Assembly (NCBI RefSeq): GCF_023634845.1
Contig: NZ_JAMLJL010000020.1
Coordinates: 1 to 64,000, forward strand
Reading direction: 5' to 3'
Origin: Flavobacterium amniphilum
GTDB lineage: Bacteria > Bacteroidota > Bacteroidia > Flavobacteriales > Flavobacteriaceae
DNA length: 64,000 bases
The notes beneath the pieces are model-generated. The model ran no database searches and was not told where the DNA came from. It saw only the letters and a program-made list of their open reading frames with translations. Positions 1 to 64,000 of this stretch are shown here, piece after piece. Position 1 is the stretch's first letter. Each line of letters starts with the position of its first letter. Both the position numbers and the translations under genes were made by a program.

Positions 1-277
1 TATAAAAATTATCCATGGGAACCAATTGATCTAAATTGACAGTGGTAAATAACTTGGGAATAAATGTCTTTGTGCCTTGCATAGCTAAATATACGAAATT
101 CTTATATTTGAGTTGTACAACAGGCACAGCGGTTAACTCTTCATCCAAGAAGTCCGGGAAATCTAACAATTTTTCAACAACTGCACAATAAAGATACCCC
201 GTTCCGGTTTGCCGGTTAAATACCCTATAAGGCGTGTTTAATCCGTACCAAGGTAATGTACGGTGGCTGAGCTCCGG
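1..277 (-). pseudogene. 5'-truncated coding remnant running off the window edge
   Basis: Read on the reverse strand, an open frame runs from about 277 to base 1 and beyond. It gives protein-like sequence such as LPWYGLNTPYRVFNRQ, GTGYLYCAVVEKLLDF and NLDQLVPMDNFY. A TAA (278-280) closes the frame upstream, and the only ATG in it is at 80-82, deep inside the open part. The gene is therefore either 5'-truncated or joined to an upstream part by a frameshift. The stop lies at the edge of a dispersed-repeat-like word (ACTGAGCCTGTCGAAGT, 281-297), which suggests that repeat-linked rearrangement removed the start. I do not recognise the family. An alternative is an intact gene with a start codon I failed to see. 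Confidence 0.45.
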
Positions 278-308
278 TTACTGAGCCTGTCGAAGTATCG
301 AAGCCGAC

Positions 309-429
309 CCATACTTGACCCATACTAAAGCCATACTAAAGCCATACTAAAGCCATATCAAAGTAGTATCAAAGTAGTATCAAAGTAGTATCAAAGTAGT
401 ATCAAAGTAGTATCAAAGTAATATCGAAG
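309..429. repeat. 11-bp tandem repeat array (11 units)
   Basis: There are eleven head-to-tail 11-bp units: CCATACTTGAC once, CCATACTAAAG three times, CCATATCAAAG once, TAGTATCAAAG five times and TAATATCGAAG once. The gradual drift from one end to the other is typical of slippage expansion. The period is not a multiple of three, and it is close to one helical turn. The rest of the 1-642 spacer (430-575) shows nothing else recognisable. Confidence 0.9.
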
Positions 430-579
430 TAATGTATTAGTAATATAGGAATGGAGTATAAGTATTGTTAGATTAGAAGATTGCCCGATTATCAGATTTT
501 CAGACTTCTTAGAAGTTGAACCTCTCCGGTAACGAACCTTCAAACAATAAATCACAAACAATAAACATCCAACAAAAAA

Positions 580-607
580 CTCATAACTCATAACTCATAA
601 CTCATAA
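580..607. repeat. 7-bp tandem repeat CTCATAA x4
   Basis: Four exact copies of CTCATAA sit just upstream of the pyrD promoter. The same word, in both orientations, occurs around 15246-15367 in the spacer between cobB and purB, so it belongs to a dispersed repeat family. Confidence 0.85.
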
Positions 608-615
608 CTTATATT

Positions 616-623
616 TATTTTTG
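616..623 (+). promoter_or_regulatory. pyrD -7 promoter box
   Basis: TATTTTTG matches the Bacteroidetes -7 consensus TAnnTTTG and lies 19 bases before the pyrD ATG. No clear TTG -33 element is seen; that position is occupied by the CTCATAA repeats. Confidence 0.55.
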
Positions 624-642
624 CGCCACAACAACACTAACT

Positions 643-1662
643 ATGTACAAATCAATTATCCGCCCCGTTCTTTTCGGTTTCGATCCGGAAGAAGTGCACC
701 ATTTTACTTTTTCAGCTGTCCGAATTGCTAATAAGATTCCCGGAATACCCGGTCTTATCAAGACCATTTACAAAGTTAACGACCCGCGTCTGGAGCGTGA
801 AGTATTCGGATTGAAGTTCAGTAACCCGGTCGGACTCGCAGCCGGATTTGATAAAGACGCGAAACTCTATCAGGAATTATCCAATTTCGGTTTCGGATTC
901 ATTGAAATCGGTACCCTGACCCCAAAAGGACAGGAAGGTAACCCAAAGAAAAGACTGTTCCGCTTATTGGAAGATTCTGCTATTATCAACAGAATGGGAT
1001 TCAATAACGGAGGTGTTCTGGAAGCGGTTGAAAGATTGAAGAAGAACAAAGGCGTTCTCATAGGCGGTAACATCGGGAAGAATAAAGTAACCCCGAATGA
1101 AGAAGCTGTTAACGATTACGAAATCTGTTTTGAGGTCTTATTTCCCCATGTGGATTATTTCGTGGTGAATGTAAGTTCGCCTAATACTCCCGGATTAAGA
1201 GAACTACAGGAAAAGGAACCGTTGATTAAGTTACTGCAAACCCTTCAGGATTTAAATAATCAGAAAGAAAAGTCTAAACCTATCCTGCTTAAAATCGCTC
1301 CTGATTTAACAGATGACCAGTTACTGGACATCATTGAAATCGTAAAAGCAACGCAAATAGCAGGGGTAATTGCCACAAATACAACCATTTCCCGCGACGG
1401 TTTAAAATCTGTCAATAAAGAGGAGATGGGAGGGTTGTCCGGTAAGCCATTAACAAAACGTTCTACCGAAGTCATCCGTTTCCTTTCGGAAAAGAGCAAT
1501 AAGGCTTTCCCGATTATCGGTGTCGGCGGTATCCATTCTGCTGATGATGCCATCGAAAAACTGGAAGCAGGAGCTTCTTTGATACAGTTGTATACCGGAT
1601 TTATCTACGAAGGTCCCGCTCTGATCAAAGCAATTAATAAAAAGATTTTAGAAAAAGCATAA
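643..1662 (+). CDS. pyrD: dihydroorotate dehydrogenase (quinone), class 2
   Basis: This membrane-associated FMN enzyme oxidises dihydroorotate to orotate in pyrimidine synthesis and passes electrons to quinone. The 339 residues match the usual class 2 length, including an N-terminal helical extension before the TIM barrel. The active-site motif [11 protein letters not shown] carries the serine base (S178/S179) that defines class 2, where class 1 enzymes have cysteine. The C-terminal FMN phosphate segment [13 protein letters not shown] is intact. The HMG-CoA-lyase-like gene follows 21 bases downstream but has its own -7 box. A dihydroorotase-like gene lies at 46.8-48.1 kb, so the pathway genes are scattered. 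Confidence 0.95.
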
Positions 1663-1669
1663 ATAGTTT

Positions 1670-1677
1670 TACTTTTG
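1670..1677 (+). promoter_or_regulatory. -7 box that rules out a TTG start
   Basis: TACTTTTG fits TAnnTTTG. It contains the TTG (1675) that would be the furthest upstream start of the next gene, so the real start is the ATG at 1684. That leaves only 6 bases between box and ATG, which predicts a nearly leaderless mRNA. Confidence 0.5.
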
Positions 1678-1683
1678 AAGTCT

Positions 1684-2553
1684 ATGAATGCCGAAAAAAT
1701 CAAACTAGTAGAATGTCCGCGTGATGCCATGCAAGGCATCAAAGATTTTATCCCTACCGATAAAAAAGTACAATACATCCAGTCACTGCTGCGTGTTGGC
1801 TTTGATACCATCGATTTCGGAAGCTTTGTTTCGGCAAAAGCCATTCCGCAAATGCAGGATACTACCGAAGTTCTGGCTAAACTGGATTTGTCCAAAACAG
1901 ACAGTAAGCTTTTAGCAATAATAGCTAATACACAGGGGGCCGAGAATGCATCGGTACACCCGGAAATTAACTACCTGGGGTTTCCTTTTTCCATTTCGGA
2001 AAACTTCCAGATGCGTAATACACATAAAACCATCGCCGAATCATTGGTAACCTTACAGGAAATCCTGAATATAGCTGACCGCTCTAATAAAGAAGTGGTG
2101 ACTTACATCTCAATGGGCTTCGGAAATCCGTACGGCGACCCCTGGAATGTGGAAATCGTAGGGGAGTGGACAGAAAGACTTGCCAATATGGGAGTGAAAA
2201 TACTCTCGCTTTCAGATACTGTCGGTTCTTCAACCCCTGAAGTAATCGATTACCTGTTCTCAAACCTTATCCCGAAATACCCACACATCGAGTTTGGTGC
2301 GCATCTGCATACCACTCCTGATAAATGGCATGAGAAAGTCGATGCTGCATATAAAGCAGGCTGCCGCCGCTTTGACGGTGCAATTCAGGGCTTTGGCGGT
2401 TGTCCCATGGCTACCGATAAACTGACCGGTAACATGCCTACAGAAAAACTCTTATCGTATTTTACAACCCAAAAAGCAGATCATAACTTGAGCGCCATGA
2501 GTTTTGAAAGTGCTTATAATGAAGCATTGAAAATATTCACGGTTTACCATTAA
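1684..2553 (+). CDS. hydroxymethylglutaryl-CoA lyase-like protein
   Basis: A protein of 289 residues with the DRE-TIM metallolyase fold. HMG-CoA lyase splits HMG-CoA into acetyl-CoA and acetoacetate in leucine breakdown. The N-terminal metal/substrate motif appears as VECPRDAMQGI, where the family has EVGPRDGLQ. The C-terminal signature loop IQGFGGCPMA contains the catalytic-loop cysteine, and AHLHTT supplies metal-binding histidines. ATG 1684 is chosen because the upstream TTG lies inside the -7 box. An imperfect stem at 2571-2590 follows but lacks a T-run. The diverged N-terminal motif leaves some doubt about exact substrate. Confidence 0.85.
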   Translation: MNAEKIKLVECPRDAMQGIKDFIPTDKKVQYIQSLLRVGFDTIDFGSFVSAKAIPQMQDTTEVLAKLDLSKTDSKLLAIIANTQGAENASVHPEINYLGFPFSISENFQMRNTHKTIAESLVTLQEILNIADRSNKEVVTYISMGFGNPYGDPWNVEIVGEWTERLANMGVKILSLSDTVGSSTPEVIDYLFSNLIPKYPHIEFGAHLHTTPDKWHEKVDAAYKAGCRRFDGAIQGFGGCPMATDKLTGNMPTEKLLSYFTTQKADHNLSAMSFESAYNEALKIFTVYH

Positions 2554-2725
2554 TCGGTTGTTTTTATAAAACATACTACAGTTGTGGTATGTGGAATATA
2601 CCTTTCGGTTTCATGTTTTGTGGTCTTTTTTGTGTACTCCGTAAGGATTTTCTTCTTTTTGGTTTGATTGTATTTTGCTTAAATTCAATAATTTAGCCTT
2701 GTAGTACTTTTCTATTTAAAAATAA

Positions 2726-2750
2726 TCTAAATAAATTTTGACTATTTAGA
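2726..2750. promoter_or_regulatory. perfect inverted repeat over the -33 box (candidate iron-regulator operator)
   Basis: TCTAAATA (2726-2733) and TATTTAGA (2743-2750) are perfect inverted copies separated by 9 bases, and the TTG -33 element (2738-2740) lies in the spacer. A third TCTAAATA copy occurs at 2789-2796 between promoter and start codon. This arrangement suits a dimeric repressor such as Fur, inferred from the iron-type cluster downstream. The sequence is AT-rich, so chance occurrence of single half-sites is possible. Confidence 0.45.
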
Positions 2751-2767
2751 ATGTGTCTTTATATTTG
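2738..2767 (+). promoter_or_regulatory. promoter of the DUF4856/imelysin cluster
   Basis: TTG (2738-2740), a 19-bp spacer and TATATTTG (2760-2767) form a textbook Bacteroidetes promoter. It lies 39 bases before the ATG at 2807. Confidence 0.75.
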
Positions 2768-2806
2768 CATCAAATTATTTTAATTCAATCTAAATAAAAT
2801 ACACCC

Positions 2807-4018
2807 ATGAATTTTAAGAATATCTTTTTAGCTTCATTACCGGTTATGTCTTTATTTGTTGCTTCATGTTCAAATGATGACGAGGAACAGAAATTTGAGT
2901 ATACAGTTCCTGAAACGTATACTTTTGAAAGAAACGCAGCTACAACTGTTGACTTTGGAGGTCAAACGAACAGATTGTTGATGTTACAGGAAATGGGTAA
3001 CTATATCAAAAACCAAGCTACTGCTGGTGCTGTTGCTGATGATGCTAAATTATCAGACATGTACACAAATACAAACAGTCCTTTCGCTACTGCTGAATTA
3101 AACGCTGCTACTGATAAACAGTTGAAAAATAAAACAGCTGCTTCAAGAGATTTCTTCGTAAACTTCGGTGGTGGAGGTTCTTCTGTTGAACAGGCAAGCG
3201 TAAGAGGTTTCTTCGAAACACAATTTGATAATGCTGATGCTGCGAGTCAAGGTGTTGCAGCTTCTAACGGTGTTGCAGGTTTTTATGTGGATGGCTCTTC
3301 TAAAAGATTATATGATGCTAACGGTTTAGAGCCTCAACAGATCCTTTTAAAAGGTATGATGGGAGCTTGTTTAATGGATCAGGTATTGAACAATTATTTA
3401 AGTGTTTCAGTTCTTGACGAAGGTAACAACCGTAAAAATAATGATGATAAAGTTCTTGAAACTGGTAAAAACTATACTAAAATGGAACACCTTTGGGATG
3501 AAGCTTATGGTTACATCTACGGAGCTGGTGGTGGTAAATACTGGGATAGCTACATTAACCAAGTGAATGCTGATGCTGATTTCAACACTGTAAAAGCTGA
3601 TATCAATGCTGCTTTCAGAAAAGGTAGAGCAGCTATCGTTGCAGGTGACTATAAAACACGTAATGAGCAAATCAAGATCATTAAAGAGAAATTTTCTATT
3701 GTTCCTGCTGTAAGAGCGGTGTTCTACTTAAAAGAAGGTAAAGCTAAGTTAACTGCTGGTGATGACGGAATCAAAGCTTTCCACGCTTTGTCTGAAGGAT
3801 ACGGTTTTATCATGAGCTTAAGATATACTAACAAGCCTGGAACAAACAATCCATACATGACTAAAGCTGAAGTAGACGCTATCTTAACTGAATTGATGGC
3901 TGGTACAGCTAAGCACGGTCTTTGGGATATCGATTACCTGAATTCACACATCGATGGTTTAGCTACTAAAATCGCTGAGAAATTCGGATTTACTGTTGCT
4001 CAGGCTCAGTCAATCTAA
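2807..4018 (+). CDS. DUF4856-type lipoprotein
   Basis: A lipoprotein of 403 residues: signal peptide ending in VASC with C21 as the lipidated cysteine, then an acidic linker (SNDDEEQ) as is common for surface-bound lipoproteins. The mature part begins YTVPETYTFER and continues with helix-rich sequence (GQTNRLLMLQEMGNYIK), which I associate with DUF4856. Proteins of this family are usually encoded beside imelysin-like lipoproteins, as here. No catalytic motif is visible. It is predicted to sit on the outer membrane and help iron (or other metal) acquisition; that role is inferred only from neighbours. A terminator follows, so it may be expressed more strongly than the genes downstream. Confidence 0.75.
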   Translation: MNFKNIFLASLPVMSLFVASCSNDDEEQKFEYTVPETYTFERNAATTVDFGGQTNRLLMLQEMGNYIKNQATAGAVADDAKLSDMYTNTNSPFATAELNAATDKQLKNKTAASRDFFVNFGGGGSSVEQASVRGFFETQFDNADAASQGVAASNGVAGFYVDGSSKRLYDANGLEPQQILLKGMMGACLMDQVLNNYLSVSVLDEGNNRKNNDDKVLETGKNYTKMEHLWDEAYGYIYGAGGGKYWDSYINQVNADADFNTVKADINAAFRKGRAAIVAGDYKTRNEQIKIIKEKFSIVPAVRAVFYLKEGKAKLTAGDDGIKAFHALSEGYGFIMSLRYTNKPGTNNPYMTKAEVDAILTELMAGTAKHGLWDIDYLNSHIDGLATKIAEKFGFTVAQAQSI

Positions 4019-4034
4019 AAGATTATAAATTAAA

Positions 4035-4063
4035 AAAAGCAGAAGATAAATTCTTCTGCTTTT
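4035..4063 (+). terminator. rho-independent terminator after the DUF4856 gene
   Basis: An 11-bp stem, AAAAGCAGAAG with CTTCTGCTTTT around a 7-base loop, is followed by a T-run. It could attenuate transcription into the imelysin gene. Confidence 0.85.
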
Positions 4064-4066
4064 TTG

Positions 4067-4074
4067 TACTTTTG
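4067..4074 (+). promoter_or_regulatory. -7 box before the imelysin-like gene
   Basis: TACTTTTG directly follows the terminator T-run. It overlaps the TTG at 4072, so translation should start at ATG 4093. No clear -33 TTG is present. Confidence 0.5.
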
Positions 4075-4092
4075 CACAAAATTTCAAAAAAG

Positions 4093-5211
4093 ATGAAGAA
4101 AATATATTTGTTATTAAGCTTTCTGACACTTGGTGTATTTATTGCCTGTTCAGGTGACGGGGAATCAGATTCTTCGGGAGATAACTACAATAGAACGGAT
4201 TTACTGACGAATTGGGCAGACAATATCATTATTCCGTCGTTTGAAAATTATCAGACTAAAGTTACTGATCTTAAAAATAAAGTAACGGCATTTAACGCCT
4301 CTCCGTCTAATACTACCCTGGCAGATGTCAGAACATCTTGGTTAGATGCTTACAAGGCATTTCAATATGTTTCAATATTTGAAATCGGGAAAGCGGAAGA
4401 AATGAACTTTATAAGCTTTACAAATATTTACCCTGCTAATACGGCTGCAATAGAAACCAATATTGCTAATGGAGGTTATAACCTGGCTTCTTTAACTCAA
4501 ATCGATAAACAGGGATTTCCTGCCTTGGATTATATGATATATGGATTGGGAGCTGATGATGCAGCAATCTTAGGCTTTTATACAACTAATGGTAATGCTG
4601 TAAAATACAAGCAATACTTAACAGATTTGGCAGCAAGATTGAAAGATAATGCTGATGTAATCACAAATGACTGGAAAGGTGCGTACAGAAACACATTCAT
4701 TGCAAGTAATGGTAATTCGGTAAGTAGTTCTGTAAACAGAATGGTAAATATCTTTGTCAAAAATTATGAGAAAAACGTTCGTGCTGGTAAAGTAGGTATA
4801 CCGGCGGGTAAATTTTCATCAGGGACTACTTATGTGAATAAAGTAGAAGCTTATTACAAAAATGATGTTTCCAAAATTTTATTGAATGAGGCTGTAAAAG
4901 CTACTCAGGACTTTTTCAACGGAAAATATTTTAACGCTGCAACTACAAGCCATGGTTTGAAAGAATATCTGGATAATCTGAATGTAGTACGAAGCGGACA
5001 AAAATTAAGTGATATTATCAATAACCAGTTTACGGTAATCTATACTACTAACGGATTATTGAATGATAGTTTCTCCCAACAAATCACTTTGGATAATACA
5101 AAAATGCTTAATGCATACGATCAACTTCAGTTAAATGTACAGTATTTCAAAACGGATATGATGCCGGCTTTAAATATCACAGTTGATTATGTCGATGCTG
5201 ATGGTGATTAA
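4093..5211 (+). CDS. imelysin-like (peptidase M75 fold) lipoprotein
   Basis: A lipoprotein of 372 residues with lipobox FIAC (C19) and a serine/aspartate-rich linker. The helical mature domain resembles imelysin/EfeO-type proteins, which bind iron outside the cytoplasmic membrane. The family motif GxHxxE appears as GFPALDYMIYG (residues 141-151), so histidine is replaced by proline and glutamate by aspartate. The characteristic TSWLDAYKAFQ helix is present near residue 81. The HTTM gene starts 2 bases after the stop, so the two are probably translated together. Iron binding by the altered motif is uncertain. Confidence 0.8.
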   Translation: MKKIYLLLSFLTLGVFIACSGDGESDSSGDNYNRTDLLTNWADNIIIPSFENYQTKVTDLKNKVTAFNASPSNTTLADVRTSWLDAYKAFQYVSIFEIGKAEEMNFISFTNIYPANTAAIETNIANGGYNLASLTQIDKQGFPALDYMIYGLGADDAAILGFYTTNGNAVKYKQYLTDLAARLKDNADVITNDWKGAYRNTFIASNGNSVSSSVNRMVNIFVKNYEKNVRAGKVGIPAGKFSSGTTYVNKVEAYYKNDVSKILLNEAVKATQDFFNGKYFNAATTSHGLKEYLDNLNVVRSGQKLSDIINNQFTVIYTTNGLLNDSFSQQITLDNTKMLNAYDQLQLNVQYFKTDMMPALNITVDYVDADGD

Positions 5212-5213
5212 TT

Positions 5214-6581
5214 ATGTTGGATAGATTTAAAAACTATTTAAATAAAACTACAGAAACCACAACGCTAGCTTTTTTCAGGCTGGCGTTTGGTTTAATGATG
5301 CTTTTTAGTATTGTCCGGTTTGCATTGTATGGCTGGATTGATAAAATGTACATTAAACCGCAATTCCATTTTACTTATTACGGTTTCGGATGGGTAAAAC
5401 CTCTCGGTGATTTTACGTATGTGTTGTTTTTTATTTGTGGCTTATCGGCTTTATTACTGGCAATAGGTTACAAATACAGAATAGCAACGGTCGTATTTTT
5501 CCTAAGTTTTACGTACATCGAACTGATGGATAAAACGACTTATCTTAACCACTATTACTTTATCTCGGTGGTGGCTTTCCTTCTTATTTTTTTGCCGGCA
5601 AATGCTTCTTATTCGGTTGATGCCTATAAAAACAAGAATTTAGCATTTCAACGTATACCGGCCTGGACAGTAGATGCTATTAAACTGATTTTGGGTATTG
5701 TTTATTTTTATGCCGGTTTGGCAAAACTAAATTCTGATTGGCTTGTAGATGCCATGCCTCTTAAAATATGGCTGCCAATGAGTTCCGGAATGCCGGTGGT
5801 AGGAGATTTCCTGAATCAAAATTGGGCTCACTATGCTTTCAGTTGGACTGGTGCTTTGTATGATTTAGGTATTCCGTTTTTATTATTGTACAGAAGAACA
5901 AGATTGTTCGGATTTGTTTTGGTTGTTATTTTTCACATATTTACCAAAATGCTTTTCCCGATCGGGGTTTTTCCATATGTCATGATTATCAGTACGCTGA
6001 TTTTCTTTAATTCCGGGTTTCATGAGAAGGTATTAAAGAAAATAGCTGCTTTTTTTAAATTAGAGACGGATAGGTTCATAAACGGTAAGGTGATGATGCA
6101 GGAAGCTTCTGGATGGAATGGTCTTAAATTAAGTTTTGTTTCTTTGTTTTTGATTTTTCAGCTTGTTTTTCCATTTAGGTATCTGGCTTATCCGGAAGAA
6201 TTGTTCTGGACTGAAGAAGGATATCGTTTCTCGTGGAGGGTAATGCTGATGGAAAAATCAGGCTATACGCAATTCAAAGTAACCGACTCAAAGACAAAAC
6301 AAACGGTTTTAATTGAAAACAGTGAGTTTTTAACTCCTTTTCAGGAAAAACAAATGTCATTCCAACCGGATTTTATTTTAGAGTATGCGCATTTCCTGCG
6401 CGATTATTATATAGAAATGGGTTTTACAAGCCCGCAAGTCCATGCAGAGAGTTATGTCGCTCTCAACGGACGCCTGAGTCAGAGATATATCAACCCAGAT
6501 GTCGATTTGGCCAAAGAAAAAGAATCATTCAAACATAAAACCTGGATACTTCCATTTACAGATGAGATTAAAGGATTATAA
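5214..6581 (+). CDS. HTTM-domain integral membrane protein
   Basis: A polytopic membrane protein of 455 residues: about eight hydrophobic segments in residues 20-330, then a soluble C-terminal part rich in charged residues. It resembles HTTM proteins, which are homologous to vitamin-K-dependent gamma-carboxylase, with features such as TYIELMDKTTYLNHYYF near residue 100 and AGLAKLNSDWL near residue 170. Its job in bacteria is not established. In Bacteroidetes it is commonly found between imelysin lipoproteins and TonB receptors, exactly as here, suggesting a role in metal uptake or protein modification. Its last 20 bases overlap the receptor gene. Confidence 0.8.
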   Translation: MLDRFKNYLNKTTETTTLAFFRLAFGLMMLFSIVRFALYGWIDKMYIKPQFHFTYYGFGWVKPLGDFTYVLFFICGLSALLLAIGYKYRIATVVFFLSFTYIELMDKTTYLNHYYFISVVAFLLIFLPANASYSVDAYKNKNLAFQRIPAWTVDAIKLILGIVYFYAGLAKLNSDWLVDAMPLKIWLPMSSGMPVVGDFLNQNWAHYAFSWTGALYDLGIPFLLLYRRTRLFGFVLVVIFHIFTKMLFPIGVFPYVMIISTLIFFNSGFHEKVLKKIAAFFKLETDRFINGKVMMQEASGWNGLKLSFVSLFLIFQLVFPFRYLAYPEELFWTEEGYRFSWRVMLMEKSGYTQFKVTDSKTKQTVLIENSEFLTPFQEKQMSFQPDFILEYAHFLRDYYIEMGFTSPQVHAESYVALNGRLSQRYINPDVDLAKEKESFKHKTWILPFTDEIKGL

Positions 6582-9000
6582 ATTTTTAGCAGTAGCATTT
6601 TTACTAACTTTTAAAGTATTTTCGCAAAATTCAATTTCAGGAAACGTAGTTTCTTCCAATGGAATCAAATTGGATTATGTTGAGATTTTTGATAAAACAA
6701 CAGGTTCAAAATCCTTTACAAATAAGGAAGGAAGTTTTGTGATTAATGTAAGCGGGAATGGAGCACATGAGTTGGTTTTTTATAAAGAAGGTTATGAAAT
6801 AGTTGAACAGTCCATTGCTTCTTCAGCTAAAAATAATACAATTGTTTTGGATAAATTAACCCGGCTTTCCGAAGTAGTCATCAGTCAACAGCGTGAAAAG
6901 TTATCTGCAATCCGGAAATTGAAAGATATTGAAGGAACTGCAATCTATGCCGGTAAAAAAACGGAAGTTGTCCAATTGAACAAAATCATTGCTAATAAAG
7001 CAACAAATAATGCCAGACAGATCTTTTCACAAGTGGTCGGACTCACGATAAATGAGAGTAATGACGGCGGATTGCAGCTTTCAATCGGCGGCCGTGGTTT
7101 GGATCCTAACCGTACTTCTAATTTCAATACACGTCAAAACGGATATGATATCAGTGCCGATGTTTTGGGGTATCCGGAAAGTTATTATGCCACACCTACG
7201 GAAGCTTTGGAGGAAATCCAGATTGTCCGTGGTGCCGCATCATTACAGTATGGAACACAATTCGGAGGTATGATTAATTTCCAATTGAAAAGTCCGAGTA
7301 AAAAGGAAATGGAAATTACCCAGCGTTTGACCGGCGGCTCTTATGATTTGTTTACCAGTTTTACGAGCTTGAGCGGTACCAATGGTAAATTCAGCCATTA
7401 TTCATTTTACAATTATAAACAGGGAAATGGTTTTAGGCCAAATTCACAATTTGATGCAAAAAACTTTTTCACAAACCTTAATTACCAGATTTCACCGAAA
7501 ACTTCTTTGCATTTTGATTATACCCATTTCGATTACCTTGCAAAACAACCCGGTGGTTTAACTGATTATATGTTCAATCAGGATCCGACTCAAAGCAACA
7601 GAAGCCGGAACTGGTTTGATATCAACTGGAATCTATTTGCATTGAAATTGAAACATAAGTTTGATAACAATGCTGATTTATCGGTTCAATTATTTGGGTT
7701 GGATGCTTCAAGAAAGGCTTTAGGGTACAGGTCTAACCGCGTTGCAAATCCTGATACACCCGGTACCGAAAGGGATTTGATTATTGGTGACTTCGTGAAC
7801 TGGGGAACAGAAATACGTTATCTGAAGAAATATGATTTGTTTAAGAATAACAGTGCATTTTTAATTGGCGCAAAATACTATCAGTCTGATAACGCAGGTA
7901 TTCAAGGTGCCGGAAGTTCAGGAAGTGATGCCAATTTTGATTTGGCAGATGACGAATTCCCTTTTTACGGAACCCAGTCTTCTTATAAGTTCCCGAATTT
8001 AAACGTTGCTGTATTCGGAGAGAATATTTTCAGAGTATCGCCAACTCTTTCAATTACACCCGGATTCCGTTATGAAATTATCAAAACACAGGCTAACGGA
8101 AGTTATAGAAGAATTAACCGTGATTTAGCCGGTAATGTGATTTTTGATGAAACAGTTGTTGAACACAATGTTAAGGAAAGAAACTTTTTATTGTTGGGAA
8201 TAGGGCTTAGTTATAAACCACTAAACGGAATTGAGGTATATGGAAATGTTTCACAAAACTACCGTTCAGTAACTTTTAATGATATCAGGACTGCAAGTCC
8301 GAGTCAGGCTATTGACGAGAATATTACAGATGAAAGCGGATACAGTTCTGATATTGGAGTTAGAGGAAAAATAGGGAACTCAGTTTCTTTTGATGTTAGT
8401 GGATTTGCACTGTATTATGATGATAAAATTGGCGAATATGAAACTCCTAACCCTAATGGAGGCGGTGCTGTTGTTAGATTCAGAGATAACATCGGTACGG
8501 CAATAACCTATGGTTTTGAAAGTATGATCGACTGGAATCTACGTAATATTTTTCTTGGTGAAAAAGAAAACATCATCTGGAATATTTTTACAAATGCTTC
8601 CATAACCGAATCTGAATATCTGAAATCAGATGTTCCGAATGTTCAGGGAAATAAAGTAGAATTCGTACCGCTTTATAATTTAAAAGCCGGAATGGGATTC
8701 GGATATAAAAACTTCCTTTCACATTTGCAGGTTTCGTATGTTTCATCTGAGTTTACCGATGCAGAGAATCATACAACAGACAGTAATGATAATGTTTACG
8801 GTATATTCGGTAAAATCCCTTCCTATTATGTGATGGATTTTTCAACGGCTTACAAATGGAAAAGATTTAAATTGGAGACGGGTGTGAACAACCTGACCAA
8901 TAACTGGTATTTTACGCGTAGGGCTACAGGATATCCGGGGCCTGGGATAATTCCTTCGGAACCGAGAACATTTTATATGTCACTTGAATTTGTTTTTTAA
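6562..9000 (+). CDS. TonB-dependent receptor, Fe(3+)-dicitrate (FecA) type
   Basis: An outer-membrane receptor of 812 residues. From ATG 6562 the signal peptide reads MRLKDYKFLAVAFLLTFKVFSQ. A carboxypeptidase-like beta-sandwich follows (NSISGNVVSSNGIK), then a TonB box and plug (about residues 110-240, with QLSIGGRGLDPNRTSNFNT), and a 22-strand barrel ending in aromatic FYMSLEFVF, as needed for Bam insertion. The upstream in-frame ATG at 6499 would place 21 residues before the signal peptide, so it is rejected. The gene overlaps the HTTM gene by 20 bases. With the imelysin-like lipoprotein this points to ferric-citrate-like or other iron uptake; the actual ligand cannot be read from sequence. 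Confidence 0.88.
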   Translation: MRLKDYKFLAVAFLLTFKVFSQNSISGNVVSSNGIKLDYVEIFDKTTGSKSFTNKEGSFVINVSGNGAHELVFYKEGYEIVEQSIASSAKNNTIVLDKLTRLSEVVISQQREKLSAIRKLKDIEGTAIYAGKKTEVVQLNKIIANKATNNARQIFSQVVGLTINESNDGGLQLSIGGRGLDPNRTSNFNTRQNGYDISADVLGYPESYYATPTEALEEIQIVRGAASLQYGTQFGGMINFQLKSPSKKEMEITQRLTGGSYDLFTSFTSLSGTNGKFSHYSFYNYKQGNGFRPNSQFDAKNFFTNLNYQISPKTSLHFDYTHFDYLAKQPGGLTDYMFNQDPTQSNRSRNWFDINWNLFALKLKHKFDNNADLSVQLFGLDASRKALGYRSNRVANPDTPGTERDLIIGDFVNWGTEIRYLKKYDLFKNNSAFLIGAKYYQSDNAGIQGAGSSGSDANFDLADDEFPFYGTQSSYKFPNLNVAVFGENIFRVSPTLSITPGFRYEIIKTQANGSYRRINRDLAGNVIFDETVVEHNVKERNFLLLGIGLSYKPLNGIEVYGNVSQNYRSVTFNDIRTASPSQAIDENITDESGYSSDIGVRGKIGNSVSFDVSGFALYYDDKIGEYETPNPNGGGAVVRFRDNIGTAITYGFESMIDWNLRNIFLGEKENIIWNIFTNASITESEYLKSDVPNVQGNKVEFVPLYNLKAGMGFGYKNFLSHLQVSYVSSEFTDAENHTTDSNDNVYGIFGKIPSYYVMDFSTAYKWKRFKLETGVNNLTNNWYFTRRATGYPGPGIIPSEPRTFYMSLEFVF

Positions 9001-9040
9001 AGAGAAGTTAAAACTGTTTTTCAGGTTCGGATAATTTTAC

Positions 9041-9048
9041 TATATTTG
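9041..9048 (+). promoter_or_regulatory. guaB -7 promoter box
   Basis: TATATTTG matches the consensus, 32 bases before the guaB ATG. Just downstream the leader can fold: TGCAATTT (9051-9058) pairs with AAATTGCA (9071-9078), ending 2 bases before the ATG. Confidence 0.6.
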
Positions 9049-9080
9049 CATGCAATTTAACTACAACTACAAATTGCAAC

Positions 9081-10553
9081 ATGAAAGCACATTCTGCTAA
9101 AATTGTCGGAGAAGGATTAACCTATGACGACGTTCTGTTAGTTCCAAACTATTCAGAAATCCTGCCACGCGAAGTAAGTATCAAAACTAAATTCACGAAA
9201 AACATTACGCTGAACACGCCTATAGTATCTGCTGCCATGGATACGGTAACAGAAAGTGCAATGGCTATTGCCATGGCTCAAGAAGGTGGTATTGGTGTTT
9301 TGCATAAAAACATGTCAATAAAAAAGCAGGCAGCGGAAGTACGTAAGGTTAAACGTGCCGAAAGCGGTATGATCATTGATCCGGTTACTTTACCTTTAAC
9401 TGCAACTGTTGGTGATGCTAAACAAGTAATGCGTGAATTCAGTATCGGAGGTATTCCGGTGGTGGATGATAATCAGGTTTTGAAAGGAATTGTAACCAAC
9501 CGCGATTTGCGTTTTGAAAAAAACAATGAAAGAGCCATTACTGAAGTGATGACTTCCCAAAACTTAGTAACTGCTCCGGAAGGAACAACATTGGCTCAAG
9601 CCGAAGAAATTCTTCAGGGAAATAAAATTGAAAAACTACCGGTAGTAAATTCAGAATATAAATTAGTTGGTTTAATCACATTCCGTGATATCACAAAACT
9701 GACACAAAAACCCAATGCAAATAAAGACCAATTCGGACGCTTGCGCGTTGCTGCAGCTTTAGGAGTAACTGTTGACGCTGTTGACAGGGCAGAAGCACTT
9801 GTAAATGCAGGTGTGGATGCAGTAATTATTGATACGGCACACGGACATACTAAAGGTGTGGTGGATGTATTGAAACAGGTAAAAGCTAAATTCCCACAGT
9901 TGGATGTAGTGGTTGGAAACATCGCTACACCTGAAGCAGCTTTATACCTTGCTGAGAATGGTGCAGATGCGGTTAAAGTAGGTATCGGCCCGGGTTCAAT
10001 CTGTACAACACGTGTTGTGGCAGGTGTTGGTTTTCCGCAATTCTCTGCAGTATTAGAAGTAGCAGCAGCGTTACGTGGTACAGGGGTTCCTGTTATTGCT
10101 GATGGCGGTATCCGTTATACGGGAGATATTCCGAAAGCAATTGCAGCCGGTGCTGACAGTGTGATGTTAGGTTCGTTATTGGCCGGTACCAAAGAATCAC
10201 CGGGTGAAACAATCATTTTTGAAGGAAGAAAATTCAAATCATACCGTGGAATGGGTTCTGTTGAAGCGATGAAAGAAGGTTCAAAAGACCGTTATTTCCA
10301 GGATGTGGAAGATGACGTTAAAAAACTGGTTCCGGAAGGAATCGTTGGACGCGTACCATATAAAGGTGAACTAAACGAAAGTATGCTACAGTTTGTTGGA
10401 GGTTTGCGTGCCGGAATGGGTTATTGTGGTGCTAAAGATATTGAAACACTGCAAACTACAGGCCGCTTCGTAAGAATTACTGCCAGCGGAATCGGTGAAA
10501 GCCATCCGCACAATGTGACCATCACAAAAGAAGCTCCGAATTATTCAAGATAA
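9081..10553 (+). CDS. guaB: inosine-5'-monophosphate dehydrogenase
   Basis: A cytosolic enzyme that oxidises IMP to XMP with NAD, the committed step of GMP synthesis. The 490 residues are standard length. The barrel is interrupted by two CBS domains (about residues 95-205, including [22 protein letters not shown]) that bind adenine nucleotides. The catalytic loop [13 protein letters not shown] carries C308. The flap has [10 protein letters not shown], and the C-terminal part [14 protein letters not shown] is conserved. It has its own promoter and terminator and is probably monocistronic. The 5' leader hairpin abutting the start codon could affect translation. Confidence 0.97.
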
Positions 10554-10577
10554 GAGTTAAAAAATCCTGATAAATTT

Positions 10578-10601
10578 AAATCCATTCAATTGAATGGATT
10601 T
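10578..10601 (+). terminator. guaB terminator
   Basis: AAATCCATTC with its perfect complement GAATGGATTT around a 4-base AATT centre, followed by a T-run. Confidence 0.85.
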
Positions 10602-10753
10602 TTTTATTGTCTATTTCGTATTTTTTAAAACTTTAATTTGGTATAGTGTATTTTTTATAGGGGTAAATTTTTGAATTTGTAAAAATTAATGGCTAGCGTT
10701 ATTGTTTTTATAGGGTTGATTATATTTAGAATGGATTTTTAAATATTTTACCT

Positions 10754-12067
10754 ATGAAAAGAAAGTATTTTTTAGCCTTTATTCTATTGGCACTGGCATT
10801 AACATCATTGTTAATTGATTTCGAACCTTCAGCAACACCAAATTCAGTGAAAGTACAATTCGACAGCGGTGATACTGCCTGGATGATTGTGGCTACTGCA
10901 TTGGTATTGCTGATGACGCCCGGTTTAGGTTTCTTCTACGGAGGAATGGTTGGAAAAAAGAACGTAATCAGTACGATGTTGCAGAGTTTTATGGCGATGG
11001 TCATCGTAAGTGTATTGTGGGTTGTAATTGGTTACGGCTTGTCTTTTGGCGATTCCTGGCACGGTATCATCGGCAACCCTTTTGATAACCTGTTTTTTAA
11101 TCAGGTAGGCGTTGACCGTTCATGGAGTCTCGCACCAACAATCCCATTATTACTGTTTGCTTTGTTTCAGGCAAAATTCGCCATCATTACACCGGCTTTA
11201 ATTACCGGAGCTTTTGCCGAAAGAATCCGTTTCTGGGCTTATTTGCTCTTCATGGTTTTGTTCATATTGGTTGTGTATGCACCATTAACACATTGCGCCT
11301 GGCATCCGGAAGGTATTTTCTTTAAAATGGGTGTATTGGATTTTGCCGGCGGCGTTGCCGTACACATGAGTGCCGGTTGGGCAGCTTTGGCAGGAGCAAT
11401 TTTCCTGGGTAAACGTAAAAACCAGAAGAACAGTCCGGCGAGAATCACATATGTACTTTTGGGAACCGGATTATTATGGTTTGGCTGGTTCGGATTTAAT
11501 GCAGGATCTGCCATGGGGGCCAATCATCTGGCCGTACAGGCTTTGTCAACAACTACGGTAGCAGCAGCTACTGCATCGATGGCCTGGGTTTTTTATGATA
11601 AAATCATCGGCCACAAACTATCGGCTATGGGTGCTTGTATCGGAGCGGTTGTAGGTTTGGTAGCCATAACTCCGGCAGCCGGGTTTGTAAGTATTCCACA
11701 CGCTATTTTCATTGGCTTGTTCAGCAGTGTGGCCAGTAATATAATCGTATCTAAGTTCCCGAAAGGTAAAATCGACGATGCTTTGGATGTTTTCAGTTGT
11801 CACGGAGTAGGAGGAATGGTAGGAATGTTGCTTACCGGTGTTTTTGCTTCAAAAGAAATCAACCCGGCCATCGAGCATCAGGGATTGTTTTTTGGTGAAA
11901 CCAAATTATTCTTCAGTCATTTGCTGGTTTTAATCCTGGTTTCAGTCTTTTCATTTGTGATGTCTTACGTTCTGTTTTATGTTGTAAATAAAATAACACC
12001 ACTAAGAGTCAGTCATGAGAAAGAAGAATTAGGTTTGGATATTACCCAACATGGAGAATACTTATAG
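10754..12067 (+). CDS. amtB: ammonium transporter, Amt family
   Basis: An inner-membrane channel of 437 residues that conducts ammonia/ammonium. A cleavable-looking signal (MKRKYFLAFILLALALTSLL) precedes eleven membrane helices. Diagnostic motifs are DTAWMIVATALVLLMTPGLGFFYGG, the twin pore histidines in AVHMSAGW and SCHGVGGMVG, and WFGWFGFNAGSA. A P-II (GlnK) gene, which usually accompanies amtB, is absent downstream. The 200-base upstream spacer contains the guaB terminator and AT-rich sequence, with only a weak TATATTTA match to a -7 box (10721-10728). Expression under nitrogen limitation would be expected for the family but no operator is seen. Confidence 0.95.
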   Translation: MKRKYFLAFILLALALTSLLIDFEPSATPNSVKVQFDSGDTAWMIVATALVLLMTPGLGFFYGGMVGKKNVISTMLQSFMAMVIVSVLWVVIGYGLSFGDSWHGIIGNPFDNLFFNQVGVDRSWSLAPTIPLLLFALFQAKFAIITPALITGAFAERIRFWAYLLFMVLFILVVYAPLTHCAWHPEGIFFKMGVLDFAGGVAVHMSAGWAALAGAIFLGKRKNQKNSPARITYVLLGTGLLWFGWFGFNAGSAMGANHLAVQALSTTTVAAATASMAWVFYDKIIGHKLSAMGACIGAVVGLVAITPAAGFVSIPHAIFIGLFSSVASNIIVSKFPKGKIDDALDVFSCHGVGGMVGMLLTGVFASKEINPAIEHQGLFFGETKLFFSHLLVLILVSVFSFVMSYVLFYVVNKITPLRVSHEKEELGLDITQHGEYL

Positions 12068-12122
12068 ATAGTGACTAGTGATTAGTTAAGAGTAATTAGT
12101 GTTCGGTCCTTGCTAAAATAGT

Positions 12123-12200
12123 AAAGCATCCGGTAAAGCTTTCATGTCATGAAGTAATACACGCAAATTTTGACATGGAGGCTTTCCGGATGCTTTTTTT
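12123..12200 (+). terminator. long composite terminator hairpin after amtB
   Basis: Three collinear stems stack: AAAGCATCCGG (12123-12133) with CCGGATGCTTT (12186-12196), AAAGC (12135-12139) with GCTTT (12181-12185), and CATGTCA (12143-12149) with TGACATG (12171-12177). A T-run follows on the forward strand, reaching the stop codon of the reverse-strand radical SAM gene. This is about twice the usual terminator stem, so a small processed RNA is possible. Confidence 0.75.
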
Positions 12201-13230
12201 AAATAAAGCGGCTTTCGTGGACGATAATTTCGTTCCAGTTGAAGACGTCTGTTCCGGTTTCTGAAAAAACTTTGGTCAAAGTGTCAGAATAGAGTTTTTT
12301 GAGGTTGCTCATTTTTCCGGAGACGTACTCATCAAAAGCCGAATCTTTCAAAGAACTGATATTTCCTAAACAATAATCCGGATTAAAACCGTAAGCCATC
12401 GGAATTATCTTCCCCGAATCATCTACGATTATGGTGTCAAAGTAATCGGAGATCTTCGTGTAGGTTTCAGTTGATTTGCAAAACGGATTCACAATTTCAG
12501 GAAAGTCTTTCAGGTATTCCTTGTGTAGTAAATCCAATTGGATAATCATTTTATGTTGGTATTTATCGGTTAAATAGTTGGACAGAATGAACGCTTTGTA
12601 TGCGAGTGTATCATCTAAAGAGGAATCTTTAAGCTCTTCAAGTGCTCTTCCGTACATTTCCAATGGATGGAGTTGCAATAACTTTGCGTTGTGCTCATAA
12701 GCAAAGTCCCCCAGCCATATTAAATCTTCCCAGCTGTCAGGAGTAATCGTGTGTATAAATCCGAAATACTTTCCGTGTGAATTCAATACATCTACTCCTT
12801 TTAGCATTTTTTCAAAAGCACCGGCCTGACCTCTTATTTTGTCATGGAGTTCTTTTTTTCCGTCAATGCTGATGGCAATAATATCGATGTGTTGCAATAA
12901 GTTTTGATTCCTGTCCGATTGCAATAACATTCCGTTTGTGGCCAGTGCATTCTGAAACCCCAGTGATTTGCTGAATTTCAAAAGCTCTTCCAGGTTTTTA
13001 TACAAAAAAGGTTCGCCTCCGGACAATGAGATATTGTTATATCCCTGTTCTCTGGCATACACCAGAAATGACTTTAACTCTTCTATGTCCAGCATCTGGC
13101 TGTAATGGGGTGACGAACTCGAATAACAATGCAGGCATGATAAATTACACTTCCGGCTGGGATGAATCTGGATGGTTTTAAACAGACTGCTTTCAACAGC
13201 AGTCTGTTTAACTGTCATGGCAGGTTCCAT
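12199..13230 (-). CDS. radical SAM enzyme with C-terminal cysteine extension
   Basis: A protein of 343 residues. C28-x3-C32-x2-C35 is the 4Fe-4S/SAM motif, GGEP (71-74) binds the methionine amino group, and SIDG (121-124) fits the barrel. Two further cysteines, C251 and C287 in PDYCLGN, suggest a partial SPASM or twitch domain holding an auxiliary cluster, typical of peptide- or protein-modifying family members. The gene begins 3 bases after the 101-residue protein gene and is co-transcribed with it. Substrate is unknown: a peptide, the partner protein, or a small molecule. ATG 13230 is used; an ATG four codons later is equally possible. Confidence 0.8.
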   Translation of the reverse strand: MEPAMTVKQTAVESSLFKTIQIHPSRKCNLSCLHCYSSSSPHYSQMLDIEELKSFLVYAREQGYNNISLSGGEPFLYKNLEELLKFSKSLGFQNALATNGMLLQSDRNQNLLQHIDIIAISIDGKKELHDKIRGQAGAFEKMLKGVDVLNSHGKYFGFIHTITPDSWEDLIWLGDFAYEHNAKLLQLHPLEMYGRALEELKDSSLDDTLAYKAFILSNYLTDKYQHKMIIQLDLLHKEYLKDFPEIVNPFCKSTETYTKISDYFDTIIVDDSGKIIPMAYGFNPDYCLGNISSLKDSAFDEYVSGKMSNLKKLYSDTLTKVFSETGTDVFNWNEIIVHESRFI

Positions 13231-13233
13231 TTT

Positions 13234-13539
13234 TTAACGGACGTACCCTTCAAACCGGAAACCTTCCGGATTAATGATTCCGTACGGAAAGACTTTGAAC
13301 CGTGAAAGATTGTCTATCTGGTTAAAGTGTTTCCAGAACTCAGGATCAATAATACCGTTGATTAAAATCCGGTCTACATGTACTTTTCCCTTAATGCTTA
13401 CCTGATCAATGACCAATCCCTGTCTTTTTAAAGATACAATGGCGCTTGATGTTCTTTTCAGAAACGTTTTGTCCAAATCGTACTGATTCAGCTTTTGCAT
13501 CAAAAGCCTTTCAAAATCCTTTACGTTATCCATAAGCAT
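13234..13539 (-). CDS. uncharacterised 101-residue partner of the radical SAM enzyme
   Basis: A small soluble protein with no signal peptide, no cysteine and no glycine-rich core. The N-terminal half is helical and charged (KDFERLLMQKLNQYDLDKTFLKR). The C-terminal half is predicted mostly beta with aromatics (RFKVFPYGIINPEGFRFEGYVR). It is not a recognisable PqqD-type leader-binding domain. Tight coupling to the radical SAM gene suggests it is a substrate, chaperone or recognition subunit. Two ATGs (13539 and 13533) are two codons apart. A TAACTTTG box lies about 200 bases upstream (13745-13752), without a -33 partner. The spacer 13540-13814 holds nothing else I can name. Confidence 0.65.
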   Translation of the reverse strand: MLMDNVKDFERLLMQKLNQYDLDKTFLKRTSSAIVSLKRQGLVIDQVSIKGKVHVDRILINGIIDPEFWKHFNQIDNLSRFKVFPYGIINPEGFRFEGYVR

Positions 13540-13814
13540 TACATTTAAAGGTTGTGCTTACTCTGTCCAGTTTTCAGCTTCCCTGGTTAATCGGAAAGGG
13601 TTAAAAATTAAATGCTTAATTGCTAAAATGGTAATAGTTTTAGTTGTTTGATTAATAGATACCGCTTTAACAGTTGAAGTAAAAAATAAAATGCTTTTGG
13701 AATATTGTTGTATTTACTTTAGCCGCAAGATTATTTGCTAATTACAAAGTTAACAAGGGGATTTGCACTTGCCGTACGGTTTTTCCTTATAAATTGTTAA
13801 GTCATATAAATAAA

Positions 13815-13836
13815 AAATCCCGACGAATCGGGATTT
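13815..13836 (-). terminator. purB terminator
   Basis: AAATCCCG and CGGGATTT form an 8-bp stem; on the reverse strand it is followed by TTTTTTATTT. Confidence 0.8.
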
Positions 13837-13855
13837 AAGATAATATCGGGAATAA

Positions 13856-15199
13856 TTATATACCTAAATAATTGCTTGGGGTGATTTGTTTCAATTCCGA
13901 TTTGATAGCATCCGAAACATTCAGGGTTTCGATAAAAGCGTGAATCGATTCTTTATTGATAACCGAATTCGTTCTTGTTAAATCTTTCAAGGCTTCATAC
14001 GGATTTGGGTAAGCTTCCCTTCTCAAAATGGTTTGAATCGCTTCTGCAACCACTGCCCAGTTTTTCTCCAAGTCTTCAGCGAACTTATCTTCATTCAGTA
14101 ACAACTTGTTCAATCCTTTTAAAGTCGCTTCAAAAGCAATGATGGTGTGTCCCATCGGAACACCAATGTTTCTTAAAACCGTACTGTCGGTCAGGTCACG
14201 CTGTAATCTTGAAATAGGTAATTTAGCCGATAAATGCTCAAAAATAGCGTTGGCAATACCTAAGTTTCCTTCCGAGTTTTCAAAATCGATCGGGTTGACT
14301 TTATGTGGCATGGCAGAAGAACCAATTTCTCCGGCTTTGATTTTCTGTTTGAAATAATCCATCGAAACATACGTCCAGATATCTCTGTCCAAATCAATCA
14401 AAATCGTGTTGATGCGTTTCAAAGCATCGAAGAAAGCCGCAAAATGATCGTAATGTTCAATTTGGGTTGTAGGAAACGAATGGTGTAATCCTAAGCTTTC
14501 CTCTACGAATTGTGTTCCGAAAGCTTTCCAATCGTTGTTAGGGTATGCAATTTTGTGAGCATTGTAGTTCCCGGTTGCACCGCCAAACTTAGCAGCAAAA
14601 GGGATGTTGTACAACAAACGCATTTGTTCTTCCAAACGCTCCACAAAAACCAGGATTTCCTTTCCTAAACGGGTAGGAGAGGCAGGTTGGCCGTGAGTGC
14701 GGGCTAACATCGGGATATCTTTCCATTCCACGCTTAATTCTTTTAGTTTAGCCACCACATTGATTAATGTTGGTAAATATACTTTCTCATAAGCATCTTT
14801 GGTTGATAAAGGAATCGCAGTATTATTGATATCCTGAGAAGTTAATCCGAAGTGGATGAACTCTTTATATTGCTGCAGGTTTAAAGCATCAAATTTAGCT
14901 TTGATGAAATATTCCACTGCTTTTACATCGTGATTGGTAGTCTTTTCGGTTTCCTTGATCCATAAAGCATCTTCGGTAGCGAAGTTCTCATAGATCTTTC
15001 TCAAATCGGCATACAGGTTTTTATCTACACCGGACAGTTGTGGCAATCCCGCTTCACAAAGCGCGATAAAATATTCAACTTCAATTAGTACGCGGTATTT
15101 GATTAAGGCTTCTTCAGAAAAGTAAGGTGCCAGTGAAACCGTTTTATTTCTATAACGTCCGTCAATAGGCGAAATAGCATTCAGTTCAGTTAATTGCAT
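13856..15199 (-). CDS. purB: adenylosuccinate lyase
   Basis: A cytosolic homotetramer that removes fumarate from SAICAR and adenylosuccinate in purine synthesis. The 447 residues include the fumarase/aspartase-superfamily signature SSAMPHKVNPIDFEN, whose serine is the catalytic base on the flexible loop. The N-terminal SPIDGRY motif binds substrate phosphate, and TSQDINNTA is the second conserved region. A -7 box (TACTTTTG, complement 15226-15233) lies 27 bases upstream of the start. It seems to be monocistronic, since a large repeat region separates it from cobB. Confidence 0.96.
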   Translation of the reverse strand: MQLTELNAISPIDGRYRNKTVSLAPYFSEEALIKYRVLIEVEYFIALCEAGLPQLSGVDKNLYADLRKIYENFATEDALWIKETEKTTNHDVKAVEYFIKAKFDALNLQQYKEFIHFGLTSQDINNTAIPLSTKDAYEKVYLPTLINVVAKLKELSVEWKDIPMLARTHGQPASPTRLGKEILVFVERLEEQMRLLYNIPFAAKFGGATGNYNAHKIAYPNNDWKAFGTQFVEESLGLHHSFPTTQIEHYDHFAAFFDALKRINTILIDLDRDIWTYVSMDYFKQKIKAGEIGSSAMPHKVNPIDFENSEGNLGIANAIFEHLSAKLPISRLQRDLTDSTVLRNIGVPMGHTIIAFEATLKGLNKLLLNEDKFAEDLEKNWAVVAEAIQTILRREAYPNPYEALKDLTRTNSVINKESIHAFIETLNVSDAIKSELKQITPSNYLGI

Positions 15200-15245
15200 T
15201 TTGTTGTGTGTTGTTAAAGAAAGGGCAAAAGTAATTATAAGTTGT

Positions 15246-15367
15246 GAGTTATGAATTATGAGTTATGAGTTTTTTGAATTATTTGTTTATAGTTTGTTGT
15301 TTCAGGTTTTAGAAGCAAACAACAAACAACAAACTATAAACTACTTATAATTCATAACTCATAATTC
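15246..15367. repeat. nested inverted repeats between cobB and purB
   Basis: Two perfect inverted repeats are nested. GTTTATAGTTTGTTGTTT (15285-15302) pairs with AAACAACAAACTATAAAC (15324-15341), an 18-bp stem with a 21-base loop. Outside it, GAATTATGAGTTATGA (15253-15268) pairs with TCATAACTCATAATTC (15352-15367). The outer arms are built from the 7-bp GAGTTAT/ATAACTC word seen at 580-607. The right arm reaches into the 3' end of cobB and encodes its last residues and stop. The structure may act as a terminator, a transcript-stabilising hairpin or a mobile repeat. Confidence 0.85.
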
Positions 15368-16034
15368 TTTCCATTCCTTCACTCGCGCTCATGGCTAAAA
15401 CCTCCAGCGGATTAGCGAGATCGTAAATAGTTGCCGGATTAGGGTCGATGTAATACACCGGAACATGTGGCTTCGCATAATGCATTAGTCCGGCGGCAGG
15501 GTATACCTGTAATGAAGTTCCGATGATAATCACCACATCCGCTTCTTCCATCATGGGAATGGCTTGCTCGATGGCCGGAACTTCTTCGCCGAACCACACG
15601 ATATGTGGTCGCAGTTGCTTTCCGTTATTGTCGGTATCACCTAAATGCAGGTCATTCGTCCAATCAAGAATAAAGTTCTCATCGGCAACACTTCTCACTT
15701 TGGTTAATTCACCATGCAAATGCAAAATATTGGAACTTCCGGCTTTTTCATGGAGATTATCTACGTTTTGAGTGATGATCTGAACATCATGATCTTTTTC
15801 CATTTCAGCCAGTATTTCATGGCCACGGTTGGGTTTTACCTCTTTCAGCTGGGCTCTTCTTTTGTTATAAAAATCAAGTACTAAAGCAGGATTGTTTAGC
15901 CAGCCTTCCGGCGAAGCCACTTCCATGATGTCGTGATTTTCCCATAAACCGTTCGAATCTCTGAACGTACTGATTCCGCTTTCGGCACTCATTCCGGCGC
16001 CGGTTAAAACAACTATTTTCTTTTTCATATTCAT
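15345..16034 (-). CDS. cobB: NAD-dependent protein deacylase, class III sirtuin
   Basis: A protein of 229 residues that removes acyl groups from lysine using NAD. The Rossmann motifs GAGMSAESGISTFRD and TQNVDNLHEKAG are intact, and the catalytic histidine is H107 (HLHGEL). Y56 and R59 (FYNKRR) form the YxxR motif linked to desuccinylase/demalonylase activity in SIRT5-like enzymes. The protein has no cysteine at all, so the usual structural zinc site is missing. The C-terminal MSYEL is encoded within a 7-bp repeat arm, so the tail is probably recently altered. The start may be 16034 or the second ATG at 16028. Confidence 0.9.
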   Translation of the reverse strand: MNMKKKIVVLTGAGMSAESGISTFRDSNGLWENHDIMEVASPEGWLNNPALVLDFYNKRRAQLKEVKPNRGHEILAEMEKDHDVQIITQNVDNLHEKAGSSNILHLHGELTKVRSVADENFILDWTNDLHLGDTDNNGKQLRPHIVWFGEEVPAIEQAIPMMEEADVVIIIGTSLQVYPAAGLMHYAKPHVPVYYIDPNPATIYDLANPLEVLAMSASEGMERIMSYEL

Positions 16035-16045
16035 ATTTTATATTT

Positions 16046-16195
16046 TGGGCGTGCCCCAGTCTGGTGGTTTCGGAAGTTTTAACCTATATTTCATAATTTT
16101 CTACCACCAGCCTGCGTCAGGCTATCCGCTGCAAGTCCTCGGTCGTACCTCCCTGTGGGCTTTCCGCTGCTATCCTTCACGCGTTCTGTCAATAA
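16046..16195. repeat. GC-rich structured intergenic element
   Basis: This stretch is clearly richer in GC than its surroundings. It holds an 8-bp inverted repeat, CTGGTGGT (16061-16068) with ACCACCAG (16103-16110). It also holds two related words, CTATCCGCTGCAAGTCCT (16122-16139) and GGGCTTTCCGCTGCTATCC (16158-16176). I recall near-identical words as a recurring intergenic element in many Bacteroidetes genomes, with no assigned function; that is memory, not a search. It starts 11 bases upstream of cobB on the reverse strand. The rest of the spacer, 16196-16440, holds clustered TTAGTCCTTAG and ACTAATCA words. Confidence 0.6.
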
Positions 16196-16446
16196 GGATT
16201 ATCTTTCAAATAATACTCTTTGGCAAGTTATGAATTTTTAGTCCTTAGCCCTTAGTTCCTAGTCCTTAGTTTTTGATAACCGGTAATTGTTTTTTACTTT
16301 TTTCTGTAATAAATAATAATTCAATATAACTAAATTAGGATTATTTTTCTTTTTAGAAATACTAAGTATTATGCGCTATGGACTAACAGCTATTCACCAA
16401 TCACACTTCACTAATCAACCAAAAATGTAAACCAGGTACTCTAAAA

Positions 16447-16593
16447 GACTGGAGCTTGAGTATAAAAGACTGGATGTTAAGTAAAAAAGACTGGAATTTG
16501 AGTAAATAAGGCTGGACGTTGAGTAAAAAAGGCTGGACGTTGAGTATAAAAGGCTGGAATTTGAGTAAAAAAGGCTGGATGTTGAGTAAAAAA
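16447..16593. repeat. 21-bp tandem repeat array (7 units plus partials)
   Basis: There are seven units of 21 bp with core GGCTGGA and tail TTGAGTAAAAA, followed by a partial unit at 16594. Variation is confined to a few positions. The period is two helical turns and a multiple of three, so the reverse strand stays open without being a real gene. Flanks (16377-16425 and 16606-16672) are packed with ACTAATCACT and CTAAGGACTAA words. Confidence 0.9.
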
Positions 16594-16672
16594 GACTGGA
16601 ACTAAGTACTATCACACTTCACTAATCACTAGTTACTAAGGGCTAAGTGCTAATCACTAAGGACTAAAACAC

Positions 16673-16680
16673 TATCTTTG
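16673..16680 (+). promoter_or_regulatory. -7 box of the TrmH-like gene
   Basis: TATCTTTG fits TAnnTTTG, 26 bases before the ATG and immediately after the repeat-rich spacer. Confidence 0.55.
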
Positions 16681-16706
16681 CCCAAAATACATAAATACCA
16701 ATCAAA

Positions 16707-17381
16707 ATGCAATCGTTATTCCAAGACGAAAACTATTTACACTATTTAGAGGAGTTCATCACCGAAAGCCGTAAAGAAGGATTTTTGCGCGTATTGTCAC
16801 AGCGTACCAAACATTTTACGGTAGTTTGCGAAGATCTGTACCAGTTGCACAACACCAGTGCCGTGATGCGCAGTTGTGAAGTATTCGGGGTGCAGGAATT
16901 GCATGTAGTGGAACAAAAGTATGGTAAGGATATCGACAAAGAAATTGCCATGGGTGCCGAGAAATGGGTAGACATACACCGTTATTCCACTAATCAGGCG
17001 AGTATCGATCATTTAAAAGCGCAGGGTTATCAGATCATTGCCACAACGCCCCATGAAAATGACTGCATGCTGGAAGATTTTGATATTACAAAACCTTCGG
17101 CTTTGTTCTTTGGAACAGAGCGTCATGGTTTATCGGAAGAAGTATTGCAACAGGCAGACGGTTTTGTAAAAATCCCGATGGTAGGCTTTACCGAAAGCCT
17201 GAACATATCGGTTTCAGCTGCCATTATACTCCAGAATGTGTCGACACGTTTGCGTCATTCCGATATACAATGGCAACTCACCGAAGCCGAATTGCTTGAA
17301 AAAAGGATCGACTGGACCCGTAAATCCATCAAGGATATAGATTTTATTACTAATAAGTATTTAGAAAGTCAGAAATTGTAA
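16707..17381 (+). CDS. trmH: TrmH/SpoU-family RNA 2'-O-methyltransferase
   Basis: A protein of 224 residues. It carries the three SpoU motifs of knotted SAM methyltransferases: NTSAVMRSCEVFGVQELHVV, ALFFGTERHGLSEEVL, and MVGFTESLNISVSAAIIL. The C-terminal extension fits tRNA (guanosine-18-2'-O) methyltransferase better than the rRNA enzyme RlmB, which has a separate N-terminal domain. The gene converges with the YARHG lipoprotein gene with a 4-base gap and no visible terminator. Assignment to Gm18 of tRNA is by length and motif pattern only. Confidence 0.85.
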   Translation: MQSLFQDENYLHYLEEFITESRKEGFLRVLSQRTKHFTVVCEDLYQLHNTSAVMRSCEVFGVQELHVVEQKYGKDIDKEIAMGAEKWVDIHRYSTNQASIDHLKAQGYQIIATTPHENDCMLEDFDITKPSALFFGTERHGLSEEVLQQADGFVKIPMVGFTESLNISVSAAIILQNVSTRLRHSDIQWQLTEAELLEKRIDWTRKSIKDIDFITNKYLESQKL

Positions 17382-17385
17382 GCCG

Positions 17386-18279
17386 TTACCTTCCGAAAGT
17401 ATCATAATTGTCTTCAGCATATTTTTCAAATCGCTGTAACAACTTGATGTTTTGTTTTTCGATAACGGTTAATTCTTTTGTCACATCATCAGATACGGGA
17501 ACATACCAGTCTACCGGATCAAAAAACTGTCTGTATGTCTTCTTCTTGAATGTGTAGCCGTGGCGTGCAAAAATAGTATTGCGTAAAATTTCAAGCTCCA
17601 GCTTTTTAAGATTCTTCAGGTCACTTTCCTTTAAAACAGTAGTTGAGGAGTTTAATGTGGTTACCACATCAGATGCTGTCCGGTACATTTCGTTGTATTC
17701 AACTTCCTTTGCGCCATCTTCAGCTTCATATTCGATACTGTCCAGCTTCATCGAGTAAGAATCCATGTAACGTTGTCCGTATTCATCTTCTGAAGGTAAC
17801 ATAAGATTCGGATCGTATTTAAATTGCTGTTTGGTCAATTTATAAGCTCTTTTCGTAACTGAAGCCTTTTTGTTGTTGGCTGTCCATTCTCCTGAAAGTG
17901 TATCGTTTTTAATCGTAAAAGTGAAAATACCGTCCTTTTTATCGTCTCCGGGTTCTTTCAGTTCAAACTGAAATTCGTTTAAAGCAACGACTTTTACTTC
18001 TCCAGATAACGGACGATTGTTCCCGGCTACAATATTTTGACCGATAACTTTATTTCCCACTATCTTTTTGATGACAATGTTGATTTTGTTTGAATATACA
18101 TAATCTTCTCCTCTGGCATGTTCTTCGGCCTTGAAATCACCCACCCAGTTTCCGTAGAGTTCTTTATACAGTTCCTTTTCTCCGGTTGTTTTTTCTTCTG
18201 CTTTGGCGACCTGTTTAGCTTCATCCTTGCAGGAAACAAGGAATACCACAGATAAGGCAGTTAATAATAGTTTTTTCAT
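17386..18279 (-). CDS. YARHG-domain lipoprotein
   Basis: A protein of 297 residues. The signal peptide ends in LVSC (C17), and a lysine/glutamate-rich linker follows. Residues about 40-150 look like a beta-rich domain (NWVGDFKAEE, SGEWTANNKKASV). The C-terminal YARHG domain (about residues 225-290) reads LRNTIFARHGYTFKK and DPVDWYVP, a module found in secreted and cell-wall proteins with unknown ligand. The start overlaps the stop of the upstream DUF2306 gene by 4 bases, so the three genes 19674-17386 form an operon. Confidence 0.8.
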   Translation of the reverse strand: MKKLLLTALSVVFLVSCKDEAKQVAKAEEKTTGEKELYKELYGNWVGDFKAEEHARGEDYVYSNKINIVIKKIVGNKVIGQNIVAGNNRPLSGEVKVVALNEFQFELKEPGDDKKDGIFTFTIKNDTLSGEWTANNKKASVTKRAYKLTKQQFKYDPNLMLPSEDEYGQRYMDSYSMKLDSIEYEAEDGAKEVEYNEMYRTASDVVTTLNSSTTVLKESDLKNLKKLELEILRNTIFARHGYTFKKKTYRQFFDPVDWYVPVSDDVTKELTVIEKQNIKLLQRFEKYAEDNYDTFGR

Positions 18280-18908
18280 TTTATAAGTTTTTTAGCGATG
18301 TAATATTCGATGATTAAGATATTCGGGATCCAACCCAGCCAGGCGATAATTTGGTACACATCCATGGGAGATGGTTGGAATACGTAAACAATAATGACTT
18401 TCCATAAACGCAATGTAATAGCCGAACAGGTCAGGGCAAAGCTGCGGTACATGAATTTTTGATGTGAAAGGATGTCTTTTTGTTTGATGGACGTAAAAGC
18501 TTTCAAGGTAAAATAAAACCACAATAGGGCCAAAACGATAAAAGATATTCTGGAGAATAAGCCACCATTGGCAAACAGCCCAATGAACAATCCGGAAGGT
18601 GCAGCAAAAAGCAGGATGGTTCCTACGTATAGTTTTCCTATTAACCTATGAATGTCTGGTCTTTTATTTAAAATACTGTTGTTGAACTGTGTGAATCCGG
18701 CCAGTAAGCAAAAAATGGATGTCAGTACATGAACATAAAACACAGGAAGGTAGAACGGAATACCGGTCACTTCTGTCTGTTTGATGTTTAAAAAAGCTAC
18801 GTGGGCACTTACGGGAATATACTTTACGGTTATTTCAAACATTAAGTAGAAAAAATAACCGAAAAGCAATGACCAGAAAATACTTCTGTAATTAAATGAA
18901 GCCTTCAA
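18276..18908 (-). CDS. DUF2306-like multi-pass membrane protein
   Basis: A protein of 210 residues with about six hydrophobic helices and few soluble loops. Histidines recur at helix ends (HVLTSIFCLLAGFTQF, RPDIHRLIGKLYV, SHQKFMYRSFALT), a pattern typical of DUF2306 proteins, whose function is unknown; heme or quinone binding by the histidines is possible but speculative. It lies between a carboxypeptidase-like-domain protein gene (10-base gap) and the YARHG lipoprotein gene (4-base overlap). Confidence 0.7.
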   Translation of the reverse strand: MKASFNYRSIFWSLLFGYFFYLMFEITVKYIPVSAHVAFLNIKQTEVTGIPFYLPVFYVHVLTSIFCLLAGFTQFNNSILNKRPDIHRLIGKLYVGTILLFAAPSGLFIGLFANGGLFSRISFIVLALLWFYFTLKAFTSIKQKDILSHQKFMYRSFALTCSAITLRLWKVIIVYVFQPSPMDVYQIIAWLGWIPNILIIEYYIAKKLIK

Positions 18909-18918
18909 GGAAGTCGGT

Positions 18919-19674
18919 TTAATTCTTTTTCAGGACTTTATATTCTTCATAACAGCCACTCACGGCATCCAGAACCTGTAAGTCATTTGCAGTTCTCATG
19001 AATGATTCAGAGTAATTGCAACGTTCCAGAATTTCAAGTAATTCTTTTTCATTGATGCCTAGCATTGTATAAATAGTCTGACGGTCGTAACGGGTTTGTA
19101 AGATATTGCGAAGGTTGTCATCCTTTTTCAATTCGCGGAGTTTCTTTAGTTCTTTCGGTTTTTTACCAAAGAAGTTATACAAAGCATCTGCAGGATTGAA
19201 TAGAGAGCCCATTACTCGGGAAAAAGCATTCGGAGAGTTTTCACCACCTTCATATCTTTTGGTCAAACCGGCAATCGAGTACCAGTAATTTTCCCTTTCC
19301 GGAATTAATTTGGAATCAACCTCAAGATAACCCGTCAATTCATAAGGAGGAATCACGATTTCTTCAAGCGCATATGCTTTTTCAGTTAATTTAATGCGGG
19401 TAGTTCGGTTTTTAATCCAGTCGTTTGTAACTCTTACTTCAATCGACTGAAATCCTAAACAGGAAATAAGAAGGGTATCGTCAAGATCGGCATAAATTTC
19501 AAAATTTCCGTTGGCATCAGTAACGGCACCTCTTACTTTTTTGGTATTTACGATGTTTACATTCCATATCGGAACGAAAGTATTGTCATTTACAACAACT
19601 CCTTTCACGGTTGTTTCCTGTGAAAAGGCCGGAAATGCGATGAGGCATAAAAAGAAAACTACAAAATATTTCAT
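18919..19674 (-). CDS. secreted protein with carboxypeptidase-like regulatory domain
   Basis: A protein of 251 residues. The signal peptide MKYFVVFFLCLIAFPAFSQ is followed by a CarboxypepD_reg-like beta-sandwich (TVKGVVVNDNTFVPIWNVNI ... AVTDANGNFEI), as at the N-terminus of TonB receptors but here without a receptor. The C-terminal half (about residues 115-251) is charged and helical (KKPKELKKLRELKKDD). It is probably periplasmic or outer-membrane associated. First gene of a three-gene operon; only a weak TACATTTA -7-like box lies upstream. Confidence 0.72.
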   Translation of the reverse strand: MKYFVVFFLCLIAFPAFSQETTVKGVVVNDNTFVPIWNVNIVNTKKVRGAVTDANGNFEIYADLDDTLLISCLGFQSIEVRVTNDWIKNRTTRIKLTEKAYALEEIVIPPYELTGYLEVDSKLIPERENYWYSIAGLTKRYEGGENSPNAFSRVMGSLFNPADALYNFFGKKPKELKKLRELKKDDNLRNILQTRYDRQTIYTMLGINEKELLEILERCNYSESFMRTANDLQVLDAVSGCYEEYKVLKKN

Positions 19675-19769
19675 ACGTGCTTTTAGAGGATCTAAATGTA
19701 CTAGATATTTTGTAGTTTAACTATGAATTATAAGAAAATTAACAGCAGTTAGCTTTTAAAGCGTTGTTG

Positions 19770-21710
19770 TTAGCTTCTTCTTGGTCTTCTTTCTCTTGGA
19801 GCGCTTGAAGAATCAGAACCTCTTTGGATAGAACCCGGGCGTCTTTCGTTTCTTGGCGCTCTGTCAGAAGAATCGCTTCTTCTTTCAGAAGATCTTCCTT
19901 CACCGCGTCTTTCTGTTCTTGGAGCTCTGTCAGAAGAACGGGATTCGCTTCTTCCTCCAAAACCACCTTCTCTTTTTCCTCCAAAACCACCTTCTCTTTT
20001 TCCTCCAAAACCACCTTCTCTTCTTCCGCCGAATCCGCCTTCTCTTCTTCCACCAGAACTTCTTCCGTTATGGTCACGACGTGATGAATTTCCACCACCA
20101 TCATTTTTAGAGATTTCAACGTTGATTCTTCTTCCGTGAAGTTCAAAACCGTTTAATACTTCCATTACTTTGGCAGTATGTTCACCGTCAGTGTTGAAGA
20201 AAGAGAATCCTTCTTTAACGTCAACTTTGAATACATCATCACGGCCTAATTCCAATGTTTCTTTTAAGAAATCTTTCAACTGCATCCAGTCGAAATCATC
20301 TCTCGCCCCGATGTTGATGAAGTAACGTACCGGATCTCCGGCTCTGATTTCTCTTGGTTCAGAACTTCTTTCACCTCTTTCACCACCTTGACTTGATAGG
20401 TCACGTTTTGATTTGTAGTAGGATAAGAAACGGTTGAATTCAACAGACACCATTCTTTTTACCAGTTCTTCTTTTGTTAAGTCCTGGAAAACTTCGTAGA
20501 TAGCCGGAAGGTAATTGTCGATTTCGTGATCAATTTCCGTATCGTGGATTTTGTTTGCTAAGTGTAATAACTGGATTTCACAGATTTCGATTCCGCTTGG
20601 AATTGATTTCTCTTCAAACTTCTGTTTGATGATTTTTTCAATTGCGTGAATCTTGCGTAATTCACTTTTGGTTACGATTACAATCGAAGTACCTAATTTA
20701 CCTGCACGTCCTGTACGTCCTGAACGGTGGTTGTAGGTTTCGATTTCATCCGGTAACTGGTAGTTCACTACGTGAGTTACGTTGTCAACGTCTATACCAC
20801 GGGCTGCTACGTCAGTAGCAACTAACATTTGGATCTGGCGTCCACGGAATGCTTTCATTACTCCGTCACGTTGTGCCTGTGATAAATCACCGTGTAAAGC
20901 AGCAGCGTTGTAACCGTCTTCGATTAATTTTTCAGCGATAGACTGTGTATCTCTTTTAGTACGGCAGAAAACCACAGAGAAAATATCCGGGTTAGCATCA
21001 GCCAAACGTTTTAATGCTTCATAACGGTCACGTGCATTTACCATGTAAAACTCGTGAGATACCGTTGAAGAACCTGAGTTTTTAGTACCTACAGTGATTT
21101 CCTGCGGATCGTGCATGAATTGTTTTGCAATCCTGGCTACTTCCTGCGGCATGGTAGCCGAGAATAACCATGTGTTTTTTTCATCAGGTGTATCTGATAA
21201 TATCGAGCAGATATCATCATAGAATCCCATGTTCAACATTTCGTCTGCTTCATCAAGCACACAAAAGTTAATGTTCTTAATGTTAACAAGACCACGGTTA
21301 ATCATGTCTTGCATACGTCCTGGAGTAGCCACAATAATCTGTGCACCTCTTTTTACTTCACGCGCCTGCTCGGTAATGCTTGCACCACCATAAACCGCTA
21401 CGGTGTGTAAGCCTTTAATGTATTTTGAATATTGTTTGATCTCGTTTGTGATCTGTAAACAAAGTTCGCGTGTTGGCGATAAAATCAAGCCTTGAGTGCT
21501 TCTGTCATCAGCATCGATCTTCTGGATAAGCGGAAACCCGAAAGCTGCCGTTTTACCTGTTCCTGTTTGTGCTAATGCTACAATGTCTGTGTTTTGCTCC
21601 AATAGTATTGGAATCGCCTTTTCCTGTACTTCTGACGGATTTTCAAATCCTAGATCTTTAACCGCCAGCAGTAGCGATTCATTCAATCCTAATTGTTCAA
21701 ATTTATTCAT
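19770..21710 (-). CDS. DEAD-box RNA helicase with RNA-binding C-terminal domain and RGG tail
   Basis: An ATP-dependent RNA helicase of 646 residues. Motifs in order: Q-motif (ENPSEVQEKAIP), Walker A AQTGTGKT, DEAD, SAT, and HRSGRTGRAG in motif VI. Residues about 470-545 (YFINIGARDDFDWMQLKDFLKE) match the DbpA/CsdA RNA-binding domain. The disordered tail has four EGGFGGKR-type repeats encoded by 24-bp tandem repeats, then Arg/Ser-rich sequence. The CsdA/DeaD-like layout suggests ribosome assembly or cold adaptation. A TACTTTTG -7 box (complement 21732-21739) lies just upstream. Confidence 0.92.
   Translation of the reverse strand: MNKFEQLGLNESLLLAVKDLGFENPSEVQEKAIPILLEQNTDIVALAQTGTGKTAAFGFPLIQKIDADDRSTQGLILSPTRELCLQITNEIKQYSKYIKGLHTVAVYGGASITEQAREVKRGAQIIVATPGRMQDMINRGLVNIKNINFCVLDEADEMLNMGFYDDICSILSDTPDEKNTWLFSATMPQEVARIAKQFMHDPQEITVGTKNSGSSTVSHEFYMVNARDRYEALKRLADANPDIFSVVFCRTKRDTQSIAEKLIEDGYNAAALHGDLSQAQRDGVMKAFRGRQIQMLVATDVAARGIDVDNVTHVVNYQLPDEIETYNHRSGRTGRAGKLGTSIVIVTKSELRKIHAIEKIIKQKFEEKSIPSGIEICEIQLLHLANKIHDTEIDHEIDNYLPAIYEVFQDLTKEELVKRMVSVEFNRFLSYYKSKRDLSSQGGERGERSSEPREIRAGDPVRYFINIGARDDFDWMQLKDFLKETLELGRDDVFKVDVKEGFSFFNTDGEHTAKVMEVLNGFELHGRRINVEISKNDGGGNSSRRDHNGRSSGGRREGGFGGRREGGFGGKREGGFGGKREGGFGGRSESRSSDRAPRTERRGEGRSSERRSDSSDRAPRNERRPGSIQRGSDSSSAPRERRPRRS
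19957..20052 (-). repeat. 24-bp tandem repeat inside the helicase gene (4 units)
   Basis: Four consecutive 24-bp units encode GGFGGKRE or GGFGGRRE. The two central units are identical in DNA, so the array is recent or homogenised; copy number may vary between strains. Confidence 0.85.
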
Positions 21711-21886
21711 TATCTATTTTTAAATTGGGTGCAAAAGTAGTGTTTATAAACGATATAAACTAACAGAATCTTTTTATTTGTGATTTTATTAAAGTTTGAT
21801 AATCAATAATTTACAAAAAATAGCTTTTTGAAAGTTTGATGATTTACAGATTTAAAGGGTTGTTTATTGAGAATTTTTCAAAAAAA

Positions 21887-22462
21887 TCACAATGTTTCAA
21901 GATAGGAAACCAATTGTTTTACGGCAATACCGCGGTGGCTGATGGCTGATTTTTCATCAAGAGTGAATTCGGCGAATGTTTTAGTGTAACCATCCGGAAC
22001 GAAAACAGGATCGTAACCAAATCCGTTTGTGCCTCTTTTTTCAGTGATGATGGTACCGTTGATGATTCCGGTGAATAAATGTTCTTCACTATTAATATGT
22101 AATGCGATTACCGTTTTGAAGTTGGCCCTGCGGTTCGTTTCATTACTTAATTTATCCAGTACCTTATTGATATTATCGTCGTTGTTGCGGTGTGATCCGG
22201 CATAACGGGCCGAAATTACACCCGGTTCCCCGTTTAACGCATGTACTTCAAGGCCGCTGTCATCGGCAAAGCAGGGATAGCCGTAATGTTCGGTTACGTA
22301 GCTTGCTTTCAGGATAGCATTGCCTTCAATAGTATCGGCAGTTTCGGGGATGTCAACATCACAGCCAATATCTTCAAGACTTAATACTTTAATATGTTGC
22401 GGAACCAGTTGTTGGATTTCGGTGATTTTGTTTTTGTTGTTTGAGGCGAAAACGAGTTGCAT
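21887..22462 (-). CDS. rdgB: XTP/dITP diphosphatase (non-canonical purine NTP pyrophosphatase)
   Basis: A protein of 191 residues, the family length. It hydrolyses ITP, dITP and XTP to monophosphates, keeping deaminated purines out of nucleic acids. N-terminal SNNKNKITEI, FADDSGLEVHALNGEPGVISARYAG and NGFGYDPVF, and C-terminal SHRGIA are all diagnostic. A 23-residue upstream extension is rejected because a TACTTTTG -7 box lies within it (complement 22492-22499). Divergent from the hybrid kinase gene. Confidence 0.95.
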   Translation of the reverse strand: MQLVFASNNKNKITEIQQLVPQHIKVLSLEDIGCDVDIPETADTIEGNAILKASYVTEHYGYPCFADDSGLEVHALNGEPGVISARYAGSHRNNDDNINKVLDKLSNETNRRANFKTVIALHINSEEHLFTGIINGTIITEKRGTNGFGYDPVFVPDGYTKTFAEFTLDEKSAISHRGIAVKQLVSYLETL

Positions 22463-22491
22463 TTTATCGGTTTTTTTTGAATTTAGTAGAG

Positions 22492-22499
22492 CAAAAGTA
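22492..22499 (-). promoter_or_regulatory. rdgB -7 promoter box
   Basis: The reverse strand reads TACTTTTG, 29 bases before the rdgB ATG. This fixes the start at 22462. Confidence 0.55.
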
Positions 22500-22597
22500 T
22501 TTAAAATTGCCCAATTAGGAGGAAAATACATCTAAATTCAAATTGATTTCGTAAATTTAAATGATACTTGAACTGATTTCATTTTCAAAAATAAGTA

Positions 22598-24994
22598 ATG
22601 AATTTCTTCTTTTGGATGAGTTGTAAAAATAGAAATAGATATTTTTTTACTATTCTGAGTTTTTTACTTATCGGATTGCTTTTTGCTGTCCCGGTTTCTG
22701 CCCAATATGTTTTCAATCAGTCAAATTTATCCCAACAAAGAGATATTTATGCATATGCTAAATATGTTGATGTTGGCAAACAGGATCTTTCTTTGAATGA
22801 AGTGATTAATAATTCTTCACTGAAGTTTTTGCCCATTCCTAAACAGAATTATGATTTTGGATTTACTACACATCATTTTTGGGTACAGTTTAAACTTGAA
22901 AATTCTTCAAATGAACAGGTGGTTTGTTTTTTTGAAACAGCAAGGCCTATTACAGATATAGCCGAACTTTATATTGTTAACTCAACCGGTAAAGTTAACC
23001 TGCTTAAAAATGGTGATAAGATTCCTTTTTCCGAAAAAAACTTCGCCCACAGGAAAGCAATTTTTAAGATTAAGCTTAATCCTTCCGAAACCCAAAACTT
23101 TTACCTTCATCTTAAAAGTGATGGTGAGTTATTGTCGTTGCCTATGATGCTGCATACACAGGAAAGCATGATCGAAGAAACATCCTTTGAGCAGTTTGTA
23201 TTTGGTTTCTTCTACGGTTTGCTTGCAATTGCCAGTATTTTATATTTGTTTTTCTTCTTTGCAATGCAGGATAAGGTCTTTTTGTATTATAGTATATATG
23301 TTGTGTTTATTGGTTTGTTGCAGTTTTCGATTGATGGCTATTTTTATGAATTTATCACACCGCAACCCGGATGGCTGTCATTACATTCGGTAATTCTTTT
23401 TGCTGTTATTGCGAATTTCTTCTTGGGCCGGTATGCACAGATTTTTCTTAAGATCGGATTGTATAGCAGAGTGGTGACTGTTGCATTTTACATTTTATAT
23501 GCATTAGATTTTATGTGCTTCTTCAGTTTGATTTTTATTCCCCGTTTTTTAGCGTTTTCTTATCCTGTTGCCAATTTGCTGGGATTGGTTTTATTGTTTC
23601 TTATTATAGTTTCCCAGATTATTGTTTTTAATAAAACACGGAAGATTTATTATTTCTTTTCGACAGGTATTTTATTTCTTATTAGTGGCTTTGTCATTTT
23701 TATCCTGAAAAATTTTGGAGTTCTGCCATTGACTTTCTGGACAGAGAATGCCTCGAAATTAGGAACGGGGATGGAAGTATTGTTTTTGTCACTTTCGATG
23801 GCTAATCTGATCAGAAGTTTAAAGAATGAAAGGCAGGAACTTCAGAACCAGGCCTTGCAGCGATCGGAAGAAATGAATGAGATGAAGTCTTATTTTTTGT
23901 CTAATATCAGTCATGAACTGCGTACTCCTTTAAATGCTATTATGAGTTTGAGCGATTCGCTTAATGATGAGACAGATATCTTAAAGGTAAAAGAAAGCAG
24001 TAAAAGCATAAAGTATTCTTCAGAAAGTTTACTGAGCTCAGTTAATGATATCCTGGATTTTTCCAAAATTGAGAAAAATGAGCTTAAGTTAGAGCAGGTA
24101 CCTTTTGACCCGGTGAAGGTTTTGGATATTGTTAAATCCAGATCGCTGATGCTGGCCGAAAGCAAAAATATTGGGATGTCATTTAATATAGCTGAAGATT
24201 TTCCTGATTTTATTTTGGGAGACGGTGTCCGATTTGAACAAATAATCAATAACGTTATCAATAATGCGATTAAGTTTACTTCGGAAGGTCAGGTTGAGGT
24301 AAAATGCGATTTGGAAAGGTTGGGCAATCAGAAGGTGCGTATTGTTTTGGAAGTAACAGATACAGGTGTCGGAATCCAAAAAGAAAAAATGGAAAGTATA
24401 TTTGATTCATTCTCTCAGGAGACTATAAATAATAAGAGAAGATTCGGTGGACTTGGACTTGGACTTTATATCGTGAAAACACTTGTCGATATGCATCAGG
24501 GTCATTTAAAGATTACAAGCCGGCCCGGACAGGGAACACGTTGCAATATAGAGTTGGATTTTGAAATTTTTGAAAAAAATACTTCCACGCAGAATATTTC
24601 AGGTCCAGAATACGATCTGCAGGGTAAAAGAATTTTGGTTGTTGAAGACAATGCGATGAATCAGATGGTTGTTAAAACGATTACTAAAAAATGGTCTAAT
24701 ACCGAAATCGAATTTGCCAATAATGGTAAAGAGGGAATCAGTATTCTTAAAGAAAAAGATTTTGATATCATATTGATGGATCTGCATATGCCTGTAATGG
24801 ATGGTTATGAAGCTACCATAGCAATAAGGAACGGTCATGCCGGCGAATCCAATAAAAACATTCCTATTATAGCTGTCACAGCCGATGTGACAGAAACTAC
24901 CCAATCACGTGTTCTGGAAATTGGTATGAACAGACACGTTTCTAAGCCTTTGGATAAGGACTCTCTTTTTAACTACATCCAAGCCTGTTTTTAA
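22598..24994 (+). CDS. 7TMR-DISM hybrid sensor histidine kinase
   Basis: A protein of 798 residues. The signal/anchor (about 18-38) is followed by a periplasmic 7TMR-DISM extracellular domain (about 45-190, a carbohydrate-binding-like fold), a seven-helix membrane region (about 195-405), a coiled coil, HisKA with H439 in ISHELRTP, HATPase (NNAIKFTS, DTGVGI, GLGLGLYI) and a C-terminal receiver with D728 (LMDLHMPVMDG). The receiver keeps its acidic pocket and KP lysine. A phosphorelay to a separate Hpt protein is expected but none is encoded here. The ligand is unknown. Confidence 0.9.
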   Translation: MNFFFWMSCKNRNRYFFTILSFLLIGLLFAVPVSAQYVFNQSNLSQQRDIYAYAKYVDVGKQDLSLNEVINNSSLKFLPIPKQNYDFGFTTHHFWVQFKLENSSNEQVVCFFETARPITDIAELYIVNSTGKVNLLKNGDKIPFSEKNFAHRKAIFKIKLNPSETQNFYLHLKSDGELLSLPMMLHTQESMIEETSFEQFVFGFFYGLLAIASILYLFFFFAMQDKVFLYYSIYVVFIGLLQFSIDGYFYEFITPQPGWLSLHSVILFAVIANFFLGRYAQIFLKIGLYSRVVTVAFYILYALDFMCFFSLIFIPRFLAFSYPVANLLGLVLLFLIIVSQIIVFNKTRKIYYFFSTGILFLISGFVIFILKNFGVLPLTFWTENASKLGTGMEVLFLSLSMANLIRSLKNERQELQNQALQRSEEMNEMKSYFLSNISHELRTPLNAIMSLSDSLNDETDILKVKESSKSIKYSSESLLSSVNDILDFSKIEKNELKLEQVPFDPVKVLDIVKSRSLMLAESKNIGMSFNIAEDFPDFILGDGVRFEQIINNVINNAIKFTSEGQVEVKCDLERLGNQKVRIVLEVTDTGVGIQKEKMESIFDSFSQETINNKRRFGGLGLGLYIVKTLVDMHQGHLKITSRPGQGTRCNIELDFEIFEKNTSTQNISGPEYDLQGKRILVVEDNAMNQMVVKTITKKWSNTEIEFANNGKEGISILKEKDFDIILMDLHMPVMDGYEATIAIRNGHAGESNKNIPIIAVTADVTETTQSRVLEIGMNRHVSKPLDKDSLFNYIQACF

Positions 24995-25143
24995 GGAAAA
25001 TGATTCTTATATATTTCAATCTAAGCTGTTATTTACTTAATAATAGCCGCATTTTTTTTAAGTGGAATTTTAATAGTGTAGGAAAAATTCAAATTTTAAC
25101 AAGAAATGCGGAAAAACCGTAACGCTCATTCGTATATCTGTGC

Positions 25144-25400
25144 TACTTTTGACATATAAGTTTTAATTGAACAAGCAAACTAACTAGAATCTAATCTTAA
25201 AAAGAATGAATTAAAAAACCTAGAGAACAGAATACTTTCATAAAAACTTTAGATTGGGGACAAAAGTCAAATGTTTTTTTAAGAAGTTAATACCACATCT
25301 GTTTTTACTATTTTTCAAAATTTTAACTCCATTTAGAATTTGTTCTTTAATTTTAGAAGATTAATTCGTTAGAAAAGCCACTCACTAGAGTGGCTTTTCT
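25144..25400 (+). ncRNA. possible small RNA in the 24995-25412 spacer
   Basis: A TACTTTTG -7 box (25144-25151) is followed by about 225 bases without a credible reading frame, then by a 13-bp terminator hairpin. The forward transcript would be close to 240 nt. No -33 TTG is seen, so the promoter is uncertain. The remaining part of the spacer (24995-25143) shows nothing recognisable. Confidence 0.25.
25371..25400. terminator. bidirectional terminator
   Basis: AGAAAAGCCACTC and GAGTGGCTTTTCT form a perfect 13-bp stem with loop ACTA, with T-rich sequence on the forward side. It lies just past the end of the permease gene on the reverse strand. Confidence 0.85.
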
Positions 25401-25412
25401 TTTTGTAGTCTG

Positions 25413-26726
25413 TTATTTCTTCCGTAACATTCTGAATGCCGGATACGAAACGGCAACAATTCCCAGAAGAATCAATAAACTTTTATAATCAGCAATGGCA
25501 AAACCGGTTAGCAATGTAATGACCACCAGAATCAGAAACCAGCTGCTTAAAGGATATCCTTTTTGTTTGTATGGGCGCGGGAGTTGCGGTTCAGATTTAC
25601 GGAGTTTAATGACAGAAGCATAAGCCAATGCATCAACAATTAAAACTGTAAAGGTGCCCAGTGCAAACAATTCGGAAAATGAACCAGAGAAAATGTATAT
25701 TATTTCGAGGATGCAAATAATGATCATCGCAATATAAGGAGAGCCTTTTTCATTGATTGTGGCACCTTGGGATATAAAATGTCCGCTTCGGCTTAACCCG
25801 AATAAAATACGCGACGGCACCATAATAAATGCGTTCAGTATGCTTGTTAATGATAAGATGGCAACGAGAGTGAAGATTGTTCCTCCGGTTTTTCCGAACA
25901 CAACAGTGGCAGCATCGGAAGCCGCAAGGGAAGAGCCCGATAAAATATCCATTGGAACCACACTCAGTAATGCAGCATTAAAAAGTAAATAAATTACGAT
26001 GACAATCGATACTCCGAAGAGCAATGATTTAGGAAGTTCTTTCCCTGGGTTTTTAAACTCTTCGGCAAAATAACAGGCAGCATTCCATCCACCGTAAGTA
26101 CCTATTATTAGTTGTAAAGCTTTGAAAACCGAAATATAAATTCCGCTTTCATTCAAATCAAAACTGTTTGTATTATGTGTGAACAACGAACCTTTTCCGC
26201 CGGCATAATAAAAACAGGCAATAATCAGGAAAGTAAATACACAGACTTTTACCATGCTTGTTATTTTTTGGAAGATATCACCATTTTTCACTCCGCCAAT
26301 ATGGTATACGGTAAACAGTATTACAATACTTATGGCGATTAAGGTTTCAAAACCTTTTAATGTTGGGAAAAGAATGGCTAAATATTCAGAAATCGCAATG
26401 CTGATATAGGCTGGAGCCAACGAGTTTACTAAGAAATCAAACCAACCAGTGAGGAAACCCATGTATTTTCCGAAAGCTCTTTCGGCATAATTATAAGGGC
26501 CACCGGCTTTTGGAATCATGGTTCCCAATTCGGAGTAGGCACCAATAGCCATGAGTAAATAACCTCCGCCCAGCAGCCAGCATAAGAGAATGAGCCAATG
26601 ATTTTTCAGTAAACCGGTGATTATTCCCGGATTGTATAAAATTCCCGATCCGATTACGCCGCCGATAGTGACAGCAATTCCGAAACCTACACCAAGAATA
26701 CTTTTAAGATTGTTTTTTTCTGCCAT
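25413..26726 (-). CDS. APC-family amino acid permease
   Basis: An inner-membrane transporter of 437 residues with twelve predicted helices. The first helix carries the unwound substrate-binding motif IGGVIGSGIL, and PKAGGPYNYAERAFG is the second family signature. It resembles LAT/SteT-type exchangers more than proton symporters of basic amino acids, but the substrate is not readable. Single gene, divergent from the serine-palmitoyltransferase-like gene across a 266-base spacer (26727-26992) in which I see only the -7 box for the latter. Confidence 0.88.
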   Translation of the reverse strand: MAEKNNLKSILGVGFGIAVTIGGVIGSGILYNPGIITGLLKNHWLILLCWLLGGGYLLMAIGAYSELGTMIPKAGGPYNYAERAFGKYMGFLTGWFDFLVNSLAPAYISIAISEYLAILFPTLKGFETLIAISIVILFTVYHIGGVKNGDIFQKITSMVKVCVFTFLIIACFYYAGGKGSLFTHNTNSFDLNESGIYISVFKALQLIIGTYGGWNAACYFAEEFKNPGKELPKSLLFGVSIVIVIYLLFNAALLSVVPMDILSGSSLAASDAATVVFGKTGGTIFTLVAILSLTSILNAFIMVPSRILFGLSRSGHFISQGATINEKGSPYIAMIIICILEIIYIFSGSFSELFALGTFTVLIVDALAYASVIKLRKSEPQLPRPYKQKGYPLSSWFLILVVITLLTGFAIADYKSLLILLGIVAVSYPAFRMLRKK

Positions 26727-26958
26727 ATAGGTAGATGATTTAGTTGGTTGTAATAAGAGTAGTTATTATGCGTTACCAATTTAAGATTAAAGTTTGAAAT
26801 TAAAGCTTTTTTGTTAAAAGTTGCTTATTTGCTGTTACAGACAGTGCAGTTATTATTGATTTAAGGCCAGTATTTTAGCGAAAGTAAGTTTAAAAGGAAA
26901 AGTCAGAACCGAAGCGTATTATTTTCATAAATAATTATGTTTAAAGCTTAGAAATAAT

Positions 26959-26966
26959 TACTTTTG
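26959..26966 (+). promoter_or_regulatory. -7 box of the palmitoyltransferase-like gene
   Basis: TACTTTTG, 26 bases before the ATG at 26993. No -33 TTG at the right distance. Confidence 0.5.
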
Positions 26967-26992
26967 GGGCGTTTTTAAAACACAATTTTATC

Positions 26993-28252
26993 ATGGTAAA
27001 AGATTTATTTGAAAGAATTCAAAACAATAAAGGGCCTTTAGGAAAATGGGCTTCACAAGCAGAAGGATACTATGTTTTTCCAAAGTTAGAGGGACAACTT
27101 GGACCAAGAATGCAATTCCACGGAAAAGAAATATTAAACTGGTCTATTAATGATTATTTAGGATTGGCTAACCACCCTGAAGTGCGTAAAGCAGATGTTG
27201 AAGCAGCAGAAATGTATGGTGCGGCTTACCCGATGGGAGCACGTATGATGTCTGGTCATACTAATTATCATGAGCAGTTGGAAAATGAGTTGGCTGAATT
27301 CGTAATGAAAGAAGCAGCTTATTTATTGAATTTCGGTTACCAGGGAATGGTTTCAATCATTGATGCATTAGTGACTAAAAACGACGTAATTGTTTATGAC
27401 GTTGACGCGCACGCATGTATTATTGACGGTGTCCGTTTGCATATGGGTAAGCGTTTTACTTATAAGCACAACGATATTGAGAGTATGGAGAAAAACCTTC
27501 AGCGTGCGACTAAATTAGCGCAGGAAACCGGAGGAGGAATTTTATTCATCACTGAAGGAGTTTTCGGAATGCGCGGTCAGCAAGGAAAGCTGAAAGAAAT
27601 CGTTGAGATGAAAAACAGATACAACTTCCGTTTATTGGTTGATGATGCTCATGGTTTTGGTACTTTAGGGAAAACCGGTGCCGGAGCAGGTGAGGAGCAA
27701 GGATGTCAGGACGGAATTGACGTGTATTTCTCGACTTTTGCTAAATCAATGGCAAACATTGGTGCTTTTGTAGCGGCAGATAAAGATATTATCGATTATT
27801 TGAAATATAACTTACGTTCGCAAATGTTTGCAAAAGCGTTGCCGATGATCCAGACAATAGGTTCATTGAAGCGTTTGGAGTTATTGCGTAAATCTTCAGA
27901 ATTGAAAGATAAACTTTGGGTTAACGTAAATACATTACAAAACGGATTGAAAGAAAGAGGTTTCAATATAGGTGATACTAATACATGTGTGACACCGGTT
28001 TATCTTGAAGGTTCTATTCCAGAGGCGATGGTAATGGTAAATGACTTGCGTGAAAACTATAATATTTTCTTATCTATCGTTGTGTATCCGGTAATCCCGA
28101 AAGGAATTATCTTGTTGAGAATGATCCCTACGGCTTCGCATACATTAGAAGATATCTCTGAAACATTAGCTGCGTTTGAAGCTATCCGTGAAAAATTAAC
28201 GAATGGTACTTACAAAGCAATTGCTGATAAAACAACTGTTGACGTTTCTTAA
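26993..28252 (+). CDS. alpha-oxoamine synthase: serine palmitoyltransferase / cysteate acyltransferase-like
   Basis: A PLP enzyme of 419 residues. It belongs to the family that condenses an amino acid with an acyl-CoA or acyl-ACP, losing CO2. The PLP lysine is K251 (STFAKSMANIGAF). VDDAHGFGTLG holds the cofactor-ring aspartate and histidine, and YDVDAHACI the stacking histidine. Length and the N-terminal GPLGKWASQAEGYYVFP segment fit Bacteroidetes serine palmitoyltransferase or the cysteate-using homologue of sulfonolipid synthesis better than KBL or BioF. Which amino acid it uses cannot be told. Its neighbour on the opposite strand is a GNAT-fold acyltransferase. Confidence 0.82.
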   Translation: MVKDLFERIQNNKGPLGKWASQAEGYYVFPKLEGQLGPRMQFHGKEILNWSINDYLGLANHPEVRKADVEAAEMYGAAYPMGARMMSGHTNYHEQLENELAEFVMKEAAYLLNFGYQGMVSIIDALVTKNDVIVYDVDAHACIIDGVRLHMGKRFTYKHNDIESMEKNLQRATKLAQETGGGILFITEGVFGMRGQQGKLKEIVEMKNRYNFRLLVDDAHGFGTLGKTGAGAGEEQGCQDGIDVYFSTFAKSMANIGAFVAADKDIIDYLKYNLRSQMFAKALPMIQTIGSLKRLELLRKSSELKDKLWVNVNTLQNGLKERGFNIGDTNTCVTPVYLEGSIPEAMVMVNDLRENYNIFLSIVVYPVIPKGIILLRMIPTASHTLEDISETLAAFEAIREKLTNGTYKAIADKTTVDVS

Positions 28253-28272
28253 TTTCAAACAGTAAAGCATAA

Positions 28273-28300
28273 AAAAAGCATCCGATCAAGGATGCTTTTT
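28273..28300. terminator. bidirectional terminator between convergent lipid genes
   Basis: AAAAAGCATCC and GGATGCTTTTT form an 11-bp stem around GATCAA. It has T-runs on both strands. Confidence 0.88.
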
Positions 28301-28304
28301 TATT

Positions 28305-29423
28305 TTACAAATCTTTTTTATAGGTTCTTCTTCTTCTGAAGGTAACCGGATCAAAGTGCTTCCAGATATTATGAATGGCGGTATTGTCTTCCAATTCAGG
28401 AGTCCGGACACATTCTTTAATGCCCAATTCTTTAAAAGTATGGTAATATTCATTAAAAATGACGGCTGTAACTCCTTTACTTTGGTATTCGGGATCAACT
28501 CCGATAAGATAAAAGAGTACTTCTTTGCTTTCTTTCTTTGCTTTTAGTAAATGATAAAAGCCAAATGGGAATAATTTACCTTTTGCTTTTTGTAACGCTT
28601 GTCCAAAACTAGGCATTACAATACTGAATGCTACAATTTTATTATCCTTGTCAACTACAAATTTAATGTATTCCGGGTTGATAAAGCCGATGTATTTCTT
28701 CTTGAAGTATTCTTTCTGAACATCTGTTATGGCGACAAATGAAGATAAGCTGGCATAAGAACTGTTGAACAAATCAAACATTTCATCAACATAAGGCATG
28801 ATGTCTTTTGTTTTGGTGAAATTGATTGGACGCAAACTATATCTTTTTTTAATCAGCTCCTGAGCTTTAAAGAAGAAGTCTGGGTTTACATTTGAAAATG
28901 GAAATTTATTTTCGAGGTATTCTTTTTCCTTGATATATCCTAATTTTTCCAAGTGTTCTTTATAATATGGATAATTGTACCAAGTAATCATCGATCCTAT
29001 TTCATCAAAGCCTTCGGTAACAACTCCTACTTTATCAAGGTTTGAGAAGCCCATCGGACCTTCAACGTATTCCAGATTGCTTTTACGTCCTAATTCATAT
29101 ACTTTTTCCAATAAGGCTTTGGTTACTTCAATGTCATCAATTACTTCCCACCAGCCAAAACGTACTTTCTTTTTTTCTTGATCGTTTACTTCGTCCCAGT
29201 TGATGATGGCGGCGATACGGCCAACAATTTTGTTGTCTTTGTATGCAATGTAGAAATAGGCTTCAGCACTTGAAAAAGCCGGATTCTTGGTTTTGTCGAA
29301 AGTCTCCATTTCGTCCTGGATCAAAGGCGGAACCCAGTATGGATTGTCTTTGTATAGGGTAAACGGAAACTTAACGAAATCTTTTAAAAGGCTTTTAGTA
29401 TTGGCTTCAATTATGTTAATCAT
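28305..29423 (-). CDS. GNAT-fold acyltransferase, YghO-like (candidate ceramide-type N-acyltransferase)
   Basis: A protein of 372 residues. The N-terminal segment FVKFPFTLYKDNPYWVPPLIQDE is the hallmark of the YghO-like family. A GNAT core follows in which FYLIGVDPEYQSKGVTAVIFNEYY holds the acyl-CoA-binding loop. As I recall, the bacterial ceramide synthase of Caulobacter belongs to this family. Position convergent with a serine-palmitoyltransferase-like gene makes N-acylation of a long-chain base (ceramide or sulfonolipid) a reasonable inference. It is translated 3 bases after the upstream outer-membrane protein gene. Confidence 0.7.
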   Translation of the reverse strand: MINIIEANTKSLLKDFVKFPFTLYKDNPYWVPPLIQDEMETFDKTKNPAFSSAEAYFYIAYKDNKIVGRIAAIINWDEVNDQEKKKVRFGWWEVIDDIEVTKALLEKVYELGRKSNLEYVEGPMGFSNLDKVGVVTEGFDEIGSMITWYNYPYYKEHLEKLGYIKEKEYLENKFPFSNVNPDFFFKAQELIKKRYSLRPINFTKTKDIMPYVDEMFDLFNSSYASLSSFVAITDVQKEYFKKKYIGFINPEYIKFVVDKDNKIVAFSIVMPSFGQALQKAKGKLFPFGFYHLLKAKKESKEVLFYLIGVDPEYQSKGVTAVIFNEYYHTFKELGIKECVRTPELEDNTAIHNIWKHFDPVTFRRRRTYKKDL

Positions 29424-29426
29424 GGT

Positions 29427-30488
29427 TTATGGTTCTATTTCGTCTTCCAGACGTTTTGATTTTTGTTCTTCTTGTTCCTGAGTTGATTTTTCAGGTAAAT
29501 CTTCCCCTTTATTTCTGCGTTTCTTTTTCTCTGCTTTTTCAGATGCTTTTTGCAATTCTTCGTCAGATAAAACGCCGTTTTTGGATTTCCCTTCTTTCTT
29601 TTCCTTGACTTCTTTTCCGTCTTTGATTTCGATGTCTTTGTGTTTTTTGTCAAAACGCCAAGAAAAACCTATTCCGCCGTAAATTAAATCAGGAGTTGTT
29701 TTGATGTTTTTACTGATGGAAGCATCTACCTGTAAATTGTCCATTAATAAGTGTGTGGCACCCAAAGTGAAAATGCCATCCGAATAATAATCACCTTTTA
29801 CGCCCTTGTTTTCAAAGAAAGCCGACCATTTTTCATTGACGCCGTATGTGATGGTCAGGACATATCCGAAATTTTTGGCTTCCGAAGTAATTTTGTCCGC
29901 TATTAAATTGGTTACAAAAACCCATTTGCCTTTGAAATGATTTTGGGTGATCAACATGATTTTCGGGCTGATGGTAGCTTCGTCAGGGATGCTGTAATCA
30001 TTGTCCATGGTATAATTAACCCCGGCATAACCTGAAATGGCTGGGATAAGGCTTTTCCATTTGAATTTATGGTTGGCTTTCCAACTGTAAATATTGGGTT
30101 TTTCTTCTCCTTTTTTATAAGGATCATAAAATAAGTATTTTGCACCCAGTGTAGTGTTTCTCAGGCCACTTCTGTTGGTTTCTAAAATATCACTTTTGTA
30201 TTTATCCATCTGAAACTGTACATCCAATGTAAGTTCCAGTTGTTCTTTTAATAATCCGTAACGGCCTGTGAATTCTAATCCTAATCCGTTTGCTTTATAA
30301 TCAAGGACATCGTGTGATTCATTAATATAGTATAATCCCGACTCGATTTGGAATACTTTTTTACCAACAGCGAATGCTCCGGCCGATTTTCCTGGTCGGT
30401 TAGAATTGATCTGGTCAGTAAATTGTGAGTAGGTTGAGGTTGAAGCACATAAAATACTTCCTAATAATACCAATCTGAGTAATTTCAT
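29427..30488 (-). CDS. outer-membrane beta-barrel protein, phenol-MetA-degradation/transporter-like
   Basis: A protein of 353 residues. The signal peptide MKLLRLVLLGSILCASTSTYSQ is followed by a barrel of alternating aromatic strands (TDQINSNRPGKSAGAFAVGK, KVFQIESGLYY, FGYVLTITYGVN) and a highly charged, lysine/glutamate-rich tail after about residue 280. The opening SNRPGKS...Q is typical of proteins annotated as putative MetA-pathway transporters. ATG 30488 is chosen because a TACATTTG -7 box overlaps the upstream ATG region. First gene of an operon with the GNAT acyltransferase, so a role in handling the lipid product is possible. Confidence 0.75.
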   Translation of the reverse strand: MKLLRLVLLGSILCASTSTYSQFTDQINSNRPGKSAGAFAVGKKVFQIESGLYYINESHDVLDYKANGLGLEFTGRYGLLKEQLELTLDVQFQMDKYKSDILETNRSGLRNTTLGAKYLFYDPYKKGEEKPNIYSWKANHKFKWKSLIPAISGYAGVNYTMDNDYSIPDEATISPKIMLITQNHFKGKWVFVTNLIADKITSEAKNFGYVLTITYGVNEKWSAFFENKGVKGDYYSDGIFTLGATHLLMDNLQVDASISKNIKTTPDLIYGGIGFSWRFDKKHKDIEIKDGKEVKEKKEGKSKNGVLSDEELQKASEKAEKKKRRNKGEDLPEKSTQEQEEQKSKRLEDEIEP

Positions 30489-30509
30489 TTTTATAGTATT
30501 TGAGAAAAC

Positions 30510-30517
30510 CAAATGTA
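30510..30517 (-). promoter_or_regulatory. -7 box of the outer-membrane protein operon
   Basis: The reverse strand reads TACATTTG, 21 bases before ATG 30488. It excludes the in-frame ATG at 30521. Confidence 0.55.
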
Positions 30518-30561
30518 ACATAATTTATCTTTATTTTAAGAATGTGATTGCCAATAATCCG

Positions 30562-30569
30562 TATTTTTG
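30562..30569 (+). promoter_or_regulatory. -7 box of the DUF4834 gene
   Basis: TATTTTTG, 13 bases before the ATG at 30583; divergent from the preceding promoter. Confidence 0.5.
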
Positions 30570-30582
30570 AAAAAAAATTGTC

Positions 30583-30849
30583 ATGCAAGAAGCGTCATTT
30601 AGAGGTTTGGTTAATGTCATCATTTTTGTCATTGGATTTTATTATTTAGTTAAAATTTTGGCCCGCATTTTTATGCCTATAATCATGAAAAACATGATGG
30701 AAAAGGCTCAGGAAAATTTTAACCGTCATTACCAACAGGGGAATTTTAACCAACAAACCAATCAGGATTTCAATACTCCAAAAAAAGAAGGTAATCCCAT
30801 TTCTAAAAAACAAGTAGGAGAATATATTGATTACGAGGAAATTGATTGA
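30583..30849 (+). CDS. DUF4834-family small membrane protein
   Basis: A protein of 88 residues. One hydrophobic helix (about residues 9-35, LVNVIIFVIGFYYLVKILARIF) is followed by a short amphipathic stretch and an Asn/Gln-rich, disordered tail. The end VGEYIDYEEID is the conserved motif of DUF4834 proteins in Flavobacteriia. Function unknown; the acidic tail may bind a partner. In this order it is usually found directly upstream of a YfhO gene, as here. Confidence 0.8.
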   Translation: MQEASFRGLVNVIIFVIGFYYLVKILARIFMPIIMKNMMEKAQENFNRHYQQGNFNQQTNQDFNTPKKEGNPISKKQVGEYIDYEEID

Positions 30850-30975
30850 TTTTTGAAGCATTACGGGTTAAAATTATTCTTCATAACCTGCAAAAATCAA
30901 AAATATTGTACGGGATGCTTTAAATCTAAAATTTAACGTATCTTCACGCCTTTATTTGAATAACCTGAAAATTCT

Positions 30976-33387
30976 ATGGACAAACTGAAGCGTTTTTATC
31001 CACATGCACTGGCCGTACTGGGTTTTGTGCTGGTTTCTATTATCTATTTTTATCCCGTTTTACAAGGCAAAAAGTTACTGCAGTCGGATATCGTACAATA
31101 TACGGCAATGGCAAAAGAACAAAATGATTTCAGGGATGCTTATCATGAAGAACCTTACTGGACAAACAGTGCTTTTGGTGGAATGCCAACGTATCAGTTG
31201 GGTGCTAATTATCCGCATAATTATATAAAAAGTGTTGACGGACTGCTTCGTTTTTTACCGCGCCCTGCAGATTATATGTTTCTCTATTTCTTAGGATTTT
31301 ATATTTTATTATTGGTATTGAAAATCAAGCCGCTCAAAGCTTTTTTTGGAGCACTGGCGTTTGGTTTTTCAACCTATCTTATCGTAATTTTAGGTGTTGG
31401 TCATAATGCTAAAGCACACGCTATTGCTTATATGCCATTGGTAATAGCCGGCGTTTTGCTGGTTTTCCAAAAGCGTTGGATTGTGGGAGGATTACTGACC
31501 ATGATAGCAGCGGCATTGGAATTAAATGCCAATCACTACCAAATGACTTATTACCTGTTGATTTTCTTATTGATTTTGACAGCTTATTATACTTTCAGAG
31601 CTATTCAGGAGAAAGAATTGAAACCGTTGATTTATAGTTTCGGAGTTTTTGTGGTGGCCGGTTTACTTGCCGTAGGCGCAAATGCTACAGGTATTTTGGC
31701 TACTCAGGAATATGCTAAGGAAAGTACACGTGGTAAAAGCGAATTAACTTTTACGCCGGATGGAAAGAAAAGTGAGTCAAACACTTCAATGACTTACGAT
31801 TATATTACAGAATACAGTTATGGTATTGCAGAAAGTTTTGACCTGATTGTACCAAGGCTTTTTGGAGGTTCAAACAGTGAGAATGTGGGAACCGATTCGG
31901 AAATGTACCAATTTGCCATTGCTCATCAACTTACTGAAGATCAGGCTAAGGAAATTGTGAAAGGGGTGCCGACTTACTGGGGCGATCAGCCTATCGTTGC
32001 TGCGCCTGCTTATATTGGAATCGTGGTATTCTTCTTAGCGGTTTTAGCTTTATTTGTTGATAAACGTAAAATTAAATACGCCTTTTTAGCCGGAGCAATA
32101 GTTTCGTTACTATTGTCTTGGGGTAAAAACTTCCCGATATTAACCGATTTCTTTATCAATTTTGTTCCGATGTACGACAAATTCAGAGCGGTTTCATCGA
32201 TTCAGGTTGTATTGGAAATCTGTATGCCGGTTCTGGCCTTAATGGGATTACAGACATTCTTTACTTCTGAAGAAAAAGAAAAATGGAATTCACTTTGGAA
32301 ATCGGCTGCAGTTTGTGGTGGTGTTTTAATTTTATTATTCCTTGCCAAAGGAATGTTCAGCTTTTCCGGAAGCGGAGATGCTTATTTGAGAGAATCATAC
32401 GGACCGCAATTTGTGGATGCAATTAAAGCCGACAGACAATCATTGTATACAAGTGATTTGATCCGTTCTTTGGTTTTTGTTGGATTGGTTTTCGGAATTC
32501 TTTGGATGTCAATTAAAAACACCATTTCGGGTAAAGTAGCGGTAATATTAGTTGGATTGTTCATGGTGGCCGATTTATTCTTAATTGGGAAAAATTACCT
32601 TGATGCTTCAGCTTTCGTTTCAAAACAAGAGGTGGATGAACCTTTTGTGGAAGCTCCATTTGATACGGCTATTTTACAGGATCAATCCCATTACCGTGTA
32701 TTTGAAGTTTCCGGAAATGCCATGAGTGATCCGCGTGCTTCTTATTTCCATAAGTCTATTGGAGGTTACCATGCGGCAAAACCAAGACGTATGCAGGAAT
32801 TGTTCGATTATCAAATCGTTAGAAACAATCTTGAAGTCTTGAACATGCTGAATGTGAAATACATGATCCAAACCAATGAAAAAGGGGAGCAAATTACGAT
32901 TAAGAGTACAGGTGCCAATGGTAATGCATGGTTTGTGAAGCAAATTCTGAAAGCAAAAAATGCTGATGAAGAAATGAAAATGTTATCAAAATTTGACTCA
33001 AAAAATCAGGTAATTATAAATTATGAAGGTGGAAAAGAGCTTTTAAGCGGAATTGATAATTCAAAAGCAACCATTAAACTTGTATCATATAAACCTAACG
33101 ATTTGAAATACGTTTCCGATAATCCAAACAACGGATATGCGGTGTTCTCTGAAATGTATTATAAAAACGGATGGAATGCTTATATTGACGGTAAACTTGT
33201 TGAACACGACAGGGTTGATTATGCCTTAAGAGGTTTGGCAATTCCTGCAGGGAAGCATTCGGTTGAGTTCAGATTTGAGCCACAGGTTGTAAAAACAGGC
33301 AGTACAATTGCTTTGATCAGTTTTGCATTGATGTTGGTACTGATTGGTGGTGGTATCTATCTGAACAGAAAGAAAATTGCTGCATAA
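30976..33387 (+). CDS. YfhO-family membrane protein
   Basis: An integral membrane protein of 803 residues with about twelve helices in the first 560 residues and one at the C-terminus (about 775-795), separated by a soluble region. The N-terminal FLVSIIYFYPVLQGKKLLQSDIVQY-like opening (Q-SD motif) and an aromatic first loop (NSAFGGMPTYQLGANYP) fit the GT-C superfamily, to which YfhO belongs. Bacterial YfhO homologues are linked to transfer of sugars to lipoteichoic acid; the acceptor in a Gram-negative flavobacterium is unknown. The fluoride channel and glycosyltransferase genes follow closely (6 bases, then 1-base overlap). Confidence 0.85.
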   Translation: MDKLKRFYPHALAVLGFVLVSIIYFYPVLQGKKLLQSDIVQYTAMAKEQNDFRDAYHEEPYWTNSAFGGMPTYQLGANYPHNYIKSVDGLLRFLPRPADYMFLYFLGFYILLLVLKIKPLKAFFGALAFGFSTYLIVILGVGHNAKAHAIAYMPLVIAGVLLVFQKRWIVGGLLTMIAAALELNANHYQMTYYLLIFLLILTAYYTFRAIQEKELKPLIYSFGVFVVAGLLAVGANATGILATQEYAKESTRGKSELTFTPDGKKSESNTSMTYDYITEYSYGIAESFDLIVPRLFGGSNSENVGTDSEMYQFAIAHQLTEDQAKEIVKGVPTYWGDQPIVAAPAYIGIVVFFLAVLALFVDKRKIKYAFLAGAIVSLLLSWGKNFPILTDFFINFVPMYDKFRAVSSIQVVLEICMPVLALMGLQTFFTSEEKEKWNSLWKSAAVCGGVLILLFLAKGMFSFSGSGDAYLRESYGPQFVDAIKADRQSLYTSDLIRSLVFVGLVFGILWMSIKNTISGKVAVILVGLFMVADLFLIGKNYLDASAFVSKQEVDEPFVEAPFDTAILQDQSHYRVFEVSGNAMSDPRASYFHKSIGGYHAAKPRRMQELFDYQIVRNNLEVLNMLNVKYMIQTNEKGEQITIKSTGANGNAWFVKQILKAKNADEEMKMLSKFDSKNQVIINYEGGKELLSGIDNSKATIKLVSYKPNDLKYVSDNPNNGYAVFSEMYYKNGWNAYIDGKLVEHDRVDYALRGLAIPAGKHSVEFRFEPQVVKTGSTIALISFALMLVLIGGGIYLNRKKIAA

Positions 33388-33393
33388 AGCTTT

Positions 33394-33768
33394 TTGAAAA
33401 CAATCATTTACATAGGAATAGGAGGAGGAATTGGTAGTGTCTTGCGCTATCTGACGAATCTGATAGCCGGGAAATTTTTCAATTCGGCGTTTCCCATGGG
33501 GACTTTTCTGGTCAATTGTATAGGATGTTTATTGATAGGATTGTTTTTCGGGTATTTTGAGAAAAACAATTTGTTGTCAAAAGATTTAAAACTGTTTTTG
33601 ATTACCGGTTTGTGTGGCGGTTATACCACTTTTTCGGCTTTTTCAGTTGAAAACGTAGGTTTAATCCAGAATCATCAAACGGGAACAGCCTTACTGTATA
33701 CAGCTTTAAGTATCATAATCGGTTTTACGGCAACTTGGTGCGGAATATTAATTGCTGCCAAATTATAA
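33394..33768 (+). CDS. crcB: fluoride channel CrcB/Fluc
   Basis: A protein of 124 residues with four membrane helices, the family length. It forms a dual-topology dimer that exports fluoride. The signatures GGGIGSVLRYL, GTFLVNCIGCLLIG (pore asparagine) and GGYTTFSAFSVE (central sodium site and Phe-box) are intact. It starts at TTG (33394), 6 bases after the YfhO stop, since no ATG is available before the first motif. The stop overlaps the next gene as TAATG. No fluoride riboswitch can precede it in this arrangement. Confidence 0.92.
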   Translation: MKTIIYIGIGGGIGSVLRYLTNLIAGKFFNSAFPMGTFLVNCIGCLLIGLFFGYFEKNNLLSKDLKLFLITGLCGGYTTFSAFSVENVGLIQNHQTGTALLYTALSIIIGFTATWCGILIAAKL

Positions 33769-35042
33769 TGAAAAAAGTACTCATCATAACTTATTATTGG
33801 CCTCCAGCAGGCGGACCGGGCGTACAGCGCTGGCTGAAATTTGTCAAATATCTTCCGGATTTTGATATTCAGCCTGTAGTCTATGTACCGGAAAACCCTA
33901 TGTATCCCATTGTTGATGAAGGTTTGGTAGGAGAAGTTTCGGAAAAAGCGATAATCTTAAAAAATAAAATTGTTGAACCATACGGTTTGGCATCCATTTT
34001 CTCAAAGAAAAATACAAAAGGAATCAGTTCGGGAATTATTCCCAATCAGAAGAAGCAGACATTTTTGCAAAAGATGATGCTTTGGGTACGCGGAAATCTG
34101 TTTATTCCCGATGCCAGGATTTTATGGGTAAAACCTTCAGTAAGTTACTTAAAGAAGTATATTAAGGAAAACGGAATTGATACTATTATAACTTCAGGAC
34201 CACCACACAGTCTGCATTTGATTGGTTTACAGTTAAAAGAAGATTTAGGTGTGAAATGGCTGGCCGATTTCCGTGATCCCTGGACGACGATTGGATATCA
34301 TTCTGCATTGAAACTTTCAAAATACGCCGACAGAAAGCACAAATTACAGGAAAGTACTGTTCTAAATACGGCCGATACGATTATTGTAACCAGTAAAACA
34401 ACCAAAGTTGAATTTGAACGCCTGACATCGAAGCCAATCGAAGTGATTACAAACGGTTATGATGTGGAAAAGGTTGTGAAGCAGCCTTTGGATGAAAAAT
34501 TCACATTGGCGCATATTGGTTCGTTTTTATCGGATAGGAATCCTAAAATTTTATGGGAATCCATCAGTGAGCTGATTCATGATAATGAAGAATTTGCCCG
34601 TTATTTCGAATTGAAGTTGATGGGAAAAGTGAGTCAGGAAGTTTTAGATACGATAACAGAATCCGGATTAAATGATTATTTGAACAATCTGGGGTATGTA
34701 TCGCATCAAGAAGCGGTCGAACACCAGAGAAAATCACAGGTTTTGTTGTTGATTGAAATTGATTCGGAGGAAACGAAAAGTATTATTCCGGGTAAAGTGT
34801 TTGAGTATATTGTTTCAGAAAGACCGATTGTGGCTATTGGACCGAAAGATTCTGACTTTGCCGAAATCATCACGTCAACCAACACCGGCACTTTCTTTAC
34901 CTATACTGAGAAAGAAAGATTAAAAGCAACCATTTTAGCTCATTTTGAGAAATACTTACAAAGGGAATTAAAAGTATTTCCTGTTGGTTTGCAGCAATAT
35001 TCCCGTAAAAACCTTACCGGACAATTATCCAAATTAGTATAG
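33768..35042 (+). CDS. glycosyltransferase, GT4-like
   Basis: A predicted cytosolic, membrane-associated glycosyltransferase of 424 residues with GT-B fold. The N-terminal Rossmann half begins MKKVLIITYYWPPAGGPGVQR (donor-binding glycine-rich loop follows YWPP). The C-terminal half holds HIGSFLSDRNPKILWESI and PGKVFEYIVSERPIVAIGP, the nucleotide-sugar site of GT4 enzymes. The start ATG overlaps the crcB stop. Together with YfhO it may glycosylate an envelope component; acceptor and sugar are unknown. Confidence 0.85.
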   Translation: MKKVLIITYYWPPAGGPGVQRWLKFVKYLPDFDIQPVVYVPENPMYPIVDEGLVGEVSEKAIILKNKIVEPYGLASIFSKKNTKGISSGIIPNQKKQTFLQKMMLWVRGNLFIPDARILWVKPSVSYLKKYIKENGIDTIITSGPPHSLHLIGLQLKEDLGVKWLADFRDPWTTIGYHSALKLSKYADRKHKLQESTVLNTADTIIVTSKTTKVEFERLTSKPIEVITNGYDVEKVVKQPLDEKFTLAHIGSFLSDRNPKILWESISELIHDNEEFARYFELKLMGKVSQEVLDTITESGLNDYLNNLGYVSHQEAVEHQRKSQVLLLIEIDSEETKSIIPGKVFEYIVSERPIVAIGPKDSDFAEIITSTNTGTFFTYTEKERLKATILAHFEKYLQRELKVFPVGLQQYSRKNLTGQLSKLV

Positions 35043-35059
35043 TTTTCCTTTTGACCGGA

Positions 35060-35150
35060 TTTCCCTAGCCCCGGTTGAAACGGCATCCTTTTGAATTGTT
35101 TGTCAAAACAATTTAAAAGATAGAGTGGAAGACGGGAAACAGCTCCTAAA
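35060..35150 (+). ncRNA. structured RNA-like element (recurrent flavobacterial intergenic motif, Flavo-1-like)
   Basis: A 14-bp stem forms between CTTTTGAATTGTTT (35088-35101) and AAACAATTTAAAAG (35106-35119) with loop GTCA; the only non-Watson-Crick pair is G-T. It is flanked by CTAGCCCCGGTTGAAACGG on the left and GACGGGAAACAGCTCCTAA on the right; TTTCCC (35061-35065 region) can pair with GGGAAA. I recall these flanks as strongly conserved around a variable hairpin in many Flavobacteriia spacers, possibly the Rfam Flavo-1 motif. This is memory and needs a covariance-model search. Confidence 0.5.
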
Positions 35151-35156
35151 AAAGAA

Positions 35157-35184
35157 AACTCCGTAGTATGGCGACCACGGAGTT
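35157..35184 (-). terminator. terminator of the 35242-35940 gene
   Basis: AACTCCGT and ACGGAGTT form an 8-bp stem; on the reverse strand it is followed by TTTCTTTTTT. Confidence 0.75.
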
Positions 35185-35241
35185 AACATAAACAAAACCA
35201 ACCTAACCAAATTTATATGAGATCTACTCATCTCACAAAAC

Positions 35242-35940
35242 TTATCTTTTATTTCTTACTGATTCATCCTCTTTATTGTCGGAAGAATCTTCAATTTTAG
35301 CTTTTGTACCATCTGCTTTATAGTAGTAGTAATCGTCGTCATCGTTTTCATAACCACCACCTCTAGGGTAATCGTTTCTTGGATAATCGTTTCTTGGAGA
35401 TTCATAGCCTCTTGGGTAATCATATCCGTAGCTTCTTCCTTTTACGTTTCCGTACATGTTGATGATGCATCTTTTACGGTCATAAACGATTCGTAATCCA
35501 CCAATTTGTGTCAGTGCGAAACTGTTGTATTTCATGTACACGGTACCAATTCTGTTTACTCTGTCGAAAGCATCATAGTTGATAAATGTGTTTCCAACTC
35601 TTCTAACTCTTCCGAAAGCATCACGCTCGATACGAACTCCGTAGTTTACCGGATGTCTTTCTACTGTTACGGTTCCTCTTTTACCTGCGGCTTTGAAATA
35701 ATAACCGTCATCTGTATCAGAGTCTTGCGGACGTGTATTGAAGTCGAAATCTCCGTTAGGGAATACATAAAATTCAATTCCACGTTCCATAAATTTGATT
35801 GGTTCAGCATCACGGTAATCTACATGGTGTCTTACAGTTGCTTTGCCTTGGTTGTCAGAAAAAACAGGGTTTTCTGACGCGTAGGCCATACTTCCTGCCA
35901 GGAAGATGCTGGCCATTACTAATGTAATTTCTTTTTTCAT
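35242..35940 (-). CDS. secreted protein of unknown function with Asp/Tyr-rich tail
   Basis: A protein of 232 residues: signal peptide MKKEITLVMASIFLAGSMAYA, then a beta-rich domain with short repeats (RIERDAFGRVRRVGNTFINYDAFDRVNRIGTVYMKYN), each resembling a turn-strand unit. The C-terminal part has PRNDYPRNDYPR repeats, followed by ENDDDDYYYYK. I do not recognise a named family. The tail looks disordered and may bind metal or cell wall. Own terminator downstream. The 271-base spacer upstream (35941-36211) shows only the promoter of the divergent peptidase. Confidence 0.65.
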   Translation of the reverse strand: MKKEITLVMASIFLAGSMAYASENPVFSDNQGKATVRHHVDYRDAEPIKFMERGIEFYVFPNGDFDFNTRPQDSDTDDGYYFKAAGKRGTVTVERHPVNYGVRIERDAFGRVRRVGNTFINYDAFDRVNRIGTVYMKYNSFALTQIGGLRIVYDRKRCIINMYGNVKGRSYGYDYPRGYESPRNDYPRNDYPRGGGYENDDDDYYYYKADGTKAKIEDSSDNKEDESVRNKR

Positions 35941-36157
35941 GACTATTAAATTTAGTAATTATGGTATTTTGGAGTTTTATATTTTTTCCTGATACGATAA
36001 TTTGTTTTTGCTTACTCTTTCGATTTTCGGCTTCGTCGAACAAGTAATCTAACTTGTTGTAAGGGTATATCCAATTAGCGTGCCAAAACTTGTTATATGC
36101 ATGCATAATTTTTTAAAATAATCATAAGTAGTTGATTGTTAACGATGTATAAATAAT

Positions 36158-36187
36158 TTGTTTTTTTAACGGAATAGCTTACTTTTG
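36158..36187 (+). promoter_or_regulatory. promoter of the M28 peptidase gene
   Basis: TTG (36158-36160), 19-bp spacer, TACTTTTG (36180-36187). It covers the TTG at 36185, so ATG 36212 is the start. Confidence 0.75.
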
Positions 36188-36211
36188 TTAAAAACCCAAA
36201 CTAAAAAACCA

Positions 36212-37393
36212 ATGAAAACTAAACTACTAACTTTACTGACTTTTTTATCAGTTAATTACGCTTCTTCAGGGCAAACTTTTATACAACGTTATGCGGATAT
36301 CGCCAATCAGGTATCACAAACAAACATTACCAATAGCTTAACGCAGTTTGAAGGACTGGGTGTGAAGTACAGAAATACGGCTGCTTTGGAGAATACCTAT
36401 CAGTGGTTGGTGAATAAGTATACAAGCTTTGGATATTCTGCCGCACAAATCACGGCCGATACTTATACTTATTCGGGAAGTACGTGCAAAAATTTAGTGG
36501 TAACCAAAGTGGGAACCTTATATCCGAATACTTATGTAATTGTATGTGGACATTACGATTCGATCAATGGTACCGGAACAAATGACAACGGAAGTGGTGT
36601 TGCCAGTATATTGGAAGTAGCCCGTTTGCTTCAAAATGTAAATACCGAATATTCAATAAAGTTTATTAATTTCAGTGGGGAAGAAGACGGATTGAAAGGC
36701 AGTCAGCATTTTGTATCAGCAGTAGTAAATGGTACAACTCCGAAAATGGACATCAGATTGGTTTTTAATCTTGATGAAGTAGGAGGTGTTGCCGGAATGA
36801 CCAACAACACGATCACTTGTGAAAAAGACACGAATGGAACACCAACTACAAATAATGCGGCATCGGCTACAATGACCAACCAATTGATTACGTGTGTTGG
36901 TTTGTATTCTCCTTTACAGACTTTCCTGTCAAATGCTTACGCCTCAGATTATATGCCTTTTGAGGATAATAATGAAATCATTACCGGTTTTTTTGAAAAA
37001 AACGAAACCAGTCACAAACATACAGCAACTGATTTGTTAGTGAATATGGATCCGGTTTACAATTATAAAGTGGCCAAAGCGGCTACAGGCGCTGTTTTGC
37101 ATTTCGCAAAAGCCGAAACAGTTTTGTCAAACGATGGCCATGAATTTGACTATCAGGTAAGTTTTTACCCAAATCCGACAAAAGACAGACTGAATATTAA
37201 TTTAGGAAGCCTGAATGTGAGTCAGTACGATCTTCTTATCACTGATATTAACGGAAAAACAGCATTGAAGTCTACGTTCAATAACCCAAAGCTGATTGAA
37301 GCTATCGATATTCAGGGATTATCCAAAGGAATGTACCTTGTGGCTTTATCATCCGGTGATAAAAAAGTAACCAAAAAAATAGTGATACAATAA
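36212..37393 (+). CDS. secreted M28 metallopeptidase with T9SS sorting domain
   Basis: A protein of 393 residues. Signal peptide MKTKLLTLLTFLSVNYASSGQ, then an M28 zinc aminopeptidase domain (about 25-300): H114 and D116 in GHYDSINGTGTNDNGSG, the catalytic glutamate pair in SGEEDGLKGS, the aspartate in NLDEVGG, and a late histidine in ETSHKHTATD. The last 75 residues (FYPNPTKDRLNINL ... MYLVALSSGDKKVTKKIVIQ) are a type A C-terminal domain for type IX secretion. It is therefore exported to the surface or medium. Single gene with strong promoter and terminator. Confidence 0.92.
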   Translation: MKTKLLTLLTFLSVNYASSGQTFIQRYADIANQVSQTNITNSLTQFEGLGVKYRNTAALENTYQWLVNKYTSFGYSAAQITADTYTYSGSTCKNLVVTKVGTLYPNTYVIVCGHYDSINGTGTNDNGSGVASILEVARLLQNVNTEYSIKFINFSGEEDGLKGSQHFVSAVVNGTTPKMDIRLVFNLDEVGGVAGMTNNTITCEKDTNGTPTTNNAASATMTNQLITCVGLYSPLQTFLSNAYASDYMPFEDNNEIITGFFEKNETSHKHTATDLLVNMDPVYNYKVAKAATGAVLHFAKAETVLSNDGHEFDYQVSFYPNPTKDRLNINLGSLNVSQYDLLITDINGKTALKSTFNNPKLIEAIDIQGLSKGMYLVALSSGDKKVTKKIVIQ

Positions 37394-37420
37394 AAAAAAG
37401 CCTCATCAGAGGCTTTTTTT
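37393..37420. terminator. bidirectional terminator between peptidase and uvrA
   Basis: AAAAAAAGCCTC and GAGGCTTTTTTT around ATCA. It serves both convergent genes and touches both stop codons. Confidence 0.9.
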
Positions 37421-40206
37421 TATAATTTTTCGGCTAAGTATTTTGCCGTTATCGATTTTTTGTTTTTTACAATTTCTTCCGGTGTTCCGAAGGCAAGTAA
37501 CTGACCTCCGTTTTCGCCACCTTCAGGTCCTAAATCGATGATGTAATCGGCACATTTAATTAAATCCAGATTGTGTTCGATTACAACGATGGAATGACCT
37601 TTTTCAATCAATGCCTCAAAGGAAGCCATTAGTTTTTTAATGTCATGGAAATGCAATCCTGTTGTAGGTTCATCAAACACAAATAATGCTTTGTCTTTAG
37701 TTGCTCCTTTTACAAGGAACGAGGCAAGTTTAATACGTTGCGCTTCACCACCGGAAAGTGTGGAAGATGATTGGCCTAATTGCACATAACCTAAACCTAC
37801 ATCCTGTAAAGGTTGTAGCTTTTGTACAATTTTAGCCTGGTTTTTTTCTTTGAAGAAGGTTAATGATTCATCAATGGTCATTGTTAAAATGTCGTCAATG
37901 TTTTTGCCTTCAAACTGTACTTCCAGCACTTCTTTTTTGAAACGCTTTCCGTTACAGGTTTCGCAAGGAAGGGAAACATCGGCCATGAACACCATTTCCA
38001 CATTGATGGAACCTTCTCCTTTACAGGTTTCACATCTTCCTCCGTCAACATTGAATGAAAAATGCTTGGCCTGATAACCTCTGTTTTTGGACAGTTTTTC
38101 TTTGGCAAATAAATCACGGATATCATCGTAAGCCTTTATATAAGTCACCGGATTGGAACGCGAACTTCTTCCTATCGGGTTTTGGTCTACATATTCAATA
38201 TGCTTGATATGGGAATAACTTCCGGTCAGTTCACTGAATTGTCCCGCTTTTTCACCCACACCTTCAATTTGCTTCTGCATGGCGGGATACAATATTTTTT
38301 TGACCAAAGTACTTTTTCCTGATCCTGAGACTCCGGTAATAACAGTCAATACATCTAACGGGAAAGTTACATCTACATTTTGAAGGTTGTTTTCACGTGC
38401 ACCTTTGACTTCAATGAAGTTCTTGAATTTTCTTCTTTTTTTGGGAACTGCAATTTCGAGTTGGCCATTTAAGTATTGGGCTGTTAATGAATCCGATTTC
38501 AAAATTTCGTCAAAAGTTCCCTGAGCAACCAGTTCACCACCAAAAGTACCGGCTTCTGGACCAATATCAATAATCATATCAGCTGCTTTCATGATGTCTT
38601 CGTCATGCTCCACTACAATTACGGTATTCCCTAAATCACGCAACGAAAGCAATACTTTGATTAATCTTTCGGTGTCTTTTGGGTGTAATCCGATGCTGGG
38701 TTCATCTAAAATATACATCGACCCAACCAAGCTGCTTCCTAATGAAGTGGCTAAGTTGATACGTTGTGATTCTCCTCCTGATAATGTCGCCGAATTTCGG
38801 TTTAAAGTCAAATAATCCAATCCAACATCTTCTAAGAATGATAAACGGTTATTGATTTCAATCAAAAGGCGTTTGGCTACTTTTTCATCATATTCGGAAA
38901 GTTTCAATGCTGCAAAAAACGGAATCAGTCGTTTAATCGGCATGTCCACTAATTCGGATAAAGTAATACCGCCCACTTTAATATTATTGGCTTCTTGTCT
39001 TAAACGTTTACCCCGGCAAACGTTGCATTTGGTTTTTCCGCGATAGCGTGAAAGCATCACACGGTTTTGGATTTTATAATTCTTTTCTTCAAGTTCTTTA
39101 AAGAAGTCGTTCAAACCTTCAAAATACTGGTTTCCTTTCCAAACCAAATCTTTCTGTTCATTGGATAATTGGAAATAAGGCTTGTGGATAGGGAAATCGA
39201 ATTTATGGCTGTTGTTGACTAACTGGTCTCGGTACCAACTCATACTTTCGCCTCTCCAAGGGTAAATGGCGTTTTCGTAAATGGATAAAGCGGTATTGGG
39301 TATAACTAATTCTTCATCAATACCAATCACATTACCGTAACCTTCACACTGCGGACAGGCACCATACGGATTGTTGAAACTGAATAAATGAATATTGGGT
39401 TCCAGGAATGTCATTCCGTCCAATTCAAAATTGGTGCTGTATGAATATCTTTTTTCTGTGTTTAGTTCTTGTAGGTAACAAACACCTTTTCCTTCATAAA
39501 AAGCGGTTTGTACGGCATCGGCCAAACGGTTGTAGAAGTCTTCTTCGTTTTTAACTACTATACGGTCAATAATTAAGAGTATATCTTTATTGTCTAAGGA
39601 ATGCTGGTCAATCTCATCCAGACGGATCATCTCATTATTGACTAAAATACGCGCAAAACCTTGTTGTAATAAAACTTTGAGTTTATTTTCCAATTGGCGT
39701 CCTTCTTCCAGATGGATAGGAGAGAGTAACAGCCATTTTGAATCGGTTTCAAATGTTTTGACGTCATTGATGACATCAGAAACCGTATTTTTCTTTACTT
39801 CCTGGCCTGATACGGGTGAATATGTTTTACCGATACGGGCAAAAAGCAATTTTAAATAATCATAAATCTCTGTGGAAGTCCCTACGGTTGAGCGTGCATT
39901 AGTTGTATTTACCTTTTGCTCAATGGCAACGGCAGGAGCTATTCCTTTAATATAGTCTACTTTCGGTTTGTCCAGACGGCCCAAAAACTGACGGGCGTAA
40001 CTGGATAAACTTTCCACATAACGGCGCTGGCCTTCTGCATACAAAGTATCAAAAGCCAGACTGGATTTACCGGAACCGGATAATCCCGTGACAACCACTA
40101 ATTTATTCCTCGGAATGGCGACATCCAGATTCTTTAAATTGTGGATTTGTGCTCCTTTAATAAGGATGTTTTTCTTAGGTTCTAACGTAGAAATATCGGG
40201 AATCAT
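37420..40206 (-). CDS. uvrA: excinuclease ABC subunit A
   Basis: The damage-scanning ATPase of nucleotide excision repair, a dimer that loads UvrB. The 928 residues are near the usual 940. The first Walker A is GLSGSGKSS (41-49), and the two ABC signatures read NSATLSGGESQRINLA and SSTLSGGEAQRIKLA. Zinc-binding CxxC pairs are seen in CNVCRGKR and in CETCKGEG...CETCNGKR. A TAACTTTG -7 box (complement 40226-40233) lies 19 bases upstream. Monocistronic. LexA-type control is not evident. Confidence 0.96.
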   Translation of the reverse strand: MIPDISTLEPKKNILIKGAQIHNLKNLDVAIPRNKLVVVTGLSGSGKSSLAFDTLYAEGQRRYVESLSSYARQFLGRLDKPKVDYIKGIAPAVAIEQKVNTTNARSTVGTSTEIYDYLKLLFARIGKTYSPVSGQEVKKNTVSDVINDVKTFETDSKWLLLSPIHLEEGRQLENKLKVLLQQGFARILVNNEMIRLDEIDQHSLDNKDILLIIDRIVVKNEEDFYNRLADAVQTAFYEGKGVCYLQELNTEKRYSYSTNFELDGMTFLEPNIHLFSFNNPYGACPQCEGYGNVIGIDEELVIPNTALSIYENAIYPWRGESMSWYRDQLVNNSHKFDFPIHKPYFQLSNEQKDLVWKGNQYFEGLNDFFKELEEKNYKIQNRVMLSRYRGKTKCNVCRGKRLRQEANNIKVGGITLSELVDMPIKRLIPFFAALKLSEYDEKVAKRLLIEINNRLSFLEDVGLDYLTLNRNSATLSGGESQRINLATSLGSSLVGSMYILDEPSIGLHPKDTERLIKVLLSLRDLGNTVIVVEHDEDIMKAADMIIDIGPEAGTFGGELVAQGTFDEILKSDSLTAQYLNGQLEIAVPKKRRKFKNFIEVKGARENNLQNVDVTFPLDVLTVITGVSGSGKSTLVKKILYPAMQKQIEGVGEKAGQFSELTGSYSHIKHIEYVDQNPIGRSSRSNPVTYIKAYDDIRDLFAKEKLSKNRGYQAKHFSFNVDGGRCETCKGEGSINVEMVFMADVSLPCETCNGKRFKKEVLEVQFEGKNIDDILTMTIDESLTFFKEKNQAKIVQKLQPLQDVGLGYVQLGQSSSTLSGGEAQRIKLASFLVKGATKDKALFVFDEPTTGLHFHDIKKLMASFEALIEKGHSIVVIEHNLDLIKCADYIIDLGPEGGENGGQLLAFGTPEEIVKNKKSITAKYLAEKL

Positions 40207-40318
40207 AAAATGAAGTCAGTTTTGACAAAGTTAAACATTAATCGACTTTTTTGCGCCCCCTATAACTCAATTTTCTCGTAATTATTTTCTTAATAAATGT
40301 TAAAAAATGAAAATTTTG

Positions 40319-40412
40319 TTGCTTTTCTAAAAAAAATAACACTAAATTTGGTTTACCAAAACACTAAAACAAAAGCGTATAGCATAAAAATACTTTTATA
40401 GAGAAATTTCTC
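40319..40412 (+). promoter_or_regulatory. sigma-factor promoter with two palindromes
   Basis: TTG (40319-40321), a 21-bp spacer and TAAATTTG (40343-40350) make a plausible promoter. A palindrome TTTGGT-TT-ACCAAA (40347-40360) overlaps the -7 box. GAGAAATTTCTC (40401-40412) is a perfect 12-bp palindrome in the leader, 38 bases before the ATG. Either could be an operator or an RNA hairpin. Confidence 0.45.
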
Positions 40413-40449
40413 TGCAAGATTAAACACCCAAAATCTAAAAAGTATTGTT

Positions 40450-41034
40450 ATGGCTATTACTCAACTTCCTGACGCTTTACTAGTTAAGAACTACATTGAT
40501 GGTAATGAAGATGCATTGGCTGTCTTAATTGAAAGACATCAGTCAAAAATCTATGGTTTTATTTATTCCAAAGTTTTTGACAGAGATTTGGCAGATGATA
40601 TTTTCCAGGACACTTTTATCAAAGTAATCAAAACGCTAAAAAGTAATTCGTATAATGAAGAAGGTAAATTTTTACCATGGGTTATGCGGATTGCCCATAA
40701 TCTGATTATTGATACCTTCAGAAAAGATAAAAAAATGCCTTTTTACCGTGAAACGGAAGAGTTCTCGATTTTCTCCGTAATGGCCGACAATAGTCCGAAC
40801 GTAGAAAGTCAAATCATCACTGAACAAGTGGAAAATGATTTATTACGACTAATTGAAGAATTACCGACAGATCAAAAAGAAGTGCTGGAAATGCGTATCT
40901 ACCAAGACATGAGCTTTAAGGAAATTGCTGATTTAACAGGGGTTAGCATTAATACGGCTTTAGGAAGAATGCGCTACGCCTTATTGAACCTGAGAAGAAT
41001 TATAGAAAAAAATCAAATTATTTTGACCAATTAA
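40450..41034 (+). CDS. RNA polymerase sigma factor, ECF-like
   Basis: A protein of 194 residues. Region 2 (about 15-90) reads FIYSKVFDRDLADDIFQDTFIKVIK and WVMRIAHNLIIDTFRK. Region 4 (about 130-185) reads LPTDQKEVLEMRIYQDMSFKEIADLTGVSINTALGRMRYALLNLRR, a helix-turn-helix that would read a -35 element. There is no region 1 or 3. No membrane anti-sigma gene follows; instead a 47-residue ORF lies 50 bases downstream. It may be a stable general factor rather than a stress-released one. Regulon unknown. Confidence 0.9.
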   Translation: MAITQLPDALLVKNYIDGNEDALAVLIERHQSKIYGFIYSKVFDRDLADDIFQDTFIKVIKTLKSNSYNEEGKFLPWVMRIAHNLIIDTFRKDKKMPFYRETEEFSIFSVMADNSPNVESQIITEQVENDLLRLIEELPTDQKEVLEMRIYQDMSFKEIADLTGVSINTALGRMRYALLNLRRIIEKNQIILTN

Positions 41035-41084
41035 GCAATAAAGTGAAATAGGTTGCGTTAATACTGTAAATCTAATCAAATAGT

Positions 41085-41228
41085 ATGGCGAAACTTTACA
41101 CTAAAGAAAAAAATGTTGCTACCGAGATGTCTCCAAAAAAAGAAACAATCGATTTTATTTTAAGCTATTCAAAAGCATTAAAAATTGTTAAGGTAGGAAC
41201 CGAAGACTTTGAATTACATTCAAACTAA
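41085..41228 (+). CDS. 47-residue protein downstream of the sigma factor
   Basis: An ATG at 41085 opens a short frame ending with TAA at 41226-41228 just before a terminator hairpin. The product begins MAKLYTKEKNVATEM and contains ETIDFILSYSKALKIVK, an amphipathic helix, then GTEDFELHSN. It has no signal or cysteine. Position between the sigma factor gene and its terminator, plus a sensible composition, support a real gene. It may regulate or bind the sigma factor, but that is only inferred from position. Confidence 0.6.
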   Translation: MAKLYTKEKNVATEMSPKKETIDFILSYSKALKIVKVGTEDFELHSN

Positions 41229-41245
41229 AACAACTAATTTTTTCG

Positions 41246-41278
41246 AAAAAAAAACGCCTATTTAACGGCGTTTTTTTT
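41246..41278. terminator. terminator shared with the 3' end of nth
   Basis: ACGCC and GGCGT with flanking A and T runs form a stem around an 8-base loop. The nth stop codon (complement 41258-41260) lies inside it, so the hairpin also encodes the last residues of endonuclease III. Confidence 0.75.
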
Positions 41279-41920
41279 ATGGTATTCATCTAAGACTGTT
41301 TGCCTTCCGATGGTTTTGGTGATAATGTCCTTTTCCAGGTTCCAGCCACGCGCCGGTGAATATTCCCTACCGTACCAGATAATCTGTAAATGCAGATCAT
41401 TCCAGGTTTCTCTTGGGAATAATCGTTTGGCATCTGCTTCGGTTTGCTGTACATTTTTTCCGTTCGATAAATTCCAGCGGTGCATCAACCTGTGAATATG
41501 GGTGTCTACCGGAAAAGCAGGTACGCCAAATGCTTGACTCATCACAACACTGGCTGTTTTATGGCCAACTGCCGGTAAGGCTTCCAATGCTTCAAAACTC
41601 TCCGGAACTTCTCCGTTATGCTTTTCAATCAATATTTCGGATAATCCGTGGATTCCTTTAGATTTCATTGGAGAAAGTCCGCAAGGTTTGATGATTTCTT
41701 TGATTTCCTCTACCGATAATTTAACCATATCATACGGATTGTCTGCTTTGGCAAACAAAATAGGGGTAATCTGATTCACTCTCACATCTGTGCATTGTGC
41801 CGAAAGCAACACGGCAATCAGTAATGTATAAGGGTCTTTATGGTCTAACGGAATCGGGATTTCCGGGTATAATGTATTTAAAGTGTCGATTACAAACTGT
41901 ACTTTTTCGGCTTTGTTCAT
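41258..41920 (-). CDS. nth: endonuclease III without the iron-sulfur cluster
   Basis: A DNA glycosylase/AP lyase of 220 residues for oxidised pyrimidines. The helix-hairpin-helix LPAVGHKTAS contains the catalytic K121, and FPVDTHIHR contains D139, at the same places as K120 and D138 of the E. coli enzyme. The C-terminal Cys-x6-Cys-x2-Cys-x5-Cys cluster loop is absent: the region reads HLQIIWYGREYSPARGWNLEKDI with no cysteine, and the whole protein has only C43 and C80. The fold must be held another way. Divergent from the peroxiredoxin gene. Confidence 0.92.
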   Translation of the reverse strand: MNKAEKVQFVIDTLNTLYPEIPIPLDHKDPYTLLIAVLLSAQCTDVRVNQITPILFAKADNPYDMVKLSVEEIKEIIKPCGLSPMKSKGIHGLSEILIEKHNGEVPESFEALEALPAVGHKTASVVMSQAFGVPAFPVDTHIHRLMHRWNLSNGKNVQQTEADAKRLFPRETWNDLHLQIIWYGREYSPARGWNLEKDIITKTIGRQTVLDEYHKKNAVK

Positions 41921-42026
41921 TAAACGCTGAATTGATAATTGGTTATGCGAATGTATGATTTTAATCTAAGATTAGAAACCAATAAACTTCGTAACTTTGA
42001 TGCTCACAAACTTTGATAGCATATAA

Positions 42027-42479
42027 ATGACAACATTACAAAAAGGGGATAAGGCTCCTGATTTTTCGGCTGTCGATCAAGACGGTAAAATACATTCATT
42101 ATCAGATTATAAAGGAAAGAAACTGGTTGTTTTCTTTTATCCTGCTGCCAGTACGCCAAGTTGTACGATCGAAGTATGCAACCTTCGCGATAATTACGGA
42201 AAGTTTATTGCTGAAGGTTATGCTTTGTTAGGGGTTAGCGCCGATACAAAAAAGAAGCAGTCTAATTTTAAAAACAAACATGAATTGCCTTTTCCGCTTT
42301 TGGCTGATGAGGATAAAAAAGTGATCGAAGCTTTCGGTGTTTGGGGACCTAAAAAATTCATGGGTAGGGAATTTGACGGTATTCACCGTACCACTTTCAT
42401 AATAAATGAGAAAGGAATTATTGACGAAGTAATCTTAAAGGTGAAAACCAAAGAACACTCAGATCAGATCTTAAAATAA
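42027..42479 (+). CDS. bcp: thioredoxin-dependent thiol peroxidase (BCP/PrxQ)
   Basis: A peroxiredoxin of 150 residues that reduces organic peroxides and hydrogen peroxide. The peroxidatic cysteine is C46 in PAASTPSCTIEVC and the resolving cysteine is C51, five residues later as in atypical two-Cys PrxQ. The usual F-x-P-x-x-x-T-x-x-C motif reads YPAASTPSC. A TAACTTTG -7 box (41992-41999) lies 27 bases before the start. Confidence 0.94.
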   Translation: MTTLQKGDKAPDFSAVDQDGKIHSLSDYKGKKLVVFFYPAASTPSCTIEVCNLRDNYGKFIAEGYALLGVSADTKKKQSNFKNKHELPFPLLADEDKKVIEAFGVWGPKKFMGREFDGIHRTTFIINEKGIIDEVILKVKTKEHSDQILK

Positions 42480-42507
42480 AAAAGCAGGCTTTAAGCCTGC
42501 TTTTTTT
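42478..42507. terminator. bidirectional terminator after bcp
   Basis: AAAAAAGCAGGCT and AGCCTGCTTTTTT around TTA; it is shared with the convergent 42506-43984 gene. Confidence 0.9.
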
Positions 42508-43984
42508 ATACAGTTTCGGTTTCTACCGAATTGGATTCCTTAAAACCAAATAAATGGTCACGCTTGATAAGCTCTGCAATACCTTCCGGAAGCATTTCTT
42601 CCCATCCTGGTTTGTTTTTGCTGATCATTTTTAATACTTCCCTTGAGAATATCTTTAAGTGTGATTTGTCAAAGTCGGTAATGTCGATTACTTTTCCGTT
42701 GTAAGCAAAGAACTTGTACAGTTCTTTCATTCTCGGGTGTACTTTCAGGTTTTGCGAATTCAGGATTACTCCCTGTTCGTCTTCCATCGGGTATAAATAT
42801 ACTTTCAGGTCACGGTAAAATAATTTACCAAATGCTTCAAGGATTCCTCCGCTCAAGTGACGGTAGTATTTTTCGTCAAAGATGTCAACAAGGTTGTTTA
42901 CACCTAAAGCTAATCCCATTCTTTCTTTAGAGTAGTTAGAGAAGTACTCCACCACTTTAAAGTATTCCTGGAAGTTGGAAATCATTACGGTCTGCCCCAA
43001 TGAACACAGTAATTCGGCTCTGTCCATGAAGTCTCTTTCGTCAATTTCCCCATCCGAACGTAAATTCGAAAGGGTAATCTCAAAAACAACCAGTGTGTTT
43101 TCTTTCTTTACTTTATTCTCGTCAATGAACATTTGTAATGATTTCTCATACATGTCCATGTTTACTTTGGTTACCGGACGGAAACTTCCTCTCAGTGCCA
43201 AAATGTTTTTCTTATATAATACCGCAGCCGGTAGGATGTTTTTACCTGTTGGGTCAAACATTACCGCGTCGGTCATTCCGTTTTTAACTAACTGTAAACT
43301 CATCAAGCGGTTGTCTACATCAGCAAAACGCGGACCTGAGAAGTTGATGGTGTCAATCTCTAACTGGTCTCTGTCAATGTGGTCGTATAAATAACGTAAT
43401 AAACGTTTAGGGTCGTTGTATTTGTAGAAAGCTCCGTAAATTAAGTTAACACCAAGTTTTCCTAATGTTTCCTGTTGCAAACGTGCATCGGTTTCCTTAA
43501 ATCGGATGTGTAATAAAATTTCGTTGTAGGCTTCGTCCGGCTCGATCTGGTATTTGATACCAACCCATCCATGCCCTTTGTATTGCTTGGCAAAATCAAT
43601 GGTAGCCACTGTATTGGCATAACTGAAGAACATTTTTGAAGGGTGCTTTTCTCTTTTCAAGCGTTCTTCAATCAAATCTACTTCGTGATTCAGCATCTTC
43701 CGCAAACGGTTTTCAGTTACATAACGACCATCATCTTCTGCACCGTAAATGGCATCACTGAAATCCTTGTCATAAGCAGACATCGCCTTCGCAATTGTTC
43801 CGGATGAACCTCCGGCCCTGAAAAAGTGACGTACCGTTTCCTGACCCGCTCCAATTTCGGCAAATGTTCCGTAGATGTTTGCGTTTAGGTTGATTCTTAG
43901 GGCTTTATCACCAATTGATGGGATAGATTCAATGTCTTTGTCTCCTTTTAATTTTATTTCTCTTTCTAGGTTTTTCATCTTCAT
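42506..43984 (-). CDS. conserved uncharacterised protein, 492 residues
   Basis: A large soluble protein, no signal peptide, no membrane helix. It opens MKNLEREIKLKGDKDIESI, then LRINLNANIYGTFAEIGAGQETVRHFFRAGGSSGTIAKAMSAYDKDFSDAIYG, a very distinctive, conserved-looking stretch (about residues 28-80). Central segments FFSYANTVATIDF and HGWVGIKYQ also look constrained. I recall such proteins in Bacteroidetes carrying unreliable automatic names (TonB receptor, nucleotidyltransferase), neither supported by the sequence. It may start at 43984 or at the second ATG, 43978. Its promoter is well formed. No function is proposed. Confidence 0.75.
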   Translation of the reverse strand: MKMKNLEREIKLKGDKDIESIPSIGDKALRINLNANIYGTFAEIGAGQETVRHFFRAGGSSGTIAKAMSAYDKDFSDAIYGAEDDGRYVTENRLRKMLNHEVDLIEERLKREKHPSKMFFSYANTVATIDFAKQYKGHGWVGIKYQIEPDEAYNEILLHIRFKETDARLQQETLGKLGVNLIYGAFYKYNDPKRLLRYLYDHIDRDQLEIDTINFSGPRFADVDNRLMSLQLVKNGMTDAVMFDPTGKNILPAAVLYKKNILALRGSFRPVTKVNMDMYEKSLQMFIDENKVKKENTLVVFEITLSNLRSDGEIDERDFMDRAELLCSLGQTVMISNFQEYFKVVEYFSNYSKERMGLALGVNNLVDIFDEKYYRHLSGGILEAFGKLFYRDLKVYLYPMEDEQGVILNSQNLKVHPRMKELYKFFAYNGKVIDITDFDKSHLKIFSREVLKMISKNKPGWEEMLPEGIAELIKRDHLFGFKESNSVETETV

Positions 43985-43999
43985 TGACTAAATACCTTG

Positions 44000-44030
44000 C
44001 AAAGGTAATGAATGCGTTATTTTTTATCAA
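44000..44030 (-). promoter_or_regulatory. promoter of the 492-residue protein
   Basis: On the reverse strand TTG (complement 44028-44030), a 20-bp spacer and TACCTTTG (complement 44000-44007). It lies next to the divergent TACTTTTG box (44039-44046) of the metallo-hydrolase gene. Confidence 0.7.
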
Positions 44031-44038
44031 ATATTATT

Positions 44039-44046
44039 TACTTTTG
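44039..44046 (+). promoter_or_regulatory. -7 box of the metallo-hydrolase gene
   Basis: TACTTTTG, 17 bases before the TTG start codon at 44064. Confidence 0.5.
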
Positions 44047-44063
44047 TAAAAAAGCTTACCCAA

Positions 44064-44828
44064 TTGAAAATTTACTTCTTAGGTACTGGCACTTCCCAAG
44101 GCGTTCCCGTGATCGGGAGCGACCATCCTGTTTGCCTTAGCAACGATCCTAAAGACAACCGGTTACGTGTTGCTGTCTGGATCGAATGGGGGAATCATTC
44201 TTTTGTAATCGACTGTGGACCTGATTTCAGGCAACAGATGCTTTCGTCTAAATGCCACAAAATAGATGCCATTTTTTTTACGCATGAACATGCTGATCAT
44301 ACAGCCGGTCTGGATGATATCCGCCCTTTTTTCTATAAACAGGGTGATATTCAGATTTACGGACACGAGCGTGTGCTGGTGAACTTGGAAAAACGCTTCG
44401 ATTATATTTTTGCAACCGAAGACCGTTATCCCGGAGCTCCTGCTGTAAACGCGATTGAAGTGGTCAATGATGAAAATATCGTTTTTGATGATAAGGAGAT
44501 TATACCTATTAATGCCATGCACGGTAATTTACAGGTCTTCGGTTACCGTCTCGGAAATTTTGCCTACCTGACGGATGTAAAAACGGTTCCGGCCGAAGAA
44601 TTACACAAATTGGAGAATGTCGAGGTCTTAGTAGTGGATGCCTTACGTATCGACCCGCATCCTACGCACTTTAATCTGGAGGAAGCACTGGATTTTATCC
44701 ATATGATCCAACCCAAAAAGGCATACCTTACGCACATCAGCCATGCACTTGGTTTTCATGAGGAGATCCAGAAGCAGCTGCCGGAAAATGTTTTTTTAGC
44801 TTATGATAATTTACAAATCAATTTATAG
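44064..44828 (+). CDS. metallo-beta-lactamase-fold hydrolase, PhnP-like
   Basis: A cytosolic hydrolase of 254 residues with two metal ions. The core motif is FFTHEHADHTAG (H74, H76, D78, H79); a further histidine occurs in NAMHGNL and the last in YLTHISHALG. N-terminal FLGTGTSQGVPVIG and cysteine-containing VCLSN fit the PhnP/ElaC-related phosphodiesterase branch. Starts at TTG, since the family begins at this strand and no ATG is available. The next gene starts 3 bases after the stop. Substrate unknown; a cyclic or phosphodiester-containing metabolite is likely. Confidence 0.87.
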   Translation: MKIYFLGTGTSQGVPVIGSDHPVCLSNDPKDNRLRVAVWIEWGNHSFVIDCGPDFRQQMLSSKCHKIDAIFFTHEHADHTAGLDDIRPFFYKQGDIQIYGHERVLVNLEKRFDYIFATEDRYPGAPAVNAIEVVNDENIVFDDKEIIPINAMHGNLQVFGYRLGNFAYLTDVKTVPAEELHKLENVEVLVVDALRIDPHPTHFNLEEALDFIHMIQPKKAYLTHISHALGFHEEIQKQLPENVFLAYDNLQINL

Positions 44829-44831
44829 TTT

Positions 44832-45296
44832 ATGAGAAAGTTACTTTTATACGGATTCATTTTTTCAGTGTTGGTGAATATCTTCCAACTGATGTATGCC
44901 ACTAAAAAATCCAATTTTGAAGGGGATAACCATGAAAAGTACAAGGCAAAAATGAAGGATACAATTGCTAAAATTGTTGCCGATAAAGAGGAAGGGGACT
45001 ATTTTTCATTGGCTCATAACGACAACGCCATTAATTATTATGACGGAATAGATGTTAATCAGTTGATGCCGCAAATCAAAGAACAATTGATGGAGTACAA
45101 TAACAATCCGAAAGGGAATCCTTTGATTTCGTATGACGGAATGGTACTCAATAAAGTCCGTTTCCTCAACCACAGATGGATCATTGCCGATTTTACCGGT
45201 GAAGCGGGATGGGGGGAAATCATCATTAAATATTTTGTGGAAAAAGACGGTAAGGCAACTTTCGAACCTGCCGAAACATTATTGTATCCAAGATAA
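44832..45296 (+). CDS. unknown protein with N-terminal membrane anchor
   Basis: A protein of 154 residues: one hydrophobic helix (residues 4-22, LLLYGFIFSVLVNIFQLMYA) and a soluble, mixed alpha/beta domain (about 30-154). ADKEEGDYFSLAHNDNAINYY and WIIADFTGEAGWGEIIIKYFVEKDG are the most distinctive parts. No family recognised. It is co-transcribed with the metallo-hydrolase and ends at a strong terminator. Confidence 0.7.
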   Translation: MRKLLLYGFIFSVLVNIFQLMYATKKSNFEGDNHEKYKAKMKDTIAKIVADKEEGDYFSLAHNDNAINYYDGIDVNQLMPQIKEQLMEYNNNPKGNPLISYDGMVLNKVRFLNHRWIIADFTGEAGWGEIIIKYFVEKDGKATFEPAETLLYPR

Positions 45297-45325
45297 ACAG
45301 TAAGTATAAAATAGAGTAATACCTA

Positions 45326-45354
45326 AACAGCCGGTGAAAAACCGGCTGTTTTTT
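45326..45354 (+). terminator. terminator of the metallo-hydrolase operon
   Basis: AACAGCCGGT and ACCGGCTGTT around GAAAA, then TTTTG. The open frame starting at 45334 lies inside this hairpin and is not a gene. Confidence 0.9.
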
Positions 45355-45366
45355 GTTTTGTCAATT

Positions 45367-45639
45367 TTGCCGCTTGTGGAGCTTCTATTGCTGCTTGTTG
45401 AGCCTCTGTTGTCTATTGTGGAGTCAATATTGCTGCTTGTTGGGCTTCTGTTGTCTATTGTGGAGTCAGTATTGTTGCTTGTAGAGCCTCAATTGCTGCT
45501 TGTGGAGCCTCTGTTGTCTATTGTGGAGTCAATATTGTTGCTTGTGAAGCCTCGATTACCGCTTGTGGAACCAACATATTTTATTGTGGAGGCAATATGT
45601 TTTATTGTGGAGCCAATATATTTTATTGTGGAACTAATA
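45367..45639. repeat. 21-bp tandem repeat array (13 units)
   Basis: Thirteen consecutive 21-bp units start at 45367, with core GCTTGTGGAGCCT or TCTATTGTGGAGTC. Two subtypes alternate partly (units at 45409, 45451 and 45514 share TTGTCTATTGTGGAGTCA). The last three are of a third kind (TTTTATTGTGGA). Because 21 is a multiple of three the forward strand has an open frame with LLVEPLLSIVES-like repeats, but it lacks a start signal. The spacer on to 45845 carries clustered ACTAATCACT and CTAAGGACTAAG words. Confidence 0.9.
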
Positions 45640-45651
45640 GCATCAATGATG

Positions 45652-45842
45652 GACTACTAAGGACTAAGTGCTAATCACTCTTTACTAATCACTACTCCCT
45701 CATTGTTGAAACTCTATTTTTAAAATAAAAGTACTAAGGACTAAGTGCTATAGACTAATTACTAGTCACTACTCACCATTGTTGAAGCTCTCTTTCAAAA
45801 ATAAAAACCACTAATTACTTGTTACTAATCACTAAGTACTAA
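45652..45842. repeat. cluster of degenerate ACTAATCACT / CTAAGGACTAAG words
   Basis: Short related words are repeated many times in both flanks of the 573-base spacer: CTAAGGACTAAGTGCTAATCACT at 45657 onward and again at 45734 onward, then CTAATTACTAGTCACTACTCACC and TTACTAATCACTAAGTACTAA. The same words occur near 12067-12105, 16235-16275, 16377-16425, 16606-16672 and 50100-50190. Confidence 0.75.
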
Positions 45843-45845
45843 AAT

Positions 45846-45873
45846 AAAAATGACTCCGGATGGAGTCATTTTT
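45846..45873 (-). terminator. terminator of the BatA-like operon
   Basis: AAAAATGACTCC and GGAGTCATTTTT around GGAT. Overlaps the esterase stop codon. Confidence 0.88.
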
Positions 45874-46522
45874 ACATCGTATCATTCAGCCAATTCCTGA
45901 AATCGTAAAAATTCTGCGGCGCCACACCATGACCCACCGGATACTCTTTATAAATGTTTTTAATGCCTAAGTTGTCAAGGATTGGTTTTGCCTTGCGGGC
46001 CCATTCCACCGGAACAACCTGATCCACATTACCGTGTGAAGCAAAAATCTGTAGATTGCTGAAGTCATTCGTTTGGTAATTGTCTACTGCTATCTCTTCA
46101 TTGAAATAACCGCTCATTCCCACCACACGTTGTACTTTCTGCGGATAGGACATCGCAACCGAATAACTCAGGATACACCCCTGACTGAAACCTACCAATG
46201 TTGCCTTTTCTGCATCCAAAGGATAAGTTGCTACCAGTTCATCAATGAATTTCACGATAAGATCCCTTGATTCACGGGCTTGGTCTAAATCAGAGAACTT
46301 GTTTTCATCTGCATCAAAATTGATCGCATACCAGGCATAACTTCCGTACATCATATCATAAGGGGCACGGGCCGAAATAACATAATATTCTTCAGGTAAC
46401 TCAGTTGCAAACGAAAATAAATCTTCTTCGTTGCTTCCGTAACCGTGTAATAAAACTAAAAAAGGGTTTTTGTCAAGTTTTACCTTCGGTTCTCTGACCA
46501 AATGGTGTAAGGATAAGCTCAT
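45872..46522 (-). CDS. alpha/beta-hydrolase esterase (phospholipase/carboxylesterase family)
   Basis: A cytosolic serine esterase of 216 residues. FLVLLHGYGSNEEDL supplies the oxyanion hole, S113 in LVGFSQGCILS is the nucleophile, the aspartate is in HGNVDQVVPVE and the histidine in PVGHGVAP. It belongs to the carboxylesterase 2/acyl-protein-thioesterase-like group. Its ATG directly follows the DUF4870 stop (TAAATG). Substrate unknown. Last gene of a four-gene operon. Confidence 0.88.
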   Translation of the reverse strand: MSLSLHHLVREPKVKLDKNPFLVLLHGYGSNEEDLFSFATELPEEYYVISARAPYDMMYGSYAWYAINFDADENKFSDLDQARESRDLIVKFIDELVATYPLDAEKATLVGFSQGCILSYSVAMSYPQKVQRVVGMSGYFNEEIAVDNYQTNDFSNLQIFASHGNVDQVVPVEWARKAKPILDNLGIKNIYKEYPVGHGVAPQNFYDFRNWLNDTM

Positions 46523-46846
46523 TTAGATATTTTTAAAAATTTTTTGAAAGAAGTTGCCCAATATCGGAATTGCTTTGGTTTCTCCATTGGCAGCAGTAAC
46601 TAATCCGTAAACGCATAAAACGGAAATGAAAATCCACATGGAAATGGTGACCATCGGAAAGTTGAAATTTGAAATCAACAATCCTAAGGCAACAAAGCAG
46701 ATTGTTAATCCTAATCCCTGTCTGATATGGAAGGAAGCAAATTTGTTTTTACTTTCCGAATTCATCGATAAGGCAATTAAGGGCCCGATAAATAAAATAT
46801 AACTGATAATGGCTGCGTTTTTGCCTTGTTTGATTTCGTCCTGCAT
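46523..46846 (-). CDS. Tic20/DUF4870-like small membrane protein
   Basis: A protein of 107 residues with three to four hydrophobic helices. AIISYILFIGPLIALSMNSESKNKFASFHIRQGLGLTI contains the FHxxQ motif after helix 1 that marks the DUF4870/Tic20-like group. Function unknown. The ATG abuts the stop of the dihydroorotase-like gene upstream and its stop abuts the esterase start, so all are translationally coupled. Confidence 0.8.
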   Translation of the reverse strand: MQDEIKQGKNAAIISYILFIGPLIALSMNSESKNKFASFHIRQGLGLTICFVALGLLISNFNFPMVTISMWIFISVLCVYGLVTAANGETKAIPILGNFFQKIFKNI

Positions 46847-48100
46847 TTATGATAAAACTAATTGTTGGTTATTGTAAATTCCGTATACTTTTCCTTTTAA
46901 ATTACTTCCAAGGAAAGCTGAATTCTTCGATTTTGAAAGGATATTTTCCAAAGTGAATGTCGATTCTCCTTCCGGATTGAAGAATGTAAGGTTTGCGGTA
47001 GTTCCTTCTTTGATTTCAATTGCATCTAATCCGAAAATGGTTCTTCCTGCTGTTAATTTACCGATGATGGTTTCTGTTGGTAAAACAGTCTGTAACGCCC
47101 CGAATGCACTTTCCAAACCGATGGTTCCGTTTTTGGCCAAATCAAACTCTAGTTTTTTGAATTCCACATCTATCGGATTATGATCAGAAGTAATACAGTC
47201 GATTGTATGGTCCAAAACACCGTTGATCAAAGCTTCTCTGTCTTTTTCTGTTCGTAGTGGCGGTGTTAACCTGAAGTTGGAATCAAAAGCTTTTAAAACA
47301 TCATCGGTGAAAACCAATTGATGAACGGCTACACTGCAGCTAACGTTTAATCCTTTTGCTTTTGCTTCGCGGATCAGTTCAACTGATTTGGCTGAGGAAA
47401 CTGTTGGGATGTGTAATTTTCCCCCTGTGTATTCCAGTATGAAAAGATTGCGGGCAATGATTAATTCTTCTGCCAGTGAAGGAATACCTTTTAAACCCAA
47501 TTGGGTTGAAGTAATGCCCTCGTTCACAATTCCTTTTCCTTTGATGTTGTTGTCTTGTGAAAAAGCAATTACTTTTCCGTCAAAATCTTGTGTGTATTGC
47601 AGGGCAACTTTGAGTAAATTGGCATTGTCCAGACTTTTATTGTAATCCCCGAAAACAACCGCTCCGGCGTTTTTCATGTCAAATAGTTCGGCTAATTCAA
47701 TTCCGTCACTGTTTTTGGTTAAAGCTCCGATAGGGTATAATTCAGTGGCTGCTCCGTTTGCTTTTTGCTTTACAAAATGTACCTGCGACTGGTTGTCTAT
47801 AACCGGGTTTGAATTGGGCTGTAATGCTATTCCGGTAAATCCTGATTTTGCAGCAACCAGTAATCCGTTGCTGATGGTTTCGCGTTCTTCAAAGCCTGGT
47901 TCTCCAAGTGAAACACTAATGTCAAACCATCCGGGTGAAACATGCGCATTTGGGAGTTCAATTTCCTGAAAGCCGTCTTCTGATTGAATTGAATTTCCTA
48001 TTTTTTCAATTTTACCGTGACTGATTTTAATGTCGACCACTTGGTTATGAAGGGGATTTTTAGATTCAATAATTCGGGCGTTTCTGATAATTAAGCTCAT
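46847..48100 (-). CDS. dihydroorotase-like protein lacking the HxH metal site
   Basis: An amidohydrolase-fold protein of 417 residues. The overall pattern matches type I dihydroorotase: LPNAHVSPGWFDISVSLGEPG, ALQPNSNPVI, SCSVAVHQL, CITSDHNPID and the final small beta domain. In an active enzyme the first motif is DxHxHLREPG; here S62 and S64 replace both histidines. It resembles the non-catalytic dihydroorotase that is a structural partner of aspartate transcarbamylase. A catalytic role is therefore doubtful, although other metal arrangements are possible. The start overlaps the BatA-like stop by 4 bases (ATGA). Confidence 0.82.
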   Translation of the reverse strand: MSLIIRNARIIESKNPLHNQVVDIKISHGKIEKIGNSIQSEDGFQEIELPNAHVSPGWFDISVSLGEPGFEERETISNGLLVAAKSGFTGIALQPNSNPVIDNQSQVHFVKQKANGAATELYPIGALTKNSDGIELAELFDMKNAGAVVFGDYNKSLDNANLLKVALQYTQDFDGKVIAFSQDNNIKGKGIVNEGITSTQLGLKGIPSLAEELIIARNLFILEYTGGKLHIPTVSSAKSVELIREAKAKGLNVSCSVAVHQLVFTDDVLKAFDSNFRLTPPLRTEKDREALINGVLDHTIDCITSDHNPIDVEFKKLEFDLAKNGTIGLESAFGALQTVLPTETIIGKLTAGRTIFGLDAIEIKEGTTANLTFFNPEGESTFTLENILSKSKNSAFLGSNLKGKVYGIYNNQQLVLS

Positions 48101-50025
48101 TTTATAAATTTTTGAATAAGTATTTCAAGGGTTAGAAACAGAAGTGTAAAAATAAGAAACCATTTCCAGATCTGATTGTCTTCACGCTCGGTCTGTAAAG
48201 TATTGAAAAAGGTTTCCATACTGTCTGTCTGGTTGATGTCTCCTAAACTTTCACTGCTCGGTTCGGTCAGCATGCTTTCCTTACGGTCGTAGTTGAAACT
48301 CAGGTTTCCAATTTCGTTTTTATTTTGTGTGATGGCAAAATTCCCGGCTGTCTTTGGATTGTCTCCTGAGGTAATCTTGATTTTGTCATCCATGATTTGC
48401 TGCATGGGTATGAATTCCTCCGACTTATTACGGATGGATACCACTTCGTCTTTGCTTACTTTGGCATCAACAATCGTTGGCTTACTGTTTCCGATGGTTT
48501 CAAATTTAACTCCGTTTTTCTCATTGCTCATTCCCATTTTATAGAAGGTAGGAACAATTAACGGCGAATTCTGGAAATTACTGTTGGCTTTGTTTATTGG
48601 TGCCGAAAACAAATACAATGTTCCGCTATCTCTTGAAAGTGTTGACAGGAAAGCGGTTTGGTCTTCGTAAGTAATAGCTTGTGAAGCATTCGATTTCAGA
48701 CTGAAGCTTTTGGTAACGTAAGGATACTGGAAATTAGATGTTTTCTTCTCAAATACATTGGCAAATAACGGATTGGTGAAGTTGATTTTGGTCACTTTCT
48801 TTTCTACACTTTGTGCATTGGTAAACTGTATCCCTCCAAAATTAGCAAGGAAACTATTGATGTTACTGATTTCGTTTTTCTCGGATGGAATGATAACTAA
48901 ATTCCCGCCTTTTGATACAAACTGTCTCAAATTGGTATGCATTGCCATTGGAATCTGGTCCAATTCATTTAAAATGATGGCATCCTGTTTCGAAATTTCA
49001 CTGTAATTCAGTGTATTTAGTTCAACATTACGGTAATTGAAATCGGGTTGTGTGTATATTTTGGATAAGAACCTGCTTTTTTCAGTTTCCCCAATGCTTA
49101 ATACGTTACAGATTTCGGGTTTTGAAATATTGAAATAAAAGGTATTGTCAAACGCAAGGCTGTTGTCATTTAAGGAGACATAACCGTTGAAATTATCTTT
49201 CGGAATGGTGAAACGGAGTGTTTGTTTGCGCTGGTTCAGTTTTAGAATTGCTTTGGCAATAAGGTTCTCTTTGTTATAAACCGAAACGGGTATCGATTTG
49301 TCTTCTTCAAAGTTGGAGGATACATCCACACCAATTTCATAGAAGTTGTCGAGTATCTGTGAAACAAACACACTGTCAATGGCAATGTTCTCCAGTTTTT
49401 CAGCTTCGGGGATGATGAAATGGGTTTTGGTATTCTCGGGTAATTGGTCTAAGCCGGTTGTTTTTAAGCCTATCCCGTCAGTAATTACCAATATGTCTTT
49501 ACCGCGGTTGCTGTTGTGTGAACGGACTTTTATAAGCGCGTTTTCAATCGAAAACGGAATGGGACTATACGTTAGTTTCTGTAAGTCTCTTTCAATTGAT
49601 TTGATATTGGTGTTCCAAAAATCTTCACTGTTGCTCACTACCGAAAGCTGTAAGTTTTCAGGCGCGTGTTCCAGTAAATCCTGAACGGCACGTTTAAGCA
49701 ATTCTCCTTTTTGTCCTTTAGCCTGCATACTGAAGGAATTGTCAATCACAACAAAAAGTTCGTTGTTCTTGCTTTCGCTGTCTTTGGCTTTAAAATAAGG
49801 CTGGGCAAAAGCCAAAATCAATGTGGCCAATAGTAAAAGGCGTGTTGCCAGTAGCAGGTATTTCTTTATTTTAGAGCTTTTCCGGGTTTGGATTGCAAGT
49901 TCTTTCAGTAATTTTACATTGGTGAAATATTCCTTTTTGAATTTCCGTAACTGAAACAAATGCACAAGAACAGGTATAACCAGTAAAAAGAGAAAGTAGA
50001 GGATTTCCGGGTGTTTGAATTGCAT
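48097..50025 (-). CDS. BatA-like membrane protein with von Willebrand A domain
   Basis: A protein of 642 residues. The N-terminal BatA segment (about 1-78) has two membrane helices around FQLRKFKKEYFTNVKLLKEL. The vWA domain (about 90-270) carries the metal-ion-dependent adhesion motif D95-x-S97-x-S99 (VVIDNSFSM). A long periplasmic-type region follows, and a final helix lies at about 620-640 (WKWFLIFTLLFLTLEILI). Such proteins are linked to aerotolerance operons, but here the neighbours are pyrimidine-like and membrane genes, not other bat genes. A TATCTTTG box (complement 50085-50092) is its probable -7 element. Confidence 0.85.
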   Translation of the reverse strand: MQFKHPEILYFLFLLVIPVLVHLFQLRKFKKEYFTNVKLLKELAIQTRKSSKIKKYLLLATRLLLLATLILAFAQPYFKAKDSESKNNELFVVIDNSFSMQAKGQKGELLKRAVQDLLEHAPENLQLSVVSNSEDFWNTNIKSIERDLQKLTYSPIPFSIENALIKVRSHNSNRGKDILVITDGIGLKTTGLDQLPENTKTHFIIPEAEKLENIAIDSVFVSQILDNFYEIGVDVSSNFEEDKSIPVSVYNKENLIAKAILKLNQRKQTLRFTIPKDNFNGYVSLNDNSLAFDNTFYFNISKPEICNVLSIGETEKSRFLSKIYTQPDFNYRNVELNTLNYSEISKQDAIILNELDQIPMAMHTNLRQFVSKGGNLVIIPSEKNEISNINSFLANFGGIQFTNAQSVEKKVTKINFTNPLFANVFEKKTSNFQYPYVTKSFSLKSNASQAITYEDQTAFLSTLSRDSGTLYLFSAPINKANSNFQNSPLIVPTFYKMGMSNEKNGVKFETIGNSKPTIVDAKVSKDEVVSIRNKSEEFIPMQQIMDDKIKITSGDNPKTAGNFAITQNKNEIGNLSFNYDRKESMLTEPSSESLGDINQTDSMETFFNTLQTEREDNQIWKWFLIFTLLFLTLEILIQKFIK

Positions 50026-50178
50026 TCAGTTCTAATGTTTACTTTACAGGACCTTGCTTATCGGAGTTTAGTAATTTCGTCTGCCAAAGATAATTAAATT
50101 TAAAGTAATTAGTAAATAGTGACAAGTAATTAGTTTTCAATATTTGAAAGAAATCATCTGCTAATTACTATTCACTAA

Positions 50179-50691
50179 TCACTTAGTACTCTTCTTCTGT
50201 TTGTAAAATTCTTTATCGGCAATATAAATCGTTTTCGTGACTTCACAAAATACAGTTTCCCCTGTCTTGTCAGTGATATAAGTTGTTTTTAAATGTTCAA
50301 CTTCTTTCTGTTCATGTACTTTTTGTAAAATCTCCTTTAATTCTGATTCGGTAAATTCGAAAGTGGCATACACATCTTCCCTTGCCGGTCTTTTAAAACG
50401 GATTTGTGCCGATTTGTCCCAAACAATATAATGTTCTTTGAATATGTACATCAGCTGGATCATCGGAATCGGATCGACAGCTGCAAATAAACTTCCCCCG
50501 AATATAGAGCCCACATAGTTCCTGTTTTTATAGTTCAAAGGAATTTTAATTTTTACCGTTTTAAGATCATCAGACACATACTGAATGCGTGCGGTACTGC
50601 GGCGGTACATGGGTGATAAATTGAATCCGACTTTAAACATGGTCGATTCTTTCATGAACTTACGGGCGATTTTTGATAACTGCTGGTACAT
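50179..50691 (-). CDS. DUF4442 hotdog-fold protein (thioesterase-like)
   Basis: A protein of 170 residues. The hotdog core includes VKIKIPLNYKNRNYVGSIFGGSLFAAVDPIPMIQLMY with the helix typical of the family, then AQIRFKRPAREDVYATFEFT. No catalytic residues of known thioesterases are certain. ATG 50691 is chosen over the one at 50739 because the promoter (TTG at 50737-50739 and TATCTTTG at 50709-50716, complement) lies between them. Monocistronic. It may act on acyl-CoA or acyl-ACP. Confidence 0.8.
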   Translation of the reverse strand: MYQQLSKIARKFMKESTMFKVGFNLSPMYRRSTARIQYVSDDLKTVKIKIPLNYKNRNYVGSIFGGSLFAAVDPIPMIQLMYIFKEHYIVWDKSAQIRFKRPAREDVYATFEFTESELKEILQKVHEQKEVEHLKTTYITDKTGETVFCEVTKTIYIADKEFYKQKKSTK

Positions 50692-50708
50692 ACTATTGAT
50701 TAGGATTC

Positions 50709-50739
50709 CAAAGATAGCGCATATAATAAAAATCCCCAA
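50709..50739 (-). promoter_or_regulatory. promoter of the DUF4442 gene, overlapping a terminator
   Basis: On the reverse strand TTG (complement 50737-50739), a 20-bp spacer and TATCTTTG (complement 50709-50716). The hairpin AAATCCCCAATC/GATTGAGGATTT (50729-50757) that ends the upstream helicase transcript overlaps its -33 box. Confidence 0.7.
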
Positions 50740-50766
50740 TCGGTGGATTGAGGATTTATAAATGAA

Positions 50767-52113
50767 TTATTTCTTTTTTCTTTTTTGGGCACGCTGGCGT
50801 TCAACGGCACGGTTACGGGGTGCGGTTTTACGAGGTGTACGTTTACCGGGACCACCAAGGTTTACTTTTTTATTTTTATCCGACTTTTCATGAAAAGCGG
50901 CGTTCTCGCTTACTTTCGGTTTTTTTAGCAGGAATTTTACTTTCTGTTTTTCTTTCTCAGGACCAATCAGTTGGGTTGATATTTCTACTTCAGTAGGCAT
51001 CTCCAGGATAGCAATCTCTTTTTCCATCAACACTTCAGCTTCTATCTTGATGTCTTCCTCACGTGGAGCGATAAAACTGATAGCAATACCGCTGGCATCG
51101 GCACGTCCGGTACGCCCAATACGGTGAATGTATTGCTCCGGAATTTCAGCCATCTCAAAGTTGATGACATGGGAAATATTGGAAATATCCAAACCACGGG
51201 CCATAACATCGGTTGTAATTAATCCGCGTAAGGTTCCGTTCTGGAAATCCTGCATGGTCAGCAAACGGTAGTTTTGTGATTTGTTGGAATGAATTACACC
51301 AAACTGCTCCGGAAAATCAGCTTCGATTTTGTCCAACAGCATATCGGCAATCTTTTTATTATTGACGAAAACTAATATCTTGTCAAGAGAATCATCTGTA
51401 TTCAGTAAATGCTTCAGTAAATTGACTTTAGTGTTGAAGTTGGGAACATGATATGACAATTGTTCAATTTTTTCCAAAGGAGTTCCGGACGGAGCCAATG
51501 AAACTTCTTCGGGAAAGTCAAAATAATCATTCAGGATTTCATCTACTTCATCAGTCATCGTTGCCGAAAACAAAATATTCTGACGTTTTGGTTTTAACAT
51601 GGCCAAAATAGATGTCAACTGGGGACGGAATCCTAAATTCAGCATTTCATCAAACTCATCAATAACTAACTTTGTTACTTCCTGTAAGGATAAGACACCG
51701 TCTAAAGATAAATCCATTATACGTCCCGGTGTTCCCACTAAAACATCAATTCCCTGATATACCTGGTTTTTCTGTGTGTTGATGTTAACGCCTCCGTAAA
51801 TACCAAGTGTTCTAACCGACATATATTGGGTCAGTTTTTCAACTTCTTCCACCACCTGGACAACCAGTTCACGGGTTGGAACCAATATCATAATCCTCGG
51901 ATTGAACGTATTGACGAATTTGTACTGTTTCAGTAATGGCAGTAAATAAGCATAGGTTTTACCAGTACCGGTTTGGGCAATTCCCATCATGTCACGTCCT
52001 GACATCACCACAGAAAACGATTTTTCCTGAATGGGTGTCGGAGTCGTTAATTGTAAGTCGTCTATTGCTTTTTGTAATGATTTCGGGAGATTGAATTGCT
52101 CGAATGATGCCAT
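50767..52113 (-). CDS. DEAD-box RNA helicase, RhlE-like
   Basis: A protein of 448 residues. Q-motif TTPTPIQEKSF, Walker A AQTGTGKT, DEFDEML (DEFD in place of DEAD), SATM, and HRIGRTGR. The C-terminal tail (about 385-448) is lysine/arginine-rich (GGPGKRTPRKTAPRNRAVERQRAQKRKKK), suited to RNA binding. It is the second DEAD-box helicase here and lacks the DbpA domain of the first. The DEFD variant is often seen in Bacteroidetes RhlE-type enzymes. A TACCTTTG box (complement 52134-52141) is the -7 element. Confidence 0.9.
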   Translation of the reverse strand: MASFEQFNLPKSLQKAIDDLQLTTPTPIQEKSFSVVMSGRDMMGIAQTGTGKTYAYLLPLLKQYKFVNTFNPRIMILVPTRELVVQVVEEVEKLTQYMSVRTLGIYGGVNINTQKNQVYQGIDVLVGTPGRIMDLSLDGVLSLQEVTKLVIDEFDEMLNLGFRPQLTSILAMLKPKRQNILFSATMTDEVDEILNDYFDFPEEVSLAPSGTPLEKIEQLSYHVPNFNTKVNLLKHLLNTDDSLDKILVFVNNKKIADMLLDKIEADFPEQFGVIHSNKSQNYRLLTMQDFQNGTLRGLITTDVMARGLDISNISHVINFEMAEIPEQYIHRIGRTGRADASGIAISFIAPREEDIKIEAEVLMEKEIAILEMPTEVEISTQLIGPEKEKQKVKFLLKKPKVSENAAFHEKSDKNKKVNLGGPGKRTPRKTAPRNRAVERQRAQKRKKK

Positions 52114-52249
52114 CTTGCTATGTAAATTTTATGCAAAGGTATTGTTTAAAATCCATAGTTGTCCATTGTGGTGTGCAGTTCGTCGAAAAAAAATAGTTTT
52201 TTCAGAATAATTCTGCTATATTGTACGTGTTAATTCATAAAAAAAATTA

Positions 52250-54802
52250 ATGCTGACTTCCAACCGTTTTTCGTTGCATTTTTCAAATGAACAGTTTGAA
52301 ATTCTTTTGGATTTGTACCAATCTTCCTTCACCAGTTTTGAATCTATTGCTGAAGTACAGGAAGAAATCGTAAAATCGGTGGCATTGGGATTAATGATAT
52401 CAAGGGTAGGGATATGGAAGTTCGAAAATAACCTGCTAAAATGTGAAAAACTTTACCTTGCCAATACCGGAAAATTTGAACAGTACGATGATCTGAAAAA
52501 AGAAGATGTTCCTTTTTATTACGACTTATTATTAAAAGGAGTTCCAATTGCAGCCGGTAATGCATTTGAAGACCATCAGTTTTCCGAAATAAAAGATTCT
52601 TACCTGCTTCCTCTGGATGTGAGAAGTATTATGGATGTACCTATTCTCGAAAACGGTGAATTGGTTGGAATTCTTTGTTGTGAGTCGGCTGGTAAATTTA
52701 AGGATTGGACAGAAAATGATATTGCTTTTGCACGTTCTGTTGCAGATATCCTGAGTTTGATTACACAGGCTTTTAAAAGAAAGCAAAGTGAAGAAATTCT
52801 TATTGAAAACCAGGAGCGGTTTAAGTTTATCTCTGAAAATATATCCGATGGTATTTATATAATTGAAAACGATCAGATGGCTTTTGCTTCCAAACGGTAT
52901 TACGAAATGATCCGGATGACGCCGGAAGAAAAGCACAAACACCACAAACTTGATATGTTTCATCTGGTGCATCCTGATGATTATGATTATGTCAAAAACA
53001 CAATTTACGGGTCACTTGCAAAGAAGATGTCTTCATTCAAATATATTTTCCGTTTAAAAAGGGGAGATGGCACTTATATGTGGCGCGAGGATATCATGAA
53101 CGTGCATTATGATGAAGACGGAAAGCCGGTAAGAGCCGTTACGGTGGCAAGGGATATTACTCAGGAAAAGGAGTTGGAGTTTGAGGCTGAAATCCAGAAA
53201 AAAGCGCTGGAAATCCAAAACGGATTACTGTTGAAGCTTTACAGTTCGAATGAAAGGAAAGACGTGAAGGGTAAAGTCGCTGATATTATTTCATTGGCAA
53301 CAAAAGGCTTGAATATTGACAGGGCCAGTTATTGGGTAGTTAAAAAGGATAAACTGATATGCCGTAATTTATTTGACAAGGTTAAAAATATTTATTCCAA
53401 AAAACGGATTCTGGATACCCGCGATATCCCAAAATATATTGCAGCCGTTAACAATCAGGTGGCGTTGGTTGCTGATGATGTATATACCAATGAACATACA
53501 TCGGAGTTGGTTGATAACTATTTAAAACCGCTTGGTATAACTGATATGCTGGATATCCCAATCAGGGCAAACGGCCAGCTTTTCGGGGTTTTATGTTGTG
53601 AACACCGGGATGAACCGAGAGTTTGGAGTGAAAATGATATCTCATTCGCAAGAGCCCTGGCAGATTATTTAAGTATTGCGCTTGAAGAAAATAAAAGGAA
53701 AAAAGCCGAAAAGAAGCTTAAGGAAAGTGAAAATCAACTCCGCTTAATTACCGAAAACACTTCAGACGGAGTGGTTGTTATTGAAAAAGGTAAAGTTACC
53801 TATTGTTCTCCTTCTTATGTCCGGTTACTTAACTATTCAAGAAAAGAATATTTGAGTTTCACTGCAGATGATTTGTTTGATCGGGTCCATCCTGAGGATG
53901 TAGATTCGGTGAAACATTATGTTTTAGACTGTCTTTCACAACAGCTTGGGGAGTTTAAATATGAACTGCGTTTTAAAGGAGCCGATGGTGTGTACCACTG
54001 GCGGGAAGATTCAGCCAATGTGATTTATGATCCTGAAACAGGGATGTATACGAAGTATATTATTATTACCCGGGATATTTCCAAACGGAAGGAAGAAGAG
54101 AGGGAACGGAATAAATTATTTAAGATAACCGAAAAACAAAATGAGAAGCTGATCAATTTTACCCATATCGTATCGCATGATATCCGTTCGCATACAAGTA
54201 ATCTGGCCATGATTCTGGATCTGTTTGAAGAAACAGACAATCCTGATGAACGGAAAGAGTATTTTAAAATGCTTAAACAGAGTACCAATAAGTTATCGGA
54301 TACTATTTTCTTTCTTAATGAAACGGTTGCCGTACAAAGCGGAATTAATAATGAAAAGGTGAAACTGAATTTGAGGGAAGAAATCCAGAAAACAATATTG
54401 GGAATCAGTGCAATCATCAAAACCAGTGATGCAGAACTGATTATAAAAGTCCCGGAAGATTTGGTAATTGAAGCTACGCAGTCTTATTTTGAAAGTATAG
54501 TGTTCAATTTGTTGACAAATGCCATTAAGTATAAATCACCGGATAGATCTCCAAGGATTAAAATAACAGCTGAAAAAATAGGTGATGAGGTTAAACTGCA
54601 AATTACAGATAATGGGATAGGGATTGATTTGAAAAAAAATAAAGAAAAGATTTTCGGAATGTATAAAACATTCCATGGGAATCCTGATGCAGTAGGATTA
54701 GGTCTGTTTATGGTGAAAAACCATATCGAATCTATGGGCGGAAGAGTAGAAGTAAAGAGTGAAATTAATAAAGGAACAACATTTAGTTTGTATTTTATAT
54801 GA
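52250..54802 (+). CDS. cytosolic sensor histidine kinase with duplicated GAF-PAS module
   Basis: A protein of 850 residues without membrane helices. GAF1 (about 1-180), PAS1 with PAC (about 190-310), GAF2 (about 325-480) and PAS2 with PAC (about 495-615), then HisKA with H643 (IVSHDIRSH) and HATPase (NLLTNAIKYKS, DNGIGIDL, GLGLFMVKNHI). The two GAF domains share DxPI...G.L.G.LCCE...W.ENDI.FAR and the two PAS domains share ISDG/TSDG and WRED, so the GAF-PAS pair was duplicated. It overlaps its response regulator by 4 bases. Signal unknown; a soluble, possibly redox or small ligand is expected. Confidence 0.9.
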   Translation: MLTSNRFSLHFSNEQFEILLDLYQSSFTSFESIAEVQEEIVKSVALGLMISRVGIWKFENNLLKCEKLYLANTGKFEQYDDLKKEDVPFYYDLLLKGVPIAAGNAFEDHQFSEIKDSYLLPLDVRSIMDVPILENGELVGILCCESAGKFKDWTENDIAFARSVADILSLITQAFKRKQSEEILIENQERFKFISENISDGIYIIENDQMAFASKRYYEMIRMTPEEKHKHHKLDMFHLVHPDDYDYVKNTIYGSLAKKMSSFKYIFRLKRGDGTYMWREDIMNVHYDEDGKPVRAVTVARDITQEKELEFEAEIQKKALEIQNGLLLKLYSSNERKDVKGKVADIISLATKGLNIDRASYWVVKKDKLICRNLFDKVKNIYSKKRILDTRDIPKYIAAVNNQVALVADDVYTNEHTSELVDNYLKPLGITDMLDIPIRANGQLFGVLCCEHRDEPRVWSENDISFARALADYLSIALEENKRKKAEKKLKESENQLRLITENTSDGVVVIEKGKVTYCSPSYVRLLNYSRKEYLSFTADDLFDRVHPEDVDSVKHYVLDCLSQQLGEFKYELRFKGADGVYHWREDSANVIYDPETGMYTKYIIITRDISKRKEEERERNKLFKITEKQNEKLINFTHIVSHDIRSHTSNLAMILDLFEETDNPDERKEYFKMLKQSTNKLSDTIFFLNETVAVQSGINNEKVKLNLREEIQKTILGISAIIKTSDAELIIKVPEDLVIEATQSYFESIVFNLLTNAIKYKSPDRSPRIKITAEKIGDEVKLQITDNGIGIDLKKNKEKIFGMYKTFHGNPDAVGLGLFMVKNHIESMGGRVEVKSEINKGTTFSLYFI

Positions 54803-55185
54803 GTAAAATTAAAATGACATACATCATCGATGATGATGCTATTTTTGTTTTCGTTCTGAAGAAATTACTTGAGAAGAACGGGAATTTCGGGAATATAATT
54901 GATTTTAAAAACGGGAATGATGCTATTGATATTCTTTTCAGTAAACAATCTGAATTACCCTGTGTAATCCTGTTGGATTTAAATATGCCTATTATTGACG
55001 GTTGGCAATTTTTGGATCAATTGGAAGATTCGGATCTGAAAGATCAACTCAATGTATACATTATGTCTTCTTCCATCGACAGAACCGATATTGAGAAATC
55101 AAAAACCTATTCCATTGTTAAAGACTTTATCTCAAAGCCTGTTAATGCAGATAAACTAAATAAAATACTCGAAGAAATAAATTAA
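54799..55185 (+). CDS. single-domain response regulator
   Basis: A receiver-only protein of 128 residues. The phosphoacceptor is D60 (VILLDLNMPIIDGW), with acidic pocket D11-D13 and KP motif in FISKPVNA. There is no DNA-binding domain, so it acts by protein contact or phosphorelay, in the manner of CheY or Spo0F. The start overlaps the kinase stop (ATGA), so they form a cognate pair. Confidence 0.92.
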   Translation: MSKIKMTYIIDDDAIFVFVLKKLLEKNGNFGNIIDFKNGNDAIDILFSKQSELPCVILLDLNMPIIDGWQFLDQLEDSDLKDQLNVYIMSSSIDRTDIEKSKTYSIVKDFISKPVNADKLNKILEEIN

Positions 55186-55213
55186 AAAAAGCCATCAGGA
55201 AGATGGCTTTTTT
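55184..55213. terminator. bidirectional terminator between response regulator and dnaN
   Basis: AAAAAAAGCCATC and GATGGCTTTTTT around AGGAA. Confidence 0.88.
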
Positions 55214-55228
55214 AGTATAGAGTTTTTT

Positions 55229-56353
55229 TTAATTATTAAGCATAACAGGCATTACAAGCATTGTAACGGTTTCTCCCTCGTCTAAACCATCAATAGGAGT
55301 TAAAATACCCGCACGGTTAGGCATAGACATTTCAAGCATAATCATGTCGCTCTGTAAATTCGTTAACATTTCAGTAAGGAAACGTGAGTTGAAACCAATC
55401 TGCATGTCATCACCCTGGTAATCACAAGTCAAACGCTCTTCTGCTTTGTTTGAGTAATCAATGTCTTCAGCAGAAATGTTCAATTCGGCACCGGCAATTT
55501 TTAAACGGATCTGGTGTGTTGTTTTATTCGAGAAGATCGCTACACGACGTACTGAACTTTGGAATTGTGTTCTGTCAATCATTAATTTGTTCGGATTCTC
55601 TTTCGGGATTACCGCTTCATAGTTTGGATACTTACCATCAATCAAACGACAGGTCAATACATAATTGTCAAATGAGAAAGTTGCATTGGCATCGTTATAT
55701 TCAATAGTCACTTCAGCATCTGATGTAGATAAAATTCCTTTTAAAATATTCAAAGGTTTTCTTGGCATGATGAATTCTGCAACCTGTGATGCTTTTACAT
55801 CTGTACGTGCATATTTCACTAATTTGTGTGCATCTGTAGCTACGAAAATCAATCCTTCTGTAGAAAACTGGAAGAAAACACCACTCATAACCGGTCTCAA
55901 ATCATCATTACCGGCAGCAAAAATAGTCTTACTGATTGCGGTTGATAAAACTTCGGCAGGAACCAATGTTTTTGAAGGTTCTTCCAAATTAACCGATTTA
56001 GGGAATTCTTCACCCGGCGCATACGCTAAAGCATACTTACCTGATTGCGAACTGATCTCTATAGTATTGTTCTCTTCAACCGTGAATGTTAAAGGCTGTT
56101 CAGGGAACGTTTTCAGGATTTCCAATAATAATTTTGCCGGAACCGCCACGCTTCCTTCACTGGTCGAATCGATAGATAATGTAGCTGACATAGTGGTTTC
56201 TAAGTCAGATGCAGAAACTACCAACTGGTTTTGTTTTAATTCAAACAAAAAGTTATCCAGGATAGGTAAGGTATTACTACTGTTGATAACACTTCCTAAA
56301 ACCTGTAGTTGTTTTAATAAATATGAACTTGATACTATAAATTTCATTTGCAT
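55229..56353 (-). CDS. dnaN: DNA polymerase III beta subunit (sliding clamp)
   Basis: A ring-forming processivity clamp of 374 residues, three repeated domains. The N-terminus is MKFIVSSSYLLKQLQVLGSVI, and the C-terminal domain ends in LVMPVMLNN, the usual M-P-M/V-R/L-type end. GVFFQFSTEGLIFVATDAHKLV lies in domain 2. It is not beside dnaA or recF here, as in other flavobacteria. TATATTTG (complement 56400-56407) is its -7 box. The start may be the second ATG, two codons later. Confidence 0.96.
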   Translation of the reverse strand: MQMKFIVSSSYLLKQLQVLGSVINSSNTLPILDNFLFELKQNQLVVSASDLETTMSATLSIDSTSEGSVAVPAKLLLEILKTFPEQPLTFTVEENNTIEISSQSGKYALAYAPGEEFPKSVNLEEPSKTLVPAEVLSTAISKTIFAAGNDDLRPVMSGVFFQFSTEGLIFVATDAHKLVKYARTDVKASQVAEFIMPRKPLNILKGILSTSDAEVTIEYNDANATFSFDNYVLTCRLIDGKYPNYEAVIPKENPNKLMIDRTQFQSSVRRVAIFSNKTTHQIRLKIAGAELNISAEDIDYSNKAEERLTCDYQGDDMQIGFNSRFLTEMLTNLQSDMIMLEMSMPNRAGILTPIDGLDEGETVTMLVMPVMLNN

Positions 56354-56465
56354 CTTTTTATATATTTCTTCTTTCTAATGAAGACTTTTTTACATTTTAC
56401 AAATATATCGCAAACGAATCACTATTGAAAACATTTTTATCAACAAGAATTGAGGTTTTCAACAA

Positions 56466-58130
56466 TTATCGTGCGAATTTTCTTTTTCTTAAATAGGTTA
56501 ATGCCACACCGAAAATGGTCAGGATTACCAGTGGAAGACCAACGGTCAGTAATTGGGTGTACAAATAGTTTTCATACACTTTTTCTTTGTCCAGAAGCGG
56601 TAAATCAACTTCTTTGCTTCTAATGTTGATAAGTCCGTTGTCGTCCAGCAGGTAATTTACACAGTTCATTAAGAATTCTTTGTTGGCATACACCTGATTT
56701 GTCCATTTGTCGAAGCCAAGCTCCATGGGTTGACCTTTTTCGTCCAATTGGTTTTTGATGATATCACCATCCGAAATCACAATCATTTTTGAAGGTTTGT
56801 CAGTCGGTTTAAAAGCAGGATCTTTAAATGCCAGTACCCTGTTTTCAAATACCGAATGAAAATTACCTTCCAATAAAACACCTACAGGGACATGACCGGC
56901 CGTATAATCTGCCGGATTTGGTTTTTCGTTAACCATTTTTAATTCCACTTCAACAGGTGTTCCTACTTTTTTGGAATAAATCGAAGATTGCAGTAAAACC
57001 GTTTTCTTAATGCCGTTTTTCAACGTATCAATGCTGTTTGCAAATTCCAATTTAAGTCCGTCGATATTATTAACGACCGGATGTTTGCTTTCAGGGAAAA
57101 TATACGGCGAATAAAACCACGGATACTTCTGATATTGGGTTTCGCTTCCCTGTTTTCCTGTGGCCAAAGCAATCGGAGCACTTTGAAGGTCTTTGATTAA
57201 AATAGGGTTGATTCTGAAACCGTATTTAAAAAACATATCATTCAAGCCTAAATCAACAGGAAAAGCAAATCCCGAACCGGATTGATTCAGACTTTCCATA
57301 TCAATGTTTACCGCATCAATTAACCAGATGGCTTTCCCTCCGTTAATGATGTATTGGTCCAAAACCTGTTTCTCAGCATCGGTAAAAGCAGCTTTTGGTT
57401 TGGCAATAATCGCTAAATCAAATGTTTTTAAGGCTTTGGTAAATAAAATCGGGTCTTTGGCTACGGAATCCAACGGGAACGGAGCGATGTAATAATTGTC
57501 ACGTACTGTTTGCAGGAAATCGGCTTTAAAAGCATCAGGTAATTCGTTTTTCCCTTTGATAACGGCTATCTTCTTTTGCTTTAGGGTTGTAACTTTATTG
57601 AATCCGTCTGCAAAGGCGTATTCCAGATGTTGGACAGAACTTACAACTTTCTGTTCGGTTGTGGCGCCCAATCTGTTTTTTAGCAAGCCAACTTTGGTGC
57701 TTTTGTTTTTATAGGTAATAATCGCCCACGGGAAAACCACTTCTTCTGATTGCTTTCCTTTTTCATCGACGGTTAATTTGATTGGGGTCAAACCTCTCTC
57801 CAGGAACGAATCCATGATGGCATCGGCTTGCGTTGCATCTTCCAATGGATCTACAAACTGGTATACAATGTTCGGATTGTAGGCTTTGAACTCATCAAGG
57901 ATTTGTTTGGTTTCCGATTGTAAACGTTTGAATTCGGGCGGGAAATTACCTTCCAGAAATACATCAACATAAACCGGTTCTTTGGCATTTTTTATAATCT
58001 CCAAAGAAGTATCGGATAAGGTATAACGTTTGTCGGCTGTTAAATCGAATCGGTGGAAAAAGTAATTTCCGGCAATGTTTATAACGATTAAAACAATAAT
58101 AGATAAAACTAAAGTCTTTAATTTATTCAT
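56466..58130 (-). CDS. gldG: gliding motility ABC transporter auxiliary protein GldG
   Basis: A protein of 554 residues. A single N-terminal helix (8-26), a large periplasmic ABC-type uncharacterised domain (about 35-510; GNYFFHRFDLTADKRYTLSDTS opens it as in all GldG), and a C-terminal helix (about 525-545). Together with GldA (ATPase, not in the window) and GldF it forms an ABC system needed for gliding in Flavobacterium. Its ATG overlaps the gldF stop as TAATG. The Asp/Thr-rich segment SDTSLEIIKNAKEPVYVDVFLEGNFPPEFK is well conserved. Confidence 0.93.
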   Translation of the reverse strand: MNKLKTLVLSIIVLIVINIAGNYFFHRFDLTADKRYTLSDTSLEIIKNAKEPVYVDVFLEGNFPPEFKRLQSETKQILDEFKAYNPNIVYQFVDPLEDATQADAIMDSFLERGLTPIKLTVDEKGKQSEEVVFPWAIITYKNKSTKVGLLKNRLGATTEQKVVSSVQHLEYAFADGFNKVTTLKQKKIAVIKGKNELPDAFKADFLQTVRDNYYIAPFPLDSVAKDPILFTKALKTFDLAIIAKPKAAFTDAEKQVLDQYIINGGKAIWLIDAVNIDMESLNQSGSGFAFPVDLGLNDMFFKYGFRINPILIKDLQSAPIALATGKQGSETQYQKYPWFYSPYIFPESKHPVVNNIDGLKLEFANSIDTLKNGIKKTVLLQSSIYSKKVGTPVEVELKMVNEKPNPADYTAGHVPVGVLLEGNFHSVFENRVLAFKDPAFKPTDKPSKMIVISDGDIIKNQLDEKGQPMELGFDKWTNQVYANKEFLMNCVNYLLDDNGLINIRSKEVDLPLLDKEKVYENYLYTQLLTVGLPLVILTIFGVALTYLRKRKFAR

Positions 58131-58849
58131 TATAATTTATAGGATTTTAGTTTGTTAACTGTCAGTAATATAAATAAAACGGTCACACTGATGAAGTAAA
58201 TCACATCACGGGTGTCAATTACGCCGCGACTCATACTTTTATAATGACTGTCCATCCCGAATAAGGAAATGAGTTCGATATCGGCATAACCCGAAATACC
58301 CTGGAAACCAAAATAAAGGATAAAGCAAAGTAAAACCGCCAAAAGAAAAGCCACAATCTGGTTGTCTGAAAGGGATGAGGTGAAAATGCCGATGGAAGTA
58401 TAAGCAGCCATCAAAAACAATAGCCCGAAATAGGAACCCAAAGTACTTCCGAAATCGAGGTTTCCTTCCGGTAAGCCTAAGTCATATATCACTTTGACAT
58501 AAACCAGTGTCGGGATAATAGCAATAATCAATAATACAAAGGCACCTAAAAACTTCCCGCTTACGATTTCGGTTAAACTCATTGGTTTGGTCAGTAATAA
58601 TTCCATCGTTCCCTGTTTTTTTTCATCCGAAAAACTTCGCATCGTAACCGCCGGAATCAGGAATAACAAAATCCAGGGTGCAATGGTGAAAAACGGCGTC
58701 ATGTCGGCAAACCCCGAATTAAGAATGTTGTATTCGTTTTCAAATACCCAAAGAAATAATCCATTGAGTAAAAGGAAGATGGCTATCACTAAATAACCTA
58801 TAGGTGATCCGAAGAAGGAACGGAATTCTTTAAATAATATGGCTCTCAT
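58130..58849 (-). CDS. gldF: gliding motility ABC transporter permease GldF
   Basis: A protein of 239 residues with six membrane helices, ABC-2 type. It opens MRAILFKEFRSFFGSPIGYLVIAIFLLLNGLFLWVF, typical of GldF; SFSDEKKQGTMELLLTKPMS is the conserved first cytoplasmic loop. It overlaps gldG downstream by one base and the methyltransferase upstream by one base. Confidence 0.94.
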   Translation of the reverse strand: MRAILFKEFRSFFGSPIGYLVIAIFLLLNGLFLWVFENEYNILNSGFADMTPFFTIAPWILLFLIPAVTMRSFSDEKKQGTMELLLTKPMSLTEIVSGKFLGAFVLLIIAIIPTLVYVKVIYDLGLPEGNLDFGSTLGSYFGLLFLMAAYTSIGIFTSSLSDNQIVAFLLAVLLCFILYFGFQGISGYADIELISLFGMDSHYKSMSRGVIDTRDVIYFISVTVLFILLTVNKLKSYKL

Positions 58850-59679
58850 TAGATCGCTTTAAATAGGATAATATCCTGATGTTCGTTTAACTCTGTGTTT
58901 TCAATACCGGACCAATTTCCCTGTATGAAATTCAAGACTTCAAAATTATGTTTTTTTATGATATCGGAAATGTATTTTTTTTCATAAGCTACATTCGCTT
59001 CCTTAACATCTTTATTCATTAAACGGTAATGCCCTAAATCATGCGGGAAATTCTTCAGCCCTTTTACCGACATGCTGTTTTTACTTTCATCATCCAGAAT
59101 AAAAAACGTGGCAAGACAAATTTTATCCTTTTTGATTACGCGGCGCATTTCACGGATGTAATTTTCCACATCTTCGGGTAGCATATGCGTAAAAACCGAT
59201 GTCAGGAAGATAAAATCAAACTGATCGTCAGGATATGGAAATTGTAATTCTTCTGCTTTGACCGTAGTGTCTAAATAATACAGGTCATTTTTTAACGGAA
59301 TCAGTTTGAAATGGAAATTAGGATATCTCTTGGTAATATTTTCGGTACACCAGTCGACTCCCAATTTTACAATGTCAAACCCTTCATAAGTGCCTTTTTC
59401 GGATAAGAATTGGGTAAACGGAACGGCCATTCGTCCAACACCTGAACCAATATCAAGAATAGAATCATCAGGGGTTATGTTACCGTATTTTTTGAAATAT
59501 TCGAAATATTGCCTGCCTACTTCAAGATAATCACCGCTTCCGGTAAAAATAATTCCTTTCGGAGGAACCAAATCTTCCTTGCTTCTGAATAAATCCGAAG
59601 GAAAATAAAGGATTCTCCTTAAGGTGTATCTGGAAGAAACAGGCAGTTTGTAATAAAGTTTCCGTAAAAAATTATTCAT
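58849..59679 (-). CDS. class I SAM-dependent methyltransferase
   Basis: A protein of 276 residues. Motif I is SILDIGSGVGRMAVP (about residues 73-87), and FDFIFLTSVFTHMLPEDVENYIREMRRVIKKD matches motifs IV-V. The basic, hydrophobic N-terminus (FLRKLYYKLPVSSRYTLRRILYFP) resembles methyltransferases of lipid or surface glycan substrates. It overlaps both neighbours by one base, so it is in the gldF/gldG operon. Substrate unknown. Confidence 0.85.
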   Translation of the reverse strand: MNNFLRKLYYKLPVSSRYTLRRILYFPSDLFRSKEDLVPPKGIIFTGSGDYLEVGRQYFEYFKKYGNITPDDSILDIGSGVGRMAVPFTQFLSEKGTYEGFDIVKLGVDWCTENITKRYPNFHFKLIPLKNDLYYLDTTVKAEELQFPYPDDQFDFIFLTSVFTHMLPEDVENYIREMRRVIKKDKICLATFFILDDESKNSMSVKGLKNFPHDLGHYRLMNKDVKEANVAYEKKYISDIIKKHNFEVLNFIQGNWSGIENTELNEHQDIILFKAI

Positions 59680-59975
59680 TATTCCAAGGTTACTAATTTA
59701 TTAACGCTCCAGGCTTCCGGTTTGTCATTGAAGAGTTTTTTGGTAAAGGTCCAAACATCATAAAATAGTTCCGAATTACGGTAATTCTCTAAATCTTCCT
59801 CTGTTTCCCAATAACTATATGTGAAAAAGATACACGGATTGTTTTTGTCCTGATACAATTCCAGAAAACGGTTACCGGGTGCATTTCGGATTTTTTCTTT
59901 CATTTGCTCGAAATTTTCCAGAAAAGCAGGAATGTTTTCCTGATGAAAACTCAATTTAACAATACGTACAAACAT
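59679..59975 (-). CDS. antibiotic biosynthesis monooxygenase-like (ABM) protein
   Basis: A small ferredoxin-like-fold protein of 98 residues. MFVRIVKLSFHQENIPAFLENF and ARNAPGNRFLELYQDKNNPCIFFTYSYWETEEDLENYRNS-like pattern fit ABM domains, which form dimers and act as heme-degrading enzymes or cofactor-free oxygenases. A heme role cannot be told from sequence. Last residues overlap the methyltransferase start. Confidence 0.82.
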   Translation of the reverse strand: MFVRIVKLSFHQENIPAFLENFEQMKEKIRNAPGNRFLELYQDKNNPCIFFTYSYWETEEDLENYRNSELFYDVWTFTKKLFNDKPEAWSVNKLVTLE

Positions 59976-59992
59976 TATATTTTCCTTTTAAT

Positions 59993-60820
59993 TTATTTAA
60001 AATTGATATTGATGACATCGCGGTATTTCAGACCTAATAAAGATCGTGCCGTTCCTGTTGTTTTTGGGTTGCTTTTGTAAATGGCTATTTCCAAAAAACC
60101 GGCTTCATTGAACAAAGCAAGCTTTTCGCCTTCATAATCCTTTAAAGTGTAATTTTCCCTGATGTTGAAATCAGAATAAGACTGGTGTATTTTTTTGATG
60201 GATTTAGTTCCGAATTTTATTTCAAACGGACGGTTTTTTCCAACATCTGAAAACAACTTGTTTGAAATATTGGTCACACAGTTACCGAAATGATCAATAT
60301 ACACCACATATCCTTTTATGCTGCTTAAATCATTGGCAACTGCCGGCTGTAATTCGTTTAGAATTTTAATTTCCTTTATTTCTTTTCCCACTACGTTCAG
60401 CGATCCGCCTTTCGATAAATGATTGGCAACGGTGATAAAAACATCCATCGCTGTCGAATGGCTGGGTAACCGGTCGTGAATATTGATTTCAACTATTTTC
60501 TGTGGATTGATCTTTTGGGTTAGGATGCTCAAAATACCGTTGTCTGCACAAATAAAATAATGATCGTTCCACTGCATGGCGATATGCTGGGTTTCCTGAT
60601 TCCTTTCATTATCAACACCAATTAAATGCACCGTTCCTTTCGGAAAGCTGCTGTATGAGGCGTTTATGACATAACTCGCTTCCGAAATATTGAACAGATC
60701 GATATCATGGGAAATGTCAACAATATGAACCTCAGGGTTTTCGGAAAAGATCTTCCCTTTAAGCGCACCTACAAAGTGGTCTTTACAGCCAAAATCGGTA
60801 GTAAGTGTAATTATTGACAT
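59993..60820 (-). CDS. SAM hydroxide adenosyltransferase / SAM hydrolase (DUF62)
   Basis: A protein of 275 residues. The family splits S-adenosylmethionine with water to adenosine and methionine. The N-terminus ITLTTDFGCKDHFVGALKG carries the catalytic D-x-G...D-x-x-H/F-x-G motif, and HIVDISHDI and CADNGILS are further conserved blocks. It opens the five-gene operon that ends with gldG. Divergent from phoH across 94 bases; no reverse-strand promoter stands out. Confidence 0.87.
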   Translation of the reverse strand: MSIITLTTDFGCKDHFVGALKGKIFSENPEVHIVDISHDIDLFNISEASYVINASYSSFPKGTVHLIGVDNERNQETQHIAMQWNDHYFICADNGILSILTQKINPQKIVEINIHDRLPSHSTAMDVFITVANHLSKGGSLNVVGKEIKEIKILNELQPAVANDLSSIKGYVVYIDHFGNCVTNISNKLFSDVGKNRPFEIKFGTKSIKKIHQSYSDFNIRENYTLKDYEGEKLALFNEAGFLEIAIYKSNPKTTGTARSLLGLKYRDVININFK

Positions 60821-60863
60821 TATTTTGTTTATAAGTATTCCTGAAAAGTTTCGGTAAATTTAG

Positions 60864-60871
60864 TAGATTTG
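60864..60871 (+). promoter_or_regulatory. -7 box of phoH
   Basis: TAGATTTG fits TAnnTTTG, 43 bases before the TTG start. Confidence 0.45.
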
Positions 60872-60914
60872 AGAGAAACAAAACGAATTTATTGTTAACT
60901 AAATTTTTCAGCCT

Positions 60915-61865
60915 TTGAACGAGAGAATTATCGAATTGGAAAACATCGCACCGAAAGAATTCTGGGGTGCGCACGATAGTCACCTGGAAACCATTAAAAA
61001 GTACTATCCAAAGCTTAAGATTGTAGCAAGGGGAACAACCCTGAAAGCTTTTGGGGAAGAAGAAGTACTGGATGAGTTTGAAATCCGTTTCAGGCGTTTA
61101 ATGACACATTTTTCCCGTTTTAACAATATCGACGACAATGTCATCATGCGTGTGATTGAAGGCGACGCACAGCAAACCGGCGTGATGGATGCCAGTGACC
61201 AGATCTTGGTGCACGGTATAGGAGGAAAGCTCATCAAAGCAATGACTCCTAACCAGCAGAAACTGGTGGATTATGTGCGTAAAAACGATATGGTTTTTGC
61301 AGTGGGACCTGCAGGAACCGGAAAAACATATACCGGTGTTGCTTTAGCCGTAAAAGCCTTAAAGGAAAAGCAGGTTAAAAGGATTATTCTGACCCGTCCT
61401 GCTGTTGAAGCTGGCGAAAATTTAGGTTTCCTTCCCGGTGATATGAAAGAAAAGCTGGATCCATATATGCAACCTTTATATGATGCACTCCGGGATATGA
61501 TTCCGCCACAAACGCTGGAAGATTACTTGCTCAAAGGGATCATCCAGATTGCCCCGTTGGCTTTCATGCGTGGAAGAACCCTTGATAATGCCTTCGTTAT
61601 TTTGGATGAAGCCCAAAATACAACCCATTCCCAAATGAAAATGTTTTTAACTCGTATGGGTAAAAATGCAAAATTCATCATTACAGGTGATCCGGGACAG
61701 GTTGATTTACCACGCAGAACCATTTCAGGATTGAAGGAAGCTTTGTTGGTATTGAAAGATGTCGACGGTATTGGAATCATTTACCTGGATGATAAGGATA
61801 TAGTCCGTCACCGATTGGTGAAGAAAATCATCGATGCCTATAAAAGTATAGAAAATCAGGATTAA
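60915..61865 (+). CDS. phoH: PhoH-family ATPase
   Basis: A protein of 316 residues. An N-terminal KH-like segment (about 1-85) precedes the ATPase domain with Walker A GPAGTGKT (131-138) and Walker B VILDEAQN. The family (PhoH/YbeZ) associates with YbeY in rRNA maturation and RNA quality control. It starts at TTG, just before [11 protein letters not shown]; no ATG is available in a suitable place. The next gene starts 5 bases after the stop. Confidence 0.92.
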
Positions 61866-61870
61866 AGTAA

Positions 61871-62323
61871 GTGAAGGAGTTTTTCAAATATAGTAACGGA
61901 TACATTAATATTAATGATGAAAATCTGTTTATGACTAACTCAGGGAATTGGTCTGAAACAATCGGGTTGCAGGAAAAATCACCGAAGTCAATAAAGAAAA
62001 ACTCCTACAAGAATATTAAGTTCTATATTTTCTTCTTGATTGTATGTGGGATATTCCTGCTTTCTATTTCTTTTGAAGACAGAACCAAAGAAGCATTGCC
62101 GATTGCACTAATCGTGTTGATGATCTTAGCCTACAAATATTTCAGCAAGGAAATGGGGAGCAAATATAAAATCCCTTTAAGTAAATTAAAAGACATTCAA
62201 ATAGACGGTAAAGAAGTAAAGTTTACTTTTCTTAACTTTAAAGGAGAGGAAGATTTCGAAATTATTCATGGGGTTGAAGAAAAAGGAATTTTAGTACTGT
62301 CCGAATTTTTACAAAACCATTAA
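61871..62323 (+). CDS. unknown protein with two membrane helices
   Basis: A protein of 150 residues. Two adjacent hydrophobic segments (about 52-68 FYIFFLIVCGIFLLSIS and 76-90 LPIALIVLMILAYKY) divide an N-terminal soluble part from a C-terminal part with the look of a PH-like or bacterial-PH domain (YKIPLSKLKDIQIDGKEVKFTFLNFKGEEDFE). It uses a GTG start, five bases after phoH, so they are co-transcribed. Function unknown. Confidence 0.65.
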   Translation: MKEFFKYSNGYININDENLFMTNSGNWSETIGLQEKSPKSIKKNSYKNIKFYIFFLIVCGIFLLSISFEDRTKEALPIALIVLMILAYKYFSKEMGSKYKIPLSKLKDIQIDGKEVKFTFLNFKGEEDFEIIHGVEEKGILVLSEFLQNH

Positions 62324-62346
62324 ACCTGAATAAATTACAGATAAAT

Positions 62347-62376
62347 AAAAAAAGACACCGGAAGGTGTCTTTTTTT
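62347..62376 (+). terminator. phoH operon terminator
   Basis: AAAAAAAGACACC and GGTGTCTTTTTTT around GGAA. Confidence 0.9.
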
Positions 62377-62425
62377 ATTGTCTCAAATGATGTAGTTTAT
62401 CGATTTTATGTAAAACTTTTCAACA

Positions 62426-62439
62426 CGAAAACGTTTTCG
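62426..62439. promoter_or_regulatory. LacI-type palindromic operator upstream of the amylase gene
   Basis: CGAAAACGTTTTCG is a perfect 14-bp palindrome with a central CG, the hallmark of LacI-family operators such as those for maltose and starch regulators. It lies 86 bases before the amylase ATG. No clear -7 box is seen between them. Confidence 0.55.
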
Positions 62440-62525
62440 CTTATGCTGTAACTAACTCGTAATGTTAATCTTACATAAAAAGTCATAATTTTAGTTGAAA
62501 CAAAAAACTCAATAAACTGAAATTT

Positions 62526-63965
62526 ATGAAAGAAACAACCAGAACACTTTTGTGTTTATCCTTGCTATTCACGGCATTTGCCTGCGAGAAGGATGGATCT
62601 TCAGAAGCTGATTCACTTGAAGCAGCAAAGAAAACAAAGGTTATCAACGTCACACACCACGACGGAAAACCATTCAGTACAAACAATCAGTATAATTCAG
62701 CAACAGGTAAATATGTGGCAAATCCGGGCGGAGGTGTCATGATGCAGGCTTTTTACTGGGATGTACCTGCCGGGGGAACCTGGTGGAATACGGTTAAATC
62801 AAAAGTGACAGCATGGGGTAACGCCGGAGTAGGATCAATTTGGTTACCACCAGCTTCCAAAGCACAAAACGGACCTTATTCCATGGGGTATGATCCAACC
62901 GATTACTACGATTTTGGAGATTATAACCAAAACGGTACTATTGAAACCCGCTTCGGTTCAAAATCAGAACTGGTAAGTCTGATCACACAGGCACATACTG
63001 AAAACATGCAGGTCTACGCTGATATAGTAATCAATCACAACAGTGGAGGCCAATTGGAGAACAATCCTTATACCGGTACGCAAACCTGGACGAACTTCTC
63101 GGGCGTAGCTTCAGGGAAATTTACAAGGAATTACCACGATTTTTATAAAAATTCTTACGGGAATAATGATGAAGGTTCTTTTGGCGGCTATCCTGATTTG
63201 TGTCATGCTAACCCACACGTACAGGACTGGCTTTGGGGACGTGCAGATGCGGTTGGGAAGTATTACAAGAATACCATGAAATTCGACGGCTGGCGCTTTG
63301 ACTATGTGAAAGGTTTCGGTCCGTGGGTCGTAAACAGCTGGAATGCCAATGTTGGCGGATTTTCGGTAGGAGAGTATTGGGACTCAAACGTGAATACTCT
63401 CGAATGGTGGGCTAATAACGCAAATTCTTCGGTTTTCGATTTTGCCTGTTATTACAAAATGCACGATGCTTTCGACGGGAACAATCTGGCATTGCTGAAT
63501 GATGATATGATGTGGAAGAGAAATCCGTACAAAGCCGTGACGTTTGTTTCAAACCATGATACTAATGAAATCTGGAAGAAGGATTTGGCGTATGCCTACA
63601 TTTTAACACACGAAGGATATCCAACTATTTTCTACCGTGATTATGAAGAATGGCTGGACAAAAATAAACTGAATAACCTCATTTGGATTCATAACAATAA
63701 AGCTACTGGAACGACGTCCATCCTGTATTCGGATAATGACGAATACATTGCGAGAAGAAACGGTTATAACGGTAACGTAGGTTTGGTCGTTTACCTGAAC
63801 AACTCTTCTTCATGGCAGGAAAGATGGATTCAGACAAATTGGGCTAATGCGCAAATCAAGGACTTCACCGGACAATCAACCTGGTATCCAACTACACAGG
63901 CTGATAAATGGGTGAAAATCCAATGCCCGCCCAACAGTTATTCTGTTTGGTCAATTAACATGTAG
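62526..63965 (+). CDS. alpha-amylase, GH13, lipoprotein
   Basis: A starch-degrading lipoprotein of 479 residues. The signal ends in TAFAC (C20), followed by a disordered serine/acid-rich linker, suggesting surface exposure. The GH13 regions are DIVINHN, FDGWRFDYVK with nucleophile D259, SVGEYW with acid/base E283 and FVSNHD with D345. The C-terminal beta domain is present. It resembles the plant/archaeal type GH13 amylases rather than the SusG type. It stands alone here without susC/susD genes; the palindrome upstream implies maltose/starch control. Confidence 0.9.
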   Translation: MKETTRTLLCLSLLFTAFACEKDGSSEADSLEAAKKTKVINVTHHDGKPFSTNNQYNSATGKYVANPGGGVMMQAFYWDVPAGGTWWNTVKSKVTAWGNAGVGSIWLPPASKAQNGPYSMGYDPTDYYDFGDYNQNGTIETRFGSKSELVSLITQAHTENMQVYADIVINHNSGGQLENNPYTGTQTWTNFSGVASGKFTRNYHDFYKNSYGNNDEGSFGGYPDLCHANPHVQDWLWGRADAVGKYYKNTMKFDGWRFDYVKGFGPWVVNSWNANVGGFSVGEYWDSNVNTLEWWANNANSSVFDFACYYKMHDAFDGNNLALLNDDMMWKRNPYKAVTFVSNHDTNEIWKKDLAYAYILTHEGYPTIFYRDYEEWLDKNKLNNLIWIHNNKATGTTSILYSDNDEYIARRNGYNGNVGLVVYLNNSSSWQERWIQTNWANAQIKDFTGQSTWYPTTQADKWVKIQCPPNSYSVWSINM

Positions 63966-64000
63966 CCAGTTAAGTTAGTAGTTCGAAAAAGTCGTTTCAC

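Follow-up and report, generated by a model that had tools for sequence, protein, structure and literature searches.

What kind of object is the hairpin that separates two convergent genes in the genome of Flavobacterium amniphilum? The stretch of DNA analysed here (the window, 64,000 nucleotides of contig NZ_JAMLJL010000020.1) carries in this spacer a 14-bp stem with variable-looking arms, bracketed by sequence that recurs in flavobacterial spacers. The original prediction, made from the letters alone, took a conserved frame around a variable stem to point to RNA and proposed a link to the Rfam family Flavo-1. The hairpin and the convergent gene pair are both present (Table 1), with a stem formed by CTTTTGAATTGTTT and AAACAATTTAAAAG (13 Watson-Crick pairs and one G.U). 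The proposed link proved right, because a search with the Rfam covariance models matched RF01705 along its full length and above its gathering cut-off (E = 1.8e-9), as the sole family to exceed its own cut-off in the window. The conserved ...AGCTCC of the window copy extends 3 bases beyond the end of this match. The lack of both an Rfam match and a second copy had been named as grounds for dropping the idea; RF01705 was found, and so was a weaker second match elsewhere in the window. The window element is a correctly recognised member of a family already known, and its interesting part lies in the apical hairpins (tips) that Flavo-1 copies share and swap and in their indifference to gene orientation.

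Table 1. Features of the Flavo-1 locus and related sites in the window.
Feature	Position	Strand	Basis or remark
Flavo-1 element (RF01705), full model 1-76	35063..35143	+	cmscan, 56.0 bits vs gathering cut-off of 42
Left arm of conserved frame, TAGCCCCGGTTGAAACGGCATC, short ('GGCATCC') frame type	35066..35087	+	alignment A1 and covariance-model alignment
Apical hairpin, 14 pairs, loop GTCA; part that varies between copies	35088..35119	+	35088-35101 pairs with 35106-35119
Right arm of conserved frame, ATAGAGTGGAAGACGGGAAACAGCTCC	35120..35146	+	alignment and flank information content in G103
Glycosyltransferase neighbour (Pfam PF13439), mechanical ORF	33735..35042	+	stop 20 bases 5' of the Flavo-1 element
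232-aa ORF neighbour, convergent, no Pfam match	35242..35940	-	ORF list and Pfam
Terminator-like hairpin in the reading direction of the - strand gene, outside Flavo-1	35157..35184	-	consensus scan, 1 vs 0.3 in shuffles
Second, diverged Flavo-1-like copy, arms GCGTGAAGGATAGCAGCGG ... GCAGCGGATAGCCTGACGC	16111..16195	-	32.4 bits, below cut-off

A 2010 study (PMC2864571) introduced Flavo-1 as a candidate structured RNA, and Rfam gives RF01705 the type Gene; sRNA. The family has the same frame and variable apical hairpin as the window copy, which matches it at full length and comes from the same order; no family-level difference was apparent. Excerpts of the open PMC literature on Flavo-1 or RF01705 assign it no function, and a transcriptome study of F. 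psychrophilum gave no clear clue (PMC9723704). The wider neighbourhood of the window copy includes a CrcB-family ORF (PF02537; 33394-33768, + strand) directly 5' of the glycosyltransferase and an M28 peptidase ORF with a secretion-system C-terminal sorting domain (PF18962; 36185-37393, + strand).

Aligned copies share the consensus frame TAGCCC[C/T/A/G]GAT.... In our reading of the alignments, its pairs are split by a pair of 3x3 loops, each with G.A mismatches as closing pairs, and an A/G mismatch lies further outward. The frame comes in two types, GGAAATCC with GATTG and GGCATCC with GATA, and our classifier sorted the copies of the relative G103 into 46 long-long, 34 short-short and 12 mixed. 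The window copy, which is of the short type, has by inspection GGTTG/GGAAGACGGG, as does the copy at locus L015, and a G/A in place of the usual A/G mismatch. Related copies combine the same inner part with other outer arms (GCGTGAGGG...), and the second copy in the window has outer arms of the GCGTGA type. In G103, conservation of the flanks tapers off over some 20 bp on the upstream side and 15 bp on the downstream side. Some apical hairpins, such as those in 2982-3077 of locus L324 and 1501-1596 of L015, contain palindromes that may resemble REP sequences (TGAACTTGTTTCAGGATC; TGAGCCTGTCGAAG).

The fold of Flavo-1 is real. In an alignment of 45 high-scoring copies, the 8 pairs of the frame give 360 cells, of which 99.2% are paired and 56 have changed on both sides, compared with 13.6 (sd 2.7) after shuffling (0 of 500 shuffles). 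The covariation score was likewise raised (0.453 vs 0.157 shuffled; 0 of 500). One frame pair shows all four Watson-Crick types, and sliding the partner columns by 1 to 3 destroyed the covariation signal. Two of the five covariation measures did not exceed their shuffled values, namely the number of frame pairs that show any two-sided change (4 vs 3.5) and the number of further pair types (9 vs 9.5). The alignment, the wobble counts given below and these compensatory changes all back the earlier description of a conserved frame with a variable but paired stem. If the repeat reading given below is right, covariation by itself is not enough to distinguish RNA genes from palindromic repeats of DNA.

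The wobble pairs reveal which strand is folded. An initial count of G.T against A.C (34:6 in 98 copies) used copies that over-represented high covariance scores, and wobbles were therefore recounted in G103 and in the genome of F. amniphilum on copies found with our own sequence-only scanner, which found 0 in reversed controls. The + strand gave 49:7 in G103 (80 matched-arm copies of 92), or 11:2 when distinct hairpin events are counted, and 10:0 in F. amniphilum (18 copies from 30 loci). The G103 stretches had been chosen around covariance matches above the cut-off, from 83.6 down to 43.9 bits; with scores reaching this far below the top, a lone A.C could hardly have hidden a copy. Predicted folding also favours the + strand over the - strand, in 67 of 91 copies when RNA parameters are used and in 71 of 91 with DNA parameters. 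For the window copy (35050-35160), RNA folding gave -27.2 kcal/mol on the + strand (z = -2.2, equalled by 3 of 200 shuffles) and a z of -0.05 on the - strand (equalled by 92 of 200). The + strand accepts G.T, and the corresponding wobble of the - strand is for the most part not accepted; what is conserved is therefore the + strand as a folded single strand. Because G.T is permitted in RNA and single-stranded DNA alike, the wobble bias cannot tell the two apart. A folded + strand may be either, and the original pointer to RNA is only half carried: a folded single strand matters, and the step from there to an RNA gene or a cis-acting part of an mRNA has against it the gene orientations, promoter counts, species differences and shared tips described below.

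If Flavo-1 were a true non-coding RNA, as its Rfam entry has it, all or some copies would yield a small structured RNA that works in trans or belongs to an mRNA. The compensatory pairs, the excess of G.U over A.C on the + strand, the G.A-closed internal loops and the stabler + strand are all consistent with this. Furthermore, Table 1 of PMC2864571 carries the entry 'Flavo-1 y n n Bacteroidetes' (for RNA?, cis-reg? and Switch?), and several 5' transcribed regions of F. psychrophilum overlap Flavo-1 matches according to PMC9723704. The same study, however, describes matches that seemed indistinctly sense or antisense to transcribed regions, with many outside them. The copies of G103 show a similar indifference: by a simple ORF rule, 28 of 91 copies are sense and 29 antisense to tandem genes, 21 lie between convergent and 7 between divergent genes, 2 are within ORFs of 78 and 85 aa, and 4 received no call. 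Nor is there an excess of promoters. The -7 box TAnnTTTG lies upstream of the + strand in 8 of the 91 G103 copies (8.8 when shuffled) and on the - side in 10 (13.2 when shuffled), and our -33/-7 pattern was found at 0 of 91 on either strand. An autonomous sRNA gene was rejected for want of an upstream promoter excess on either side by these patterns. The scarce conservation of the flanks past about 20 bp also argues against an RNA gene, and we regard the RNA explanation as rather unlikely, ranking it below a REP-like repeat whose folded strand is recognised.

Gene context also bears on whether Flavo-1 could be a passive 3'-end element, a stabiliser or attenuator of mRNA whose strong hairpin is useful either way round. 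Such roles are ascribed to E. coli REPs in PMC12306157. Consistent with this possibility, the copies of G103 prefer convergent over divergent gaps (21 vs 7, against 31:45 in background gaps; Fisher p = 0.0036), so that the convergent setting of the window copy is a tendency in that genome. It is not one in F. amniphilum itself, where convergent gaps are not preferred: of 18 copies, 3 lie between convergent and 5 between divergent genes, 4 are sense, 5 antisense and 1 is within a 412-aa ORF. The - strand also folds, and a T tract follows its hairpin in 31 of 91 copies, a weak excess over the 19 of a control stretch; on the + strand there is none (16 of 91 vs 19). An intrinsic terminator was rejected for lack of a T-tract excess after the + strand hairpin, and the terminator-like site of the window is separate from the element (Table 1). 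A function served by either strand would leave the bias of G.T over A.C unexplained, and related species differ in the presence of copies. These counterpoints make a 3'-end role improbable.

In the genome of F. amniphilum, scoring 150 of 1,048 candidates gave at least 30 Flavo-1 matches at E 0.001 or better, 24 of them above the cut-off. Three relatives searched singly gave at least 108, 99 and 75 (150 candidates scored in each). Across the genus, 113 of 121 sampled genomes have matches, with 8 lacking any under the stricter filters used in that survey, and 59 of the 121 have at least 35 matches by table count. Order-wide, matches occur in 95 of 296 genomes, chiefly in the same family and one other. 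The left-arm pattern of the window copy was found in five named records, from one Flavobacterium MAG, two Flavobacteriaceae MAGs and two Kaistella. The window copy had no match on plasmids or phages, a weak test given that the tip varies between copies.

Individual loci, compared in relatives with one genome per species, differ in whether they carry the element. The glycosyltransferase of the window was found in 54 of 60 genomes, and among the 30 loci listed, our scanner detected no Flavo-1 at the 29 outside F. amniphilum. For most of these loci the silence means little because a different gene lies downstream. The 232-aa neighbour is present in 2 of the 29 and is adjacent and convergent in one, G009, which retains the gene pair of the window around a spacer in which the scanner saw no Flavo-1. 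At a second locus, L053, a copy is present in 7 of 30 large genomes by scanner (that of the query included), and four further genomes have interrupted or partial copies by eye. In the orthologues L173, L175, L198 and L199 of this locus, one Flavo-1 arm is interrupted by short inserts (TGCTTCGCC...; ATTATCTCAC...) that themselves resemble small repeats. We resolved no target-site duplication around Flavo-1 copies.

The variable tips are also shared across unlike frames. G103 has 64 distinct apical hairpins among 92 copies. Copies with the same hairpin differ in frame by a mean of 7.1 (34 pairs, summed counts), compared with 7.8 in 1,419 different-hairpin pairs (87 copies), and 21 additional hairpin-sharing pairs span both frame types. 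Some of these sharers are ordinary duplicates, as suggested by a one-side flank identity of 0.86 or more in three listed same-tip pairs. T-rich tips may also recur by chance, which GC-rich ones such as ATGGCGGGGTTCGCCAT would do less easily. At orthologous sites, tips are swapped. For example, the whole tip differs between G103 and G052 at one site (ACTTTTTTCTTTAAAAAGT vs GTGTCCGCCGCGGCGGACAC) with the rest of the element alike; it also differs between G103 and G114 at site 5383525, where the G114 copy has in addition an insert in one arm.

Orthologous copies were compared more broadly using scanner copies, 37 in G114 (vs 99 covariance matches) and 31 in G052 (vs 75). We found 37 orthologous pairs, or 33 after removing 3 of opposite orientation and 1 degenerate long copy, and 27 with alignable adjacent 60-bp flanks (identity 0.65 or more, a mild filter whose null 95th percentile is also 0.65). 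Seven of the 27 have identical tips; 7 have tips of unequal length and 20 of equal length. The 222 apical stem pairs of the equal-length set comprise 198 unchanged, 13 one-sided and 11 two-sided changes; the frame pairs in the same comparison comprise 295, 11 and 7, respectively. If the two sides changed independently at the 13% divergence of the flanks, the expected rate is 0.0058 two-sided changes per pair, or about 1.3 in the apical stems against the 11 observed, in a set of pairs that are partly non-independent because several use one G103 locus. The strictest filter (best BLAST piece) retained 9 or 10 pairs, with 69 unchanged, 3 one-sided and 6 two-sided apical changes in 9 of them; it lists two tip swaps, one being a naming artefact of loop classes. 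The two-sided changes may owe something both to strong selection for pairing and to conversion between copies, and the whole-tip swaps argue for conversion. We rejected the idea that tips are independent mobile hairpins in a small test on 1.2 Mb of G103 (either strand, stems of 6 bp or more), in which loops GGGTT/TTCTTTA occurred 6 times inside Flavo-1 frames and 5 times outside, one outside case being an outer-arm variant.

These observations lead us to favour, at roughly even chances, the reading that Flavo-1 is a REP-like palindrome dispersed through the genome, with a + strand that is recognised when folded and tips that are rewritten between copies. The + strand would be recognised folded, most likely as single-stranded DNA exposed in replication, repair or transfer, with RNA as the other possibility. 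An enzyme may read the frame, made up of the outer clamp and the two G.A-closed internal loops; for the apical hairpin, pairing would be the sole requirement. New copies would settle in spacers, and existing ones may be rewritten when short tracts of recombination or gene conversion between copies import a whole new hairpin. Several points weigh against this reading. G.T tolerance and G.A loops are features of RNA too, strong selection for pairing could yield many two-sided changes even in the absence of conversion, and the copies of F. amniphilum lack the convergent preference seen in G103. The leading strand carries the + strand sense less often (37:62, p = 0.015), which makes it rarer on the lagging-strand template, contrary to the simplest IS200-like prediction; the p-value ranges from 0.005 to 0.11 with the assumed origin and terminus, and this small bias was not used for the favoured reading. 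A stricter version, in which Flavo-1 is a folded-strand DNA repeat and not an RNA gene, akin to attC-like or REP-like sites with a constant frame and tips shuffled by an enzyme or by hairpin-primed conversion, is a tentative proposal that we put somewhat short of even. If the REP-like reading is correct, it would explain the inconsistent relation between Flavo-1 and transcripts in PMC9723704, and the question would shift from the function of an RNA to what recognises the folded strand and how tips are swapped. The shared and swapped tips, the outer-arm variants and the dispersed-repeat behaviour are what the present comparison adds to the description of Flavo-1.

Two known systems resemble such a repeat. 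The attC sites of integrons have conserved imperfect arms and a variable terminal hairpin that needs only to pair, and one strand is recognised folded. The likeness may be one of working principle only: the wobble strand bias and free apical sequence of Flavo-1 would be compatible with it, whereas Flavo-1 is dispersed and does not form arrays. REP/BIME elements and RAYT-linked REPs (PMC3733652, PMC6006769) are likewise short imperfect palindromes with internal mismatches and many dispersed spacer copies. Flavo-1 differs from REP/BIME in its length of about 80 bp, its long variable apical stem and, by inspection of the A1 consensus, its feet (TAGCCC and GGGAAATAGCTCC), which have no GTAG-like tetranucleotide or CGTC. 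Unlike RAYT-linked REPs, it was not found to flank the sampled Y1 transposase genes of the genus with any consistency.

The resemblance raises the possibility that Flavo-1 is a REP mobilised by the Y1/HUH transposases of the genus (TnpA-REP, RAYT). The imperfect palindrome with mismatched internal loops and its dispersal in spacers are consistent with this, as is the occurrence of Y1_Tnp in 87 of the 121 genus genomes, and PMC6006769 reports 'atypical secondary structures' beside its Bacteroidetes subclass 2.6. Flavo-1 density near 20 Y1 genes, sampled from weaker, longer-frame Y1_Tnp matches, was 30 per Mb compared with 11 per Mb in G103, a figure that reflects two copies only. Just 2 of the 20 loci have Flavo-1 within about 1.5 kb, and four genomes without a Y1_Tnp match (G004, G029, G030 and G053) have at least 35 Flavo-1 matches each. 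Mobilisation by these transposases is very improbable, and neither the 20 sampled Y1 loci nor the Y1_Tnp survey of the 121 genomes revealed a mobilising enzyme for Flavo-1.

The Y1 genes themselves fall into two groups. Fourteen of the 20, including that of F. amniphilum, have a variant HxH motif. The other 6 are subclass 2.6-like, with NH[IV]H and Y[IV][HY]NNP motifs, and at 4 of these 6 a different hairpin, CACGCGAA...TTCGCGCG (TTCGCG), and not Flavo-1, lies on both sides. For the 20 loci sampled, Flavo-1 was accordingly rejected as the repeat of a REPtron, in which copies flank tnpA-REP. A background count of the CACGCGAA hairpin pattern in 1.2 Mb of G103 (+ strand) gave 0, which says little because no such gene was seen there. 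The small Y1 genes at loci L314, L316, L321 and L331, with a CACGCGAA/TTCGCGCG hairpin to either side, form REPtron-like units that have a hairpin of their own.
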